Below are positions 1-45,947 of a stretch of 45,947 bases of DNA, piece by piece. The DNA comes from Deltaproteobacteria bacterium (lineage in GTDB: Bacteria > Desulfobacterota > Desulfarculia > Adiutricales > Adiutricaceae), in contig JAISZC010000071.1 of the NCBI GenBank assembly GCA_031269485.1, positions 1 to 45,947 of the forward strand, written 5' to 3'. How positions within the stretch are numbered: the first letter of the stretch is position 1; each line of letters opens with the position of its first letter. The position numbers and the translations under genes are program-made. The notes beneath the pieces are model-generated. The model ran no database searches. It was not told where the DNA came from and worked only from the letters and a program-made list of their open reading frames with translations.

Positions 1-680
1 AGGCTCAGGCCGTTGCCGACCGGTGATTGGACCCTTTCCCAGTGATTACAAGGACTTAGATTGCCAGTCGAGAATGCGAGTCCAGAGGGGCCATTTCACA
101 GGATTTATCCTGCCATTCCGGATAGATAGGCCCTTTTGCAAGGGCGACTACTTAATTGGGAGGGCGTAAAATTAATTTTGTAACTCTTAACTCATAGAAT
201 ATATATGCTTTAAGGCTTTTAATAATAGTAATTAGGCAGGCTAGTCATAAATTTATAACCAAAATGCTATTTAAACGACGAGCTGCTTGAGCTGATCCGT
301 CACAAAGCTGGGGAAAACTACCCTCTCCAGGCGCCGGCTTGCCTCTGGCGAGAGGTCCTCCTCTTGCGGCCAACCTGCGGCTCTCTTCTTGCAGCCCAGC
401 AGCGCCTCAGCCGGAAGCTTCAGAGGGTTGGCGGGGAAAAAATGTTTTTGCTCGGACCGGCTTTCCGTCCCCTCGGGGGGGCTTGGGGGCCCCCAAGCCC
501 CCCCGAGGGGACGGACTGGCTTTTCCCGTTTTTCCGTCAGATCGGACAGATCGGATTTACGCGTTGACCCTTTTTCGGCAGTCGCTTTGACAGGTCCGCT
601 TTTGCCGGCTCAGGCGCGGGCTGGGCCTATAAAAGTCTAATATCAAGATTTAACGGGAAAAATCTGGTTTCAAAAAACCG
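1..680. other. Gene-free left edge and upstream region of the copper operon
   Basis: No reading frame here looks like a protein I recognise, and the short frames have no convincing start or ribosome site. The stretch has an AT-rich core (about 150-285) between GC-rich flanks. Small hairpins are visible at 99-112 (six-base arms, two-base loop) and 130-145 (six-base arms). A very large perfect palindrome at 464-515 is listed separately. The left end may be the tail of a transcription unit or a decayed gene lying outside the window, but nothing proves it. Confidence 0.6.
464..515. repeat. Perfect 52-bp palindrome with no spacer
   Basis: The two 26-base arms meet between bases 489 and 490 with no loop and no mismatch. 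The arms contain runs of seven G (475-481) and seven C (498-504). A spacer-free inverted repeat of this size would form a cruciform or, in RNA, a very stable hairpin with a strained tip. There is no T-tract directly after it on either strand, so it is not a standard intrinsic terminator. It lies about 250 bases upstream of the copper-efflux operon. Confidence 0.9.
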
Positions 681-710
681 TTGACAAACGCTCCCCAGAA
701 AGCTTATATA
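681..710 (+). promoter_or_regulatory. Sigma70-like promoter of the copper-efflux operon
   Basis: A perfect -35 box TTGACA (681-686) is followed after 18 bases by TATATA (705-710), in an AT-rich island of an otherwise GC-rich region. The first gene starts 57 bases further on. I could not see a clear MerR/CueR-type dyad between the boxes, so the regulator is unknown. Confidence 0.65.
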
Positions 711-766
711 TTTTAGCTGGTTTCTCGGCGGGTTTCCCGCCCGCTTAGCCCTCGCCGGAGAGCCTG

Positions 767-1267
767 ATGAGCCTTAAAGCCTGCACCGCCATTGCTCTGA
801 CCGTCGTTCTGGTCGCGCTGCCAGCTCTGGCGGCCAAGGCCTCGATGGGCGGTCATGGCTGTTGCTTGGCGATGACCGCCGCGTCGGCGAGCGAGGGCTT
901 GGCGAAAGGCGCGGGTCGCGGCCACGCTGGCCACGTCCATTCGTCCGGCGCGGAACGCGCCGAGTTTGGCGACGCCCAGGCCATGCATCAGGGCATGGAC
1001 CACGCCATGCATCAGGCCATGGACCAGGCCATGGACCAGCCGCCTCAAGTCGGCCCTCAAGCCGACGCCGACCCGTCCGCCGCCACGCCAAACGGGTTGG
1101 GCTGCGACGTCTGGCAGTGCGTCTCGTCCCAGAGCGTCACGCTGGCCCTGAGCTCCGGCGTCGATCAGCCGCCGGCCTTGGGCGCTTTCTTCAAGCCCCG
1201 CGATCTGACCTGTCTGTCCAAGCTCAACGCCTACGGCCTTTTTCGTCCTCCTCGCCTCCTCGCCTAA
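767..1267 (+). CDS. Exported Met/His/Cys-rich protein, probable copper-binding component of the Cus operon
   Basis: I do not recognise a named family for this 166-aa protein. The first 23 residues form a signal peptide (short basic start, hydrophobic stretch, then an AlaLeuAlaAla-type end), so it should be periplasmic. Next come the motif GHGCC (29-33), a GHAGHVH stretch (52-58) and an unusual segment in which Met recurs at exactly every fourth residue (M73, M77, M81, M85, M89) with His and Asp between. Cysteines C113, C118 and C149 lie in the C-terminal part. Thioether, imidazole and thiol groups in this density suggest Cu(I)/Ag(I) binding, and the position as first gene of a CusCFBA operon supports that by inference. 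The start ATG has a GGAG site six bases upstream (757-760). Confidence 0.75.
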   Translation: MSLKACTAIALTVVLVALPALAAKASMGGHGCCLAMTAASASEGLAKGAGRGHAGHVHSSGAERAEFGDAQAMHQGMDHAMHQAMDQAMDQPPQVGPQADADPSAATPNGLGCDVWQCVSSQSVTLALSSGVDQPPALGAFFKPRDLTCLSKLNAYGLFRPPRLLA

Positions 1268-1440
1268 AATCCTTCTTTCAAGACTTTTAACACGTCAACT
1301 GACGACGCCTTGAGGCTTGCTCCGCGAGGCGGCTTTGGCCGTTCGCCGCAACTTCGGCGTCAGGCAACCGACGGCGCTCAGGGCTAAGGCTTGGGCCGCT
1401 TGGCCGCAAGCCGTCCGCCGGCGCCGAGGACGGTGCTCCC

Positions 1441-2835
1441 ATGTCTTTGAAAAAATTGGCCGCTGGAGCGGCGGCCGCGTTGGCGCTGACGGCCTGTTCG
1501 CTGGCCCCTCAATATCAACGTCCGCCAGCCCCCATTCCCGCTTCGGCGGGGGAGCCGTCAGCCGCCCAGGCCGAGCCGGCGGTCCCGCCGTGGCGCGACT
1601 TTTTTCCCGAACCGCGCCTCCAGGCGCTCCTGGCCGCGGCCTTGGAGGACAATCGCGATCTGCGGCTGGCCGCTTTGAAGGTGCTCGAAGCGCGGGCCCG
1701 ATTCGGCGTCGCCCGCGGCGAGCGGCTGCCCATGGTCGAGGCCATGGGCGTCGAGACCGTTTCGGGCAGCCAACGCATGCCCGCCACGCGGGATTACGAG
1801 GCTGGCTTGTCGGCCGCCTTCGAGCTGGATTTCTTCGGCCGACTCAAGAGCATGAGCGAGGCGGCCTTCGAGGAGTATCTGGCCGCCGAGGAGGCGGGCC
1901 GGGCGGCCCGTCTGAGCCTGGTGGCCATGGTGGCCGAGGCTTATCTGGAAAATCGCATGGCCGAGGAGGGCCTGGGGTTGGCGAGGCGAAACTTGGCCAG
2001 CTGGCGTTCGTCGTTGGCCTTCGTCGAGGAGCGGGTCCGGTCGGGTCAGTCGTCGTTGCTGGATCTCGAGCAGGCCAAAAGCATGGCGGCCTTCGCGGAG
2101 GTCGCCGTCGCCGAGCGGAAGGAGGCGGCGATCCGGTCCGAAAGCGCCCTGCAGCTGCTGCTGGGCGACTTTGGGGCGCGGGAGCTGCCCGAACCGTTGA
2201 CCCTGGAGGGTTGGAAGCCGGCCCCGCTGCCGGCGGGCGTGCCCTCGACGGTTCTGCTGCGGCGCCCCGACGTGCTGGAGGCCGAGCACATGCTCAAGGC
2301 GGCCAACGCCGACATCGGCGCGACCCGCGCGGCCTTTTTTCCCAGCATTTCCTTGACCGGCCAGTACGGTTTCATGAGCGAGCGGCTAGACGGGCTGCTT
2401 TCGGGCCAAAACGCCGGCTGGAGCTTCATTCCGAAGATCACGCTGCCCATCTTTTCCGGCGGCCGCAATTTGGCCAACCTCGATTTGGCCGAAGTGAGGC
2501 GTTCGGAGGCGGTCGTGGCATACGAAATGACCGTGCAGACCGCCTTTCGCGAGACGGCCGAGGCTTTGGCCGTGCGCGAGCAGTTGGCCAAGCGTCATCA
2601 AGCCCAACGCAAGTACCTGAACTCTTTAAGGCAAGTCCAGGAGCTGGCCGTCAACCGCTATCAAAGCGGCGCAGTGAGCTATCTTGAGGTCCTCGACGCC
2701 CAAAGGAGCGTCTTTGAGGCTGAAATGGCCTTGTTGGAAATTCGTGTAGCTCAACTCATGAATGAAACGGCCCTTTATAGAGCCTTAGGAGGAGGACTAG
2801 ACGGGGAGACCTCCTATACAAATCAAACGACCTAA
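1441..2835 (+). CDS. cusC: Outer-membrane efflux lipoprotein of the CusC/NodT type
   Basis: This 464-aa protein is the outer-membrane channel of a tripartite metal efflux pump (TolC superfamily). The N-terminus is a lipoprotein signal with the lipobox LTAC before S20, followed by the typical YQRPPAP segment. The rest shows the two repeated helical-barrel units of the family, including SGQSSLLDLEQAKS in the first half, and LRRPDVLEAEHML and TRAAFFPSISLTG in the second. The length is normal for the family. It precedes cusF, cusB and cusA on the same strand, which fixes its partner pump. The last 100 bases or so are clearly richer in A+T than the rest of the gene. A purine-rich site (GAGGA, 1426-1430) lies about ten bases before the ATG. 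Confidence 0.93.
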   Translation: MSLKKLAAGAAAALALTACSLAPQYQRPPAPIPASAGEPSAAQAEPAVPPWRDFFPEPRLQALLAAALEDNRDLRLAALKVLEARARFGVARGERLPMVEAMGVETVSGSQRMPATRDYEAGLSAAFELDFFGRLKSMSEAAFEEYLAAEEAGRAARLSLVAMVAEAYLENRMAEEGLGLARRNLASWRSSLAFVEERVRSGQSSLLDLEQAKSMAAFAEVAVAERKEAAIRSESALQLLLGDFGARELPEPLTLEGWKPAPLPAGVPSTVLLRRPDVLEAEHMLKAANADIGATRAAFFPSISLTGQYGFMSERLDGLLSGQNAGWSFIPKITLPIFSGGRNLANLDLAEVRRSEAVVAYEMTVQTAFRETAEALAVREQLAKRHQAQRKYLNSLRQVQELAVNRYQSGAVSYLEVLDAQRSVFEAEMALLEIRVAQLMNETALYRALGGGLDGETSYTNQTT

Positions 2836-2858
2836 AACACCCTATAAGGAGTTTAGTC

Positions 2859-3371
2859 ATGTCGTTCTTCGTTCATTTATCTTCACTCAGCCGGTGCTCC
2901 GCAATCAGCCGCGGCGTTCAGTCCGTAGCCCTCGCCGCCGGCCGTCGGCCGAGCCCTCTTTTTTCGCGCCGGCCGTCGGCCGCCTCAAACCGCCTCAAAA
3001 ACGTCCTGCTGGCGGGCGCCGTTCTGGCGGCGGCCTTGTGGAGCTTGACGTCGGCCGCTCCAGTCTGGGCCCAGCACCACGACCACGGCCACGGCCACGG
3101 CGCGCCGGCCGAGCCGGCCGTCAAGGCGCCGGCCTCGCCGCAAGGGGTTTATTCGGCCGTCGGCCGCGTCGTCAGCCTTAGCCTTGAGACCGGCGAGGTG
3201 GTCCTCGATCACGGTCCCATCCCGGCGGTCAATTGGCCGGCCATGGTCATGGGCTTCTCGGTCGAGGATCCCGCGCTCCTCGACGGTTTGGTCCTCGGCG
3301 ACGAGGTTCGCTTCGATGTCAAGTTCGAGGGGGATTCTTATTACCTCGTCGATCTCGAGAAGGTCGACTGA
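2859..3371 (+). CDS. cusF: CusF-type periplasmic copper chaperone with a long N-terminal leader
   Basis: The C-terminal part (about residues 95-170) is a CusF OB-fold domain. It contains the metal-site signature His in DHGP, then NWPAMVM, which matches the His, Trp, Met, Met set that binds Cu(I)/Ag(I) in E. coli CusF, where Trp caps the metal. A hydrophobic export signal lies around residues 48-70 and is followed by a His-rich segment (HHDHGHGHG) right after the likely cleavage site. The leader before the signal is long, so a shorter product is possible, but no better start codon is visible and the ATG has an AAGGAG site at good spacing (2846-2851). It lies between cusC and cusB and presumably hands metal to the CusB adaptor. 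Confidence 0.9.
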   Translation: MSFFVHLSSLSRCSAISRGVQSVALAAGRRPSPLFSRRPSAASNRLKNVLLAGAVLAAALWSLTSAAPVWAQHHDHGHGHGAPAEPAVKAPASPQGVYSAVGRVVSLSLETGEVVLDHGPIPAVNWPAMVMGFSVEDPALLDGLVLGDEVRFDVKFEGDSYYLVDLEKVD

Positions 3372-3386
3372 CGCGGAGGGCCGAAC

Positions 3387-4796
3387 ATGACGAAAGACCA
3401 AGGCAAGCCGGTCCTCCGCGCTCTGCCCCTTTGGCTGGGCTTGGCTCTGGGGGCGGCGGCCGCCGTCTGGGCGGCGTCGGCGCAGGCTCAGCCGCCGCCG
3501 GAGGAGGGCTCGTCAGGCGCCGCGGGCGGAGAGCGTCAGGTCCTTTATTGGTACGACCCCATGTATCCGAGCGTCAAGTTCGACGCGCCCGGGCGTTCGC
3601 CTTTCATGGACATGGCTCTTGTCCCGCGTTATCAGGAGCAGGGCGACGGGGCCGGAGTGCGCATTGATCCGGCCCAGGTCCAAAATTTGGGTCTTCGCAC
3701 GGCCCGGGTCAAGAAGGGCCGCTTGAGCTTCGCTCGGGATCTGCCGGCCAACGTGGCCTTCAACGGCTATCAGCAAGCCAGGATCCAGGCTCGGGCCGGC
3801 GGCTTCGTGGCCGCGGCCGGAGGGTTGGCCCCGGGCGATCGGGTCGTCGCCGGCCAGATCTTGGGGGTGGTGACCGTTCCCGGCTGGGCGTCGGATCAGA
3901 GCGAGTATCTGCTGCTCAAGAGCCAAAAGGCCGCCGGGCGCATCATCGACGGCGTGCGCGAAAAGTTGCGGCTCGGCGGCATGCCCGAGGAGATGCTGGC
4001 CGAGGTCGACCGGACGGGGCGCGTGCAAACGGATTTGAAGATCGTCACGCCCCTCGACGGGGTCTTGACCGAGCTGGATTTGTACCCTGGCATGAACGTC
4101 GAGCCCAACATGACCTTGGCCGTGGTCCAGGGCTTCGATCCAATCTGGGTCGAGGCCGAGGTTCCCGAGCGCGAGCTGCGGCTGGCCGACGGCCGCGTCA
4201 GGGTGACCGTCGCGGCGTGGCCGGAACAGGTTTTCGAGGTTTTGAGCTCCAAGCTGCTGCCGAAGGCCAACGAGGAGACCCGCACCGTGCCGCTGCGTTT
4301 GGAGGTGGCCAACCCCGAGGGGCGGCTCAAGCCGGGCCTGACGGCCACCGTGAGATTGCGGGCCCAGGGGCCGGAGGCCTTGCTGATCCCCACCCAAAGC
4401 CTGATCGATTTGGGCGACGAAAAGAGGGTCATCGTGCGGGCCCCGGACGGCACGTTCGTGCCCAAGGCGGTCGTGGTCTCCGGCTCGGCCCGCGAGGAGA
4501 CGGCCGTCTCGGCGGGCCTGGACGAGGACGACCTGGTGGTGGTTTCGGGGCTGTTTCTCATCGATTCCGAGGCCAACCTCGCGGGCGCTTTGGACCGCTT
4601 GACGGCCAAGTCCCAAAATGAGACAGCCGGCGAAACGGCCGCCCGCGGAGGCGCGCCGGCCCCCGCGTCGGCTTCCGGCTCGGCGGACGACGCCGCGGGC
4701 CACGGCGGCCACGGCGGGCCGGGCGTCCCCGACAAGCCCGTCGCTCCGGACGGTTCTGACGGCCAGACGGCGAAGGGGGACAACCATGACGGCTAG
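3387..4796 (+). CDS. cusB: CusB-type periplasmic adaptor (membrane fusion protein)
   Basis: This 469-aa adaptor links the inner-membrane pump to the outer-membrane channel. A signal peptide/anchor covers residues 10-35. It is followed by the metal-binding head typical of Cus[23 protein letters not shown], with the Met residues that bind Cu(I) in E. coli CusB kept. Barrel-sandwich (lipoyl-like), beta-barrel and membrane-proximal domains follow (for example [12 protein letters not shown] and [12 protein letters not shown]). The C-terminal tail beyond the usual end is Ala/Gly-rich with a GHGGHGG segment, a possible extra metal ligand. The stop overlaps the start of cusA by 11 bases, so the two are translationally coupled. 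A CGGAGGG site precedes the ATG. Confidence 0.95.
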
Positions 4797-7700
4797 GCTC
4801 ATCCGCCTTTGCGTCGACAATCGGGCCATGGTCCTGTTTCTCTCGCTGCTGCTGACGCTCTGGGGCGTGGTCGTTTTGACCCGCACGCCCGTGGACGCCT
4901 TGCCCGACCTCTCCGACGTCCAGGTCATCATCCGGACCTCATATCCCGGCCAAGCTCCCAGGCTGGTGGAGGATCAGGTGACCTATCCGTTGACCAGAGC
5001 CATGCTGACCGTGCCCCGGGCCAGCGCGGTCCGCGGTTTCTCCTCCTTTGGGGACTCGTTCGTCTACGTGGTCTTTGAGGACGGCACGGACCTCTACTGG
5101 GCCCGCAGCCGGGTTTTGGAGAACCTCAACCAAGTCCAGGGCTCGCTGCCCGACGGGGTCACGCCCTCCTTGGGCCCGGACGCCACAGGCGTGGGCTGGA
5201 TTTTCGAATACGCCCTGACGGACCGCAGCGGCCGCCACGACGTCTCCGAACTCCGCTCGATCCAGGATTGGTTCCTCAAGTACGAGCTGGCCGGCGTGCC
5301 CGACGTGGCCGAAGTGGCCTCTGTGGGCGGGGCGGTCCGCGAATATCAAATCGTCGTCGATCCTTTGCGGCTGGCGCAGTACGGCCTGGCGCTCGACGAG
5401 GTCCAGGCGGCCGTCGAAAAGTCCAATCAGGAAGCCGGCGGGTCGGTGATCGAGCAGGCCGAGGCCGAGTACATGGTCCGGGCGTCAGGCTACTTGCGGG
5501 ATTTGGAGGATTTTCGCCAATTGCCGATCAAAACCGGACCTGGCGGCGCGCCGATCCTGCTGGGCGACGTGGCCGACGTCCGGCTCGGACCGGAGATGCG
5601 CCGCGGGCTGGTCGATCTCGACGGCGAGGGCGAGGTGGCCGGCGGCGTGGTGCTGATGCGCTTCGGGCAAAACGCGCGCCAGGTCATCGCCGCGGTCAAG
5701 GCCAAGCTTGAAGAACTCCAGCCCAGCCTCCCCGAGGGCGTGGAAGTCGTGATCACCTACGACCGCAGCCAGCTTATCGATCGGGCCATCGACAACCTCG
5801 CCGGCAAGCTCGTCGAGGAAATGGCCGTGGTGGCCCTGGTGTGCGCCCTGTTTTTGCTGCACGCCCGTTCGGCCCTGGTGGCCGTCTTCACGCTGCCTTT
5901 GGGGTTGCTGATGTCCTTCATCGTGATGAGCCTGCAGGGCGTGAGCGCCAACATCATGAGCCTCGGCGGGCTGGGCATCGCCATCGGCACCATGGTGGAC
6001 GCCTCCATCGTCATGGTGGAAAACGTCCACAAGAAGCTCGAACGGCGGCGCCGAGAAGACCCGGACAAAAAGTTCGACGCCGCCGTCCATTGGCGGCTGG
6101 TCGCCGAGGCCTCGGTGGAGGTGGGGCCGGCCATTTTCATGAGCCTTTTGATCATCACCTTGTCGTTCATCCCGGTTTTTTCGCTCCAAGGCCAGGAGGG
6201 TCGGCTCTTCGGACCCTTGGCCTACACCAAGACTTACGCCATGGCCGGCGGGGCCTTGCTGTCGGTGACCCTCATCCCGGTGCTCATGGGCTACCTCATT
6301 CGCGGCAAGTTGCCCGACGAGCATGCCAACCCGGCCAATCGCATCATGGTGACCGTCTACCGGCCTCTGCTCGCGATCGTCCTCAAGCGGCCGGCCGTGA
6401 CGCTCTTGGCGGCCGGGCTGCTCTTGGCTTCGTCGCTCTACCCTCTCCAGCGTCTCGGCGGGGAGTTTTTGCCTCGCATCGACGAGGGCGATCTGCTTTA
6501 CATGCCCTCGACCCTTCCTGGCCTGTCGGTCGCCGCGGCCGGAGCGCTGCTGCAGACCACCGACAAGCTCATCAAGACCGTCCCGGAGGTCGACACCGTC
6601 TTCGGCAAGGCCGGCCGGGCCGAAACGGCCACCGATCCGGCCCCCATCGAAATGCTCGAGACGACCATCCGCCTCAAGCCGCGCGATCAGTGGCGTCCTG
6701 GCCTGACCATGGACGACGTGACGGCGGAGCTCGACGCGGCGGTAAAAATTCCGGGCGTCGCCAACTTGTGGGCCCCGCCCATCCGCACCCGCATCGACAT
6801 GATCTCCACCGGCGTCAAAAGCCCGGTGGGCGTCAAGGTCAGCGGGCAGGACCTGAGTCAGATCGACGCGACCGCCCGGCAGGTCGAGGCGGCCGCCAAG
6901 ACGGTCGCCGGCGTGACCAGCGCCTTGGCCGATCGGCTCTCGGGCGGCCGCTACCTGGAAATCGAGATCGACCGCCGGGCCGCGGCCCGCTTCGGGCTGA
7001 CCCTGGCCGACGTGCAGATGTACGTTTCCTCGGCCGTTGGCGGCATGATGACCGGCGAAGTCGTCGATGGCTTGGCCCGCTATCCCGTCAACTTGCGCTA
7101 CCCGCAACGCTGGCGCGACAGCCTCGACTCGATGCGGAGCCTGCCGGTGCTGACCATGGAAGGCGGCCAAGTCAGCCTCGGCGAGCTCGCCGAGGTCCGC
7201 ATGGCCGCCGGGCCCTCGATGCTCAAAAGCGAGCAAGGCCGGCCGACGGTCTGGGTCTACGTCGACGTCCGCGGACGCGATTTGGTCTCGGTGGTCAGAG
7301 ACATCCAAAAGGCCGTCCGCGAGCAGGTCAAGCCGCCGCCGGGCGTGAGCATCTCTTACACCGGCCAGTTCGAGCTGTGGGAGAAGGCCAACGAGCGGCT
7401 CAAGCTGATGGTGCCGGCGACGCTGATCATTATCTTCATATTGTTGTACAGTTCATTCAAAAGCTTCGCCGACGCGGCCATGATCATGGCCAGCCTGCCT
7501 TTCGCGCTGGTGGGCGGGTTTTGGTTCATGCACCTCCAAAGCTACGCCGTCTCGGTGGCTTCGGGGGTGGGGTTCATCGCCTTGGCCGGACTGGCGGCCG
7601 AGTTCGGGGTCATCATGGTGATTTATCTGCGGCAGGCGGCCGACGAGCGGCCCATCTTGGCCGAACCGCAAGGGGCCTCGGAGGCCGACGTCGACGAGGC

Positions 7701-7944
7701 CATCCACGCCGGCGCCTCCCTGCGGGTCAGGCCCAAGGCCATGACCGTGGGCACGGTGGTGGCTTCGCTGGTCCCCATCTTTTGGAGCGAGGGAACCGGC
7801 TCGGAGGTCATGAAGCGCATTTCGGCTCCGCTCTTCGGAGGCATGATCACCGCCTTCACGTTGTCGATGTTCGTCATTCCGGCCGCCTACAAGCTGCGGC
7901 TGATGCGGCGAATCAACCGGCCCAGGGCGGCCGTCAAGCCGTGA
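4786..7944 (+). CDS. cusA: CusA-type Cu(I)/Ag(I) RND efflux transporter
   Basis: This is a 1052-aa heavy-metal RND pump that uses the proton gradient to export Cu(I)/Ag(I). Specificity can be read directly: the three-methionine metal site falls at M573 (LLYMPST), M623 (IEMLET) and M672 (IDMISTG), and the proton-relay aspartate is D405 in [13 protein letters not shown]. These residue numbers equal those of E. coli CusA. The N-terminal helix, two large periplasmic loops and two blocks of membrane helices are present at normal length. The frame is open far upstream, but the start chosen ([12 protein letters not shown]) has a GAAGGGGGA ribosome site and matches the family N-terminus. It is the last gene of the operon and is followed by a strong terminator. 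Confidence 0.97.
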
Positions 7945-7973
7945 GCCTCAAGGGCCTCGGCCGCGAACCGTCG

Positions 7974-8025
7974 GCTCGTCCGTCGCAGGCCGGGAGGCCT
8001 GCGACGGACGAGCATTTAATTTTTT
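7974..8025 (+). terminator. Intrinsic terminator of the cus operon
   Basis: A perfect 18-bp GC-rich stem (7974-7991 with 7996-8013) closes a GGGA loop and is followed directly by a T-rich tract (8014-8025). It starts 30 bases after the cusA stop. Confidence 0.93.
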
Positions 8026-8408
8026 CTTGTCTGATGATGGTTATATGCCGCGTAGACGGCATAAACTGCGTCAGAACGGGTCCAGCCGTCAAGACAAGGC
8101 GAGGCTCGCGAAGAGACAAGCTCGAAAAAAGCGCCTGGCGGCGCTTGAGGGCGCGCCCTTCCGACAAGCCACGGGCTGATGTTGGCGCTTGGGTCAGCCC
8201 CGAGAGCCTGCAGCCGGCCAAACGCCTCGAGAGCTCGCCGCATGGCGGACCCGCAAAGAGCTCGCGTTTTGTCCCCCGGCTCAAGTGGCGGTCGCGGGGC
8301 GTTCCGGCGGCGGCTTGGCGGCTTGGAGCGCAAGAGCAGGCGGGCTGCCGCGGGCCATGTTCGCCGAGCTGGCGTCGGGCCAAGCGGACCGCCGTCTCTT
8401 CGTCGTCT
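8026..8408. other. Gene-free spacer between convergent units
   Basis: This lies between the cus terminator and the 3' end of the AOR-family gene. Long frames run across it on both strands, but they are GC-driven and resemble nothing known. I see no gene, clear repeat or second terminator. Confidence 0.6.
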
Positions 8409-10175
8409 TCAGTCCGCGTCCTTAGTCAAGTCCCGTCCCTTCAAATCCCCCAGCACCGAATCCAGCTCCTCTTCTGACAGGTCGAAAGTCGACCCGTGCA
8501 CGTCCGACGTCTCGGAGGCGAAAAACTCCGGCAGCCGGTCGGCGGCCTCGGTGAGGCCGGCCCGTCGGTTGAAGGCCAGCTCGATTTTCAAAATTTTTTC
8601 GCCCAAGGTTTCCAGGTCGTTGACGGTCAGTGACCAGCCGTGGCGGGCGTTGAGCATGTCCGCCACCGCCTCCAAGGCCGAGGGGGTGTCGAAGAAAGCG
8701 AAGGAGACGAACAGGCACAGCCCCAGGGCGTCGACGGCGGCCGCCATAACCTGCGAGCGGCGGGAAAGATCGGCTTGGCCTTCGCGCTGGAGGGGGTCGA
8801 CGTCACCGCCGGCGGCGAGCAGATTGGCCGCGTAGCTCAGGCCGGCGGTGTGGTCGGGGCCTTGGGGGCTGGTGGCGAAGGTGGCGCCTTGGCCTTTGAC
8901 CGAGCGCGGATCGAAGGCCGACAGGGCCTGGCCCTTGACCTGAGGAACGCGGCGGAGTCCGTAGACCTTGCCGACGACGGCCGCGCCGGAGCCCACCAGG
9001 CGGCCCAGGGGCGACCCTTGGCCGATTTCCTCGACCAGCCGCAGGGCGCCGGCGGCGTCGCCGAAGGGCAGCACCCCGGCTTCCATCAAGAGGGCCAACG
9101 AGGCGCCCACGTCGATGGTGTCCACGCCCAAATCGTCGCAAAGCCGGCCGAAGCGGGCCACGGCGTCGAGGTCGTCGACGCCGACGTTGGGGCCGAAGGA
9201 CCATAGGGTCTCGAAGTCCGGCCATTTGCCCACCAGCCGGCCGTGGACGTCGGGAAAGTCGCCGCTGCAGCGCATGACGCAGCCGGTCATGCAACCCTTG
9301 CGGATGCGGCCCTGGCCGCCGCGCTCCTCGGTCAGGGCGCGCAGGCGCTCGCCCGATAGGGCCTCGGCCCGCTCGAAGCGGCCGGAGCTGAAGTTGCGGG
9401 TCGGCAGGGCCCCGGCCTCGTCAAATAGGCCCATCATGGCCGCTGAGCCGTATTCGGCCAAGCTGCCGCCGCAGACCGGGTGGGACTTGAGGGCGGCGAC
9501 GAAGCGGTCGGCGGCCCGCCGAAAGGCTTCCGGGTCGCGCAGCGGCGGATTGGGGCAGCCGGTCGGGTCGAGCGCCACGGCCTTGAGGCCCTTGGCGCCC
9601 ATGACCGCGCCCAGGCCGCCGCGGCCGGCGTGCCGGGTCGGGGCGCCGGAAACGTCGGTGAAGGCCACCGAGGAAGCCGCCAGACGCATCTCGCCGGCCC
9701 GGCCGATGAGGATCAGGCTGACCGCCGGCCCGTAGCGAGCCTGCAGGGCCTCGGCCGCCGGGTAGTTGTTCAGGCCCGTGACGGTCGAGGGAACAAGGCG
9801 GGCGCCGTCGCGGCTGATTTCCAAAATTTGCAGCTCCCCGTCGGGCGCCTGGCCCTCGACGATCAAGGCCGACAGGCCCAGACGGGCCAGGTGGCCGCCG
9901 GGCTGCCCGCCGCTGTTGGCTTCCTTGACGCCGCCGGTCAGAGGGCTTTTGGCCCCGACCGAGATGCGGCCGGAATTGGCGCAGTTGGTGCCGCCCAGCA
10001 AGCCCGGAGCGAAGATCAGGCGATTGCGCGGGCCCAGGGGCTCGGCCGCCGCCGGCGTTTCCAGCGCCGTCAAAGCCGAGGTCAGGCCGCGTCCGCCGAG
10101 GCCTGACAGCGGCGCGGGGCGCGGCTGGAAAACGCAGCGGCCGGTGGTCATGTCCACGCGCAGAATTTGGTTCAT
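8409..10175 (-). CDS. Aldehyde:ferredoxin oxidoreductase family protein (tungstopterin enzyme)
   Basis: This 588-aa protein belongs to the AOR family, cytoplasmic enzymes that carry a tungsten bis-pterin and one [4Fe-4S] cluster and usually oxidise aldehydes to acids with ferredoxin. The N-terminal domain has ILRVDMTTG and GLGGRGL, then the pterin-binding stretch NSGR..G..SPLTGGVKEANSGG (67-90) and AGRGGLGAVMGAKGLKA (183-199). The cluster cysteines appear as C295-x3-C299-x3-C303 and C487 (LGLC). The first spacing differs from the C-x2-C-x3-C of Pyrococcus AOR, so it belongs to another subfamily and its substrate is unknown. It starts four bases after the stop of the LysR gene and has no strong ribosome site of its own, which suggests coupled translation. 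Confidence 0.92.
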   Translation of the reverse strand: MNQILRVDMTTGRCVFQPRPAPLSGLGGRGLTSALTALETPAAAEPLGPRNRLIFAPGLLGGTNCANSGRISVGAKSPLTGGVKEANSGGQPGGHLARLGLSALIVEGQAPDGELQILEISRDGARLVPSTVTGLNNYPAAEALQARYGPAVSLILIGRAGEMRLAASSVAFTDVSGAPTRHAGRGGLGAVMGAKGLKAVALDPTGCPNPPLRDPEAFRRAADRFVAALKSHPVCGGSLAEYGSAAMMGLFDEAGALPTRNFSSGRFERAEALSGERLRALTEERGGQGRIRKGCMTGCVMRCSGDFPDVHGRLVGKWPDFETLWSFGPNVGVDDLDAVARFGRLCDDLGVDTIDVGASLALLMEAGVLPFGDAAGALRLVEEIGQGSPLGRLVGSGAAVVGKVYGLRRVPQVKGQALSAFDPRSVKGQGATFATSPQGPDHTAGLSYAANLLAAGGDVDPLQREGQADLSRRSQVMAAAVDALGLCLFVSFAFFDTPSALEAVADMLNARHGWSLTVNDLETLGEKILKIELAFNRRAGLTEAADRLPEFFASETSDVHGSTFDLSEEELDSVLGDLKGRDLTKDAD

Positions 10176-10179
10176 GGGT

Positions 10180-11106
10180 TCAGAACGGCGGTCCCTCGTC
10201 GGCCTGGGACAGGTCTCCGAGCGCGGCCAGGCCTTGGCGCTCGATGAAGGTAATGAGGGCGTCGGTCGCCGGCGAGGCCAAGGCGTCTCGGCGACGGACG
10301 AGGTAAAAGGTTCGGTGGACGCCGAAGTCGAGGTCGACGACCGTCAGGCCGCGCAGATCGACCGCGGCGGGAATGAGGCTGGAGATGACGGCGGCTCCGA
10401 AGGAGGAGCGGACCAAGGCCAAGGAAGTTTCCAGGCCCTCGACTTCGGCTCGGAAATTGAGGCTGTCGACCTGCCCGCGCACGCTGGACATGAAGGCGTC
10501 TCGGGTGCCCGAGCCGGGCTCGCGCAGAATCAGCGGCCAGCGGCTCAGCTCGTTGAGGTTGACCGGGGGCCGGCCCAGCGACTCCAGCAGGCGGTCGGAG
10601 GTCAGCAGCACCAAATGATCGCTCCCGAATGGCTTGGCCCAGAGGGACTCGTCCTCCGGCTTGGCGCCCACCAGGCCCAGATCAGCGCGGCCGTCAGCCA
10701 CTTGCCGGGTCACCTCCCGCGAGTCGCCGGAGGTGAGCTTGACGAACACGTTGGGATGCAGCCGGCCGAAGGCGGTCAGCGCCCGAGGGGCGTGGACCAG
10801 GGCCGGGACGGTGGAGGCCCCGACGACGAGGCGCTCCCGGGCGTCGGCCAGCTGACGGTTGACGGCCCAGGCGGCCTGGGCCGTCGTCTCGACGATCTTG
10901 ACGGCGTACGGGGCCAGAACCTCGGCCGCAGGGAGCGGCTTGACCTGCCGCGGCGTGCGCTTGAACAGCCTTTGCCCGAAGGATTCCTCGAGGCTTTTGA
11001 TGGAGGCGCTGACGGAAGGCTGGGAAAGCCCGAAGGCGTCGGCGGTCTTGGAAAAGCTCAAGGTATCCATAAGCTTCAAAAATATTTCGAGACGCTTGAG
11101 GTGCAT
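10180..11106 (-). CDS. LysR-family transcriptional regulator
   Basis: This 308-aa protein has the LysR winged helix-turn-helix at residues 1-60 (LKRLEIFLKLMDTLSFSKTADAFGLSQPSVSASIKSLE) as its plain signature, followed by a two-lobed effector-binding domain. It is the first gene of a two-gene unit with the AOR-family oxidoreductase, so it probably controls that enzyme in response to a related metabolite. LysR genes are more often divergent from their target, so this co-directional order implies autoregulation together with the enzyme. A promoter candidate lies 55 bases upstream. The effector cannot be told from sequence. Confidence 0.93.
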   Translation of the reverse strand: MHLKRLEIFLKLMDTLSFSKTADAFGLSQPSVSASIKSLEESFGQRLFKRTPRQVKPLPAAEVLAPYAVKIVETTAQAAWAVNRQLADARERLVVGASTVPALVHAPRALTAFGRLHPNVFVKLTSGDSREVTRQVADGRADLGLVGAKPEDESLWAKPFGSDHLVLLTSDRLLESLGRPPVNLNELSRWPLILREPGSGTRDAFMSSVRGQVDSLNFRAEVEGLETSLALVRSSFGAAVISSLIPAAVDLRGLTVVDLDFGVHRTFYLVRRRDALASPATDALITFIERQGLAALGDLSQADEGPPF

Positions 11107-11160
11107 GGCTCGTACCGGCGAATGATCGGGAAAAACGGTTCTGACGCAACCGTCTTAATA

Positions 11161-11189
11161 TATATACAAAAGTTATCGCTGGGTTGCAA
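11161..11189 (-). promoter_or_regulatory. Sigma70-like promoter of the LysR-AOR unit
   Basis: Read on the minus strand, TTGCAA (11189-11184) is followed after exactly 17 bases by TATATA (11166-11161), in an AT-rich island. The LysR start is 55 bases downstream. Confidence 0.6.
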
Positions 11190-11889
11190 GACGTCGGCGC
11201 GGCTTGACGGCCGGACCAGGCCGCCAGAGCGCTAGGTCGCCCTTCGGCCGTCCTGAAGGCGGCATAGGCCGTCGCTTTGCGGTTGAGCTGGCGTCCAGCC
11301 CAGACCGGCTGTCTGGGCCAGTTCGTCTGGGACAAGCCGTCAGGGTCAGGCCAACAGAAGGCTTGCAGGGCCTAGGCCAAGTTTTTGGCCGCGCGCGAAG
11401 CGGAGCCTGCGCGCTGCGGGGCGGCGCGAAGGGCACGGAAAGCTTGGGCGTCCGTAGCTGGCCGACTGGGGGCGATCAGCGCCTGGCGAAGCCGGAGGCG
11501 CGTGAGGTTGAAGGGCGGTCCGCGAGTGGCGCGACGACGAAAGACGGCGGTCAAGGTGCCGGAAGACGGCCTGCGGCGCCTCCCGCGGCGGGCAGGAGGG
11601 CGTGATTATTGGGCGGCGGAGAGAAGGCGAGCCGCGCCAAACGAGAGGCTTCATGAGAGGCCAAAAATAAGCGAAAAACAGTTCGCCGACGGACCAGGAT
11701 TCGGAGAAACGTCCGGCGTTGAGCCGTTGGCCTGCGTTCCGCGCCGAGGGCCGTTTTCGGCGACTGGACCCGCCGACGCGGACGGCGGTGTCAAGGGCCG
11801 GTCAAGAATTTGGCGGGCGTAGCGGGAGAGCAAGAACGGGGCCGAAGCTCTGGGGGCGAGGCGGCCAAAGTTTAGGGACGCCCCTGGCC
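11190..11889. other. Gene-free GC-rich spacer
   Basis: This lies between the LysR promoter and the end of the sensor-kinase gene. Frames on both strands are Arg/Ala/Gly-rich and have no domain signature, so I treat them as chance. No clear terminator for the kinase gene is visible. The stretch could hold the remains of lost genes. Confidence 0.55.
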
Positions 11890-14800
11890 TCAATCGGTTT
11901 GACCGGGATGGTCGTGATGGCCGGGATGGTCGGGATGGTCCATCGGGCCGCCGGCTGGGTCGCCGGTTTGGCCGCTGGTTTGGTCGCTGGTTTGGTCGCC
12001 GGCTGGGCCGCCGGCGGCCGGCTCGTCAGACGGCGGCAACCACTTGGCGATGGTCCTGAAAAGCTCGTGGACGTCGATGGGCTTGTTGACGTGGTCGTTC
12101 ATGCCGGATTGGAGGCTCAATTCCTTGTCGCCGGTCATGGCGTGGGCGGTCATGGCGACGATGGGCAGCTGGTCGAAGGTGCCCAAGGCTCTGATGCGCT
12201 TGGTGGCCTCCAAGCCGTCCACTTCCGGCATCTGGATGTCCATCAGCACCAAATCGAAGGGTTCGGCTTGGACTTTGTCGAGGCCTTCGAGGCCGTTGTT
12301 GGCCACGGTCACCTCGAAGCCGGCCCGCTTGAGGATGCGGCTGGCGACCAGCTGGTTGACTTCGTTGTCCTCGACCAGCAAAATGCGCGCGCCCTTGAGG
12401 TGGGCCACGAGCTCCTCGGCGTCGGCGTTGCGGGCTTTTTTGGGCTTATCCTTGGGCTTGCCCTTGGAGACGGGCATGACGCTCGCCAGCGCCGTTTCCA
12501 AGGCGTTCAAGGTCAAGGGCTTGGTCAGCACCTTCTGAAAGCCCGCCTCGGCGGCCGCCGCGGACAGGCTTTGGGGCTGCATGCCGGAAACGGTCATAAA
12601 GGAGGCGGGATTGTTCAGCAGAGGCAAGATGCTTTTTAAAATTTGGAGGCCGTCACGACCTTTGATGTCGTAGTCTATTACCGTCAATTCTGGCAGAGGC
12701 TCGTTTTTTTCCTTTAAAGAATTTAAACGAGTCAAACTCGTCTCGTTAGACGAGGCTTTGTAGACGTTGAAGCCCAAAAATGATAAGTTTCGGGCCAAGA
12801 GCTGCAAAGCCGAGGGGTTGTCGTCCACGGCCAAGGCTGTCCGGCCTTTGTAGGGCGGTTCTTTGGCCTCCGGCGTCCAGGGCGCCGTCAGGCCCAAACG
12901 GGCCGTGAAGATGAAGGTGCTGCCCTCGCCCGGCTTGCTCTCGCACCAGACCTCGCCCATCATCATTTCCACCAGCCGCTTGGTGATGACCAGCCCTAGG
13001 CCCGTGCCGCCGTATTTGCGGGTGGTGGAGGTGTCGGCTTGGGTGAAGGGCTTGAAAAGACCGTTGAGCTGTTCTTGGGTCAGGCCGATGCCGCTGTCCT
13101 TGACGGTGAAGCGCATGGTGATGTTTTGGGTGATTTCCTCGAAGATCTCCAGCTTGACGCCGACCTCGCCTTCGGCGGTGAATTTGATGGCGTTGCTGAT
13201 GAGGTTGTTGAGGACCTGGGTCAAGCGGGTCGGATCGCCGATCACCGCCGGAGGGAGGGTTTCCGGGGCGTCGAGATAAAATTCTAGCCCTTTTTCGGCG
13301 GCCCGGATGGATTGCAGTTCCATGGTCTCGGTCAGCAGCTCGTCAATTTGGAACTCGACGCGTTCCATTTCCATCTTGCCGGCTTCGATTTTGGAAAAGT
13401 CCAAAATGTCGTTGATGATGCGCAAGAGCGTCTTGGCCGCGGTTTGGGTGCGCGAGACGTACTCGTGCTGCTGCGGGTCGAGGTCGGTTTGCAGGCACAA
13501 ATGGCTCAGACCGATGATGGCGTTCATGGGGGTGCGGATTTCGTGGCTCATGTTGGCCAGAAATTCGCTCTTGGCTCTGGTGCTGGCCTCGGCCGCCTCG
13601 CGGGCCAGGCTGAGGGCCAGCTCCTTTTTGGCCATTTCGGTGACGTCCATCAGCCAGAACATGAGCCCGACGCCGCCGGCGTACGGGGATTTGAAGGCGT
13701 TGAGGAGCATGTGCCTGACCTCGCCGTCCCGGTCGAGGACCTCGACCTTCCGCCAGCTCAGCCGTTCCTTGTTCGCCAAGGTTTTCATGACCTGTTCGCC
13801 TTGGTCGGGGTCGGCGTAAATCTTAAGGATGGACTCGCTGATGTTCAGCCCCAAGGTTTGGCGGGCGAAGGGAGTCAGAAAACGGATTTCGCCTTCCACG
13901 CTGATGAGGAAGGCCACCGGGCTGTTGTCAAGGATGGTCTGCAGCAGAACCCTTTCTCGTTCGATCTGAGCTTCGGCGGCTTTGAGGTTCCGCAGATCAC
14001 GGACGTAGCTCATGATCAGTTCGCCCTCGGGACTGTCGATCTTGACCAGCACCACCTCGGCCTGGATGGGGTCTCCGGACGTGGTCTGAAAAAGCCAGTC
14101 GAAGCGCAGCTCTTCGCCTTTGGCCATCTGGAAGGCTCGCTTGACGTTGTCGCGAAAGACTTCCTCCGAGACGCAGCCGTCTGGCTGGTAAGGAGGCGAC
14201 AGCTTGTGAAGGGAGGTGAAATAGCTGGCTTTGTCGGGTAGATCGAAAAAGGCGGCCACCGCCTCGTTGCAGACAATTTGCTCGAGGCGGGCGTTCCACA
14301 GGCTGCAGGCCATGGGCAGGGAGTCGAGCATCAGCCGGTAGTGCTCCGACTCGGTCGGCGAGACAGACGCCTCCAGGAAGGCGGCGGACGCGCTCGGCTC
14401 GTACGCCGCCTTCCTGGAGGCCGTCTGGGTGCCCGTGGACAAGGCCGGCCGGAAGGCGGGCTCGTCGGTTAGACGGGTCAGCACGTCGAGCTTGAGCCTG
14501 TCGGACGTTCGGGTCGAGACGCTGGCCGAGGTGACCGCCGACCGCCAGCGCCCCTCCGCGATGGTCCACAAGAGATGGCGTACCTGGAAGCTGTCGCGTT
14601 CGTTTTGGAGGCACTCGAGCACCAGAGACGAGAACAGCTGCTGGTCCAAGGGGTGGACGTGGCCGTCGAAGATCTCCTGCGGGTCGGCCGGAAGCGACCC
14701 TTCGTCCTCGCCCATCAGAGCCAGCAAGGCGGGGCTGTAATTGAACTGGACGCGCCAGGCCTCGTCGATGCCGTTTGTCACGCAGTTGGCCACGCCGTCA

Positions 14801-14925
14801 CGTCCGGCGTCCGAGCGCGCGACGGATATTTCCGCGTAGGCCAGCCCGCCGGCGGCGAGAGCGTCTGTCAGCTTCGCCAAGGGGGGCGCCTCCTCCAGAG
14901 GGCTTTGGGCGAAAGTCCAGGTCAT
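11890..14925 (-). CDS. Hybrid sensor histidine kinase with PAS domains and two receiver domains
   Basis: This 1011-aa signalling protein has no obvious membrane segment. An N-terminal PAS-like region (about 20-130) is followed by two PAS domains (about 195-320 and 330-430), then a HisKA domain with H461 in NMSHEIRTPMN. The ATPase domain follows (NNLISNAIKFT, DSGIGL, GGTGLGL). The first receiver (about 700-815) has acceptor D751 in VIDYD, and the second (about 835-955) has D896 in LVLMDIQMP. The C-terminus is a low-complexity tail ending in repeated Asp-His-Pro units. No HPt domain is present, so a partner must take the phosphate. The gene contains an 18-bp inverted repeat (14369-14421) and an AT-rich patch (about 12640-12790). 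It is 97 bases downstream of the LysM protein gene. Confidence 0.95.
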   Translation of the reverse strand: MTWTFAQSPLEEAPPLAKLTDALAAGGLAYAEISVARSDAGRDGVANCVTNGIDEAWRVQFNYSPALLALMGEDEGSLPADPQEIFDGHVHPLDQQLFSSLVLECLQNERDSFQVRHLLWTIAEGRWRSAVTSASVSTRTSDRLKLDVLTRLTDEPAFRPALSTGTQTASRKAAYEPSASAAFLEASVSPTESEHYRLMLDSLPMACSLWNARLEQIVCNEAVAAFFDLPDKASYFTSLHKLSPPYQPDGCVSEEVFRDNVKRAFQMAKGEELRFDWLFQTTSGDPIQAEVVLVKIDSPEGELIMSYVRDLRNLKAAEAQIERERVLLQTILDNSPVAFLISVEGEIRFLTPFARQTLGLNISESILKIYADPDQGEQVMKTLANKERLSWRKVEVLDRDGEVRHMLLNAFKSPYAGGVGLMFWLMDVTEMAKKELALSLAREAAEASTRAKSEFLANMSHEIRTPMNAIIGLSHLCLQTDLDPQQHEYVSRTQTAAKTLLRIINDILDFSKIEAGKMEMERVEFQIDELLTETMELQSIRAAEKGLEFYLDAPETLPPAVIGDPTRLTQVLNNLISNAIKFTAEGEVGVKLEIFEEITQNITMRFTVKDSGIGLTQEQLNGLFKPFTQADTSTTRKYGGTGLGLVITKRLVEMMMGEVWCESKPGEGSTFIFTARLGLTAPWTPEAKEPPYKGRTALAVDDNPSALQLLARNLSFLGFNVYKASSNETSLTRLNSLKEKNEPLPELTVIDYDIKGRDGLQILKSILPLLNNPASFMTVSGMQPQSLSAAAAEAGFQKVLTKPLTLNALETALASVMPVSKGKPKDKPKKARNADAEELVAHLKGARILLVEDNEVNQLVASRILKRAGFEVTVANNGLEGLDKVQAEPFDLVLMDIQMPEVDGLEATKRIRALGTFDQLPIVAMTAHAMTGDKELSLQSGMNDHVNKPIDVHELFRTIAKWLPPSDEPAAGGPAGDQTSDQTSGQTGDPAGGPMDHPDHPGHHDHPGQTD
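14369..14421. repeat. 18-bp perfect inverted repeat inside the sensor-kinase gene
   Basis: The arms 14369-14386 and 14404-14421 are perfect complements, separated by 17 bases. After one bulged base the pairing continues for five more bases on the outside. The repeat lies in the linker between the N-terminal region and the first clear PAS domain. Confidence 0.85.
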
Positions 14926-15022
14926 GACGAGCCGCTGACGCCTCAGCCGCTTCCGGCTGAGTCAGGCGCGGCCCTTCGGCTGGGGGAGATCCGGGCCCGC
15001 CGCCTGTCGCCTGGTCCGAGCG

Positions 15023-17203
15023 TCATGGCAGATCCTCGACGGTGATGGCGTCAGGCTCAGGGTCCGCCGCTTGAGCCGACTGGTCCGCGACCTCCCTGGC
15101 CGGCGGGGTCGAAGTGGCCGAGGAGGCTTTGTGCCTGAGCACCACCACGTTTTGGTTGGGATCGAGCGAGACCATGTCGTTGGGCAAGACGACCGAGGAG
15201 AATAGGTAGGACCGGCCGTTGTAGACGAAACTTTGGCCGGCGATGGTCAACGTGATGGACGGACCGCCCGAAGAGTTGCCGTTGAGGACCAGATTTTGGC
15301 CTAGGCGAATGTTGAGAGCGGCCAGGATGGATTTGAGGACCGATTCGACGTCTTTGGCGCTGGAGATGACGTTGAATTCGTTTTTGCGCAAAATTTGCAG
15401 ATCTTCGGTAGACAGATCGCCGTATTCCAGGATGTGGCGGCTCTGGCCGGACTCCCAAAAGACTGGCGGCGCGACGCCCTGGGCGATCTCCGCCCCGCCT
15501 GTCACGACGCGGCCGCGCTCGAGCTCGACCTTGACCCCCAGCCGGGGCGAGTAGCCGAAGCTCCTGACGAGCGAGGCGGCGAAGGCGCTGGGGTTGTCGC
15601 CCTCAATGTCGATGACGGTGAAATTGTTGACCGGAGTGGGGGACTTGCCGGGAGAGGCCAAGGTGCGGCCCTGGTAGAGGTCGATGACCTTGATGCCGTG
15701 CTCGGCCAAAAACTTGACCCACACCGCCGGAGTGCCGTTGTCGGCCGCCGGGGCCAGATTGACGACCGTGGGCTGGCCGCGGTTCCAGGCGTCGGCGGTG
15801 GGCCAGATCAGCCAGTCGGCCGAAATCTTGAGCCTCACGTCCCGGCCTCCCTCGAAGGCCTGGCTGTGGTCGTAGACCCGATAATAGCCGCACATGGCCC
15901 AGAGGCGTGCGAGGGCCTTGTCCAAAGGCTCCCGCTTGGTCGATTGAAAGACCACGTATTCCCGATATTTTTCCGTGAAGCGCTTGACGAGGTCGGCCGA
16001 CAGGCTCTGTCCGACATCGAGCACCACCTTGCGGCCGTTGGTCAGCTCGACGACGGGCGTCGAGGCGGCCTCGACGTCGAAGTGAGGCGGCTCGTCGAGC
16101 GGCAGAAAGATGCGGCCCTTGGCGGTGATCTTTTCGCCCAGCCTGGTGAAGATCAGGTTCAGCACGGCCTTGGCGCTTTGCGAGTCGGCCGTGGGCAGGG
16201 CCGCCGGCGGGAGGCGCTTGGTGGGCGTGGAGTACTTGTCGCCGGCCGCCGGAGCGCGGGAGCGAGCCTCGGCCCGGCGGCCCGTGGCGTCGCGGGCGGG
16301 CGAGCCGGCCGGCGCGGGGCCGCCGTAGGCGGTCAGCCACTGGCCGTCCGACGGGATGCGCAGTTCGGCGCCGACAATGATGACGTTGGGATCCTTGAGG
16401 TCGGGGTTGAGCTCGGCCGTGAGCTTGATCAGGCCGCGGTAGATCAGGTTGCGGTCGAGGCCTTCGCGCCGCAGGAGCCTTTCGATGGTGTCGCCGGGCT
16501 TGACCTTGACCGTGCGGAAGACCGTGCCGTCCGGGGCCGTCTCCAGCGGGCCGTCGTTGCCCGAGGCGGCGGCGCGGCGGGGTTCTGACGCGGCCTTGGG
16601 TTCCGGCGGGACATCGGCGGACAGCTCGTAAGTTCCGTCCTCGGCGGACGGACGCTGACCGGGCTTGATGGGCGTGGGCGTGGGCGAGGGCGTCGCCGCG
16701 GCTGGCTGAGCGTCTTTGTCGTCGTTCGGGGCGACGTCCAGGGCGTAGGCCACCATGCCGGGCCCGAGGGCCGGCTCCGGCCTGGCCGGCGCGGGCTCGG
16801 GCGGCGGCTCTTCCAGGCCGCGGGCGGAGGGCAAAAAGAGAGTCTGGCCGGAGGCGATCAAGTCGAGGTTGGCGATGGCCGGGTTGAGCTCGCTGACCAA
16901 GCGCATCAGCTGGGCCTCGCGGCTCTGATCGGGTCTGGACGGCCACAGGCCTTGACCCTTGAGGACGGAGGCCAAGTTGTCGCCCGGCCGTACCGTGTAA
17001 GCGTCGATGGTGAAGGTCAAGTCTTCGTAGGAAAAGATCTCGACCGTCTTGGTCAGCGTGATGTCGGCGGCTTCCGGACTGGAGGGCCCGTTCTGGGCCA
17101 AGACCGCCTGGGCCGTCGTCAGCCAGCCCAGCGCGGCCACGAGGGCCGTCAGGCCAAGCCGGCGGGGCCTCCGGCTCGAAAGTGTTTTAGTTTGGCTGGC
17201 CAA
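15023..17203 (-). CDS. Large exported protein with two LysM domains, function unknown
   Basis: This 726-aa protein has a signal peptide (basic start, hydrophobic 16-33, AQAVLAQ) and two LysM peptidoglycan-binding modules: 69-125 (YTVRPGDNL, then LNPAI and SGQTLFLP) and 230-285 (VKVKPGDTI, then LNPDL and GAELRIP). They are separated by a Pro/Ala-rich linker. The roughly 380-residue C-terminal part is not a family I can name. It is rich in short beta-type stretches and ends in a disordered acidic tail. It should sit in the periplasm bound to the cell wall. The start is TTG, chosen because a GGAGGGA site lies eight bases upstream and the signal peptide begins right after it. A kinase gene follows after 97 bases and a chemoreceptor gene precedes it. 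Confidence 0.8.
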   Translation of the reverse strand: MASQTKTLSSRRPRRLGLTALVAALGWLTTAQAVLAQNGPSSPEAADITLTKTVEIFSYEDLTFTIDAYTVRPGDNLASVLKGQGLWPSRPDQSREAQLMRLVSELNPAIANLDLIASGQTLFLPSARGLEEPPPEPAPARPEPALGPGMVAYALDVAPNDDKDAQPAAATPSPTPTPIKPGQRPSAEDGTYELSADVPPEPKAASEPRRAAASGNDGPLETAPDGTVFRTVKVKPGDTIERLLRREGLDRNLIYRGLIKLTAELNPDLKDPNVIIVGAELRIPSDGQWLTAYGGPAPAGSPARDATGRRAEARSRAPAAGDKYSTPTKRLPPAALPTADSQSAKAVLNLIFTRLGEKITAKGRIFLPLDEPPHFDVEAASTPVVELTNGRKVVLDVGQSLSADLVKRFTEKYREYVVFQSTKREPLDKALARLWAMCGYYRVYDHSQAFEGGRDVRLKISADWLIWPTADAWNRGQPTVVNLAPAADNGTPAVWVKFLAEHGIKVIDLYQGRTLASPGKSPTPVNNFTVIDIEGDNPSAFAASLVRSFGYSPRLGVKVELERGRVVTGGAEIAQGVAPPVFWESGQSRHILEYGDLSTEDLQILRKNEFNVISSAKDVESVLKSILAALNIRLGQNLVLNGNSSGGPSITLTIAGQSFVYNGRSYLFSSVVLPNDMVSLDPNQNVVVLRHKASSATSTPPAREVADQSAQAADPEPDAITVEDLP

Positions 17204-17621
17204 TTATTGGTCTCCCTCCGAAGGGATGGCGGTCGCCTTGGCCCCGCGGCGCGGACGGTCCGAAGCGCGGAGGCCGATCCGGTCCGGCGGGCGAGGCTCG
17301 ATCCGCAGCTCGGATGCCCCGACGCAGGACGGAAGGTTGGGAAGCCAAGGGCTTCGAACCGGTCAGGCAGGTCTCCAGGCTCAAGCGGGATCCGGCCGGC
17401 GCCAGCCGAAAGAGGGCGGCCAGCCGGCCCGTCGTGTCTGGGGAACGCGAAAATGTAGCTCCGCCAAGCTGGCCTCGACGAGGAGACCGCCGGTCCGAGA
17501 ACGGCGACGCCCGCGAACCCTGGCCCCGCGCAGCATGCCTTGTCGGACAATTATACAGTATTGGAGGTCAAACCGAAAGAGTAATGAGCGCTTTATGCGC
17601 TTCCGATCGCGGACGCCGCGG
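17204..17621. other. Gene-free spacer with a possible -10 element
   Basis: This lies between the chemoreceptor stop and the LysM protein start. A minus-strand TATAAT (17555-17550) lies about 350 bases upstream of the LysM gene, but no -35 box at 16-18 bases is convincing. A small hairpin (17587-17601) follows the chemoreceptor stop. No gene is supported. Confidence 0.45.
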
Positions 17622-19244
17622 TCAAAAATCGTCGTCCATGGGCAGGGCCTGGTCGAGAGCCGTTTGGCTGGCGCGGCCGAAGGCGGGACGCGGGGCGGGC
17701 GGGGGCGTCTTTGCGCGGTCGGCTTTAGGCGGCGGGGGGGAGGTCGGACGAGCTGGAGCCGTCGCCGGCGCGTCGCCCAGCAGGCGAGCGACTTTTGCGA
17801 TGATGCGGTTCAAAAACGAGGCCTGGCGGTTGAGCTCGTTGGAGACGTTTTCGCCTTCGGCCGCCTCGGCCGCGTTTTCTTGAGTCACCTTGTCGACCAT
17901 GGCGATGGACTGGCGCACGTCCTGAATGTCTCTGGCTTGGTTGCGGCTGTTGGCGGTGATGCCTTCCACCAGTCCACCCACCTCGTCGGAAGTGGCCACC
18001 AGCGACCCGAAGCTCTCTTCGGCCCGCTTGACCAAAGCTGCCCCGTCGTTGATGCGGTCCAGGCTGGAGGCCAGCAACGAAGCGGTGCTTTTGGCGGCCG
18101 CCGAAGAGCTGTTGGCCAAGTTGCGGACTTCGTCGGCCACCACGGCGAAGCCCACTCCGGCCTCGCCGGCCCTGGCCGCCTCCACGGCGGCGTTCAAGGC
18201 CAGAATGTTGGTCTGAAAGGCAATTTCCTCGACGGTTTTGATGATTTGGCTGCTGGCTTGCCCGGAGGCCTTGATTTCCTCCATGGCCTTGGAGATCTGC
18301 CCCATGGAGGCGTTGGCCTCGGCCACGAAGCTTTTGGCGCGGTCCATGAGCTCCGAGGCCTGGTCGGCGTGCCCGGCGTTGCGCTTGGCCGCGGCCAGCA
18401 GCACCTCGAGGCTCGAGACGGCGTCGAGGACGGCTTTGGTGTTGTCCGAGGCCCCTTGGGCCAGCAGGCGGCTGGACCGCGAAAGACGTCGGGCCGTGCC
18501 GGTGACCTCGGCGGCGCTTTGGTCGAGCCAGAGCGGGAGGCGGCTTATGGGCTTGATGGAGGTGCGCAGCAGGCTCAAGACCAGGGCGACGGACAAGGCG
18601 ACGAGGGCCGCCGACTCGCCGACCACCATGAGCGTCAGGTTGGACGCGCGGCCGTCGGAGGCCGGGTCGGCTTGCCGGGCGGCGGCCTCCAGAACGCGGC
18701 CGCGGGCGGCCGCGGCTGCGGCGCGCGCCTGGTCGAACTCGGCCGCGGTCTCAAGCAAAGGGACGGCCAAGGCGGCGTCGACGACGTCCACGCGGCGACG
18801 CCAGTCGTCCAAAGGCTGGGAGGCCATATCTTCGCTTCGCGCCAGTCCTTCGGCCAGCAGCTCCGTCCAGCCTGCGGGCGGGCTGGGGGCCAGAGCGGCC
18901 GTCAGCAAGGCGCGGCGCAAGTCGGCGGCCCGGCCTTGGGCGGTCTGGGACGCGGAGCGAGCCGCGTCCCAGAGGTCCTTTAGGCCGGCGACGACTGGCT
19001 CTTGCTGGGCCAAGCGGGCGGCCAGCCAGGGATCGTCGAAGCCGGGCGTCGGCGAAGACCTGGTCTCGGCCGGCTCCGCGCCGCTGGCCTGGCGGCCCAG
19101 CCGCCAAGCCTCGCGCCATATCCTGTCCCGCCCGGACAGGTCCCGGCCCAGAACAGACGCCGTCGCCGCGAGCAAGCCCACGGCCGCCGCCGTCACGGCG
19201 GCGAAGCTCAGGATGAACTTGAAACTTAAGGTCAGTTTTTTCAC
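17622..19244 (-). CDS. Methyl-accepting chemotaxis-type receptor
   Basis: This is a 540-aa membrane receptor. TM1 is at about 7-29, a periplasmic helical domain at about 30-200, and TM2 at about 203-226. The cytoplasmic signalling hairpin contains the highly conserved tip (341-377: [19 protein letters not shown], then [13 protein letters not shown]), which binds CheW and CheA in this family. No clear HAMP domain follows TM2. The C-terminal extension is Pro-rich, ends in DDDF and lacks a CheR-docking pentapeptide. The frame is open 39 codons upstream, but I chose GTG at 19244 because the TM1 leader [10 protein letters not shown] starts there. No chemotaxis genes are adjacent, so it may feed a remote array or a non-motility pathway. 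Confidence 0.9.
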
Positions 19245-19821
19245 AGTTCGCCTAAGGCCAGCGGCCGTCCGCCTTTCGCGAGGCGCCAAAGGTCGACGAC
19301 TTGGCGGCCAAAAAACCCGCCGCGCGAAAAACGTTGTCAGGCAACTTGCCGGCGGGCTCAAAAAAAAGCCGTCTGTCCTGCGGACGAAAAGGCTTTCGTC
19401 AGGCGGCCGGAGAGGGCGAGGCCGACCTAGGGCGGCCGCCAGCGCCGAGGCCTCGAACGTCGCGACGGCCGAGGCGGCGAGCGCGGCAACCTGGCCCAGT
19501 TGTCTTGAATATATCTTTTTCGGCCCGGACGGTCAAGCGTCGAACCGGCCGGCCTGCCGCCGGCCGGAGAGCTAGTCGGCTGTTTTAAAATAAATTTATA
19601 AAAATTTTTATGATGAAAAAATAATATCAGTAAATTTAAATTAAAAAATCTGGCGGGACTGAGGCTTTGGCTGGCGTGAAGTCGCGCGCCCGGGGGGCCG
19701 CGGCCAGTCCGCCGGCGGGCTTTCCGGCCAGCGCGGCGGCGCGGTTTCAGCGTCAATTTGGCTCGTTGGCCAGAAGACGCGAGACGGGGGAGGAGTGTTC
19801 GCCGGAGGGCGGCGAAGGCGG
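19245..19821. other. Gene-free leader and spacer upstream of the chemoreceptor gene
   Basis: This contains the chemoreceptor promoter (19508-19536), its roughly 260-base leader and an AT-rich patch (about 19575-19650) after the GGDEF gene. No gene is supported; frames here are short and of biased composition. Confidence 0.55.
19508..19536 (-). promoter_or_regulatory. Sigma70-like promoter of the chemoreceptor gene
   Basis: On the minus strand TTGACC (19536-19531), exactly 17 bases, then TATATT (19513-19508). The chosen start codon is about 260 bases downstream, which leaves a long leader. Confidence 0.6.
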
Positions 19822-20910
19822 TCAGGAGGAGGCAAAACGGTTCAGCGGGTCGTTCGCGGGGTCGGCGTAGGCGGGCGCCAGGCAACGCACGCAGTTGCCG
19901 CCAGCCTCTTTGGCCGCGTAGAGGGCTTCGTCGGCTCTGGCGATGAGGTCGCGCAGCAGCATTTCGGAGGTCAAGTTTTGGCACTCGTCGCTGGCGAGGG
20001 CGGTCAGGCCGATGCTGGTGGTGATGGGGTCGGGGGCGTTGGGCGCCGGGTTGGGCCTGGAGGCCAGCACGGACCTCAGCCGCTCGGCGATGATCCGGCC
20101 GTCCCTGAAGCGGGTCTGCGGCAAGATGAGCACGAATTCTTCTCCGCCTAAGCGGGCGAAGATGTCAGTCTTGCGCTGCAGCTCCTGAACCACCTGGGTA
20201 AAATGGATCAAGGCCGAGTCCCCGCTGAGGTGACCGAAGGTGTCGTTGAAGCGCTTGAACTTGTCGAGGTCCATCATGAGCAGGCACAGTTCGTCGCCGT
20301 TGCGTCGCATCAGCTCTATTTCGCGGGACCCGGCCTCGGTAAAATAAATCCGATTGTATATTTGGGTTAGAGGGTCATGAAGGGCCAGATTACGGTAATT
20401 ATTTTCGCTTTCCCTCAAGGCTGCCTCGACTTGATCGCGACGTCGGGTTTCTTTTTTGATCGCCTCGGCCATGGCGGCCAGTTCTTCTTGCTTTTCTTTA
20501 ATTTTTTGTTCGTAATGAGCTAAATTAGACGTCATGAGGTTGAAAGCGTCTGAAAATTCACCCATAAAATCAACAGTATGGCTGAAATTACCCTGCGCAG
20601 CGACCTTAAACTGCCAAGCCAAGTGCGACATGTTGGCTAAGATGGCCTTAAGATTGCCACTGGTGGCACCTTTCTTGACCATGCGCAAGTCAAGTTCACC
20701 TTTGGCAAAATTAGCTAATGCTTGTTTTATTTCGCTGGTATGTTGATACAGTGAGTTAAAAGTGTCCCATTTAGCATATTCAGACGGCAAAAAAGGTGTT
20801 TTACTTTCTGTAATAACCTTTTCTAAGAATTTGAACATGGATTCGGCTTGAGCCTTAGTGAAAAAGCTTAACCTTTTTTGCTCTTGCGGAGAATCCAAAT
20901 CCGTTGACAT
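19822..20910 (-). CDS. GGDEF-domain diguanylate cyclase
   Basis: This 362-aa soluble protein is a likely cyclic di-GMP synthase. Residues 50-130 look like two HAMP-type units (LANFAKGELDLR; AAQGNFSHTVDFMGEFSDAFN). A coiled coil covers about 131-172 and the GGDEF domain about 175-345. The active-site signature is GGEEF (255-259), and the inhibitory site RKTD (246-249) sits five residues before it, so product feedback is expected. The start has a GAGGTGA ribosome site. The first half of the gene (about 20340-20900) is AT-rich (19 GC of 60 in 20701-20760), while the second half is very GC-rich (47 of 60 in 20041-20100). It lies 136 bases downstream of the V4R gene. Confidence 0.95.
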   Translation of the reverse strand: MSTDLDSPQEQKRLSFFTKAQAESMFKFLEKVITESKTPFLPSEYAKWDTFNSLYQHTSEIKQALANFAKGELDLRMVKKGATSGNLKAILANMSHLAWQFKVAAQGNFSHTVDFMGEFSDAFNLMTSNLAHYEQKIKEKQEELAAMAEAIKKETRRRDQVEAALRESENNYRNLALHDPLTQIYNRIYFTEAGSREIELMRRNGDELCLLMMDLDKFKRFNDTFGHLSGDSALIHFTQVVQELQRKTDIFARLGGEEFVLILPQTRFRDGRIIAERLRSVLASRPNPAPNAPDPITTSIGLTALASDECQNLTSEMLLRDLIARADEALYAAKEAGGNCVRCLAPAYADPANDPLNRFASS

Positions 20911-21046
20911 TGGGTCACCTCACCGGGCAGTCCATGTCGGGAGACGGCTTTCCGGCGCAAGACTGAATGCGTGAATTGACCAGCGTCCAGCCTGCTTGAG
21001 GCCTGATCAGGCGGCGGTTTGCGCTCCGCCGCCGAAGTTCAGACGC

Positions 21047-21565
21047 TCAGTTCTTGGGCTTGGCCTCGAAGCGGCAGGTGCGTTCGTTGGTGCACCAGCA
21101 GTCGATTTCCTTGACGTCGAAGCTGCGGCCGGTGAATGATTCCAAGATGCCGCTGATGAAGCCTTCGTCGTAGACGCATACGCCGTAGCCCAACTCCGGC
21201 AGTCCGGAGCAGTCGAGGTCTTCGGAGACGGTCATGACGCACTCTAGGTTGTCGCTGAGTTTTTCCACCTTGAAAATGCCGATGCCGATGTCCTTGAGCA
21301 GGCTTTGCAGTTGCTTGACCAAATCTTGGATGTCCTTGGGCTTATGATCCAGTACGTTTTCGTAAAAGTGCCGTCCGGCCAAGGCGCCGGCCTCGTAGAA
21401 GACCGTGTCGGCCATGTCGGTGCCGAAGCGTTGTTCAAGAATGTCGCGGGTGCAGAATTGCAGGAGGCGATAGGCCTCGATGCGCAGGGTTGGCCCTAGA
21501 TTTGGTCTGGCGTTGTCGATGTCGCCGATGAGCTCCCAGCTGAATTCATATTTTCGTTCACTCAT
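21047..21565 (-). CDS. V4R-domain protein (4-vinyl reductase-like sensor domain)
   Basis: This 172-aa protein is almost entirely a V4R domain, a small-ligand-binding fold found in regulators and in bacteriochlorophyll biosynthesis. Visible hallmarks are VFYEAGALAGRHFYEN, the strand-helix stretch YGVCVYDEGFISGILESFTGRSF and the C-terminal cysteine motif DCWCTNERTCRF. The frame is open further upstream, but the start at 21565 is chosen because AGGAGAC lies at ideal spacing and the domain begins soon after. It precedes the GGDEF gene on the same strand, so it may sense the signal that drives cyclic di-GMP production. That link is inferred from position only. Confidence 0.88.
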   Translation of the reverse strand: MSERKYEFSWELIGDIDNARPNLGPTLRIEAYRLLQFCTRDILEQRFGTDMADTVFYEAGALAGRHFYENVLDHKPKDIQDLVKQLQSLLKDIGIGIFKVEKLSDNLECVMTVSEDLDCSGLPELGYGVCVYDEGFISGILESFTGRSFDVKEIDCWCTNERTCRFEAKPKN

Positions 21566-22098
21566 ATGTCGTCTCCTGATCGACGAAACCCGGCCGCCGT
21601 GGGCGCGGTCGGGAATAAGGCTGAATTTCGGTGGCGACGCGGCGGCGCCGCGTCGGCCGAATTGAGCGGGTCGGTCGACGAACCGCGCAGCCACGCCTGC
21701 GGCGCGCAAAGGCGCGCGTTGGGCCAAACTTGACGCGGTCGAAGTCGGCTCCGTTAAAAAATTGGGAAAAAGAAGCCCAGGCCTGACGCCGAGCCCCTGA
21801 ATGGTTAGTTCGGCGGCGCGTCGTTTCGGAAAAGGCGCTGTCCTTTAGTTTAAGTTCCTGGTGGCCAAATTGCAAGGCCCTTGTCGAAAGCCGGCCGCGC
21901 CCGTGAATTGCAATTTGAGGCGTCGCCGGCTAAAATCAAAGACTTGGGCGCTCGGCGTCGTCGTCCGAGCCGACCTTGCGGCTCGCCGTTTGCGGGCCGC
22001 GGACCTGGACCGGCTTGGGGCTGCCAGTTCAGCCGGCGCCGCCAAGGCGTCCAAGTCAAGCTTGGTTTCGGCCGACACGTGGCCGACGGGAGAGGGCG
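21566..22098. other. Divergent gene-free region between the V4R gene and tadA
   Basis: A 77-codon minus-strand frame (21845-22078) and several plus-strand frames cross it, but none has a ribosome site plus a recognisable sequence. No clean promoter for either flanking gene was found by eye. Confidence 0.5.
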
Positions 22099-22605
22099 GT
22101 GGAGCGGCTGGTCGGAGAGTTGAGCTGGGGCCTGGGTCTGGATCGCGCCTTAAGCTTGATGACGGAAGCTCTCGAGGAAGCTGGCCAGGCCGCTTTGGCC
22201 GGCGAGGTGCCGGCCGGGGCGGTGGTGGCCGCGCCAGACGGGCGTGTCGTCGGCCGGGGCCGCAACCGGACGGCCGCTTTGTCGGATCCCACGGCCCACG
22301 CCGAAATTCAGGCCTTGCGGGCCGCCGGGGCCGCCATGGCCAATTACCGGTTGACCGGCTTCATGCTCTTCTGCACCCTTGAGCCATGCCCCATGTGCTT
22401 GACGGCCGCGGTGCACGCCCGCCTCGGACTGGTGGTCTACGGGGCCCGCGAACCCAAATGGGGGGCGGCCGGCTCGCTGACCGATCTGGCCGCCTGGCCT
22501 GGCCTCAACCATCGGGTGGCCGTCCGCGGCGGCCTGCTGGCGGAGGAATGCGCGGCCTTGATGAAGGATTTTTTCAAGCTCCGACGGAGCCGGAGCTCCG
22601 ACTAG
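22099..22605 (+). CDS. tadA: tRNA-specific adenosine deaminase TadA
   Basis: This 168-aa zinc deaminase converts the wobble adenosine of tRNA-Arg(ACG) to inosine. The catalytic set is intact: H67 and E69 in AHAEIQAL, and C97 and C100 in EPCPMC. These lie at a constant offset of ten from E. coli TadA (H57, E59, C87, C90). The frame is open for 41 codons upstream. I chose GTG at 22099 because GGGAGAGGG lies just before it and the helix DRALSLMTEALEEA needs residues ahead of the internal ATG at 22159. The next gene, of the HisD family, starts 123 bases later on the same strand. Confidence 0.93.
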   Translation: MERLVGELSWGLGLDRALSLMTEALEEAGQAALAGEVPAGAVVAAPDGRVVGRGRNRTAALSDPTAHAEIQALRAAGAAMANYRLTGFMLFCTLEPCPMCLTAAVHARLGLVVYGAREPKWGAAGSLTDLAAWPGLNHRVAVRGGLLAEECAALMKDFFKLRRSRSSD

Positions 22606-22728
22606 CGGCGGCGGGCCTCGCAGGCCTTCGAGCCTTTTGCCTTTTTCGGCGTCGCGGCCTTTTTTCGCCCTCGCCGGGCGCGTCGTCAACCGCAAGCGGC
22701 CCCGGCCGCTTGCCCGGAGGCTTCGTCC

Positions 22729-24039
22729 ATGAATGTCACCGCCCCTTGGCCGACCATCCGCCCAGAGCGTTGGGCGGCTTGGCCGGCGGACCGTCGGGCC
22801 GCCTTGCTGACCCGTTCGGCGCCGGATCTTGGCCGGACCGTCGAAGAGACCAGGCTGATTCTGGAGCGGCTCAGGGCCGATCCCGAAAAGGAGCTTTTGC
22901 GGGAATACGGGCCGCTCAAGCCCGGTCTGCGGCTGGCTGACTTGCGGGCCGGGGTCGGCGAGCTCGACGACGCCGTCGCGCGCCTGCCGCTGGACGTCGC
23001 CGAAGCCTTGCGGCTCGCCAAGGACAACATCGAAAAATTTCACGCCCTCCAGCTGGAGCGCCCCATGTGGGCCGCCGAGATCGTTCCGGGCCTGCTGGCC
23101 GGGCGGATCACCAGGCCCTTGGAACGAGTCGGGGTTTACGTCCCCGGCGGCCGGGCCGCTTATCCGTCCAGCGCGCTGATGAACATCGTGCCGGCCAAGA
23201 CGGCCGGAGTGCCGCGCGTGGCGGCCGCCACCCCGCCGGGCCCTGGCCTCCAGGCCCGGCCGGAGATCCTGGCCGCCTGCCGGCTGGCCGGCGCCGACGA
23301 GGTTTGGAAGTTGGGCGGCGCCTGGGCCGTGGGCTGTCTGGCCTACGGGCTGGGCGGTCCGGCCAGGGTCGACAAGATTGTCGGTCCAGGCAGCTCCTGG
23401 GTCACGGCCGCCAAGCTGGCCGTCTTCGGGCAGGTGGACGTCGATCAGCCGGCCGGCCCCAGCGAGGGCTTCATTATCGCCGACCGCAGCGCCGATCCGA
23501 CGCATCTGGCGTGGGACTTTTTGTCGCAGCTGGAGCATGATCCTCAGGCCGCGGCCGTGCTGGCGACCACCGAGCCCGCCTTGGCCGAGGCCGTGGCCGC
23601 TGGCGTCAATCGGGAGCTGCCCGGCCTGGAGCGGGCCGGCATCGTGGCCGTCTCGTTGGCCAACGCCGCCGTGCTGATCGTCGATAGCCTCGAGGAGGCC
23701 TTCGAGCTCGCCGACGAGTATGCTCCGGAACATTTGGAGCTCGTCGTCGAAAACCCCTTGAGTCTGCTGGGGCGGATCCGCAACGCCGGCTCGATCTTTT
23801 TGGGCCCCTGGTCGCCCATCCCGGCGGGAGACTACGCCTCGGGCCCGAATCACGTGCTGCCCACCGGCGGGTCGGCCAGGGCCTTTTCCGGGCTGTCGGT
23901 CGACTCTTTCTTGAAAAAGATGACTTTTCAGCAGCTGACCCGCGAGGCCTTGACGGCCTTGGCGCCGACCGTGGAGACCTTGGCCCGCGCCGAAGGGCTC
24001 CCGGCCCACGCCAAGTGCCTGGCTGTCAGACGCGCTTGA
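22729..24039 (+). CDS. hisD: Histidinol dehydrogenase family protein with altered NAD-contact residues
   Basis: This 436-aa protein matches HisD over its full length. HisD oxidises histidinol to histidine in two NAD-dependent steps. The zinc ligands are kept (Q267, H270, D368, H427), as are the catalytic pair E334-H335 (APEHLEL) and the equivalent of E414 (E422). However, two residues that contact NAD in E. coli HisD are replaced: Q188 becomes W199 (GGAWA instead of GGAQA) and N211 becomes S222 (GPGSSWV instead of GPGN-x-x-V). No other his genes are near. It may be a true HisD with an unusual cofactor pocket or a paralogue that oxidises another alcohol. The ATG has CGGAGG eight bases upstream. 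Confidence 0.88.
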   Translation: MNVTAPWPTIRPERWAAWPADRRAALLTRSAPDLGRTVEETRLILERLRADPEKELLREYGPLKPGLRLADLRAGVGELDDAVARLPLDVAEALRLAKDNIEKFHALQLERPMWAAEIVPGLLAGRITRPLERVGVYVPGGRAAYPSSALMNIVPAKTAGVPRVAAATPPGPGLQARPEILAACRLAGADEVWKLGGAWAVGCLAYGLGGPARVDKIVGPGSSWVTAAKLAVFGQVDVDQPAGPSEGFIIADRSADPTHLAWDFLSQLEHDPQAAAVLATTEPALAEAVAAGVNRELPGLERAGIVAVSLANAAVLIVDSLEEAFELADEYAPEHLELVVENPLSLLGRIRNAGSIFLGPWSPIPAGDYASGPNHVLPTGGSARAFSGLSVDSFLKKMTFQQLTREALTALAPTVETLARAEGLPAHAKCLAVRRA

Positions 24040-24375
24040 CGGCCAGGCCTCGTCCCCGGCGTTGAACCGTCGGCGGGCGCCAGTCGGAGCGGTCAAATTA
24101 ACGATTAAGCGCCATTCGGTTTGGATAAATTTTAATGACGTAGACGTCTAAAATAAACTTTAAATAATTAAGCTTAATAGTTGATATTATTTATATATTA
24201 TATCTAATGCAAATAGTATATCTGATATTGTTAGTTAATGAGAATTGTTATTAAATAAATATCAAAATTTATATAGCTTATACGACTATTAAGTCTAGTT
24301 TTGCATCAATAGAAAAACTTTACGGCTGACGTCGCCGCCGCCGCCAGGGCCGCCCAGTCTGAGGTCGGTCGGCCC
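24040..24375. other. AT-rich gene-free region upstream of rubrerythrin
   Basis: Bases 24100-24310 are very AT-rich with many TATA-like words and contain the Fur/PerR-like box at 24239-24253. No gene is supported. Confidence 0.6.
24239..24253 (+). promoter_or_regulatory. Fur/PerR-type operator candidate
   Basis: The 15-base sequence fits the 7-1-7 inverted pattern TGATAAT-N-ATTATCA at 12 of 14 positions. It lies in the AT-rich stretch upstream of the rubrerythrin/desulfoferrodoxin genes, which are typical iron- or peroxide-responsive targets. It is about 120 bases upstream of the promoter proposed at 24376, so it may serve another start site or be chance in AT-rich DNA. Confidence 0.35.
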
Positions 24376-24405
24376 TTGAGTTTCAGGTCTGAAAAAAGTT
24401 ATAGT
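24376..24405 (+). promoter_or_regulatory. Promoter candidate for rubrerythrin
   Basis: TTGAGT (24376-24381), 18 bases, TATAGT (24400-24405). It leaves a leader of about 135 bases before the ATG at 24546. Confidence 0.5.
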
Positions 24406-24545
24406 TTTCTTGAAAAGGAGGGCAGGGAGTCTCGCCTCCTTTTCGGCTCGTCGCGCCGGCCAGCCGGCCGGGCCCGAGAGGCAAGCCCCAAGGCCGCCGC
24501 AATCCGGCCCTTCAGTTTTCGTTCATCCCTAGCCAGGAGCGTCCA

Positions 24546-25130
24546 ATGTCCAGTCTCAAAGGGAGCCAAACCGAGGTCAACATCCTGACCGCCTTCGCCG
24601 GCGAGTCGCAGGCCAGGAACCGGTACACCTTCGCCGCCTCGATCGCCAACAAGGAAGGCTACGCCAAAATCGCCAGCATTTTCCTGGAAACCGCCGACCA
24701 GGAAAAAGAGCACGCCAAGCGGCTTTTCAGGTTTCTGGAAGGGGGCGAGGCCGTCGTCTCGGCCGCCTTCCCCGCCGGCCTCGAGGAGAAGACTTCCGCC
24801 CAACTGGCCGCCGCCGCTGCCGGCGAACGGCACGAGTGGACGGTCATGTATCCTGAATTCGCCACGATCGCCCGTCAAGAAGGTTTTAAGGACATATCAA
24901 CCGTCATGGAAGGCATCGCGGTGGCTGAAAAGTACCACGAAAAGCGTTTCGCTCAGTATTTAGAGGAGATCAGGCTCGATAAACACTTTACAAAGCCTTA
25001 TAGAGGCACTTGGCGCTGTCGCAACTGCGGCTACATCCACGAAAGCTTCAAAGCGCTAGACAGCTGCCCGGTCTGCGCCCATCCCAAGGCTTACTTCGAA
25101 TTTATCGCCCGTGATGGTGTCAAAATATAA
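24546..25130 (+). CDS. rbr: Rubrerythrin (peroxide reductase)
   Basis: This 194-aa cytoplasmic non-heme iron protein reduces hydrogen peroxide to water in anaerobes. The N-terminal four-helix domain has the di-iron ligands E20 (GESQARN), E53 and H56 (EKEH), and further Glu/His residues in the third and fourth helices (VAEKYHEKRF). The C-terminal rubredoxin domain has C158-x2-C161 and C174-x2-C177. These numbers equal those of Desulfovibrio vulgaris rubrerythrin, so the protein is complete. AGGAG lies six bases before the ATG. The last 250 bases are less GC-rich than the first part. A terminator hairpin follows, so desulfoferrodoxin 157 bases downstream may be separately controlled. Confidence 0.97.
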   Translation: MSSLKGSQTEVNILTAFAGESQARNRYTFAASIANKEGYAKIASIFLETADQEKEHAKRLFRFLEGGEAVVSAAFPAGLEEKTSAQLAAAAAGERHEWTVMYPEFATIARQEGFKDISTVMEGIAVAEKYHEKRFAQYLEEIRLDKHFTKPYRGTWRCRNCGYIHESFKALDSCPVCAHPKAYFEFIARDGVKI

Positions 25131-25146
25131 TTCTTTGATTATTCAG

Positions 25147-25180
25147 CGGCTTGAAGGCCGCAAGGCCTTTGAGCCGTTTC
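25147..25180 (+). terminator. Terminator-like hairpin after rubrerythrin
   Basis: A 13-bp stem with two G-T pairs (25147-25159 with 25164-25176) closes a GCAA loop and is followed by TTTC, with a longer T-run at about 25190-25197. The poly-T is short next to the stem, so read-through into the next gene is possible. Confidence 0.6.
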
Positions 25181-25287
25181 TAGTTCGCATTTTTTTAGTT
25201 TTCGGCGCTCCACGTTGCGGCCGCGTAGCTATTTTTCAAGCTTGCTGTCGTTTTGTTCGACGTCGGAACAACGAAAGGCTATAAATC

Positions 25288-25662
25288 ATGTCTGAATCAA
25301 ACCAAATATATCGCTGTACGCTGTGCGGGCAGATGACATCCGTCGTGCTGCCCGGCGGAGGCGCTTTGGCGTGCTGCGGCAATCCGATGCAGCGGCTGCA
25401 GGAGAACTCCGTGGACGCGGCCAAGGAAAAGCATGTGCCGGTGTTGACCAAGGTCGACGGCGGCTGGAAAGTCAGCGTGGGTTCGGCGGCTCATCCTATG
25501 GAGGACAAGCACCACATTCAATGGATTGAGCTCCGCGTCGGCGACATAGTCCAGCGCCGGCTCCTCAAGCCCGGCGAGCCGCCGGAGGCCGTTTTCAAGA
25601 CCGACGACGGTCCCGCCGCGGCCCGGGAGTATTGCAACCTCCACGGCTTATGGCAATCTTGA
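25288..25662 (+). CDS. dfx: Desulfoferrodoxin, two-iron superoxide reductase
   Basis: This 124-aa protein reduces superoxide to hydrogen peroxide without making oxygen. The N-terminal desulforedoxin-type iron site has C10, C13, C29 and C30. The catalytic iron site has E47-K48-H49, H69, H75, C116 and H119, the same numbering as the Desulfovibrio enzyme, so both centres should form. An AAAGG site precedes the ATG. The peroxide it makes would be removed by the upstream rubrerythrin, so the two genes form one oxygen-defence pathway. A 9-bp GC stem without a T-tract (25672-25694) follows the stop. Confidence 0.97.
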   Translation: MSESNQIYRCTLCGQMTSVVLPGGGALACCGNPMQRLQENSVDAAKEKHVPVLTKVDGGWKVSVGSAAHPMEDKHHIQWIELRVGDIVQRRLLKPGEPPEAVFKTDDGPAAAREYCNLHGLWQS

Positions 25663-25786
25663 CGATCGTCGGGACGGCCCGGCGAGGGCCGTCCACGCGG
25701 GCGGATGGTCAGGCCGCCGTTTCGGCCCTTTGGCGGGCCGGGCGGCGGCTTCGTAGCCGAATGACGGAGAGCCGGATGGCGGGAGC

Positions 25787-26257
25787 ATGAGCGTCAGCCT
25801 CTTGGAGCGGAGACGCATTGAAGGCGAGATCGTCAAGGCGATCTACGACGTCTTGGTCGAGGAGCTCGGCCCGGACAAGACGCAAGACGTCGTCGGCCGG
25901 GCCGTGCAGGCCGCGGCCGCTGAGGCCGGGCGCAGGGAGGCCGAAAAGGTCCCTGGCGGAGCCGATTTGGAGAGCCTGGCGGCTCTCCAGCCCCTGTGGA
26001 CCAGCGGCGGCGCGCTGGAAACCCGAATTTTGGCCGCCGGGCCCGAGCGGTTCGACTACGACGTGGTGCGTTGCCGATACGCCGAGATGTATCGGGACAT
26101 GGGGCTGGGCGAGCTGGGCTTTTTGCTGTCGTGCGGCCGCGACGAGGCCTTCGTCGCAGGCTATGCCCCCGGGGTTGAGTTGACCAGGACCAAGACCATC
26201 ATGCAGGGCGACGGGCTGTGCGACTTTCGATACCGGGCGGCGAGGGCCCGGAGCTGA
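25787..26257 (+). CDS. L-2-amino-thiazoline-4-carboxylate (ATC) hydrolase family protein
   Basis: This 156-aa protein matches the ATC hydrolase family. A helical N-terminal half (LERRRIEGEIVKAIYDVLVEELG) is followed by the family core VVRCRYAEMYRDMGLGELGFLLSCGRDEAF, then LTRTKTIMQGDGLCDFRY. The founding enzyme opens the thiazoline ring of L-ATC on the way to cysteine. Family members are common in anaerobes, where the true substrate is often unknown. The conserved Cys residues in RCRYAEM, LLSC and GLCDF are present. It follows desulfoferrodoxin by 124 bases on the same strand and converges on the next gene. The role is inferred from family membership only. Confidence 0.85.
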   Translation: MSVSLLERRRIEGEIVKAIYDVLVEELGPDKTQDVVGRAVQAAAAEAGRREAEKVPGGADLESLAALQPLWTSGGALETRILAAGPERFDYDVVRCRYAEMYRDMGLGELGFLLSCGRDEAFVAGYAPGVELTRTKTIMQGDGLCDFRYRAARARS

Positions 26258-26276
26258 GCCGGATGGGCGGCTCAGC
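26253..26276. terminator. Hairpin over both stop codons of two convergent genes
   Basis: Perfect 8-bp arms (26253-26260 and 26269-26276) enclose eight bases and overlap the ends of the ATC-hydrolase gene (stop 26255-26257) and the opposite-strand gene (stop 26272-26274). It lacks a strong T-tract, so it is a weak bidirectional terminator candidate. Confidence 0.4.
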
Positions 26277-26871
26277 GTTTGGGCTGGCCGGCCGCCAGCC
26301 GCTTGAAGGCCCGGCTGAAATCGTCCAGCCGGGAGTCGATGAGGGTGGCTTCCTCCTCCGTAGGCCGAGCGAATTCCGGCGCCTGACGCAGGGCCTGGTC
26401 GTCCGGGGCGAAGGCGGCGGCCAAGCCCAGGCCAATTTTGGCCAGGGCGTACGTCAGACGATCTTCCGTCCAGCCGGTGAGCTCCAAAAGTTCGCCGAGC
26501 TTGGAGGGGTCGTCGTCCAAGGCCGTGACGGCCTCCAGGTTTTGGAGGTAGAGCGTCAGGTCGTGCTCTACCAAAGGCGGCTGCTTGGACATGCGCTCGA
26601 AGAGATGGGCCAGCGAGCGGGCGCTGATGGGGCGCGGCTTGGTCGGCGTCAGGTCGGTTTGCCGATCCTCCGAGGTTTTCGGATCGTCCGCGGTTTTCGG
26701 AGCGTCCCGAACCTCTTTGGCGGCCGCCGCCGGCCTCGACGGCTGGGCGGCGGCGAGCTCCGCCGGCCGGAAGGACGCCAGCGTCGTCAACAGCCCCAAG
26801 GCCAGCGCGGCCAGGAACGGGGCGGACCGCCGCCGGGCGGGCGGCCGGCTCGTCGGGGCCGCCCGCCTCAT
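26272..26871 (-). CDS. Small exported protein of unknown function, third gene of the gmhA unit
   Basis: This 199-aa protein is not a family I know. An Arg-rich start is followed by a hydrophobic signal segment (about 17-40) ending near ELAAAQ, then a Lys/Asp/Pro-rich linker (about 45-82) and a helical C-terminal part of about 115 residues (ISARSLAHLFERM; LTLYLQNLEAV; WTEDRLTYALAKIGLGLAAAF). It is likely periplasmic or membrane-anchored. The ATG overlaps the TGA of the upstream gene in the sequence ATGA, so translation is coupled. The frame stays open far upstream, but that part is out of phase with the real upstream gene and is discarded. Confidence 0.75.
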   Translation of the reverse strand: MRRAAPTSRPPARRRSAPFLAALALGLLTTLASFRPAELAAAQPSRPAAAAKEVRDAPKTADDPKTSEDRQTDLTPTKPRPISARSLAHLFERMSKQPPLVEHDLTLYLQNLEAVTALDDDPSKLGELLELTGWTEDRLTYALAKIGLGLAAAFAPDDQALRQAPEFARPTEEEATLIDSRLDDFSRAFKRLAAGQPKR

Positions 26872-27833
26872 TTCGGCGGCTCGTCGTCGGCCAGCTGCTC
26901 CAAGACCAGGGCCGTCAGCAGCGGAAACATTATTTCGTGGTGGCCGATCAGGTTGTACCCTCGGCCGCCTTCGAGGTTGGGCCTTTCGACCACGTTCGTC
27001 AGAGGCCGGTACTGCTTGACGAAGTCCATGTTTACGGTGGTCAGCTTGGCCACCTGGCGGCCCAGGTTGCGCACCAGCGTCAGGGCCTTGAGGAAGACTT
27101 CCGGCATGATCGCGGCCGAGCCCAGGTTGAGGAAGACGCCGCCTTCGAGCGTGGCCGTCAGCCGGCAAAAGGTGCGGAAGTCGTCCATGGAGGCTTGCCC
27201 CAGAGCGGCGCCGTCGCAGTCGGGATGTATGTGGCACACGTCGGTGCCCAAGGCCGCATGGATCGTGAAGGGCCGGTCGAGACGGGCGGCGGCGGCCAGC
27301 ACGCTGGCCTCCAGATGCGGCGGCCGGGCCTCGAGGAGAGCCTCGCCCAGAGAGCGGCCCAGGCCTCGGCCTGAACGGGCGGCCCGGGCCGCCGCCTGGT
27401 GGATCAGGGCCCCGGTTTCGGCCGTGACTCCGAAGTCGCCCCGGCCCAGCGAGGCGGCCACGTCTTCGCTGGTGCGCCCGACCAGGGCCAGCTCGACGTC
27501 GTGCACCATGACCGAGCCGTTGGCGGAGATGGAGTCCCAGAGGCCTCGCTCGAGCTGATCGATCAGCAGCGGCCCTAGCCCCACCTTGAGGGGGTGCCCG
27601 CCCATGGCCAGCATGAGGGTTCGGCCGGCCCGCCGAGCCTGAGCCATGGCCCGAGCGGCCTCTTTGAGGTCCTGGGCGGCCAGTAGGCTCGGGAGTCTTT
27701 GCGCGAATTCGGCCAAGCCGCCGCCGAGGGCCCAGGGCCGGCCGAAGTCGGCCAAGGACACTTTGGAGGGACGGTCCTGGAGGCTGGCGAGACGCGCGGC
27801 CGCAAAGTCGAGCTTCGGAAGCTCCCGACTCAT
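26868..27833 (-). CDS. Uncharacterised 321-aa protein, possibly deoxyhypusine-synthase-like fold
   Basis: The sequence is well organised: HPLKVGLGPLLIDQLERG, ANGSVMVHDVELALVGRTSEDV, then HAALGTDVCHIHPDCDGAALG, LEGGVFLNLGSAAIMPEVFLKAL, and near the end RGYNLIGHHEIMFPLL. From memory this resembles a bacterial family that neighbours SIS/GmhA genes and that is distantly related to deoxyhypusine synthase, but I cannot confirm it and see no proven catalytic lysine. Several conserved-looking His and Asp residues (HDVE, HIHPDCDG, GHHE) suggest an enzyme. Its start overlaps the stop of the GmhA-like gene by four bases, and its own stop overlaps the next start, so the three proteins probably work together, perhaps in sugar or lipopolysaccharide metabolism. 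Confidence 0.75.
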   Translation of the reverse strand: MSRELPKLDFAAARLASLQDRPSKVSLADFGRPWALGGGLAEFAQRLPSLLAAQDLKEAARAMAQARRAGRTLMLAMGGHPLKVGLGPLLIDQLERGLWDSISANGSVMVHDVELALVGRTSEDVAASLGRGDFGVTAETGALIHQAAARAARSGRGLGRSLGEALLEARPPHLEASVLAAAARLDRPFTIHAALGTDVCHIHPDCDGAALGQASMDDFRTFCRLTATLEGGVFLNLGSAAIMPEVFLKALTLVRNLGRQVAKLTTVNMDFVKQYRPLTNVVERPNLEGGRGYNLIGHHEIMFPLLTALVLEQLADDEPPK

Positions 27834-28426
27834 GGTTGCGGCCTGTCGCGGTTTTCGAAGATGAGGGCCTCGGCCAGCCGGCAGATCAGGTGCCCGTAGA
27901 GCAGATGCAGCTCCTGAATTCTCGGCGTGGCGGACGCGGGCGCCTCGATGATCAGCTCAGCCGCGTCAGGCGCGGGCGGGCTGGGGCCGCACATGAAGAC
28001 GGTCCTCAAGCCCGCCGCCCGAGCCGTCTCGAGGGCCCGCAGCACGTTAGGGGAGCGGCCGCTGGTGGACAGAGCCCACAGCACGTCGCCAGGCCGGCCC
28101 AGAGCCTTGACTTGCCTGGCGAAGATCTCCTCGAAGCCGTAGTCGTTGCCGAGGGCCGTCAGGCAGGCGCTGTCCGCCGTGAGGGCGACAGCCGGCAGGC
28201 CCGGTCTTTCGCTCATGAAGCGGCCCACGAATTCGGCCGCCAGGTGCTGGGCTTCGGCGGCGCTGCCGCCGTTGCCGCACAAAAGGAGGCCACGGCCGCT
28301 GATCAGGCAGTCGGCCGCCAGACGGCCGGCCGAGGCCAACGGTCCGATCAGGGCCTTGGAGGCCGTCAAGGCCGCGCCGAGTTCTTCGAAGGCTGCTAGG
28401 GCCAAAGATTCCATGAGAACCGCCAT
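27830..28426 (-). CDS. gmhA: Phosphoheptose isomerase-like SIS-domain protein (GmhA family)
   Basis: This 198-aa sugar-phosphate isomerase family protein matches GmhA, which turns sedoheptulose 7-phosphate into heptose 7-phosphate for the lipopolysaccharide core. Seen are CGNGGSAAEAQHLAAEFVGRF (Glu equivalent to E65 of E. coli GmhA), LTALGNDYGFEEIFARQV, DVLWALSTSGRSPNVL and RIQELHLLYGHLIC (His equivalent to H180). The frame is open upstream, but family alignment begins at the MAVLMESL segment. ATG at 28426 or 28414 is possible, and neither has a strong ribosome site. It is the first gene of a coupled trio. The two downstream genes are unusual partners, so a different sugar phosphate cannot be excluded. 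Confidence 0.88.
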   Translation of the reverse strand: MAVLMESLALAAFEELGAALTASKALIGPLASAGRLAADCLISGRGLLLCGNGGSAAEAQHLAAEFVGRFMSERPGLPAVALTADSACLTALGNDYGFEEIFARQVKALGRPGDVLWALSTSGRSPNVLRALETARAAGLRTVFMCGPSPPAPDAAELIIEAPASATPRIQELHLLYGHLICRLAEALIFENRDRPQP

Positions 28427-28450
28427 GAAAAGAGATGGTCGGTCGAGGGT

Positions 28451-28466
28451 CCATAATAAATTATGG
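28451..28466. promoter_or_regulatory. AT-rich dyad just upstream of gmhA
   Basis: Seven-base perfect arms (28451-28457 and 28460-28466) flank two bases. The dyad lies 25 bases ahead of the gmhA-like start in a locally AT-rich stretch, where an operator would be expected. There is no other evidence for a bound protein. Confidence 0.35.
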
Positions 28467-29657
28467 CCTGTTCCAAAAAAATATAACATTTGACAAGATT
28501 GGACAAAAACAGTGAGAGGTCCCCAAAAGGTCGCTATTACGCTTGTCAACTGCTGTGAGACGGAATTGAAGCGTATCCAGCTCAGTCAGGCCGGCCAAAT
28601 CGCGCCCGCCAATCCAGGCGGCCTGCATTGAGTCGTTGCCACACCAAGCAAGCATCAGTCTGTAAAGCTATTTTACATTTATTTTTTTACACTAAGACAA
28701 TCAGTTAGTTAAATGTATTAAAATAATAATATATTACTCTGTGTATTATTAAACATCAATATTGAAACTAAAAAGACGATAATTTCTAAAGACAGTTGAA
28801 ATATGGTGCTCTGTTGTTAAATTTTGCTTAATGATAATTAATTACCTTTTATTCTTCTGTTAAAGTTTACAAAGGTTTTTCATATTGTTGATAAATACAT
28901 TATATTCATTATGAAATATTGACAATATATAATAAATATTTCTATAATAAGTTTGCATTTAAAAAGATATATTATGAATAAATAGAGTTATTTTTGAAAT
29001 TCATAAAAATATAGGCTATTTTATGCGTTGATGATGATTTTATGCGCTATAATTCAGCTGTTTATATGGTAATTTGATTTTATAGATGTTATAATAGACT
29101 ATATTAAATGCAATTCCTCAGCGAACGCCTCGTCTGCAGAGACGTTGGGGTCTTCAGCTTTCTTTTGAGGCACTTTTCGCGTCGTCAAAGCTCGGGACCG
29201 CCGGCGCCGGCCTGCCTTGGCCAGGCTGATTTTGCGCCAAATCAGCCGGAGAGGCGGGCGGCGCAAGACCGTCATGCGGCCCGAAAGGGCAAGGCGGCTG
29301 GCCTGAGGTCTCGGCAAGCCTCCGGAATATGGCGGCCGCCCCGAGCAGGAGCCCATAAGCCGCTTGAGCCGCTTGGTCACTCTAACACAGAAAAAGGCGA
29401 GTTAAATTTTTTTTTATCCGCCGTTTTGCCGAGGGTTGACGGGCGACCGTCTCGGCGTCGGCGCGTCATTGGTCAACCGACCCGCGGGAGACGACGCGTG
29501 GCGTTGAGCTCACGTTTGGCGCCGGGCCTAATCAAGGGCTGTCGATTGGCGGGACGGGCTGGTCCCGGCGCGGCCGACTAGCCGGGCTTATTTGGCGCGT
29601 CGCGTCGTCAACAGTTTTGGCCCGTCCGCCTCGGCGCCCTTGCCGGCCGCTCCAGGT
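28467..29657. other. 1.2-kb gene-free region, AT-rich desert followed by GC-rich spacer
   Basis: Bases 28650-29110 are strongly AT-rich with no frame of note; 29110-29657 are GC-rich, with only biased chance frames such as 29099-29380 minus. I see no DnaA-box cluster, tRNA or repeat array. The near-repeat TTTTATGCG appears at about 29020 and 29039. This is the longest unexplained stretch in the window. Confidence 0.55.
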
Positions 29658-29693
29658 CTTGCGCTTGACAGCGCAAGGAAAAAAAATTACTGT
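29658..29693 (+). promoter_or_regulatory. purE promoter with a dyad over the -35 box
   Basis: TTGACA (29665-29670) is followed after 17 bases by TACTGT (29688-29693), 30 bases before the purE ATG. A perfect 8-bp inverted repeat with a 4-base loop (29658-29665 and 29670-29677) is centred on the -35 box. A repressor site here would block transcription directly. Confidence 0.5.
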
Positions 29694-29722
29694 TTCAATT
29701 GCGCGCCAGAGAAGGAGAGGGC

Positions 29723-30214
29723 ATGGACGCCAAGCCGGTCGTGGGCATCGTGATGGGTTCGGACAGCGACTTGCCGATCATGCGGGAAGCGGCTGAAACG
29801 CTCAAGCAGTTCGGCGTGCCTTGGGAAATGACGGTGGCCTCGGCCCACCGCTCGCCGGACCGGGCTGGGCTCTACGCCGCCAGCGCCCGTGAGCGCGGGC
29901 TGAAGGTCGTCATCGCCGGGGCTGGCTGGGCCGCTCATCTGGCCGGCGTCTTGGCCGCCGGCACCACGTTGCCGGTCATTGGCGTGCCTTTGGCCTCTTC
30001 GCCCCTCAACGGGCTGGACGCCTTGCTCTCGACAGTTCAGATGCCCCCCGGAGTGCCGGTGGCCGTCATGGCCTTGGGCGGGGCCCGCAACGCGGCGCTT
30101 TTGGCCGTTCAGATCCTGGCGTTGTCCGACGAACATTTGGCCGAAAAGCTCCTTTCCTGGAAAGATGAGATGGCCCGCGGCGTGGCCGAAAAGGCGGCCA
30201 AGGTCGAACTGTAA
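29723..30214 (+). CDS. purE: N5-carboxyaminoimidazole ribonucleotide mutase PurE
   Basis: This 163-aa cytoplasmic enzyme of purine synthesis moves the carboxyl group in N5-CAIR to make CAIR. The family blocks are present: GSDSDLPIM (phosphate site), SAHRSPDRA (catalytic His region), AAHLAGVLAA and LNGLDALLSTVQMPPGVPV. One position is odd: the usual GAGGAAHLPG reads GAGWAAHLAG, with W69 in place of a glycine and Ala in place of Pro. The frame continues upstream to a TTG, but GAAGGAGAGG just before the ATG at 29723 decides the start. No purK is next to it, and the next gene, an EF-G-type GTPase, starts 369 bases later. Confidence 0.93.
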   Translation: MDAKPVVGIVMGSDSDLPIMREAAETLKQFGVPWEMTVASAHRSPDRAGLYAASARERGLKVVIAGAGWAAHLAGVLAAGTTLPVIGVPLASSPLNGLDALLSTVQMPPGVPVAVMALGGARNAALLAVQILALSDEHLAEKLLSWKDEMARGVAEKAAKVEL

Positions 30215-30583
30215 GGCTTGCGCGGCGGCCGTCGTTCGACGGCTTGACGTCCCGGCCCGCGCTTCGGCCTGCTTGGCCGCTTGGCCTGCTCGTCCTGGGC
30301 CCGTCGTAGGGGCCTTGGACCTCGCCGGGCGCTTGACGGGCGGGGTGTCTTTGAGCCCCTTCTGGTCCTCGAGACGGCGTCTTCGGCTTTGGGCCGGCTC
30401 AAAGAGAAAATCGTCGAACCATATAATAAGCAGGCTCGTCCAGCGTCGCGCCGGCGAAAATTTCTCCGGGCTCCAATTCGTCCGGGCCAATTGGCGGCCC
30501 GGAAAGCTTGCCTGGCGCCGCAATTTTGCGGCCTTTACGGCGGCAGACCGGCCGCGGACGGCTCCCCCCAGCAGAGTATGATC
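30215..30583. other. Gene-free leader between purE and the EF-G gene
   Basis: This stretch has no supported gene. A perfect TATAAT (30422-30427) lies 156 bases before the EF-G start, but no -35 box at normal spacing was found. The EF-G frame is open through most of the stretch, but that part does not look like protein. Confidence 0.45.
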
Positions 30584-32638
30584 ATGTCCAGCGCCCAGAA
30601 AAGCCAGCTCCTGCGCAACATAGGCGTTATCGCCCACATCGACGCCGGCAAGACCACCTTGACGGAGCGGATCTTGTTTTTGACCGGGCGCACCCACAAG
30701 CTCGGCGAGGTCCACGACGGCGAGGCTGTCATGGATTTCATGCCCGAGGAGCAGGAGAGGGGCATCACCATCACCAGCGCGGTGATATCCTGCCGGTGGC
30801 GCGGGGCCGACGTCAACATCATCGACACGCCAGGGCACGTCGACTTCACCATCGAGGTTGAAAGGAGCCTCAGAGTTCTCGACGGGGCCGTGGGCGTCTT
30901 CTGCGCCGTGGGCGGCGTCCAGCCGCAATCAGAAACGGTCTGGCGCCAAGCCGACCGCCACCGGGTGCCCAAGCTGGTCTTTGTCAACAAGCTCGACCGG
31001 GTAGGCGCCGATTTTGACCGGGTCATGGACCAGCTGCGCGACAAGCTCGGGGCCGTCCCGCTCGTGATCACTCGACCCTTCGGGCTCAGCGAGCATTTTT
31101 CCGGCGTCGTCGACTGCCTCAACCAGAGGTTTTACGCTTGGCCCGACGACGGCCTGGGGGCCGAGATGATCGACGCCGACATCCCTCCCCAGGCGACCGA
31201 AGAGGCGGCCGCGGGGCGCCGGGCTTTGCTGGAGACCTTGGCCGAGGCCGACGACGAGATCATGGAGGCCTATCTGGCCGACGAGGACTTGTCCGTCGAC
31301 CGCCTCAAGGCGGCCGTCAGGCGCGCCACCATCGCCTTGAGGCTCACGCCGGTCTACGCTGGGGCGGCCTTGCGCAACAAAGGCGTCCAGCCGCTGCTCG
31401 ACGGTGTGGTGGATTTTTTGCCGGCCCCCGACGATCTGCCGCCCATAATCGCCCACGCGGCCGACGGCGCTGAGGTCCTCGTCGAGCCGAAGATCAAGGC
31501 CCCTCTTACAAGCTTGGTGTTCAAGATCCAAATGATGGAGCAGGGCCGCAAGATGAGCTTTTTGCGCATTTACAGTGGACGGCTCCGGGAGGGCGACGAG
31601 ACGGTCAACGCACGAACGGGCCAAAAGGACAAGATCGGCCGCGTGCTGAGGATCAGCGCCGGCAAGCGCGAGCGCATCCCGGAAGCGGTCTGCGGGGCTC
31701 TGGTGGGAGTGGTGGGCCTTCGCGGCGCAATCACCGGCGACACCATTTGCTCGGCCGATCGCCCGGCGCTGCTGGAAAGAATCGCCGCCGCCGATCCTGT
31801 CATCTCCGTGGCTGTCGAGCCCGAGACTTCGGGCGACCAGCAGCGCCTCATGGAGGCCCTGACCAAGATGGCCGATGAGGATCCTACATTTAAAATTAAG
31901 GTGGACCCCGACACAGGCCAGACGGTCATCTCCGGCATGGGGGAGCTGCACCTGGAGGTATTGGTTCACCGGTTGGCCCGGGAATTCGGCCTCAACCCTC
32001 GAGTGGGAAAGACCCAAGTGGTTTATCGGGAAACCATCTCCCGTTCGTCCGAAGGCGAAGGCCGCTTCGATCGGGAGTTGGGAGGCGTGGCCTGTCTGGT
32101 CAAGGTTGCCGTGACGGCGACCCCTTTGCCCCGCGGCCGCGGCTTTGAGACGGAAGAGCGGCTACGTGGCGAGGCCGCCCTGCCCGAAAAGCTCCTGCAG
32201 GCTCTCATGGACACCCTGGCCGACGGCCAAAACTCCGGGCCGCTGATGGGCTTTCCCCTCACCGACATGTCTGTCGCCTTGACCCGCCTGGAGGCCGGCG
32301 AAGGTCAGATCCCCGAGCCCGCCGTCCGCATGGCCGCGGCCCAAGCCCTCCGGCAGGCCGTTCTGGCCGCGGATCCTTTGCTGATGGAGCCGATCATCAG
32401 GCTGGAGATCACCGTCCCGGAAGAGTTCACCGGGGAGGTCATCGGCGATCTGTCCGCCCGCCTGGGTCGCATCGAGCAAATGCTTAGCTGCGGCGGCGGC
32501 AGCCGGGTGATCGTGGCTCAGGCGCCTTTGGCCGAGCTTTTCGGCTACTCGACGGCCGTGCGCTCCCAAACCCAAGGCCGGGGCTCCTTTTTGATGCAGT
32601 TCGACCATTTCGACGTCGTCGAACGCAAAGGACGCTGA
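30584..32638 (+). CDS. fusA: Elongation factor G-type translational GTPase
   Basis: This 684-aa five-domain GTPase is of normal EF-G length. It promotes ribosome translocation or, for secondary copies, recycling or a specialised role. The GTPase motifs are G1 AHIDAGKTT (17-25), switch region EEQERGITITSA, G3 DTPGHVDF and G4 NKLDR. Domain 2 follows (FKIQMMEQGRKMSFLRIYSG), then domain 3 (DEDPTFKIKVDPDTGQ, SGMGELHLEVL), domain 4 and domain 5 (ITVPEEFTGEVIGDLSARLGRIE). It is not in a ribosomal-protein operon, so it is probably the EF-G-like second copy. The start ATG is chosen over the ATG two codons earlier because the AGAG site suits it better. Confidence 0.93.
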   Translation: MSSAQKSQLLRNIGVIAHIDAGKTTLTERILFLTGRTHKLGEVHDGEAVMDFMPEEQERGITITSAVISCRWRGADVNIIDTPGHVDFTIEVERSLRVLDGAVGVFCAVGGVQPQSETVWRQADRHRVPKLVFVNKLDRVGADFDRVMDQLRDKLGAVPLVITRPFGLSEHFSGVVDCLNQRFYAWPDDGLGAEMIDADIPPQATEEAAAGRRALLETLAEADDEIMEAYLADEDLSVDRLKAAVRRATIALRLTPVYAGAALRNKGVQPLLDGVVDFLPAPDDLPPIIAHAADGAEVLVEPKIKAPLTSLVFKIQMMEQGRKMSFLRIYSGRLREGDETVNARTGQKDKIGRVLRISAGKRERIPEAVCGALVGVVGLRGAITGDTICSADRPALLERIAAADPVISVAVEPETSGDQQRLMEALTKMADEDPTFKIKVDPDTGQTVISGMGELHLEVLVHRLAREFGLNPRVGKTQVVYRETISRSSEGEGRFDRELGGVACLVKVAVTATPLPRGRGFETEERLRGEAALPEKLLQALMDTLADGQNSGPLMGFPLTDMSVALTRLEAGEGQIPEPAVRMAAAQALRQAVLAADPLLMEPIIRLEITVPEEFTGEVIGDLSARLGRIEQMLSCGGGSRVIVAQAPLAELFGYSTAVRSQTQGRGSFLMQFDHFDVVERKGR

Positions 32639-32682
32639 GGCCCTCCGGCGTCACCGTCACTTTGGCCTTTGCCTTGGCGTCC

Positions 32683-32711
32683 TTGACCTGGGCGGCTGAA
32701 CATAATATAAT
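32683..32711 (+). promoter_or_regulatory. Near-perfect sigma70 promoter
   Basis: TTGACC (32683-32688), exactly 17 bases, then perfect TATAAT (32706-32711). The HD-GYP gene starts about 335 bases downstream, so either a long regulated leader or an unseen small RNA is transcribed first. Confidence 0.7.
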
Positions 32712-32939
32712 TATGACCACGCCGGACGGTTCGCCGTCCTTGGCTCTCTCGCCGTTCGCGCCTTCGACCGTTCGGCCGCTGGTACGCAAACGGTCAGGAC
32801 CTCCAAGCGCCCCATTTTTTTTCGCGTCATCGCTGACAGCCGGCCCAGCCGACGCCGTTGCACTCCGTCGCTCGCCACGCCAGCCGTTTCGGACGCGGCC
32901 AGTTCGGGGCCTTCGCAGGCTCGGCTCGTGCGGTCTTTT

Positions 32940-32971
32940 CGGCCTGGCCATTTTAGGCCGTCGTTTTTTTT
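32940..32971 (+). terminator. Terminator-like hairpin inside the HD-GYP leader
   Basis: A 6-bp GC-rich stem (32940-32945 with 32955-32960) with a nine-base loop is followed after three bases by eight T (32964-32971). It lies between the promoter at 32683 and the gene at 33047, so it could act as an attenuator or end a small leader RNA. Confidence 0.4.
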
Positions 32972-33046
32972 CGGTCCTGGACTGGAGCCCCGCCGTACGT
33001 GGCGGGCCAGGGACGCTAGCGCGACATGGCTCCAAGTTAATATAAA

Positions 33047-34285
33047 ATGATAAGAAAAATAGCTACAAAAAATTTAGAAATCGGAATGTTCGTCTCTGAC
33101 GTTGGACGTGCGTGGTTTAATCATCCATGGAAAACTAAAAGTCGCCTTATCTCTGAACGTTCTGAAGTTGATGAATTATTAAAATTTGGCATCACCGAAG
33201 TCTATATAGACACTGACAAAAGCATCAAGAAGCCCCGGCCCGACGGGCCGTCCCTCAAGCCCAAGATGCCGCCCGTCCCCGCCCGTCCGGCCCCCGCCAT
33301 CCGCCAGATTAAGGCTGAAGAGATCTCCACGCCCTTGGAGGAGGAGTTTCCTCGCGCGGCCAAAGCCTACAACAAAGCCTTGGACACTTCCAAGGCTCTG
33401 GTGGCCGCCTGTCGCATGAACAAACGCATTGAGGTCAGCGAAGTTAAGGAAAACGTTGACGCGCTGTGCGAAAGCGTCTCCCGTAACCGCGACGCCCTGA
33501 CGGCCCTCATCAAGCTGCGGCATTTCGACGACTACACCTACACTCACTCGCTCAACGTCTCGGTGCTGTCCATTTCCACCGGCAAAGCTCTGGGCCTCAG
33601 CGACTCGGATCTCAAAATCCTGGGCATGGGCACCATGTTTCATGATTTGGGCAAGCTGCGCATCCCCGACCAGATTTTGAACAAGCCGGGCAAGCTCACC
33701 GACGACGAATTCGCCGTCATGCGCAGTCACGCCACCATGTCTGCCGAGATCCTCACCGAACAGAACCTGGGCGTCGACGATCAGGTCATACAGGTGGCCC
33801 GCTCCCATCACGAGCGCATTGACGGCAGCGGCTACCCGGACCAGCTCATGGGCGGCCAGATACCGCCGTTGGCCACCATCTGCGGGCTGTCGGACGTCTA
33901 CGACGCGCTCACCTCCGATCGCGTCTACCACAAGGGCATGCTGCCTCACGACGCGTTGAAGTTCATCTACGGCCTGCGTGGCTCCCATTTCCAGCCTGAT
34001 TGGGTGGACCGCTTCATCCAAAGCGTGGGCATATATCCGCCGGGCTCCGTGGTCGAGCTCAACACCGGCCATCTGGCCGTGATTATGGAAGTCAGCAACC
34101 GCTCTCTGCTGACCCCCCTCGTCAAGGTCGTGGCCGACCCGCACGGCCAGATTTACTCCCGCACCAAGCTCGTCGATCTCTCCAAGCCCGCCGAGAGCCA
34201 AGGCTGGACCATAAGCAAAGTCGTCCCGCCCTCGGAAGCTGGCTTCGATCCTGCCTATTACTTTAATTTCAAGGAATCCGTGTAG
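33047..34285 (+). CDS. HD-GYP cyclic di-GMP phosphodiesterase with DUF3391 N-terminus
   Basis: This 412-aa soluble protein should degrade cyclic di-GMP. Residues 1-60 fit the DUF3391 module found before many HD-GYP domains (MIRKIATKNLEIGMFVSDVG; GITEVYIDT). A Pro-rich linker follows. The HD-GYP domain (about 150-330) has H199-D200 in FHDLGKL, HHERIDGSGYP (254-264) and DVYDALTSDRVY, so metal site and signature are intact. The start has no clear ribosome site and follows an AT-rich stretch. The first 150 bases or so are AT-rich (21 GC of 60 in 33121-33180), and the gene then switches to very GC-rich DNA (47 of 60 in 33241-33300). The next gene starts two bases after its stop. Confidence 0.95.
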   Translation: MIRKIATKNLEIGMFVSDVGRAWFNHPWKTKSRLISERSEVDELLKFGITEVYIDTDKSIKKPRPDGPSLKPKMPPVPARPAPAIRQIKAEEISTPLEEEFPRAAKAYNKALDTSKALVAACRMNKRIEVSEVKENVDALCESVSRNRDALTALIKLRHFDDYTYTHSLNVSVLSISTGKALGLSDSDLKILGMGTMFHDLGKLRIPDQILNKPGKLTDDEFAVMRSHATMSAEILTEQNLGVDDQVIQVARSHHERIDGSGYPDQLMGGQIPPLATICGLSDVYDALTSDRVYHKGMLPHDALKFIYGLRGSHFQPDWVDRFIQSVGIYPPGSVVELNTGHLAVIMEVSNRSLLTPLVKVVADPHGQIYSRTKLVDLSKPAESQGWTISKVVPPSEAGFDPAYYFNFKESV

Positions 34286-34287
34286 CG

Positions 34288-34980
34288 GTGAGCGAGCCGG
34301 CCTCCCTAAGCTTCGCGGAGGCCCGCGAGCGGCTCTCCCAGGTGCGCGCCCGGATGGACGCGGCGCTGACGGCCGCCGGCCGCCGGCCAGGCGACGCGGA
34401 GCTGCTGGCCGTCAGCAAGACTTTTCCGCCCTCCTCGGTGGCCGTCTACCGGGAGCTGGGCCAGCTGGACTTCGGCGAAAACTACGTCCAGGAAGCCGCG
34501 GACAAGATCCCGGCCCTGCCTGCGGATCTGCGCTGGCATTTCATCGGCCATCTCCAGACCAACAAGGCCAAGCGCGCCGCCGCCCTGTTCGACGTCGTCC
34601 ACGCCGTCGACAGCCTTGAGCTGGCCGCGGAGCTCGACAAGCGTCTGGGCCTCGCGTCCCGAAAAATGCGCGTCTACGTCCAAGTCAACGTCTCTGGCGA
34701 AGACGTCAAGAGCGGCTTGTCCCCCGACGAGCTGCCGGCCTTTTTGGAGGGCTTGGCCCGCTTTGGGCGCCTCCAGGCGCAAGGCTTGATGACCATGCCC
34801 CCCTACGATCCAGACCCGGAGGCCTCTCGGCCCCATTTTCGTCGCCTCCGCGATCTGCGGGACCGCTGTGCCCCGCAGCTCACGGGGCTGTCGATGGGCA
34901 TGAGCGGCGATTTTCACGTGGCTTTGAGCGAAGGCGCCACCGTCGTCCGGGTGGGGACGGCCCTTTTCGGGGCCCGCTAA
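34288..34980 (+). CDS. yggS: YggS/PROSC family PLP-binding protein
   Basis: This 230-aa single-domain TIM-barrel protein is of the family that carries pyridoxal 5'-phosphate and keeps PLP and amino-acid pools balanced. The PLP lysine lies in LLAVSKTFPP. Other family blocks are FGENYVQEA, WHFIGHLQTNKAK, VNVSGEDVKSGL, GLMTMPPY and LSMGMSGDFHVAL..GATVVRVGTALFG. The start is GTG two bases after the HD-GYP stop, with AAGGAA about 11 bases upstream, so translation is probably coupled. The pairing with an HD-GYP gene looks like a shared transcript rather than a shared function. Confidence 0.95.
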   Translation: MSEPASLSFAEARERLSQVRARMDAALTAAGRRPGDAELLAVSKTFPPSSVAVYRELGQLDFGENYVQEAADKIPALPADLRWHFIGHLQTNKAKRAAALFDVVHAVDSLELAAELDKRLGLASRKMRVYVQVNVSGEDVKSGLSPDELPAFLEGLARFGRLQAQGLMTMPPYDPDPEASRPHFRRLRDLRDRCAPQLTGLSMGMSGDFHVALSEGATVVRVGTALFGAR

Positions 34981-34989
34981 GAGGGCCGG

Positions 34990-35184
34990 GTGACTAGCGG
35001 CGAAGACAGCCGGCGGCCGCCCAGCTGCCTCAATTGCCGCCATTATTACGTGACCTGGGAGCCCAGAACGCCTCACGGCTGCCGTGTCCTAGGCTTCAAA
35101 AGCCGGCAAATGCCGCACGTTCAAGTCCAAAGGACCTCGGGCGAGCATTGCCGCTTGTTCGTCCACAAGCCGCGGCCGCGCTGA
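34990..35184 (+). CDS. 64-aa conserved four-cysteine protein
   Basis: This small protein has C13-x2-C16 followed by RHYYVTWEP, then GC31RVLGFKS and GEHC54RLF. The spacing of four cysteines suggests a zinc- or iron-binding knuckle. I recall short proteins of this pattern in many proteobacteria, often annotated as unknown, but the function is not established. The start GTG lies nine bases after the yggS stop with GAGG just ahead, so it belongs to the same transcript. Confidence 0.8.
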   Translation: MTSGEDSRRPPSCLNCRHYYVTWEPRTPHGCRVLGFKSRQMPHVQVQRTSGEHCRLFVHKPRPR

Positions 35185-35834
35185 ACGAACCCCAGGCCGA
35201 CCGACGGCTTAAAAAAAACAAAAAAGGTCTCGGTCTTTCGACTGGGGACTCTTGCTCACAGGTCGCGCCGTTTGTTCGGATTTATTCGCCGGCCCGATCG
35301 GAGCAATGGAGCAATCGGGGTCAGCGGACAGTCGCGCGTGCGCCCTGGATTCATCGAGGCTCGCCCAGATTTTTCTCCTGGGCGCGCAGCCATGCCGTCA
35401 GTCTGAGGATGGACGACGTGCCCGTTCCGCCCGAACCATATATTATGCCCTGCAACCTTGGAGCGGACTCCGAATAATCGCCGTTTTGGCCGGAAGAGCG
35501 GTCGACCTAGGGGCTTTGAAGGGCTTTGGGGGTGCAGTCCGGGCGCCCGCCCGTCTGCGGAGCTCCGCTTTGCAGGAAACCCCGGCAACTGGTCCTGAGG
35601 GAGCAAGCCGCCGAGCAGAGTCGAACCGCGGCCGGGGGCGGCTCAAGGCGCCGTCCGGCCCTCTCCACGGGCCCCGCCAGACGCGTCGACATTGCCCGCC
35701 CCCTTCCTGCCCAATGCCCAACTGAATTAGAGACATGTTCGGCTCCTCGAGGTGAGGATGTCCGCCCTTGCGTCCACTTCCGACGACGGACGCCGACGAA
35801 AAAGATGAGCGCGCCGAGCGGAAAAACGGTGAAA
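35185..35834. other. Gene-free spacer before the tRNA unit
   Basis: Frames up to 157 codons cross this stretch but show only composition-driven sequence. An A-rich run (35211-35226) follows the 64-aa gene. No gene, repeat or promoter is convincing. Confidence 0.55.
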
Positions 35835-35853
35835 CCCCTGGAGTTTCCAGGGG
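35835..35853 (-). terminator. Terminator of the tRNA-Asp unit
   Basis: A perfect 8-bp stem (35835-35842 with 35846-35853) with a three-base loop. On the minus strand it is followed by TTT and, slightly later, a run of five T. It lies 47 bases after the tRNA 3' end. Confidence 0.55.
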
Positions 35854-35899
35854 CTTCGCGTAATAGGACGGAGATATGAGTCAGGGAGTTTTAACGGGC

Positions 35900-35976
35900 T
35901 GGCGGGGACGACGGGATTTGAACCCGCGATCTCCTGCGTGACAGGCAGGCGTGTTAAACCGCTTCACTACGTCCCC
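35900..35976 (-). tRNA. tRNA-Asp (anticodon GUC)
   Basis: The minus strand folds into a full 77-base cloverleaf. The 7-bp acceptor stem begins GGGGACG and pairs with CGTCCCC, followed by discriminator G and an encoded CCA. The anticodon stem is CCTGC/GCAGG with loop CTGTCAC, which gives anticodon GTC for aspartate. The T-arm has GCGGGTTCAAATCCCGT. All standard positions are intact, so it should be functional. Confidence 0.97.
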
Positions 35977-36074
35977 AGGGTACGGCAAAGAATTGATGCC
36001 CGATCGGTCGAAAATCTTGGCTCGGCCGTATAGGCTCGCGCAGGCGATTGGTTCGCCCGCCGACTGAATTTGCT

Positions 36075-36103
36075 ATCCTATCTCAGGGACGCAGAATTGT
36101 CAA
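36075..36103 (-). promoter_or_regulatory. Promoter of tRNA-Asp
   Basis: On the minus strand a perfect TTGACA (36103-36098), exactly 17 bases, then TAGGAT (36080-36075). The mature tRNA 5' end is about 100 bases downstream. Confidence 0.75.
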
Positions 36104-36802
36104 GGGCTTTTTTTAAGCTTTCAGGCTCAGGCTTCTTTGGAACGCGTCGGTCGGCTGGACTCTTGCGCCGGTCGGCGCCGTCAGGCCCATGGGCCGTCAA
36201 GGGTTTCGGCCGATGGGTGAAAAAAGAAGGAAAAAGAGAGATGAAACCGCCGGCTCTGGCTGGTTCCGGAAAGGCGCGTTCGGGCTTGATTGAAACGGCC
36301 GTCCGTTGGCCGCCGCGAGGTGAGGGCGGAGCAGGCATGCTCGGTCGGCGGGCTTATGCCGACAAAGTTGGCGCCAGAGACCGCCAACTTTGTCGACGGA
36401 CGGCCTCGAACTATTTTCGCCAGTCGTCGGCGCCAACCAAAACTCCCGAACCAAGTTCCTCGACGGCCGGCGGACCGGGTTCGCCCCCGTCAACCGCCAG
36501 AGGCGCTCGCAGCCTTGAGAGCTCAGCGCCTTTCTGACAGCTAACACAGGAAAATGATTGAATAAATAGGCTGCCGCCCATCCACGCCGTCGAGCTGTAG
36601 CCTTGTTAGGCGCCTTGGCCCGGCCTGGCTGATTCAATTGGCGTGGGGGTGGCGCCGAAATTGCTTTCCAGTCGGCGTCTGGCAGTCGGTTTTCATGGTT
36701 GCAACGGAGCGGGGCGCGACCGGCAAAGCGGCGACGCCGACGAGGCGCCACGGCCGGGTCAAGGCGCAAAGTCCTAAATCAAAGAATCAGAGAAGAATTG
36801 GC
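36104..36802. other. Gene-free spacer between tRNA-Asp and the T6SS cluster
   Basis: No frame is recognisable. The stretch holds one clear structure, the 14-bp inverted repeat at 36360-36395. As it lies between a tRNA and an accessory gene cluster, I looked for an integrase or a duplicated tRNA end and found neither within the window. Confidence 0.55.
36360..36395. repeat. 14-bp perfect inverted repeat with 8-base loop
   Basis: Arms 36360-36373 and 36382-36395 are perfect complements. No T-tract follows on either strand, so it is not a typical terminator. It is not within a gene. Confidence 0.8.
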
Positions 36803-36831
36803 TTGTCAGGGGCGAGTTTTCATGGTAATTT
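36803..36831 (+). promoter_or_regulatory. Promoter candidate of the T6SS tssB genes
   Basis: TTGTCA (36803-36808), 17 bases, TAATTT (36826-36831). The first tssB gene starts about 155 bases further. The -10 box is weak. Confidence 0.4.
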
Positions 36832-36985
36832 TATTGAATAGGTGCGCACTACGGCCTTGGCCTTTTTTGGGAGCCCTTCAAAGCGGCATGACGCGTGGCT
36901 GCCCAGGATTGGCGGCCTGCGGCGCCGGCGGATCGGTCCTGCGGCGCCGGCTGGGCGGCGGCTTGGCCCCCATGAGGAGCAGCTG

Positions 36986-37489
36986 ATGGATAACCCATCG
37001 ATTTCACCTAGTCGTATAAATATAGTCTATAAAACCAATGCTGACAAGAATAAAACTGACAAAGAACTGCCGTTAAAATTATTAGTTCTAGGCAATTTTA
37101 CTAGATCAGATGAAGATAATACTTTAGAAGAACGTCAAACTTTTAATATATCTAGTAAAAATTTAGATTTAATTATGAAAAATTTGGATATAAATCTTAA
37201 ATTAATAGTTAAAAATCGGTTAGCTAATGATTCAGAAGAAAAAATTCCGTTAAACTTAAAAATTACGTCCATAAGTGATTTTGAGCCTGATAATCTGCTT
37301 GAAAATATGCCAGAACTTAAAAAGCTGGCAGATTTATGCATAGCTCTTAAGACGACTCAAAAAACACTGGCCGCGCGGCCGACCCTGTGGAAGCGCCTGA
37401 GGACCGTGCTGGCCGACGAAGACGCCAAGGCCGATCTGCTCAAAACTTTGCAGGAAGCCCGCCTGAAAAGCGGCGAGCCGTCGGCCTGA
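36986..37489 (+). CDS. tssB: TssB-type sheath small subunit, first copy (mosaic composition)
   Basis: This 167-aa protein is a TssB (VipA/ImpB) homologue, one half of the contractile T6SS sheath. Family marks are RINIVYKT near the start, LKLLVLGNFTRSD, a central linker and SDFEPDNLLENMPEL in the second half. Sequence order matches the second copy 105 bases downstream but identity is only moderate, so this is not a recent duplicate. The first 380 bases are very AT-rich (7 GC of 60 in 37141-37200). From about 37365 the gene turns GC-rich (40 of 60 in 37381-37440). The frame is open 48 codons upstream, but AGGAG at 36975-36979 decides the start. Confidence 0.9.
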   Translation: MDNPSISPSRINIVYKTNADKNKTDKELPLKLLVLGNFTRSDEDNTLEERQTFNISSKNLDLIMKNLDINLKLIVKNRLANDSEEKIPLNLKITSISDFEPDNLLENMPELKKLADLCIALKTTQKTLAARPTLWKRLRTVLADEDAKADLLKTLQEARLKSGEPSA

Positions 37490-37594
37490 CTTTGGGCGCG
37501 ACAGGGCGCCCTCGGCCCGACGGAGCCGGCCGGCCGGCGACGCTCAATGACCGCGACAACGCTTCGCCAACCTAATGAGAAATGAGGAGAAGAC

Positions 37595-38080
37595 ATGGCC
37601 AGCGAATCTTCCGTAGCGCCCAAGGAAAGGGTCAACATAGTCTACAAGGCGGCCACGGGCGACGCCCAGGCAGAGGTGGAGCTGCCCAACAAAATCATGG
37701 TGGTCGGCGATTTCACCCAGCGGCCCGACGAACGGCAGGTCGAGGACCGGGCCCCGATTTCCGTGGACAAGGACAATTTCGACGACGTGCTCAAAAGCCA
37801 AAGCCTGAGCCTCGACTTTGCGGTCAAAAACAACCTCGTCGAGGATCCGGAGGCCTCCATGCCGATCCACCTTAATATAGAGTCGCTAAAGGATTTTGAG
37901 CCCGATTCGGTGGCCAAGGCCGTGCCCGAAGTGGCCGCGTTGCTGCAGATCCGCGACGCGCTCAAGGCCCTCCGCGGCCCGTTGGCCAACGTGCCTGACT
38001 TCCGCAAGAAGATTCAGGAACTCGTCAAAGACGAAAGCGCCCGGGAAAAACTCCTCAGCGCTCTCAACATCGACAAGTAA
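37595..38080 (+). CDS. tssB: TssB-type sheath small subunit, second copy
   Basis: This 161-aa TssB/VipA protein forms with TssC the sheath that contracts around the Hcp tube. It has the usual N-terminal VNIVYKAA, then VELPNKIMVVGDFTQRPDERQVEDR, the DNFDDVLKSQSLSLDFAVKN block and DFEPDSVAKAVPEVAAL. Its composition is uniformly GC-rich, unlike the first copy. A GAGGAGAAG site lies just before the ATG and tssC starts 32 bases after its stop, so it is the natural partner of TssC. Confidence 0.95.
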   Translation: MASESSVAPKERVNIVYKAATGDAQAEVELPNKIMVVGDFTQRPDERQVEDRAPISVDKDNFDDVLKSQSLSLDFAVKNNLVEDPEASMPIHLNIESLKDFEPDSVAKAVPEVAALLQIRDALKALRGPLANVPDFRKKIQELVKDESAREKLLSALNIDK

Positions 38081-38112
38081 ACGCGTCAGCTTTCAGCCCC
38101 AGGAGAAGGACA

Positions 38113-39582
38113 ATGCCTGAAGAAAAAGCGGCTGACGCCGCCCAGACTGCAACGCAACTTGATCTCCTCGACGAAATAGTCGAGGCCTCGCGCCTCAAGC
38201 CCGGCGAAAGCGGCTACGACGCGACCAAGGCCGGACTCCAGGCTTTTCTGTCCGAACTGATTAAGACCGATCCCGACGCCAAAATTTCCGGCGCTTTAGT
38301 CGACAATATGATAAACGAGCTGGATCAGAAAATTTCAGCTCAGGTCAACGCCGTCATCCATGACGCTTCGTTTCAGAAGTTGGAGTCGTCCTGGCGCGGA
38401 CTCAAGTACCTGGTCGATCAGACCGACTTCAGGCAAAACAACAAGATCGTGCTAATGAACGTCTCCAAAGACGATTTGCTGGCCGATTTCGACGATTCCC
38501 CGGAAGTGGTGAAAAGCGGCCTGTATAAGCACGTCTACACGGCCGAGTACGGACAGTTCGGCGGCCAGCCCATCAGCGCCATCGTCGCCAACTACGACTT
38601 CGGCCCTGGCCCGCAGGACCTGAAGCTGCTGCGCTACGTGGCCTCCGTGGGGGCCATGAGCCACGCGCCGTTCATCGCCTCGGCCGACAAGAGCTTCTTC
38701 GGCATCGACGCCTGGAAGGATTTGCCCAATCTCAAGGATTTGCACTCGATCTTCGAGATGCCGCAATACGCCGCTTGGCGCTCTTTTCGAAATTCCGAAG
38801 ACGCCCGTTACGTGGGCCTGACCATGACGAAGTTTTTGCTGCGGCTGCCCTACGGTCCGGACACGGTGCCGGTCAAGAGCTTCAATTTTAAGGAAACGGC
38901 CGAATCCGACGACGATTTCTGCTGGGGCAACACGGCTTTCGCCTTGTCCTCGCGCTTGACCGACAGTTTCGCCAAATACCGCTGGTGCACCAACATCATC
39001 GGGCCGCAGGGCGGCGGAGCCGTAGAGAACTTGCCGCTGTATCATTACGAAAAAAACGGCGTCACCCAGACCAAGATTCCGACTCAGGTTCTTATTTCCG
39101 AGCGTCGAGAATTCGAGCTGGCCGAAGAAGGCTTTATCGCCCTGACCATGCGCAAGGACTCCGACAATGCGGCCTTTTTTTCGGCCAACTCGTGCCTGGC
39201 TCCCAAGATCTTTCCAAAGACGCCAGAAGGTCAGGCGGCCGAGACCAACTTTAAGTTGTCGACTCAATTGCCTTACATGATGATCATGAATCGTCTGGCG
39301 CATTACGTGAAAGTCATTCAGCGCGAGAACATCGGTACATGGAAAGAGAGGGCCGATCTCGAACGCGAGCTCAACAAGTGGATCAGCCAGTACGTCACCG
39401 AAATGGATTCGCCCGACGCCACCACCAGAAGCAAACGGCCCCTGCGTTTGGCGTCGGTGGAGGTCAACGACGTCGAGGGCGATCCCGGCTGGTATTCGGT
39501 GGGCATCAAGGCTCGCCCGCATTTCAAGTACATGGGCGCAAACTTCACTTTGTCGCTGGTGGGCAAACTCGACAAAAGCTGA
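38113..39582 (+). CDS. tssC: TssC sheath large subunit (VipB/ImpC)
   Basis: This 489-aa protein is the main sheath subunit of the T6SS. Typical stretches are VIHDASFQKLESSWRGLKYLVDQTDF near residue 80-105, PISAIVANYDFG, the SHAPFIASADKSFFG block and the C-terminal DVEGDPGWYSVGIKARPHFKYMGANFTLSLVGKLDK. The length is normal. The ribosome site AGGAGAAGG precedes the ATG. It follows two tssB genes and precedes hcp, a common gene order. In known systems TssC carries most of the sheath, and the ATPase TssH takes the sheath apart after contraction. Confidence 0.97.
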   Translation: MPEEKAADAAQTATQLDLLDEIVEASRLKPGESGYDATKAGLQAFLSELIKTDPDAKISGALVDNMINELDQKISAQVNAVIHDASFQKLESSWRGLKYLVDQTDFRQNNKIVLMNVSKDDLLADFDDSPEVVKSGLYKHVYTAEYGQFGGQPISAIVANYDFGPGPQDLKLLRYVASVGAMSHAPFIASADKSFFGIDAWKDLPNLKDLHSIFEMPQYAAWRSFRNSEDARYVGLTMTKFLLRLPYGPDTVPVKSFNFKETAESDDDFCWGNTAFALSSRLTDSFAKYRWCTNIIGPQGGGAVENLPLYHYEKNGVTQTKIPTQVLISERREFELAEEGFIALTMRKDSDNAAFFSANSCLAPKIFPKTPEGQAAETNFKLSTQLPYMMIMNRLAHYVKVIQRENIGTWKERADLERELNKWISQYVTEMDSPDATTRSKRPLRLASVEVNDVEGDPGWYSVGIKARPHFKYMGANFTLSLVGKLDKS

Positions 39583-39817
39583 CGTTTTTGAACGGCGGCG
39601 GCGGCGGATCGGACGCCTCGATTTTTACGACGGACGAACAAGCCGTCAGCCGCGGCCGCTGGGGCGCCAAAGACCAGCTTCCGCGGCCGGAACCCGCCGA
39701 TGCATCTGCGGTCAAATTAGGCTCGAGTCCCTCGCCTTTACGGCCGGGAGGCTGTCTGTCGTTTTTTTTCTTGGCATCTTGATGTGTTATAACTTTCGTC
39801 TATTAATTTTTGACGAA

Positions 39818-39837
39818 AACGGTATAATTTTGCCGTT
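39818..39837 (+). promoter_or_regulatory. -10 element inside a dyad upstream of hcp
   Basis: A perfect TATAAT (39823-39828) lies between five-base arms AACGG (39818-39822) and CCGTT (39833-39837), 34 bases before the hcp ATG. No -35 box at normal distance was found, so activation by a bound regulator or another sigma factor is possible. Confidence 0.4.
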
Positions 39838-39861
39838 ACGTTCAGAAAGGAAGGCTTCATC

Positions 39862-40341
39862 ATGGCTCTCACCTCTTACATGGCATTCAATGGCAATTCC
39901 CAAGGGGACGTCAAGGGCGACTCCCAGCAGGGCGGTGACAAGAAGGACAAAATATTGGTCTACGGTGTTGATCACTTGGTGGAGATCCCCCGCGACACCC
40001 ACACGGGTTTGCCGACGGGCCAGCGCATTCACCACCCGCTGAAGGTAATCAAGCACAAGGACCAGGCCAGCCCCAAGCTTTTCAAGGCCTGCTGCACCGG
40101 CGAGCAGGCCTCCGTGACGTTGGACTACTACCGCATCAAGCCCGACGGGACTGAAGAGAAATATTTCACCGTCAAGCTGGAAGAAGCCATCGTCGTCACT
40201 ATGCGGGAGTACACGCCGTTGACGTTCCTTGTGGAGAACAAGCCCTATCACGACATGGAAGAAGTCTCTATGACCTACTCGAAGATCACCTGGACCTACA
40301 ACGACGGCAACATCGAATACGTCGACGATTGGAAGGCCTGA
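39862..40341 (+). CDS. hcp: Hcp, T6SS tube protein
   Basis: This 159-aa protein forms hexameric rings that stack into the T6SS inner tube and also act as an effector carrier. Family marks are the start TSYMAFNG, KGDSQQGGDKKDKILVYGVDHLVEIPRD, HHPLKVIKHKDQASPKLFKACC, LDYYRIKPDGTEEKYFTVKLEEA and SKITWTYNDGNIEYVDDWKA. AAAGGAAGG precedes the ATG. The 280-base gap from tssC holds its own promoter-like element, which suits the high Hcp demand. A degenerate second copy lies directly downstream. Confidence 0.97.
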   Translation: MALTSYMAFNGNSQGDVKGDSQQGGDKKDKILVYGVDHLVEIPRDTHTGLPTGQRIHHPLKVIKHKDQASPKLFKACCTGEQASVTLDYYRIKPDGTEEKYFTVKLEEAIVVTMREYTPLTFLVENKPYHDMEEVSMTYSKITWTYNDGNIEYVDDWKA

Positions 40342-40349
40342 CGGACCTA

Positions 40350-40380
40350 GGGCCGCGCAGCCGCCTCGGCGGCGCGGCCC
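40350..40380 (+). terminator. GC hairpin after hcp
   Basis: A 9-bp perfect outer stem (40350-40358 with 40372-40380) continues into a 4-bp inner stem with a 3-base loop, eight bases after the hcp stop. No T-tract follows, so it may stabilise the hcp mRNA end or end transcription with Rho. Confidence 0.5.
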
Positions 40381-40479
40381 GGCCCAAGACCGCCCATGCT
40401 TGGCGCGACCGTCGGTCGACCACCGCGGCGGCGTCCTGTTAGGACCCCGCCGCGGCCTCCAAAGAAGAGAATCAAGACT

Positions 40480-41000
40480 TTGACCGCTTATATGACCTTC
40501 AACGGCGTGTCGCAAGGGTACGTCAAAGGCGACAACCCGCTGGGCGGCGACAAATAAGGACAAAATACTGGCCTATGGATTCGACCACTTGGTGGAGATT
40601 CCCCGCGACATCCACAGAACCTAAGCCGAGGGAGCCTCTGACTTCAGTCAGGGGAGGATGTCAAACAGGCGCGCCGCGGGCCAACGCATTCGTCACCCGC
40701 AGAAGGTCGTCAAGCGCTAAGGACTAGGTCAGACCCAAGCTCTTCAAGGCCTGCTGCCCAGGCGAGCAGGTCACCGTGACGCAGGACTGCCGACGCGTCA
40801 CGGCCGACGGCATTGATAAAAAATATTTCACCATTAAGCAGAAAAACCATCGTCGTCAATTTGTGAATGTATACGCCGCTGACATTCCTTCCGGAGAGCA
40901 AACCATATTAAGAACATGGAAGAAATTACGCTGAACTACTCGAAGATCGCCTGGACCTACAATGGCGGAAACATTGAGTTATGTGGGCGAATAGAATGGC
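40480..41000 (+). pseudogene. hcp: Decayed second copy of hcp
   Basis: The DNA can be followed alongside the intact hcp gene for almost its whole length: TTG-ACC-GCT-TAT-ATG, then stretches that match GDxxxGGDK, FDHLVEIPRDxH, QRIxHPxKVVK, PKLFKACC, and near the end YSKIAWTYNGGNIE. It is broken by several in-frame stops (for example TAA at about 40556 and 40719), by single-base shifts and by an insertion of about 49 bases. No intact protein can be made. Differences are spread evenly, so it is an old copy rather than a fresh duplication of the neighbour. The boundaries are approximate. Confidence 0.9.
40617..40665. mobile_element. Insertion with an IS200/IS605-end-like hairpin inside the hcp pseudogene
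   Basis: Relative to hcp, about 49 extra bases are present. They contain an 8-bp stem with one G-T pair (40635-40642 with 40647-40654), loop TTCA, preceded by GGGAG and followed by AGGATGTCAA. The layout CCTCTGAC-loop-GTCAG resembles the subterminal hairpins at the ends of IS200/IS605-family elements and of the small palindromic elements derived from them. No transposase gene is present. The assignment rests on memory of such ends, and the edges are approximate. Confidence 0.5.
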
Positions 41001-41314
41001 TGATTGGCGATGTTCGACGTCCGTATATGGTCGCTGGACCTTTTAGTCCGGTCTTTTACTGATTTTAATTCGATTGACGTTTGGTTATGGTTCTTTAGGC
41101 CTGTATGGTAATCACGGCCCGTTATAACCAAAAATTCGGTGAAGACTTGAAATATTAATGAAAATTTCTGTAAATAGTTTGCAATTTTATAATTTTCGAA
41201 TTAAGTTCTAAAAAATGCAAGGACCGCTTAAACTGTCTAAGTTATATACTCGCCGAAACGGAGCTTTGCCGCCCGTCGAGGCCTGATCGTCTTCTTTGAG
41301 ATCCAGGGGGCCGC
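41001..41314. other. AT-rich leader upstream of tssH
   Basis: No gene is supported. A 9-bp inverted repeat with a 23-base spacer (41090-41098 and 41124-41132) and a TATACT word (41245-41250) without a good -35 box are visible. The stretch separates the hcp pseudogene from tssH, so tssH probably needs its own promoter. Confidence 0.5.
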
Positions 41315-44089
41315 ATGATTAGCTCAGACATAAGATCGCTCATCCGTAGGCTTAACACCTTTTCGACCCAAATCCTTTATGAGGCCGGCGGATTAGCAAT
41401 AAGCCGCGCCAACTACGAAGTGGCGGTTGAGCATTTTTTTCTCAAAGCCTTGGAGGACAAGAACAGCGACGTTTCATTGACGTTGGATCACTTCAAGCTT
41501 GACCGGGCGGCGGTCGTCCGTCACCTCAACGGCTCGTTGGAGCATTTCACCACGGGCAACACGGCCAGGCCGACTTTTTCGCCCGTGTTGGTCGATCTGC
41601 TCGAAGCCGCCTGGGTGGTGGCCTCGGTGGACCTCAAGCTCGACGTCGTACGCACCGGCGCCGTTCTTTTGGCCTATCTGCGCCGTCCCGCCCTGTATGC
41701 CCAGGGCGGCGCGCTGCCGGAAATCTCCAAAATTCCCAAAGATGAACTGGAAAAAGGTTTCGCGACGCTTTTGTCCGGCTCCATTGAGGCCGGCTCGGCG
41801 GAGGCGGCCGAGGGCGAGGTCGGGACCGCGGCGGCGGCCGGCTCGGGCGAAAGCTTCATAGCCAAGTTTTGCGAGAATTTTACGGCCAAAGCCGCCAAGG
41901 GCGGCCTCGATCCGGTCTTCGGGCGCGACGTCGAGATCCGTTCGATGATCGACATTCTGGCCCGGCGCCGCAAAAACAACCCTATCTTGGTGGGCGAGCC
42001 CGGCGTGGGCAAGACGGCCGTCGTCGAGGGCCTGGCCATGCGCATCTGTGAGGGCGACGTACCCGAAATCCTCAAAGGCGTGACCTTGCTGGGCTTGGAC
42101 TTGGGCCTGCTGGAGGCTGGGGCCAGCCTCAAGGGCGAGTTCGAGCGCCGCCTCAAGGGCGTCATCGACGAAATCAAGGCCAGCGCCAAGCCCATTGTGC
42201 TATTCATCGACGAGGCCCACATGTTGGTGGGGGCTGGCGGACAAAGCGGCGGCTCGGACGCGGCCAATCTGCTCAAGCCCGTTTTGGCCCGAGGCGAATT
42301 GAGGACTTGCGCGGCCACGACTTGGAAAGAATACAAAAAATATTTTGAAAAAGACCCAGCTCTGGCCCGGCGCTTCCAACTGGTTTCGCTGGCCGAGCCC
42401 GACGTGGACACGACGGTGCTCATCTTGCGAGGCCTGAAGAACGCCTACGAAAAGAGCCATGGAACGCTCATCCGCGATGAGGCCCTCGTGGCCGCGGCCG
42501 AAATGTCCGACCGTTACGTCAGCGGCCGTTTTCTGCCCGACAAGGCCATAGATTTGCTCGACACGGCCTGCGCCAGAGTCAAGGTCGGCTTGGCCGCCAA
42601 GCCGGCCGCCCTGGAGGACGTCCAGAGGTCCAGGCAGGCTGTGGAGCGGGAGCGAGGCGGCTTGGAGCGCGATTCGGCCGGGGGGTTGCCTGCCGATCCG
42701 GCGCGGCTCCAGGCTTTGGCGCTCAAGCTGGAGGAGCTGGCCGGGCGCGAACAGGAGCTGGCAGCCGAATGGCTCAAGCAAAAGACGACCGCCGAGGCCT
42801 TGATCGCCGCTCGAGCGGCCTACCTTGAGGCGGCTGGCCAGGCCGTCGTCCAACCTAGCGCCTCGGCGGCCGCGACTGAAGTCTCGACCGCCGAGGCGGG
42901 CGCCACCGCCGACCCTCAGGCCGCGTTGGCGACCCTGAACCAGGCCCGGGCGGCCTTTGAGTCGATCCAAGGCGACGGACGTCTGCTGGACGTCGAGGTC
43001 ACCCAAGAGGCGGTGGCGCGGGTCGTCTCCGACTGGACCGGCATTCCTCTGGGCCGGATCGCCGCCCGACAGGCCGAACTGGTGGCCGATCTGGAAAATC
43101 GCCTAGGCGAGCGCATCAAGGGTCAAGGGGAGGCGGTGGCCGCCATCGCCCAGGTCGTCAAAGCCTCCAAGGCCGGCCTCAAGGATCCGGCCCAGCCGCT
43201 GGGCGTCTTTCTGCTCAACGGCCCATCGGGCGTGGGCAAGACCGAAACGGGCTTGACTCTGGCCGAGCTCCTCTTCGGCGACTCGCGTAGCGTCGTCACC
43301 GTCAATATGAGCGAGTTTCAGGAAAAGCACACCGTCTCCAGGCTTGTGGGTTCGCCGCCAGGCTACGTCGGCTACGGCGAGGGCGGGCTGTTGACCGAGG
43401 CCGTGCGACAGAGGCCTTATTCGGTGGTGTTGCTCGACGAGGTCGAAAAGGCCCATGTCGACGTCATGAATCTTTTTTATCAAGTCTTCGATAAAGGCGT
43501 GCTGACCGACGGCGAGGGCAAAAAAGTCAGCTTCAGCAACACCATCATTTTGCTGACCTCCAATTTGGCCTCCGACGTCACCGAAAGCCTGTTGTCCATC
43601 AAGCCGCAGACCAGCCTCAAGGAGCTCGTCGAGGCTGTCCGTCCAGCCCTGACGGCCCATTTTCAGCCGGCTCTCCTGGCCCGCATGACGATCGTCCCTT
43701 ACCGGAGCCTCGACGCCGAGGCCATGAAGCTCATCGCCCGGCAAAAGCTGGAGCTGCTGCGGACCAGAACTGCGGCCAACAACGGCATTGAACTCGACTT
43801 CTCCGACGAAGTCGTCGGCGCTGTGGCCGAACGTTGCTCGACCGTCGAAACTGGGGCCCGCAACATCGACAACATTTTGGCGGCCGAGGTCATGCCAAGC
43901 ATGGCTCAGCTCATCCTTGAACGCATGGCGTCCGGCCGGCCAGCGCCCAAGATCCTCCGCCTGCTGCTCGATGGCCGAACCTTGCAGCTCGTTGAAGGTG
44001 ACGAGATCGCTCCGGGCTCTGAGGCCTCCGAGGGCGCCGACGGCCCGGCAGAGACGGCGCCGGACGATGACGGAGAATTCAAGTCGTGA
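41315..44089 (+). CDS. tssH: TssH (ClpV), T6SS sheath-disassembly AAA+ ATPase
   Basis: This 924-aa protein is a two-ring AAA+ unfoldase that recycles the contracted sheath. A Clp-N domain covers about 1-150, followed by an Ala/Glu-rich linker. The first ATPase has Walker A GEPGVGKT (about 228-235) and Walker B VLFIDEAHML (about 295-304). The middle coiled coil covers about 430-510 with an extra Ala-rich insert (about 510-545). The second ATPase has GPSGVGKT (about 635-642) and Walker B VVLLDEVEKAH. The insert and a Gly/Glu-rich tail make it somewhat longer than typical ClpV. AGGGGG precedes the ATG. The stop TGA shares one base with the tssA start. Confidence 0.96.
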   Translation: MISSDIRSLIRRLNTFSTQILYEAGGLAISRANYEVAVEHFFLKALEDKNSDVSLTLDHFKLDRAAVVRHLNGSLEHFTTGNTARPTFSPVLVDLLEAAWVVASVDLKLDVVRTGAVLLAYLRRPALYAQGGALPEISKIPKDELEKGFATLLSGSIEAGSAEAAEGEVGTAAAAGSGESFIAKFCENFTAKAAKGGLDPVFGRDVEIRSMIDILARRRKNNPILVGEPGVGKTAVVEGLAMRICEGDVPEILKGVTLLGLDLGLLEAGASLKGEFERRLKGVIDEIKASAKPIVLFIDEAHMLVGAGGQSGGSDAANLLKPVLARGELRTCAATTWKEYKKYFEKDPALARRFQLVSLAEPDVDTTVLILRGLKNAYEKSHGTLIRDEALVAAAEMSDRYVSGRFLPDKAIDLLDTACARVKVGLAAKPAALEDVQRSRQAVERERGGLERDSAGGLPADPARLQALALKLEELAGREQELAAEWLKQKTTAEALIAARAAYLEAAGQAVVQPSASAAATEVSTAEAGATADPQAALATLNQARAAFESIQGDGRLLDVEVTQEAVARVVSDWTGIPLGRIAARQAELVADLENRLGERIKGQGEAVAAIAQVVKASKAGLKDPAQPLGVFLLNGPSGVGKTETGLTLAELLFGDSRSVVTVNMSEFQEKHTVSRLVGSPPGYVGYGEGGLLTEAVRQRPYSVVLLDEVEKAHVDVMNLFYQVFDKGVLTDGEGKKVSFSNTIILLTSNLASDVTESLLSIKPQTSLKELVEAVRPALTAHFQPALLARMTIVPYRSLDAEAMKLIARQKLELLRTRTAANNGIELDFSDEVVGAVAERCSTVETGARNIDNILAAEVMPSMAQLILERMASGRPAPKILRLLLDGRTLQLVEGDEIAPGSEASEGADGPAETAPDDDGEFKS

Positions 44090-45603
44090 TGGACCAAGAG
44101 ACTCTCGACCGGCTCGGTCTGGCGCCGCCTGAGGGCCATGCCGAGCCTGGCCGCGACGTCCGGTTGGAGCCGAACTTTTTGGCTCTGCAGGGCGAGATAG
44201 AAAAGCTCTCGGCCCTCACCGGCGTCGACGGCGGGGTCGACTGGGACCTGGTGATCTCCGAGGCCGCCACTATTTTGGGTCGACAGTCCAAAGACGTCAT
44301 GGCCGCCTCTTATATGGCCGTGGGGCTGCTCGAGACGCAGGGCTTCGCCGGCTTGGCCCCCGGGGCCAAGTTGCTGGCCGATCTGCTGGAAACTTTTTGG
44401 GAGAGTCTTTTTCCGCCCTTAAAGCGCCTGCGGGCTAGGGCTAACGCCTTGAGCTGGTGGTCGGAGAAAACCGCAGTCTGGCTTAAGGCCAACGCCGAAA
44501 CACCTCGCCCGGCGGACGAGATCGAAAAAACTGTCACGGCCGTCAAACGGCTCGACGCCCTGATGGCCGACAAAGATTTGCCTACGCTGTTGGAGATTTT
44601 GAGACTTGTCTCGGCCTTGCCTTTGGCCGCGTCGCCCCAACCGCCGGCCGGGGGCGCGCCCGCGGCGACGGCCCCTCCAGTTGCTCCAGCGGACTCGTCG
44701 AGCGCGGCCGCTCCAGCCGCCGCATCGTCGTTGGTTGCGCCGCAGGACGCGGCTCAAGCCCGCCGGCAGCTGCTGGGCGCGGCCGCGGCGTGGTTGCGCT
44801 TGGCCGGCCCCGATTGTCGGCAGGATCCTTGGTTTTGGAAGCTGTCGCGGCTGGTTCTGTGGTTTGGGGTGAGCGGACCGCCGCCCTCTGAAGGCGGACG
44901 GACCATGATACCGGCCCCGCCCGACGAGGCCTTTGGCAACGTCGCCGGCCTGTTGTCCGGCGGCAAGTTTGAGGCGGCTTTGGCGGCCGCCGAAGAATTG
45001 ACGGGAACCTATCTTTTTTGGCTTGATCTGCACCGGGCCTCCCATCTAGCCCTGACGGGACTGGGCCTGACTGAGGCCGCCGCCGTAGTGGCCGCCGAAG
45101 CTCGCGCCTTGGCCGTCCGCTGGCCCGCCCTGACTTTGCTGACCTTCGACGACGGCGCGCCCATGACCTCGCCCGAGACCAAGCAATGGCTGCAAAGCCG
45201 GGACGAGTCCGCCGCCGTGGACGCGGAGAACCAGAAAATAAGCTTCAAAAAGTTGGCCGAGGGCGAGCCGACCCAAGCTCTAATTCGCTTGAGCCAGCCG
45301 GAAAATCAGCCCCGAGACGGGCGGGACCTGTTCAGGCGACGCATCGTCGAGGCCGAGCTGTGGGGCCGGTTGGGCCGAAATCAAGTGGCCGCCTCCATGG
45401 CCCAATGGCTTCTGGACCGCTCGGCGGCCCTGCATTTGGAGAGCTGGGAACCAGATTTGGCCTCTGAAGCCTGCGCGGCCGCCTGCGGCGTATTCAGGCG
45501 CTTAGGTCCGACCTACGCCGAAAAAGCCGGGCAGGCGGCGAGCCGTCTGGCCTTCACGGATCCTCAAGCCGCCTTGATTCTGGCCCCGGCTGACCCCGGC
45601 TGA
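44089..45603 (+). CDS. tssA: TssA family T6SS protein (ImpA-type)
   Basis: This 504-aa protein fits the TssA/ImpA family, which primes baseplate and tail assembly and may cap the growing end. The N-terminal ImpA domain spans about 20-140, with LEPNFLALQGEIEKL, VDWDLVISEAATIL and ETFWESLFPPLKRLRARANALSW. An Ala/Pro-rich linker (about 180-225) leads to a helical C-terminal region (about 225-500) whose closing helices are the variable part of the family. The start ATG overlaps the tssH stop by one base (TGATG), so translation is coupled. A GTG one codon earlier is possible. No T6SS subtype can be assigned from this alone. Confidence 0.92.
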   Translation: MDQETLDRLGLAPPEGHAEPGRDVRLEPNFLALQGEIEKLSALTGVDGGVDWDLVISEAATILGRQSKDVMAASYMAVGLLETQGFAGLAPGAKLLADLLETFWESLFPPLKRLRARANALSWWSEKTAVWLKANAETPRPADEIEKTVTAVKRLDALMADKDLPTLLEILRLVSALPLAASPQPPAGGAPAATAPPVAPADSSSAAAPAAASSLVAPQDAAQARRQLLGAAAAWLRLAGPDCRQDPWFWKLSRLVLWFGVSGPPPSEGGRTMIPAPPDEAFGNVAGLLSGGKFEAALAAAEELTGTYLFWLDLHRASHLALTGLGLTEAAAVVAAEARALAVRWPALTLLTFDDGAPMTSPETKQWLQSRDESAAVDAENQKISFKKLAEGEPTQALIRLSQPENQPRDGRDLFRRRIVEAELWGRLGRNQVAASMAQWLLDRSAALHLESWEPDLASEACAAACGVFRRLGPTYAEKAGQAASRLAFTDPQAALILAPADPG

Positions 45604-45788
45604 CGGCCATGCGTATTTTGGGGCTTTAGGAACGCTGGTCAAGCCAAGCAGGCCAAGCCAAACGGGCGCTCGGGCCGCTCAAGACCAGAAGATCGCGTCA
45701 ATTAAATCTTGCCCGTCGAATCAGAACGTTTTTTGTCTGAACCGCTTAAGCCGGTCATTTAAACGGCGCTTCATGTGGGAGAAGTCTT

Positions 45789-45947
45789 GTGAGCCAGTCT
45801 GCCGCATATTTTTCGTTCTCTTTCGACGATTGGCCCTCCATTGAAGCGCACGTTTTGAGGTTTTCCGGTCAGGCGGCCTTGAACACCCTCTACAGCTTTA
45901 AAATAACTTTGCTCGTGCCCGTCAGCCTGTTCAACGACGTCGATTGG
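45789..45947 (+). CDS. vgrG: VgrG/TssI spike protein, 5' part only
   Basis: Fifty-three codons are present before the window ends. A GTG start with GGGAGAAG at good spacing leads into YFSFSFDDWPSIEAHVLRFSG, then QAALNTLYSFKITLL. This matches the N-terminal beta-domain of VgrG (gp27-like), in which the phrase VLRF-G-AL---Y-F-I-L recurs. VgrG forms the trimeric tip of the T6SS and often carries effectors. It is placed 185 bases after tssA on the same strand. Domain content beyond residue 53 cannot be seen, so an effector fusion is unknown. Confidence 0.85.
   Translation, partial: MSQSAAYFSFSFDDWPSIEAHVLRFSGQAALNTLYSFKITLLVPVSLFNDVDW

What the first reader, a model, noticed from the sequence alone, without database searches (positions are those of the whole stretch)
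36986..38080. Two divergent tandem TssB sheath subunits in one T6SS cluster
Most T6SS clusters carry one tssB next to tssC. Here two tssB genes lie back to back, only moderately alike, both with intact frames and good ribosome sites. They could build a mixed sheath, give two alternative sheaths, or one could be a regulator or adaptor of the sheath.
Basis: partly seen in the sequence, partly recalled or inferred. Interest (0 to 1): 0.7.

Follow-up and report, generated by a model that had tools for sequence, protein, structure and literature searches.

The report
Second sheath pair in one T6SS
This uncultured bacterium makes its molecular spear gun (type VI secretion system) with two different versions of both sheath proteins, and the odd version has lost the parts used to recycle the sheath, so it probably forms a special ring of the machine rather than a spare copy.

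Summary
In detail: two intact tssB genes lie in tandem (36986-37489 and 37595-38080) before tssC. They share 35% identity, and both pass the curated TssB cut-offs. Copy 2 is the canonical subunit. Copy 1 (TssB') belongs to a separate TssB clade found in 14 of 37 genomes of this bacterial family and in no other lineage among 395 sampled genomes of the phylum. It tracks a second, divergent large subunit, TssC', encoded on another contig of this genome as the first gene of a TssE-F-G-J-K-L operon; broken vgrG ends suggest the two contigs adjoin. TssB' and TssC' co-occur (p=2e-6) and their trees split alike, yet 14 of 16 such genomes have one TssF, so both pairs serve one machine. TssB' keeps the handshake strand but lost GPLxNxPxFR (0/15 against 19/19). 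TssC' lost the ClpV-binding LLDEI(I/V) motif (0/16). Alphaproteobacterial ImpD/TssC40 is an independent duplication in a similar position that also lacks the motif. Best reading: TssB'/TssC' form a specialised, non-recycled sheath ring, most likely at the baseplate. Pairing and position are inferred. Codons 1-120 of copy 1 are unusually AT-rich.

The parts
36986..37489 (+). tssB' (copy 1): divergent second sheath small subunit
   Evidence: Pfam PF05591 122.8 bits, TIGR03358 122 bits; monophyletic clade with 14 homologues from relatives, 92/73; Foldseek top hits VipA 5ojq/5mxn
36971..37370 (.). AT-rich core of tssB' (mean GC 0.30, minimum 0.20 per 150 bases) in a contig of 63% GC; the last ~45 codons return to genome composition
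   Evidence: not seen in homologues
37595..38080 (+). tssB (copy 2): canonical sheath small subunit
   Evidence: PF05591 177.6 bits; groups with canonical TssB of the family
38113..39582 (+). tssC: canonical sheath large subunit with ClpV motif LLDEIV
   Evidence: PF05943 421 bits; motif
39862..40341 (+). hcp (tssD), tube protein
   Evidence: PF05638 112 bits
41315..44089 (+). clpV (tssH), sheath-recycling ATPase; the only hit over the TIGR03345 cut-off in this genome
44086..45603 (+). tssA (ImpA_N + VasJ type)
45789..45947 (+). first 53 codons of vgrG, cut by the contig end; contig C148 ends inside a vgrG from about codon 488, so the two contigs probably adjoin

Best explanation
Copy 1 (TssB') is the small subunit of a second, specialised sheath heterodimer. 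Its partner is TssC', encoded just before the baseplate genes tssE-F-G-J-K-L of the same T6SS. SHOWN by sequence: TssB' is an old, conserved paralogue; it co-occurs with TssC' and both trees split the genomes alike; most genomes with the pair have a single TssF and a single ClpV; TssB' keeps the N-terminal handshake strand and TssC' the C-terminal strand used to interlock with neighbouring rings; TssB' lost GPLxNxPxFR and TssC' lost the LLDEI(I/V) motif that recruits ClpV. INFERRED: TssB' binds TssC'; the pair forms one ring, or a few, at the baseplate end, docking on TssE and serving as the platform on which canonical TssB/TssC polymerise; because ClpV cannot grip it, this ring stays on the baseplate when the rest of the contracted sheath is dismantled.
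For: TssB' clade in 14 of 37 family genomes. Co-occurrence with TssC' 13/1/3/20, Fisher p=2e-6; of the three genomes with TssC' only, G010 and G024 have contig breaks at the place, G011 is unexplained. TssB' and TssC' trees show the same split into two genome groups. TssC' lies directly before TssE in own genome, L069 and L078. One TssF in 14 of the 16 genomes with TssC' (G019 has two, G010 several pieces); at most one ClpV over the cut-off in all of them but G010, which has two. ClpV motif 0/16 in TssC' against 20/23 in canonical TssC, the other three having LLExII (motif role in PMC4239648). GPLxNxPxFR 0/15 against 19/19; handshake strand consensus unchanged. Domain 3, made of the TssB helix and TssC N-terminal helices, is the ClpV-targeted outer layer and is absent from non-recycled pyocins (PMC5807055). 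[quoted passage not shown] Alphaproteobacterial ImpD/TssC40, an independent duplication, sits just before TagJ-TssE and lacks the motif; it is needed for Hcp secretion but not for TssB/TssC41 stability (PMC3702570).
Against: No direct evidence that TssB' binds TssC'. A mirror-tree test controlling for canonical TssB and TssC found no extra rate covariation (partial r=-0.03, p=0.54, 12 genomes). The position (baseplate end or distal end) rests on gene order and analogy only. A sister TssC' group (Ci, five genomes) has no TssB', so TssC'-like proteins can work without one. Several TssB' genes are not next to tssB but near vgrG or alone. Loss of a short ClpV motif does not prove loss of ClpV action: P. 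aeruginosa HsiC1 lacks it and still binds ClpV1 (PMC4239648).
Confidence: 0.5

Rival explanations
1. TssB'/TssC' is a distal cap or terminator ring that ends sheath growth, acting with TssA at the end far from the membrane.
For: Loss of the recycling module would also suit an end cap. In several relatives TssC' lies close to tssA and clpV (L075: clpV-tssA-tssC'; L072) and in genus g7 directly after clpV. The V. cholerae distal end is distinct and of unclear composition (PMC5813253).
Against: In own genome and others TssC' is the first gene of the TssE-F-G operon. TssB' and TssC' both keep the strands that dock on the ring below, which is what a first ring needs on TssE. Own genome already has a TssA.
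Confidence: 0.17
2. TssB'/TssC' is a complete alternative sheath that can replace TssB/TssC on the same baseplate, for example a one-shot sheath not recycled by ClpV.
For: A full heterodimer is present with both interlocking strands retained, and the ClpV motif is lost. G019 and G005 have several B-C units with one or two baseplates.
Against: No second Hcp, ClpV or baseplate set accompanies it in own genome. tssB' and tssC' lie apart, each joined to other machine parts, rather than as a sheath operon. TssB' and TssC' evolve about three times faster than canonical TssB/TssC (mean distances 1.71 and 0.93 against 0.53 and 0.29), unlike a major structural polymer.
Confidence: 0.15
3. TssB' pairs with the canonical TssC of its own operon, making a mixed sheath or tuning contraction, for example through its variable linker length.
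For: In five genomes tssB' sits directly upstream of tssB-tssC. The strand-to-ELP linker is 11 residues in 19/19 canonical TssB but 9-12 in TssB', and elongating the VipA N-terminal linker changes contraction in V. cholerae (PMC5797969 abstract). Own TssB' keeps PELKKL in the contact helix.
Against: Family genomes with canonical TssC but without TssC' lack TssB' (only the 68% complete G036 has TssB' without TssC'). The contact helix and turn, which face TssC, are among the most changed regions.
Confidence: 0.12
4. Copy 1 is a decaying or recently replaced duplicate with no present function in this strain; the AT-rich core marks foreign or relaxed sequence.
For: GC3 of about 0.2 in codons 1-120 against 0.80 in copy 2, and a long terminal branch (1.32).
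Against: The frame stays open through an AT-rich stretch where the other forward frames have 17 and 23 stops. All residues invariant in the TssB' family are kept. Orthologues in 13 other genomes have normal composition.
Confidence: 0.06

Closest known systems
TssB/VipA (T6SS contractile sheath small subunit, PF05591 / TIGR03358)
   Same: Fold, length, handshake strand and ELPxK core strand; passes both curated cut-offs; encoded next to tssB-tssC.
   Different: Separate paralogue clade; lacks GPLxNxPxFR; variable linker; diverged TssC-contact helix; occurs beside a canonical TssB in the same system.
A. tumefaciens TssC40/ImpD and the alphaproteobacterial tssB-tssC-tssC-tagJ-tssE cluster
   Same: A second TssC in one T6SS, encoded just before the baseplate genes and lacking the N-terminal ClpV motif; TssC40 is known to be non-redundant (PMC3702570).
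   Different: ImpD arose independently: a common clade with TssC' is rejected (AU p=9e-9). Alpha systems have TagJ between ImpD and TssE and only one TssB; here TssC' comes with its own TssB'.
eCIS sheaths with several sheath paralogues (Afp2/Afp3/Afp4, Pvc2-4)
   Same: One contractile sheath built from more than one kind of sheath protein (review PMC12961389, for Afp).
   Different: eCIS sheath subunits are single chains, extracellular and not recycled; there is no TssB/TssC split and no ClpV (own knowledge).
Tvp class III accessory genes (DUF2169-pentapeptide TvpAB, TvpB, DUF3540 TvpC; PMC13373197)
   Same: The same gene set lies directly upstream of TssC' in own genome and in most relatives.
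   Different: Tvp loads the VgrG-PAAR spike; no sheath paralogue was mentioned in the passages read.

Membership tests
TssB/VipA sheath small subunit | Match over curated HMM cut-off | tested here: met
   122.8 bits against 24 (Pfam) and 122 against 97.25 (TIGR03358)
TssB/VipA sheath small subunit | N-terminal handshake strand RVNIVYK and ELPxK core strand | tested here: met
   RINIVYK and ELPLK present; consensus of the strand identical to canonical
TssB/VipA sheath small subunit | C-terminal GPLxNxPxFR turn after the TssC-contact helix (invariant in canonical TssB of this set; not a formal requirement of the family) | tested here: not met
   Helix region still predicted helical but GPLxNxPxFR 0/15 in TssB' against 19/19 canonical
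TssB/VipA sheath small subunit | Forms a heterodimer with a TssC and polymerises | not testable with these tools
   No complex prediction or co-purification available
ImpD/TssC40-type second TssC (for the partner TssC') | Common descent with alphaproteobacterial ImpD | tested here: not met
   ImpD groups with ImpC of the same plasmids; common clade rejected, AU p=9e-9
ImpD/TssC40-type second TssC (for the partner TssC') | Encoded just before the tssE baseplate operon | tested here: met
   Own L067 and relatives L069, L078, and the sister group L079, L081, L084, L086; ImpD-TagJ-TssE in L131, L132
ImpD/TssC40-type second TssC (for the partner TssC') | Lacks the LLDEII-type ClpV motif | tested here: met
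   0/16 TssC', 0/4 of the sister group; 0/2 ImpD, but the alpha ImpC proteins also did not match the strict pattern
ImpD/TssC40-type second TssC (for the partner TssC') | Required for secretion and not redundant with the main TssC | not testable with these tools
   Known only for A. tumefaciens TssC40 (PMC3702570)
Second, independent T6SS | Own baseplate, tube and ClpV set | tested here: not met
   One TssF, one ClpV over cut-off, one Hcp in own genome, which is 76% complete; one TssF in 14 of the 16 TssC' genomes

The most novel reading that the evidence does not exclude
Some T6SSs build the first ring of their sheath from a dedicated heterodimer (TssB'/TssC') that ClpV cannot dismantle, so a permanent sheath-initiator ring stays on the baseplate between shots. 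The same solution arose at least twice: here as a full pair, and in alphaproteobacteria as ImpD/TssC40 alone.
Probability: 0.4. Interest if true: 0.8.

Novelty: new variant of a known kind. Interest (0 to 1): 0.6.

Why it matters
T6SS sheaths are modelled as polymers of one TssB/TssC pair that ClpV dismantles. A second pair that keeps the interlocking strands but has lost the recycling elements, in genomes with one baseplate, suggests the sheath has distinct rings, as in extracellular injection systems. It would also offer a role for the long-known but unexplained second TssC (ImpD/TssC40), which sits in a similar place and arose independently. Whether a sheath foot survives on the baseplate between shots then becomes directly testable.

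Tried and rejected
A first scan with the single copy-1 protein found no relatives, because the query was too divergent; the alignment scan worked. Gammaproteobacterial, Nannocystis and Plesiocystis hits of that scan were single TssB genes next to tssC, so they are not TssB'. I tested whether the 850-1069-aa TssC' proteins are TssA-TssC fusions, because they follow clpV: the extra N-terminus is low-complexity Pro/Ala-rich sequence without a Pfam domain, so this was rejected. TssC' as an ImpD orthologue was rejected by tree and AU test. Mirror-tree rate covariation of TssB' with TssC' was null. G013 seemed to have only TssB'/TssC' and no canonical pair, but its ClpV gene starts at the contig edge and no Hcp was found, so a missing contig explains it. 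A second independent T6SS was rejected by the TssF and ClpV counts. The AlphaFold model of TssB' is of modest quality (pLDDT 70.5, N-terminus below 50) and only supports fold class. TssB'-TssC' dimer modelling was not available.

Full report
Observation. Two tssB genes lie in tandem at 36986-37489 and 37595-38080, followed by tssC, hcp, clpV and tssA. Both pass the Pfam and NCBIfam cut-offs for TssB and are 35% identical. They are the only TssB genes in this 2.59-Mb, 76% complete genome. The frame is open through this stretch although the other two forward frames hold 17 and 23 stops. Homologues in relatives have normal composition, so the AT-rich core is peculiar to this genome.

A conserved paralogue. 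A search of 60 related genomes and all 37 family genomes found copy-1 relatives (here TssB') in 14 family genomes, own included. They are in tandem directly upstream of tssB in own, G006, G020, G028 and G032. In G019 there are two TssB' copies, each upstream of a B-C-hcp unit. Elsewhere they lie near vgrG or alone. In 395 sampled genomes of the phylum no hit outside the family reached the TssB' range (at most 176 bits, against 195-236 for most TssB'). Named contigs of the relatives are 'Deltaproteobacteria' MAGs; that these come from termite and cockroach guts is my reading of the isolate names. TssB' is one clade (bootstrap 92, SH-aLRT 73), separate from all canonical TssB. It evolves faster (mean column identity 46% against 70%).

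A second large subunit. Own genome also carries a divergent TssC (here TssC') on contig C148. It is the first gene of an operon TssC'-TssE-TssF-TssG-TssJ-TssK-TssL and is preceded by DUF3540, pentapeptide and DUF2169-pentapeptide genes, which match the class III Tvp spike-loading genes (PMC13373197). The same order recurs in relatives, though in some vgrG or tssK follows TssC' instead of tssE. The window ends 53 codons into a vgrG, and contig C148 ends inside a vgrG from about codon 488 onward. The two contigs therefore probably adjoin, giving one locus: B'-B-C-hcp-clpV-tssA-vgrG-tvp genes-C'-E-F-G-J-K-L. This join is inferred.

Linkage of TssB' and TssC'. Among the 37 family genomes 13 have both, 1 has TssB' only, 3 have TssC' only and 20 have neither (Fisher p=2e-6). 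Of the three with TssC' only, G010 and G024 have a contig break at the relevant place; G011 is unexplained. The one with TssB' only (G036) is 68% complete. Both trees split the genomes into the same two groups, own genome falling with G005, G008, G013, G019 and G023. Fourteen of the 16 genomes with TssC' have one TssF; G019 has two, one of them beside its Ci system, and G010 has several pieces. All but G010 (two) have at most one ClpV over the cut-off. So the second pair serves the same machine as the first. A mirror-tree test found no covariation beyond the species signal.

What changed in the second pair. TssB' keeps the N-terminal strand consensus exactly and most of the ELPxK strand. The N-terminal strand is the part that interlocks rings. 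The TssC-facing helix and the following turn share only about 30% of consensus positions, and GPLxNxPxFR is lost in all 15 against 19/19 in canonical TssB. TssC' keeps the C-terminal interlocking strand but lacks the N-terminal LLDEI(I/V) motif in 16/16, against 20/23 canonical with the motif and three with LLExII. That motif binds ClpV in V. cholerae (PMC4239648). Domain 3, formed by the TssB helix and TssC N-terminal helices, is linked to ClpV recycling and absent from non-recycled pyocins (PMC5807055). The lost elements thus lie in and next to the recycling module.

Independent parallel. Alphaproteobacterial clusters have two tssC genes, ImpC and ImpD, with ImpD followed by TagJ and TssE. 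ImpD groups with ImpC, not with TssC'; a common clade is rejected (AU p=9e-9). In A. tumefaciens ImpD (TssC40) is needed for Hcp secretion but not for TssB/TssC41 stability (PMC3702570). The strict motif pattern was also absent from the alpha ImpC proteins, so for ImpD the loss of ClpV binding is less clear than for TssC'.

Interpretation. The best reading is a specialised sheath ring made of TssB'/TssC', most likely next to the baseplate, that starts the sheath and is not dismantled by ClpV. Its gene order beside TssE, the retained interlocking strands, the faster evolution (unlike a bulk polymer) and the single baseplate set favour it. The pairing, the position and resistance to ClpV are inferences. 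Rivals are a distal cap, an alternative sheath, a mixed TssB'/TssC sheath, and a decaying copy.

Novelty. A second TssC in one T6SS is known (ImpD/TssC40). I found no description of a dedicated second TssB/TssC pair in one T6SS in nine literature searches of the open-access library, which does not hold most subscription papers. I rate it a new variant of a known kind.

Noticed in passing
L124:2337-3911, L126:1636-3201, L125:2164-3732, L123:1329-3062: Single 521-577-aa ORFs match both VipA/TssB (N-terminal part) and VipB/TssC, with a ClpV-like gene nearby in three of the four; similar hits occur in about 20 genomes of the phylum. They look like fused one-chain TssB-TssC sheath proteins.
   Followed up: partly
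window 36971-37370: AT-rich coding core (GC 0.20-0.30) inside tssB' in a 63% GC contig, in frame and open; cause unknown (recombination with an AT-rich donor or local relaxed composition).
   Followed up: partly
window 28601-29180, 24061-24360: Other very AT-rich stretches (minimum 15-17% GC per 150 bases), largely without long ORFs.
   Followed up: no
L054:309-3062, L056:13540-16377, L071:581-3313, L083:6585-9794, L069:8249-10978: TssC' of genus g7 (and G003) carries a 400-600-residue Pro/Ala-rich low-complexity N-terminal extension in place of the ClpV-binding N-terminus.
   Followed up: partly
L067:16051-17700: The C-terminal part of own vgrG is AT-rich (25-39% GC), another AT-rich T6SS segment in this GC-rich genome.
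   Followed up: no
L079, L081, L084, L085, L086: A sister group of TssC' (Ci) sits just before TssE in five family genomes that lack TssB' for that system, so the second TssC appears older than the second TssB.
   Followed up: yes
L063: G019 carries two consecutive TssB'-TssB-TssC-Hcp units followed by one ClpV and TssA.
   Followed up: no
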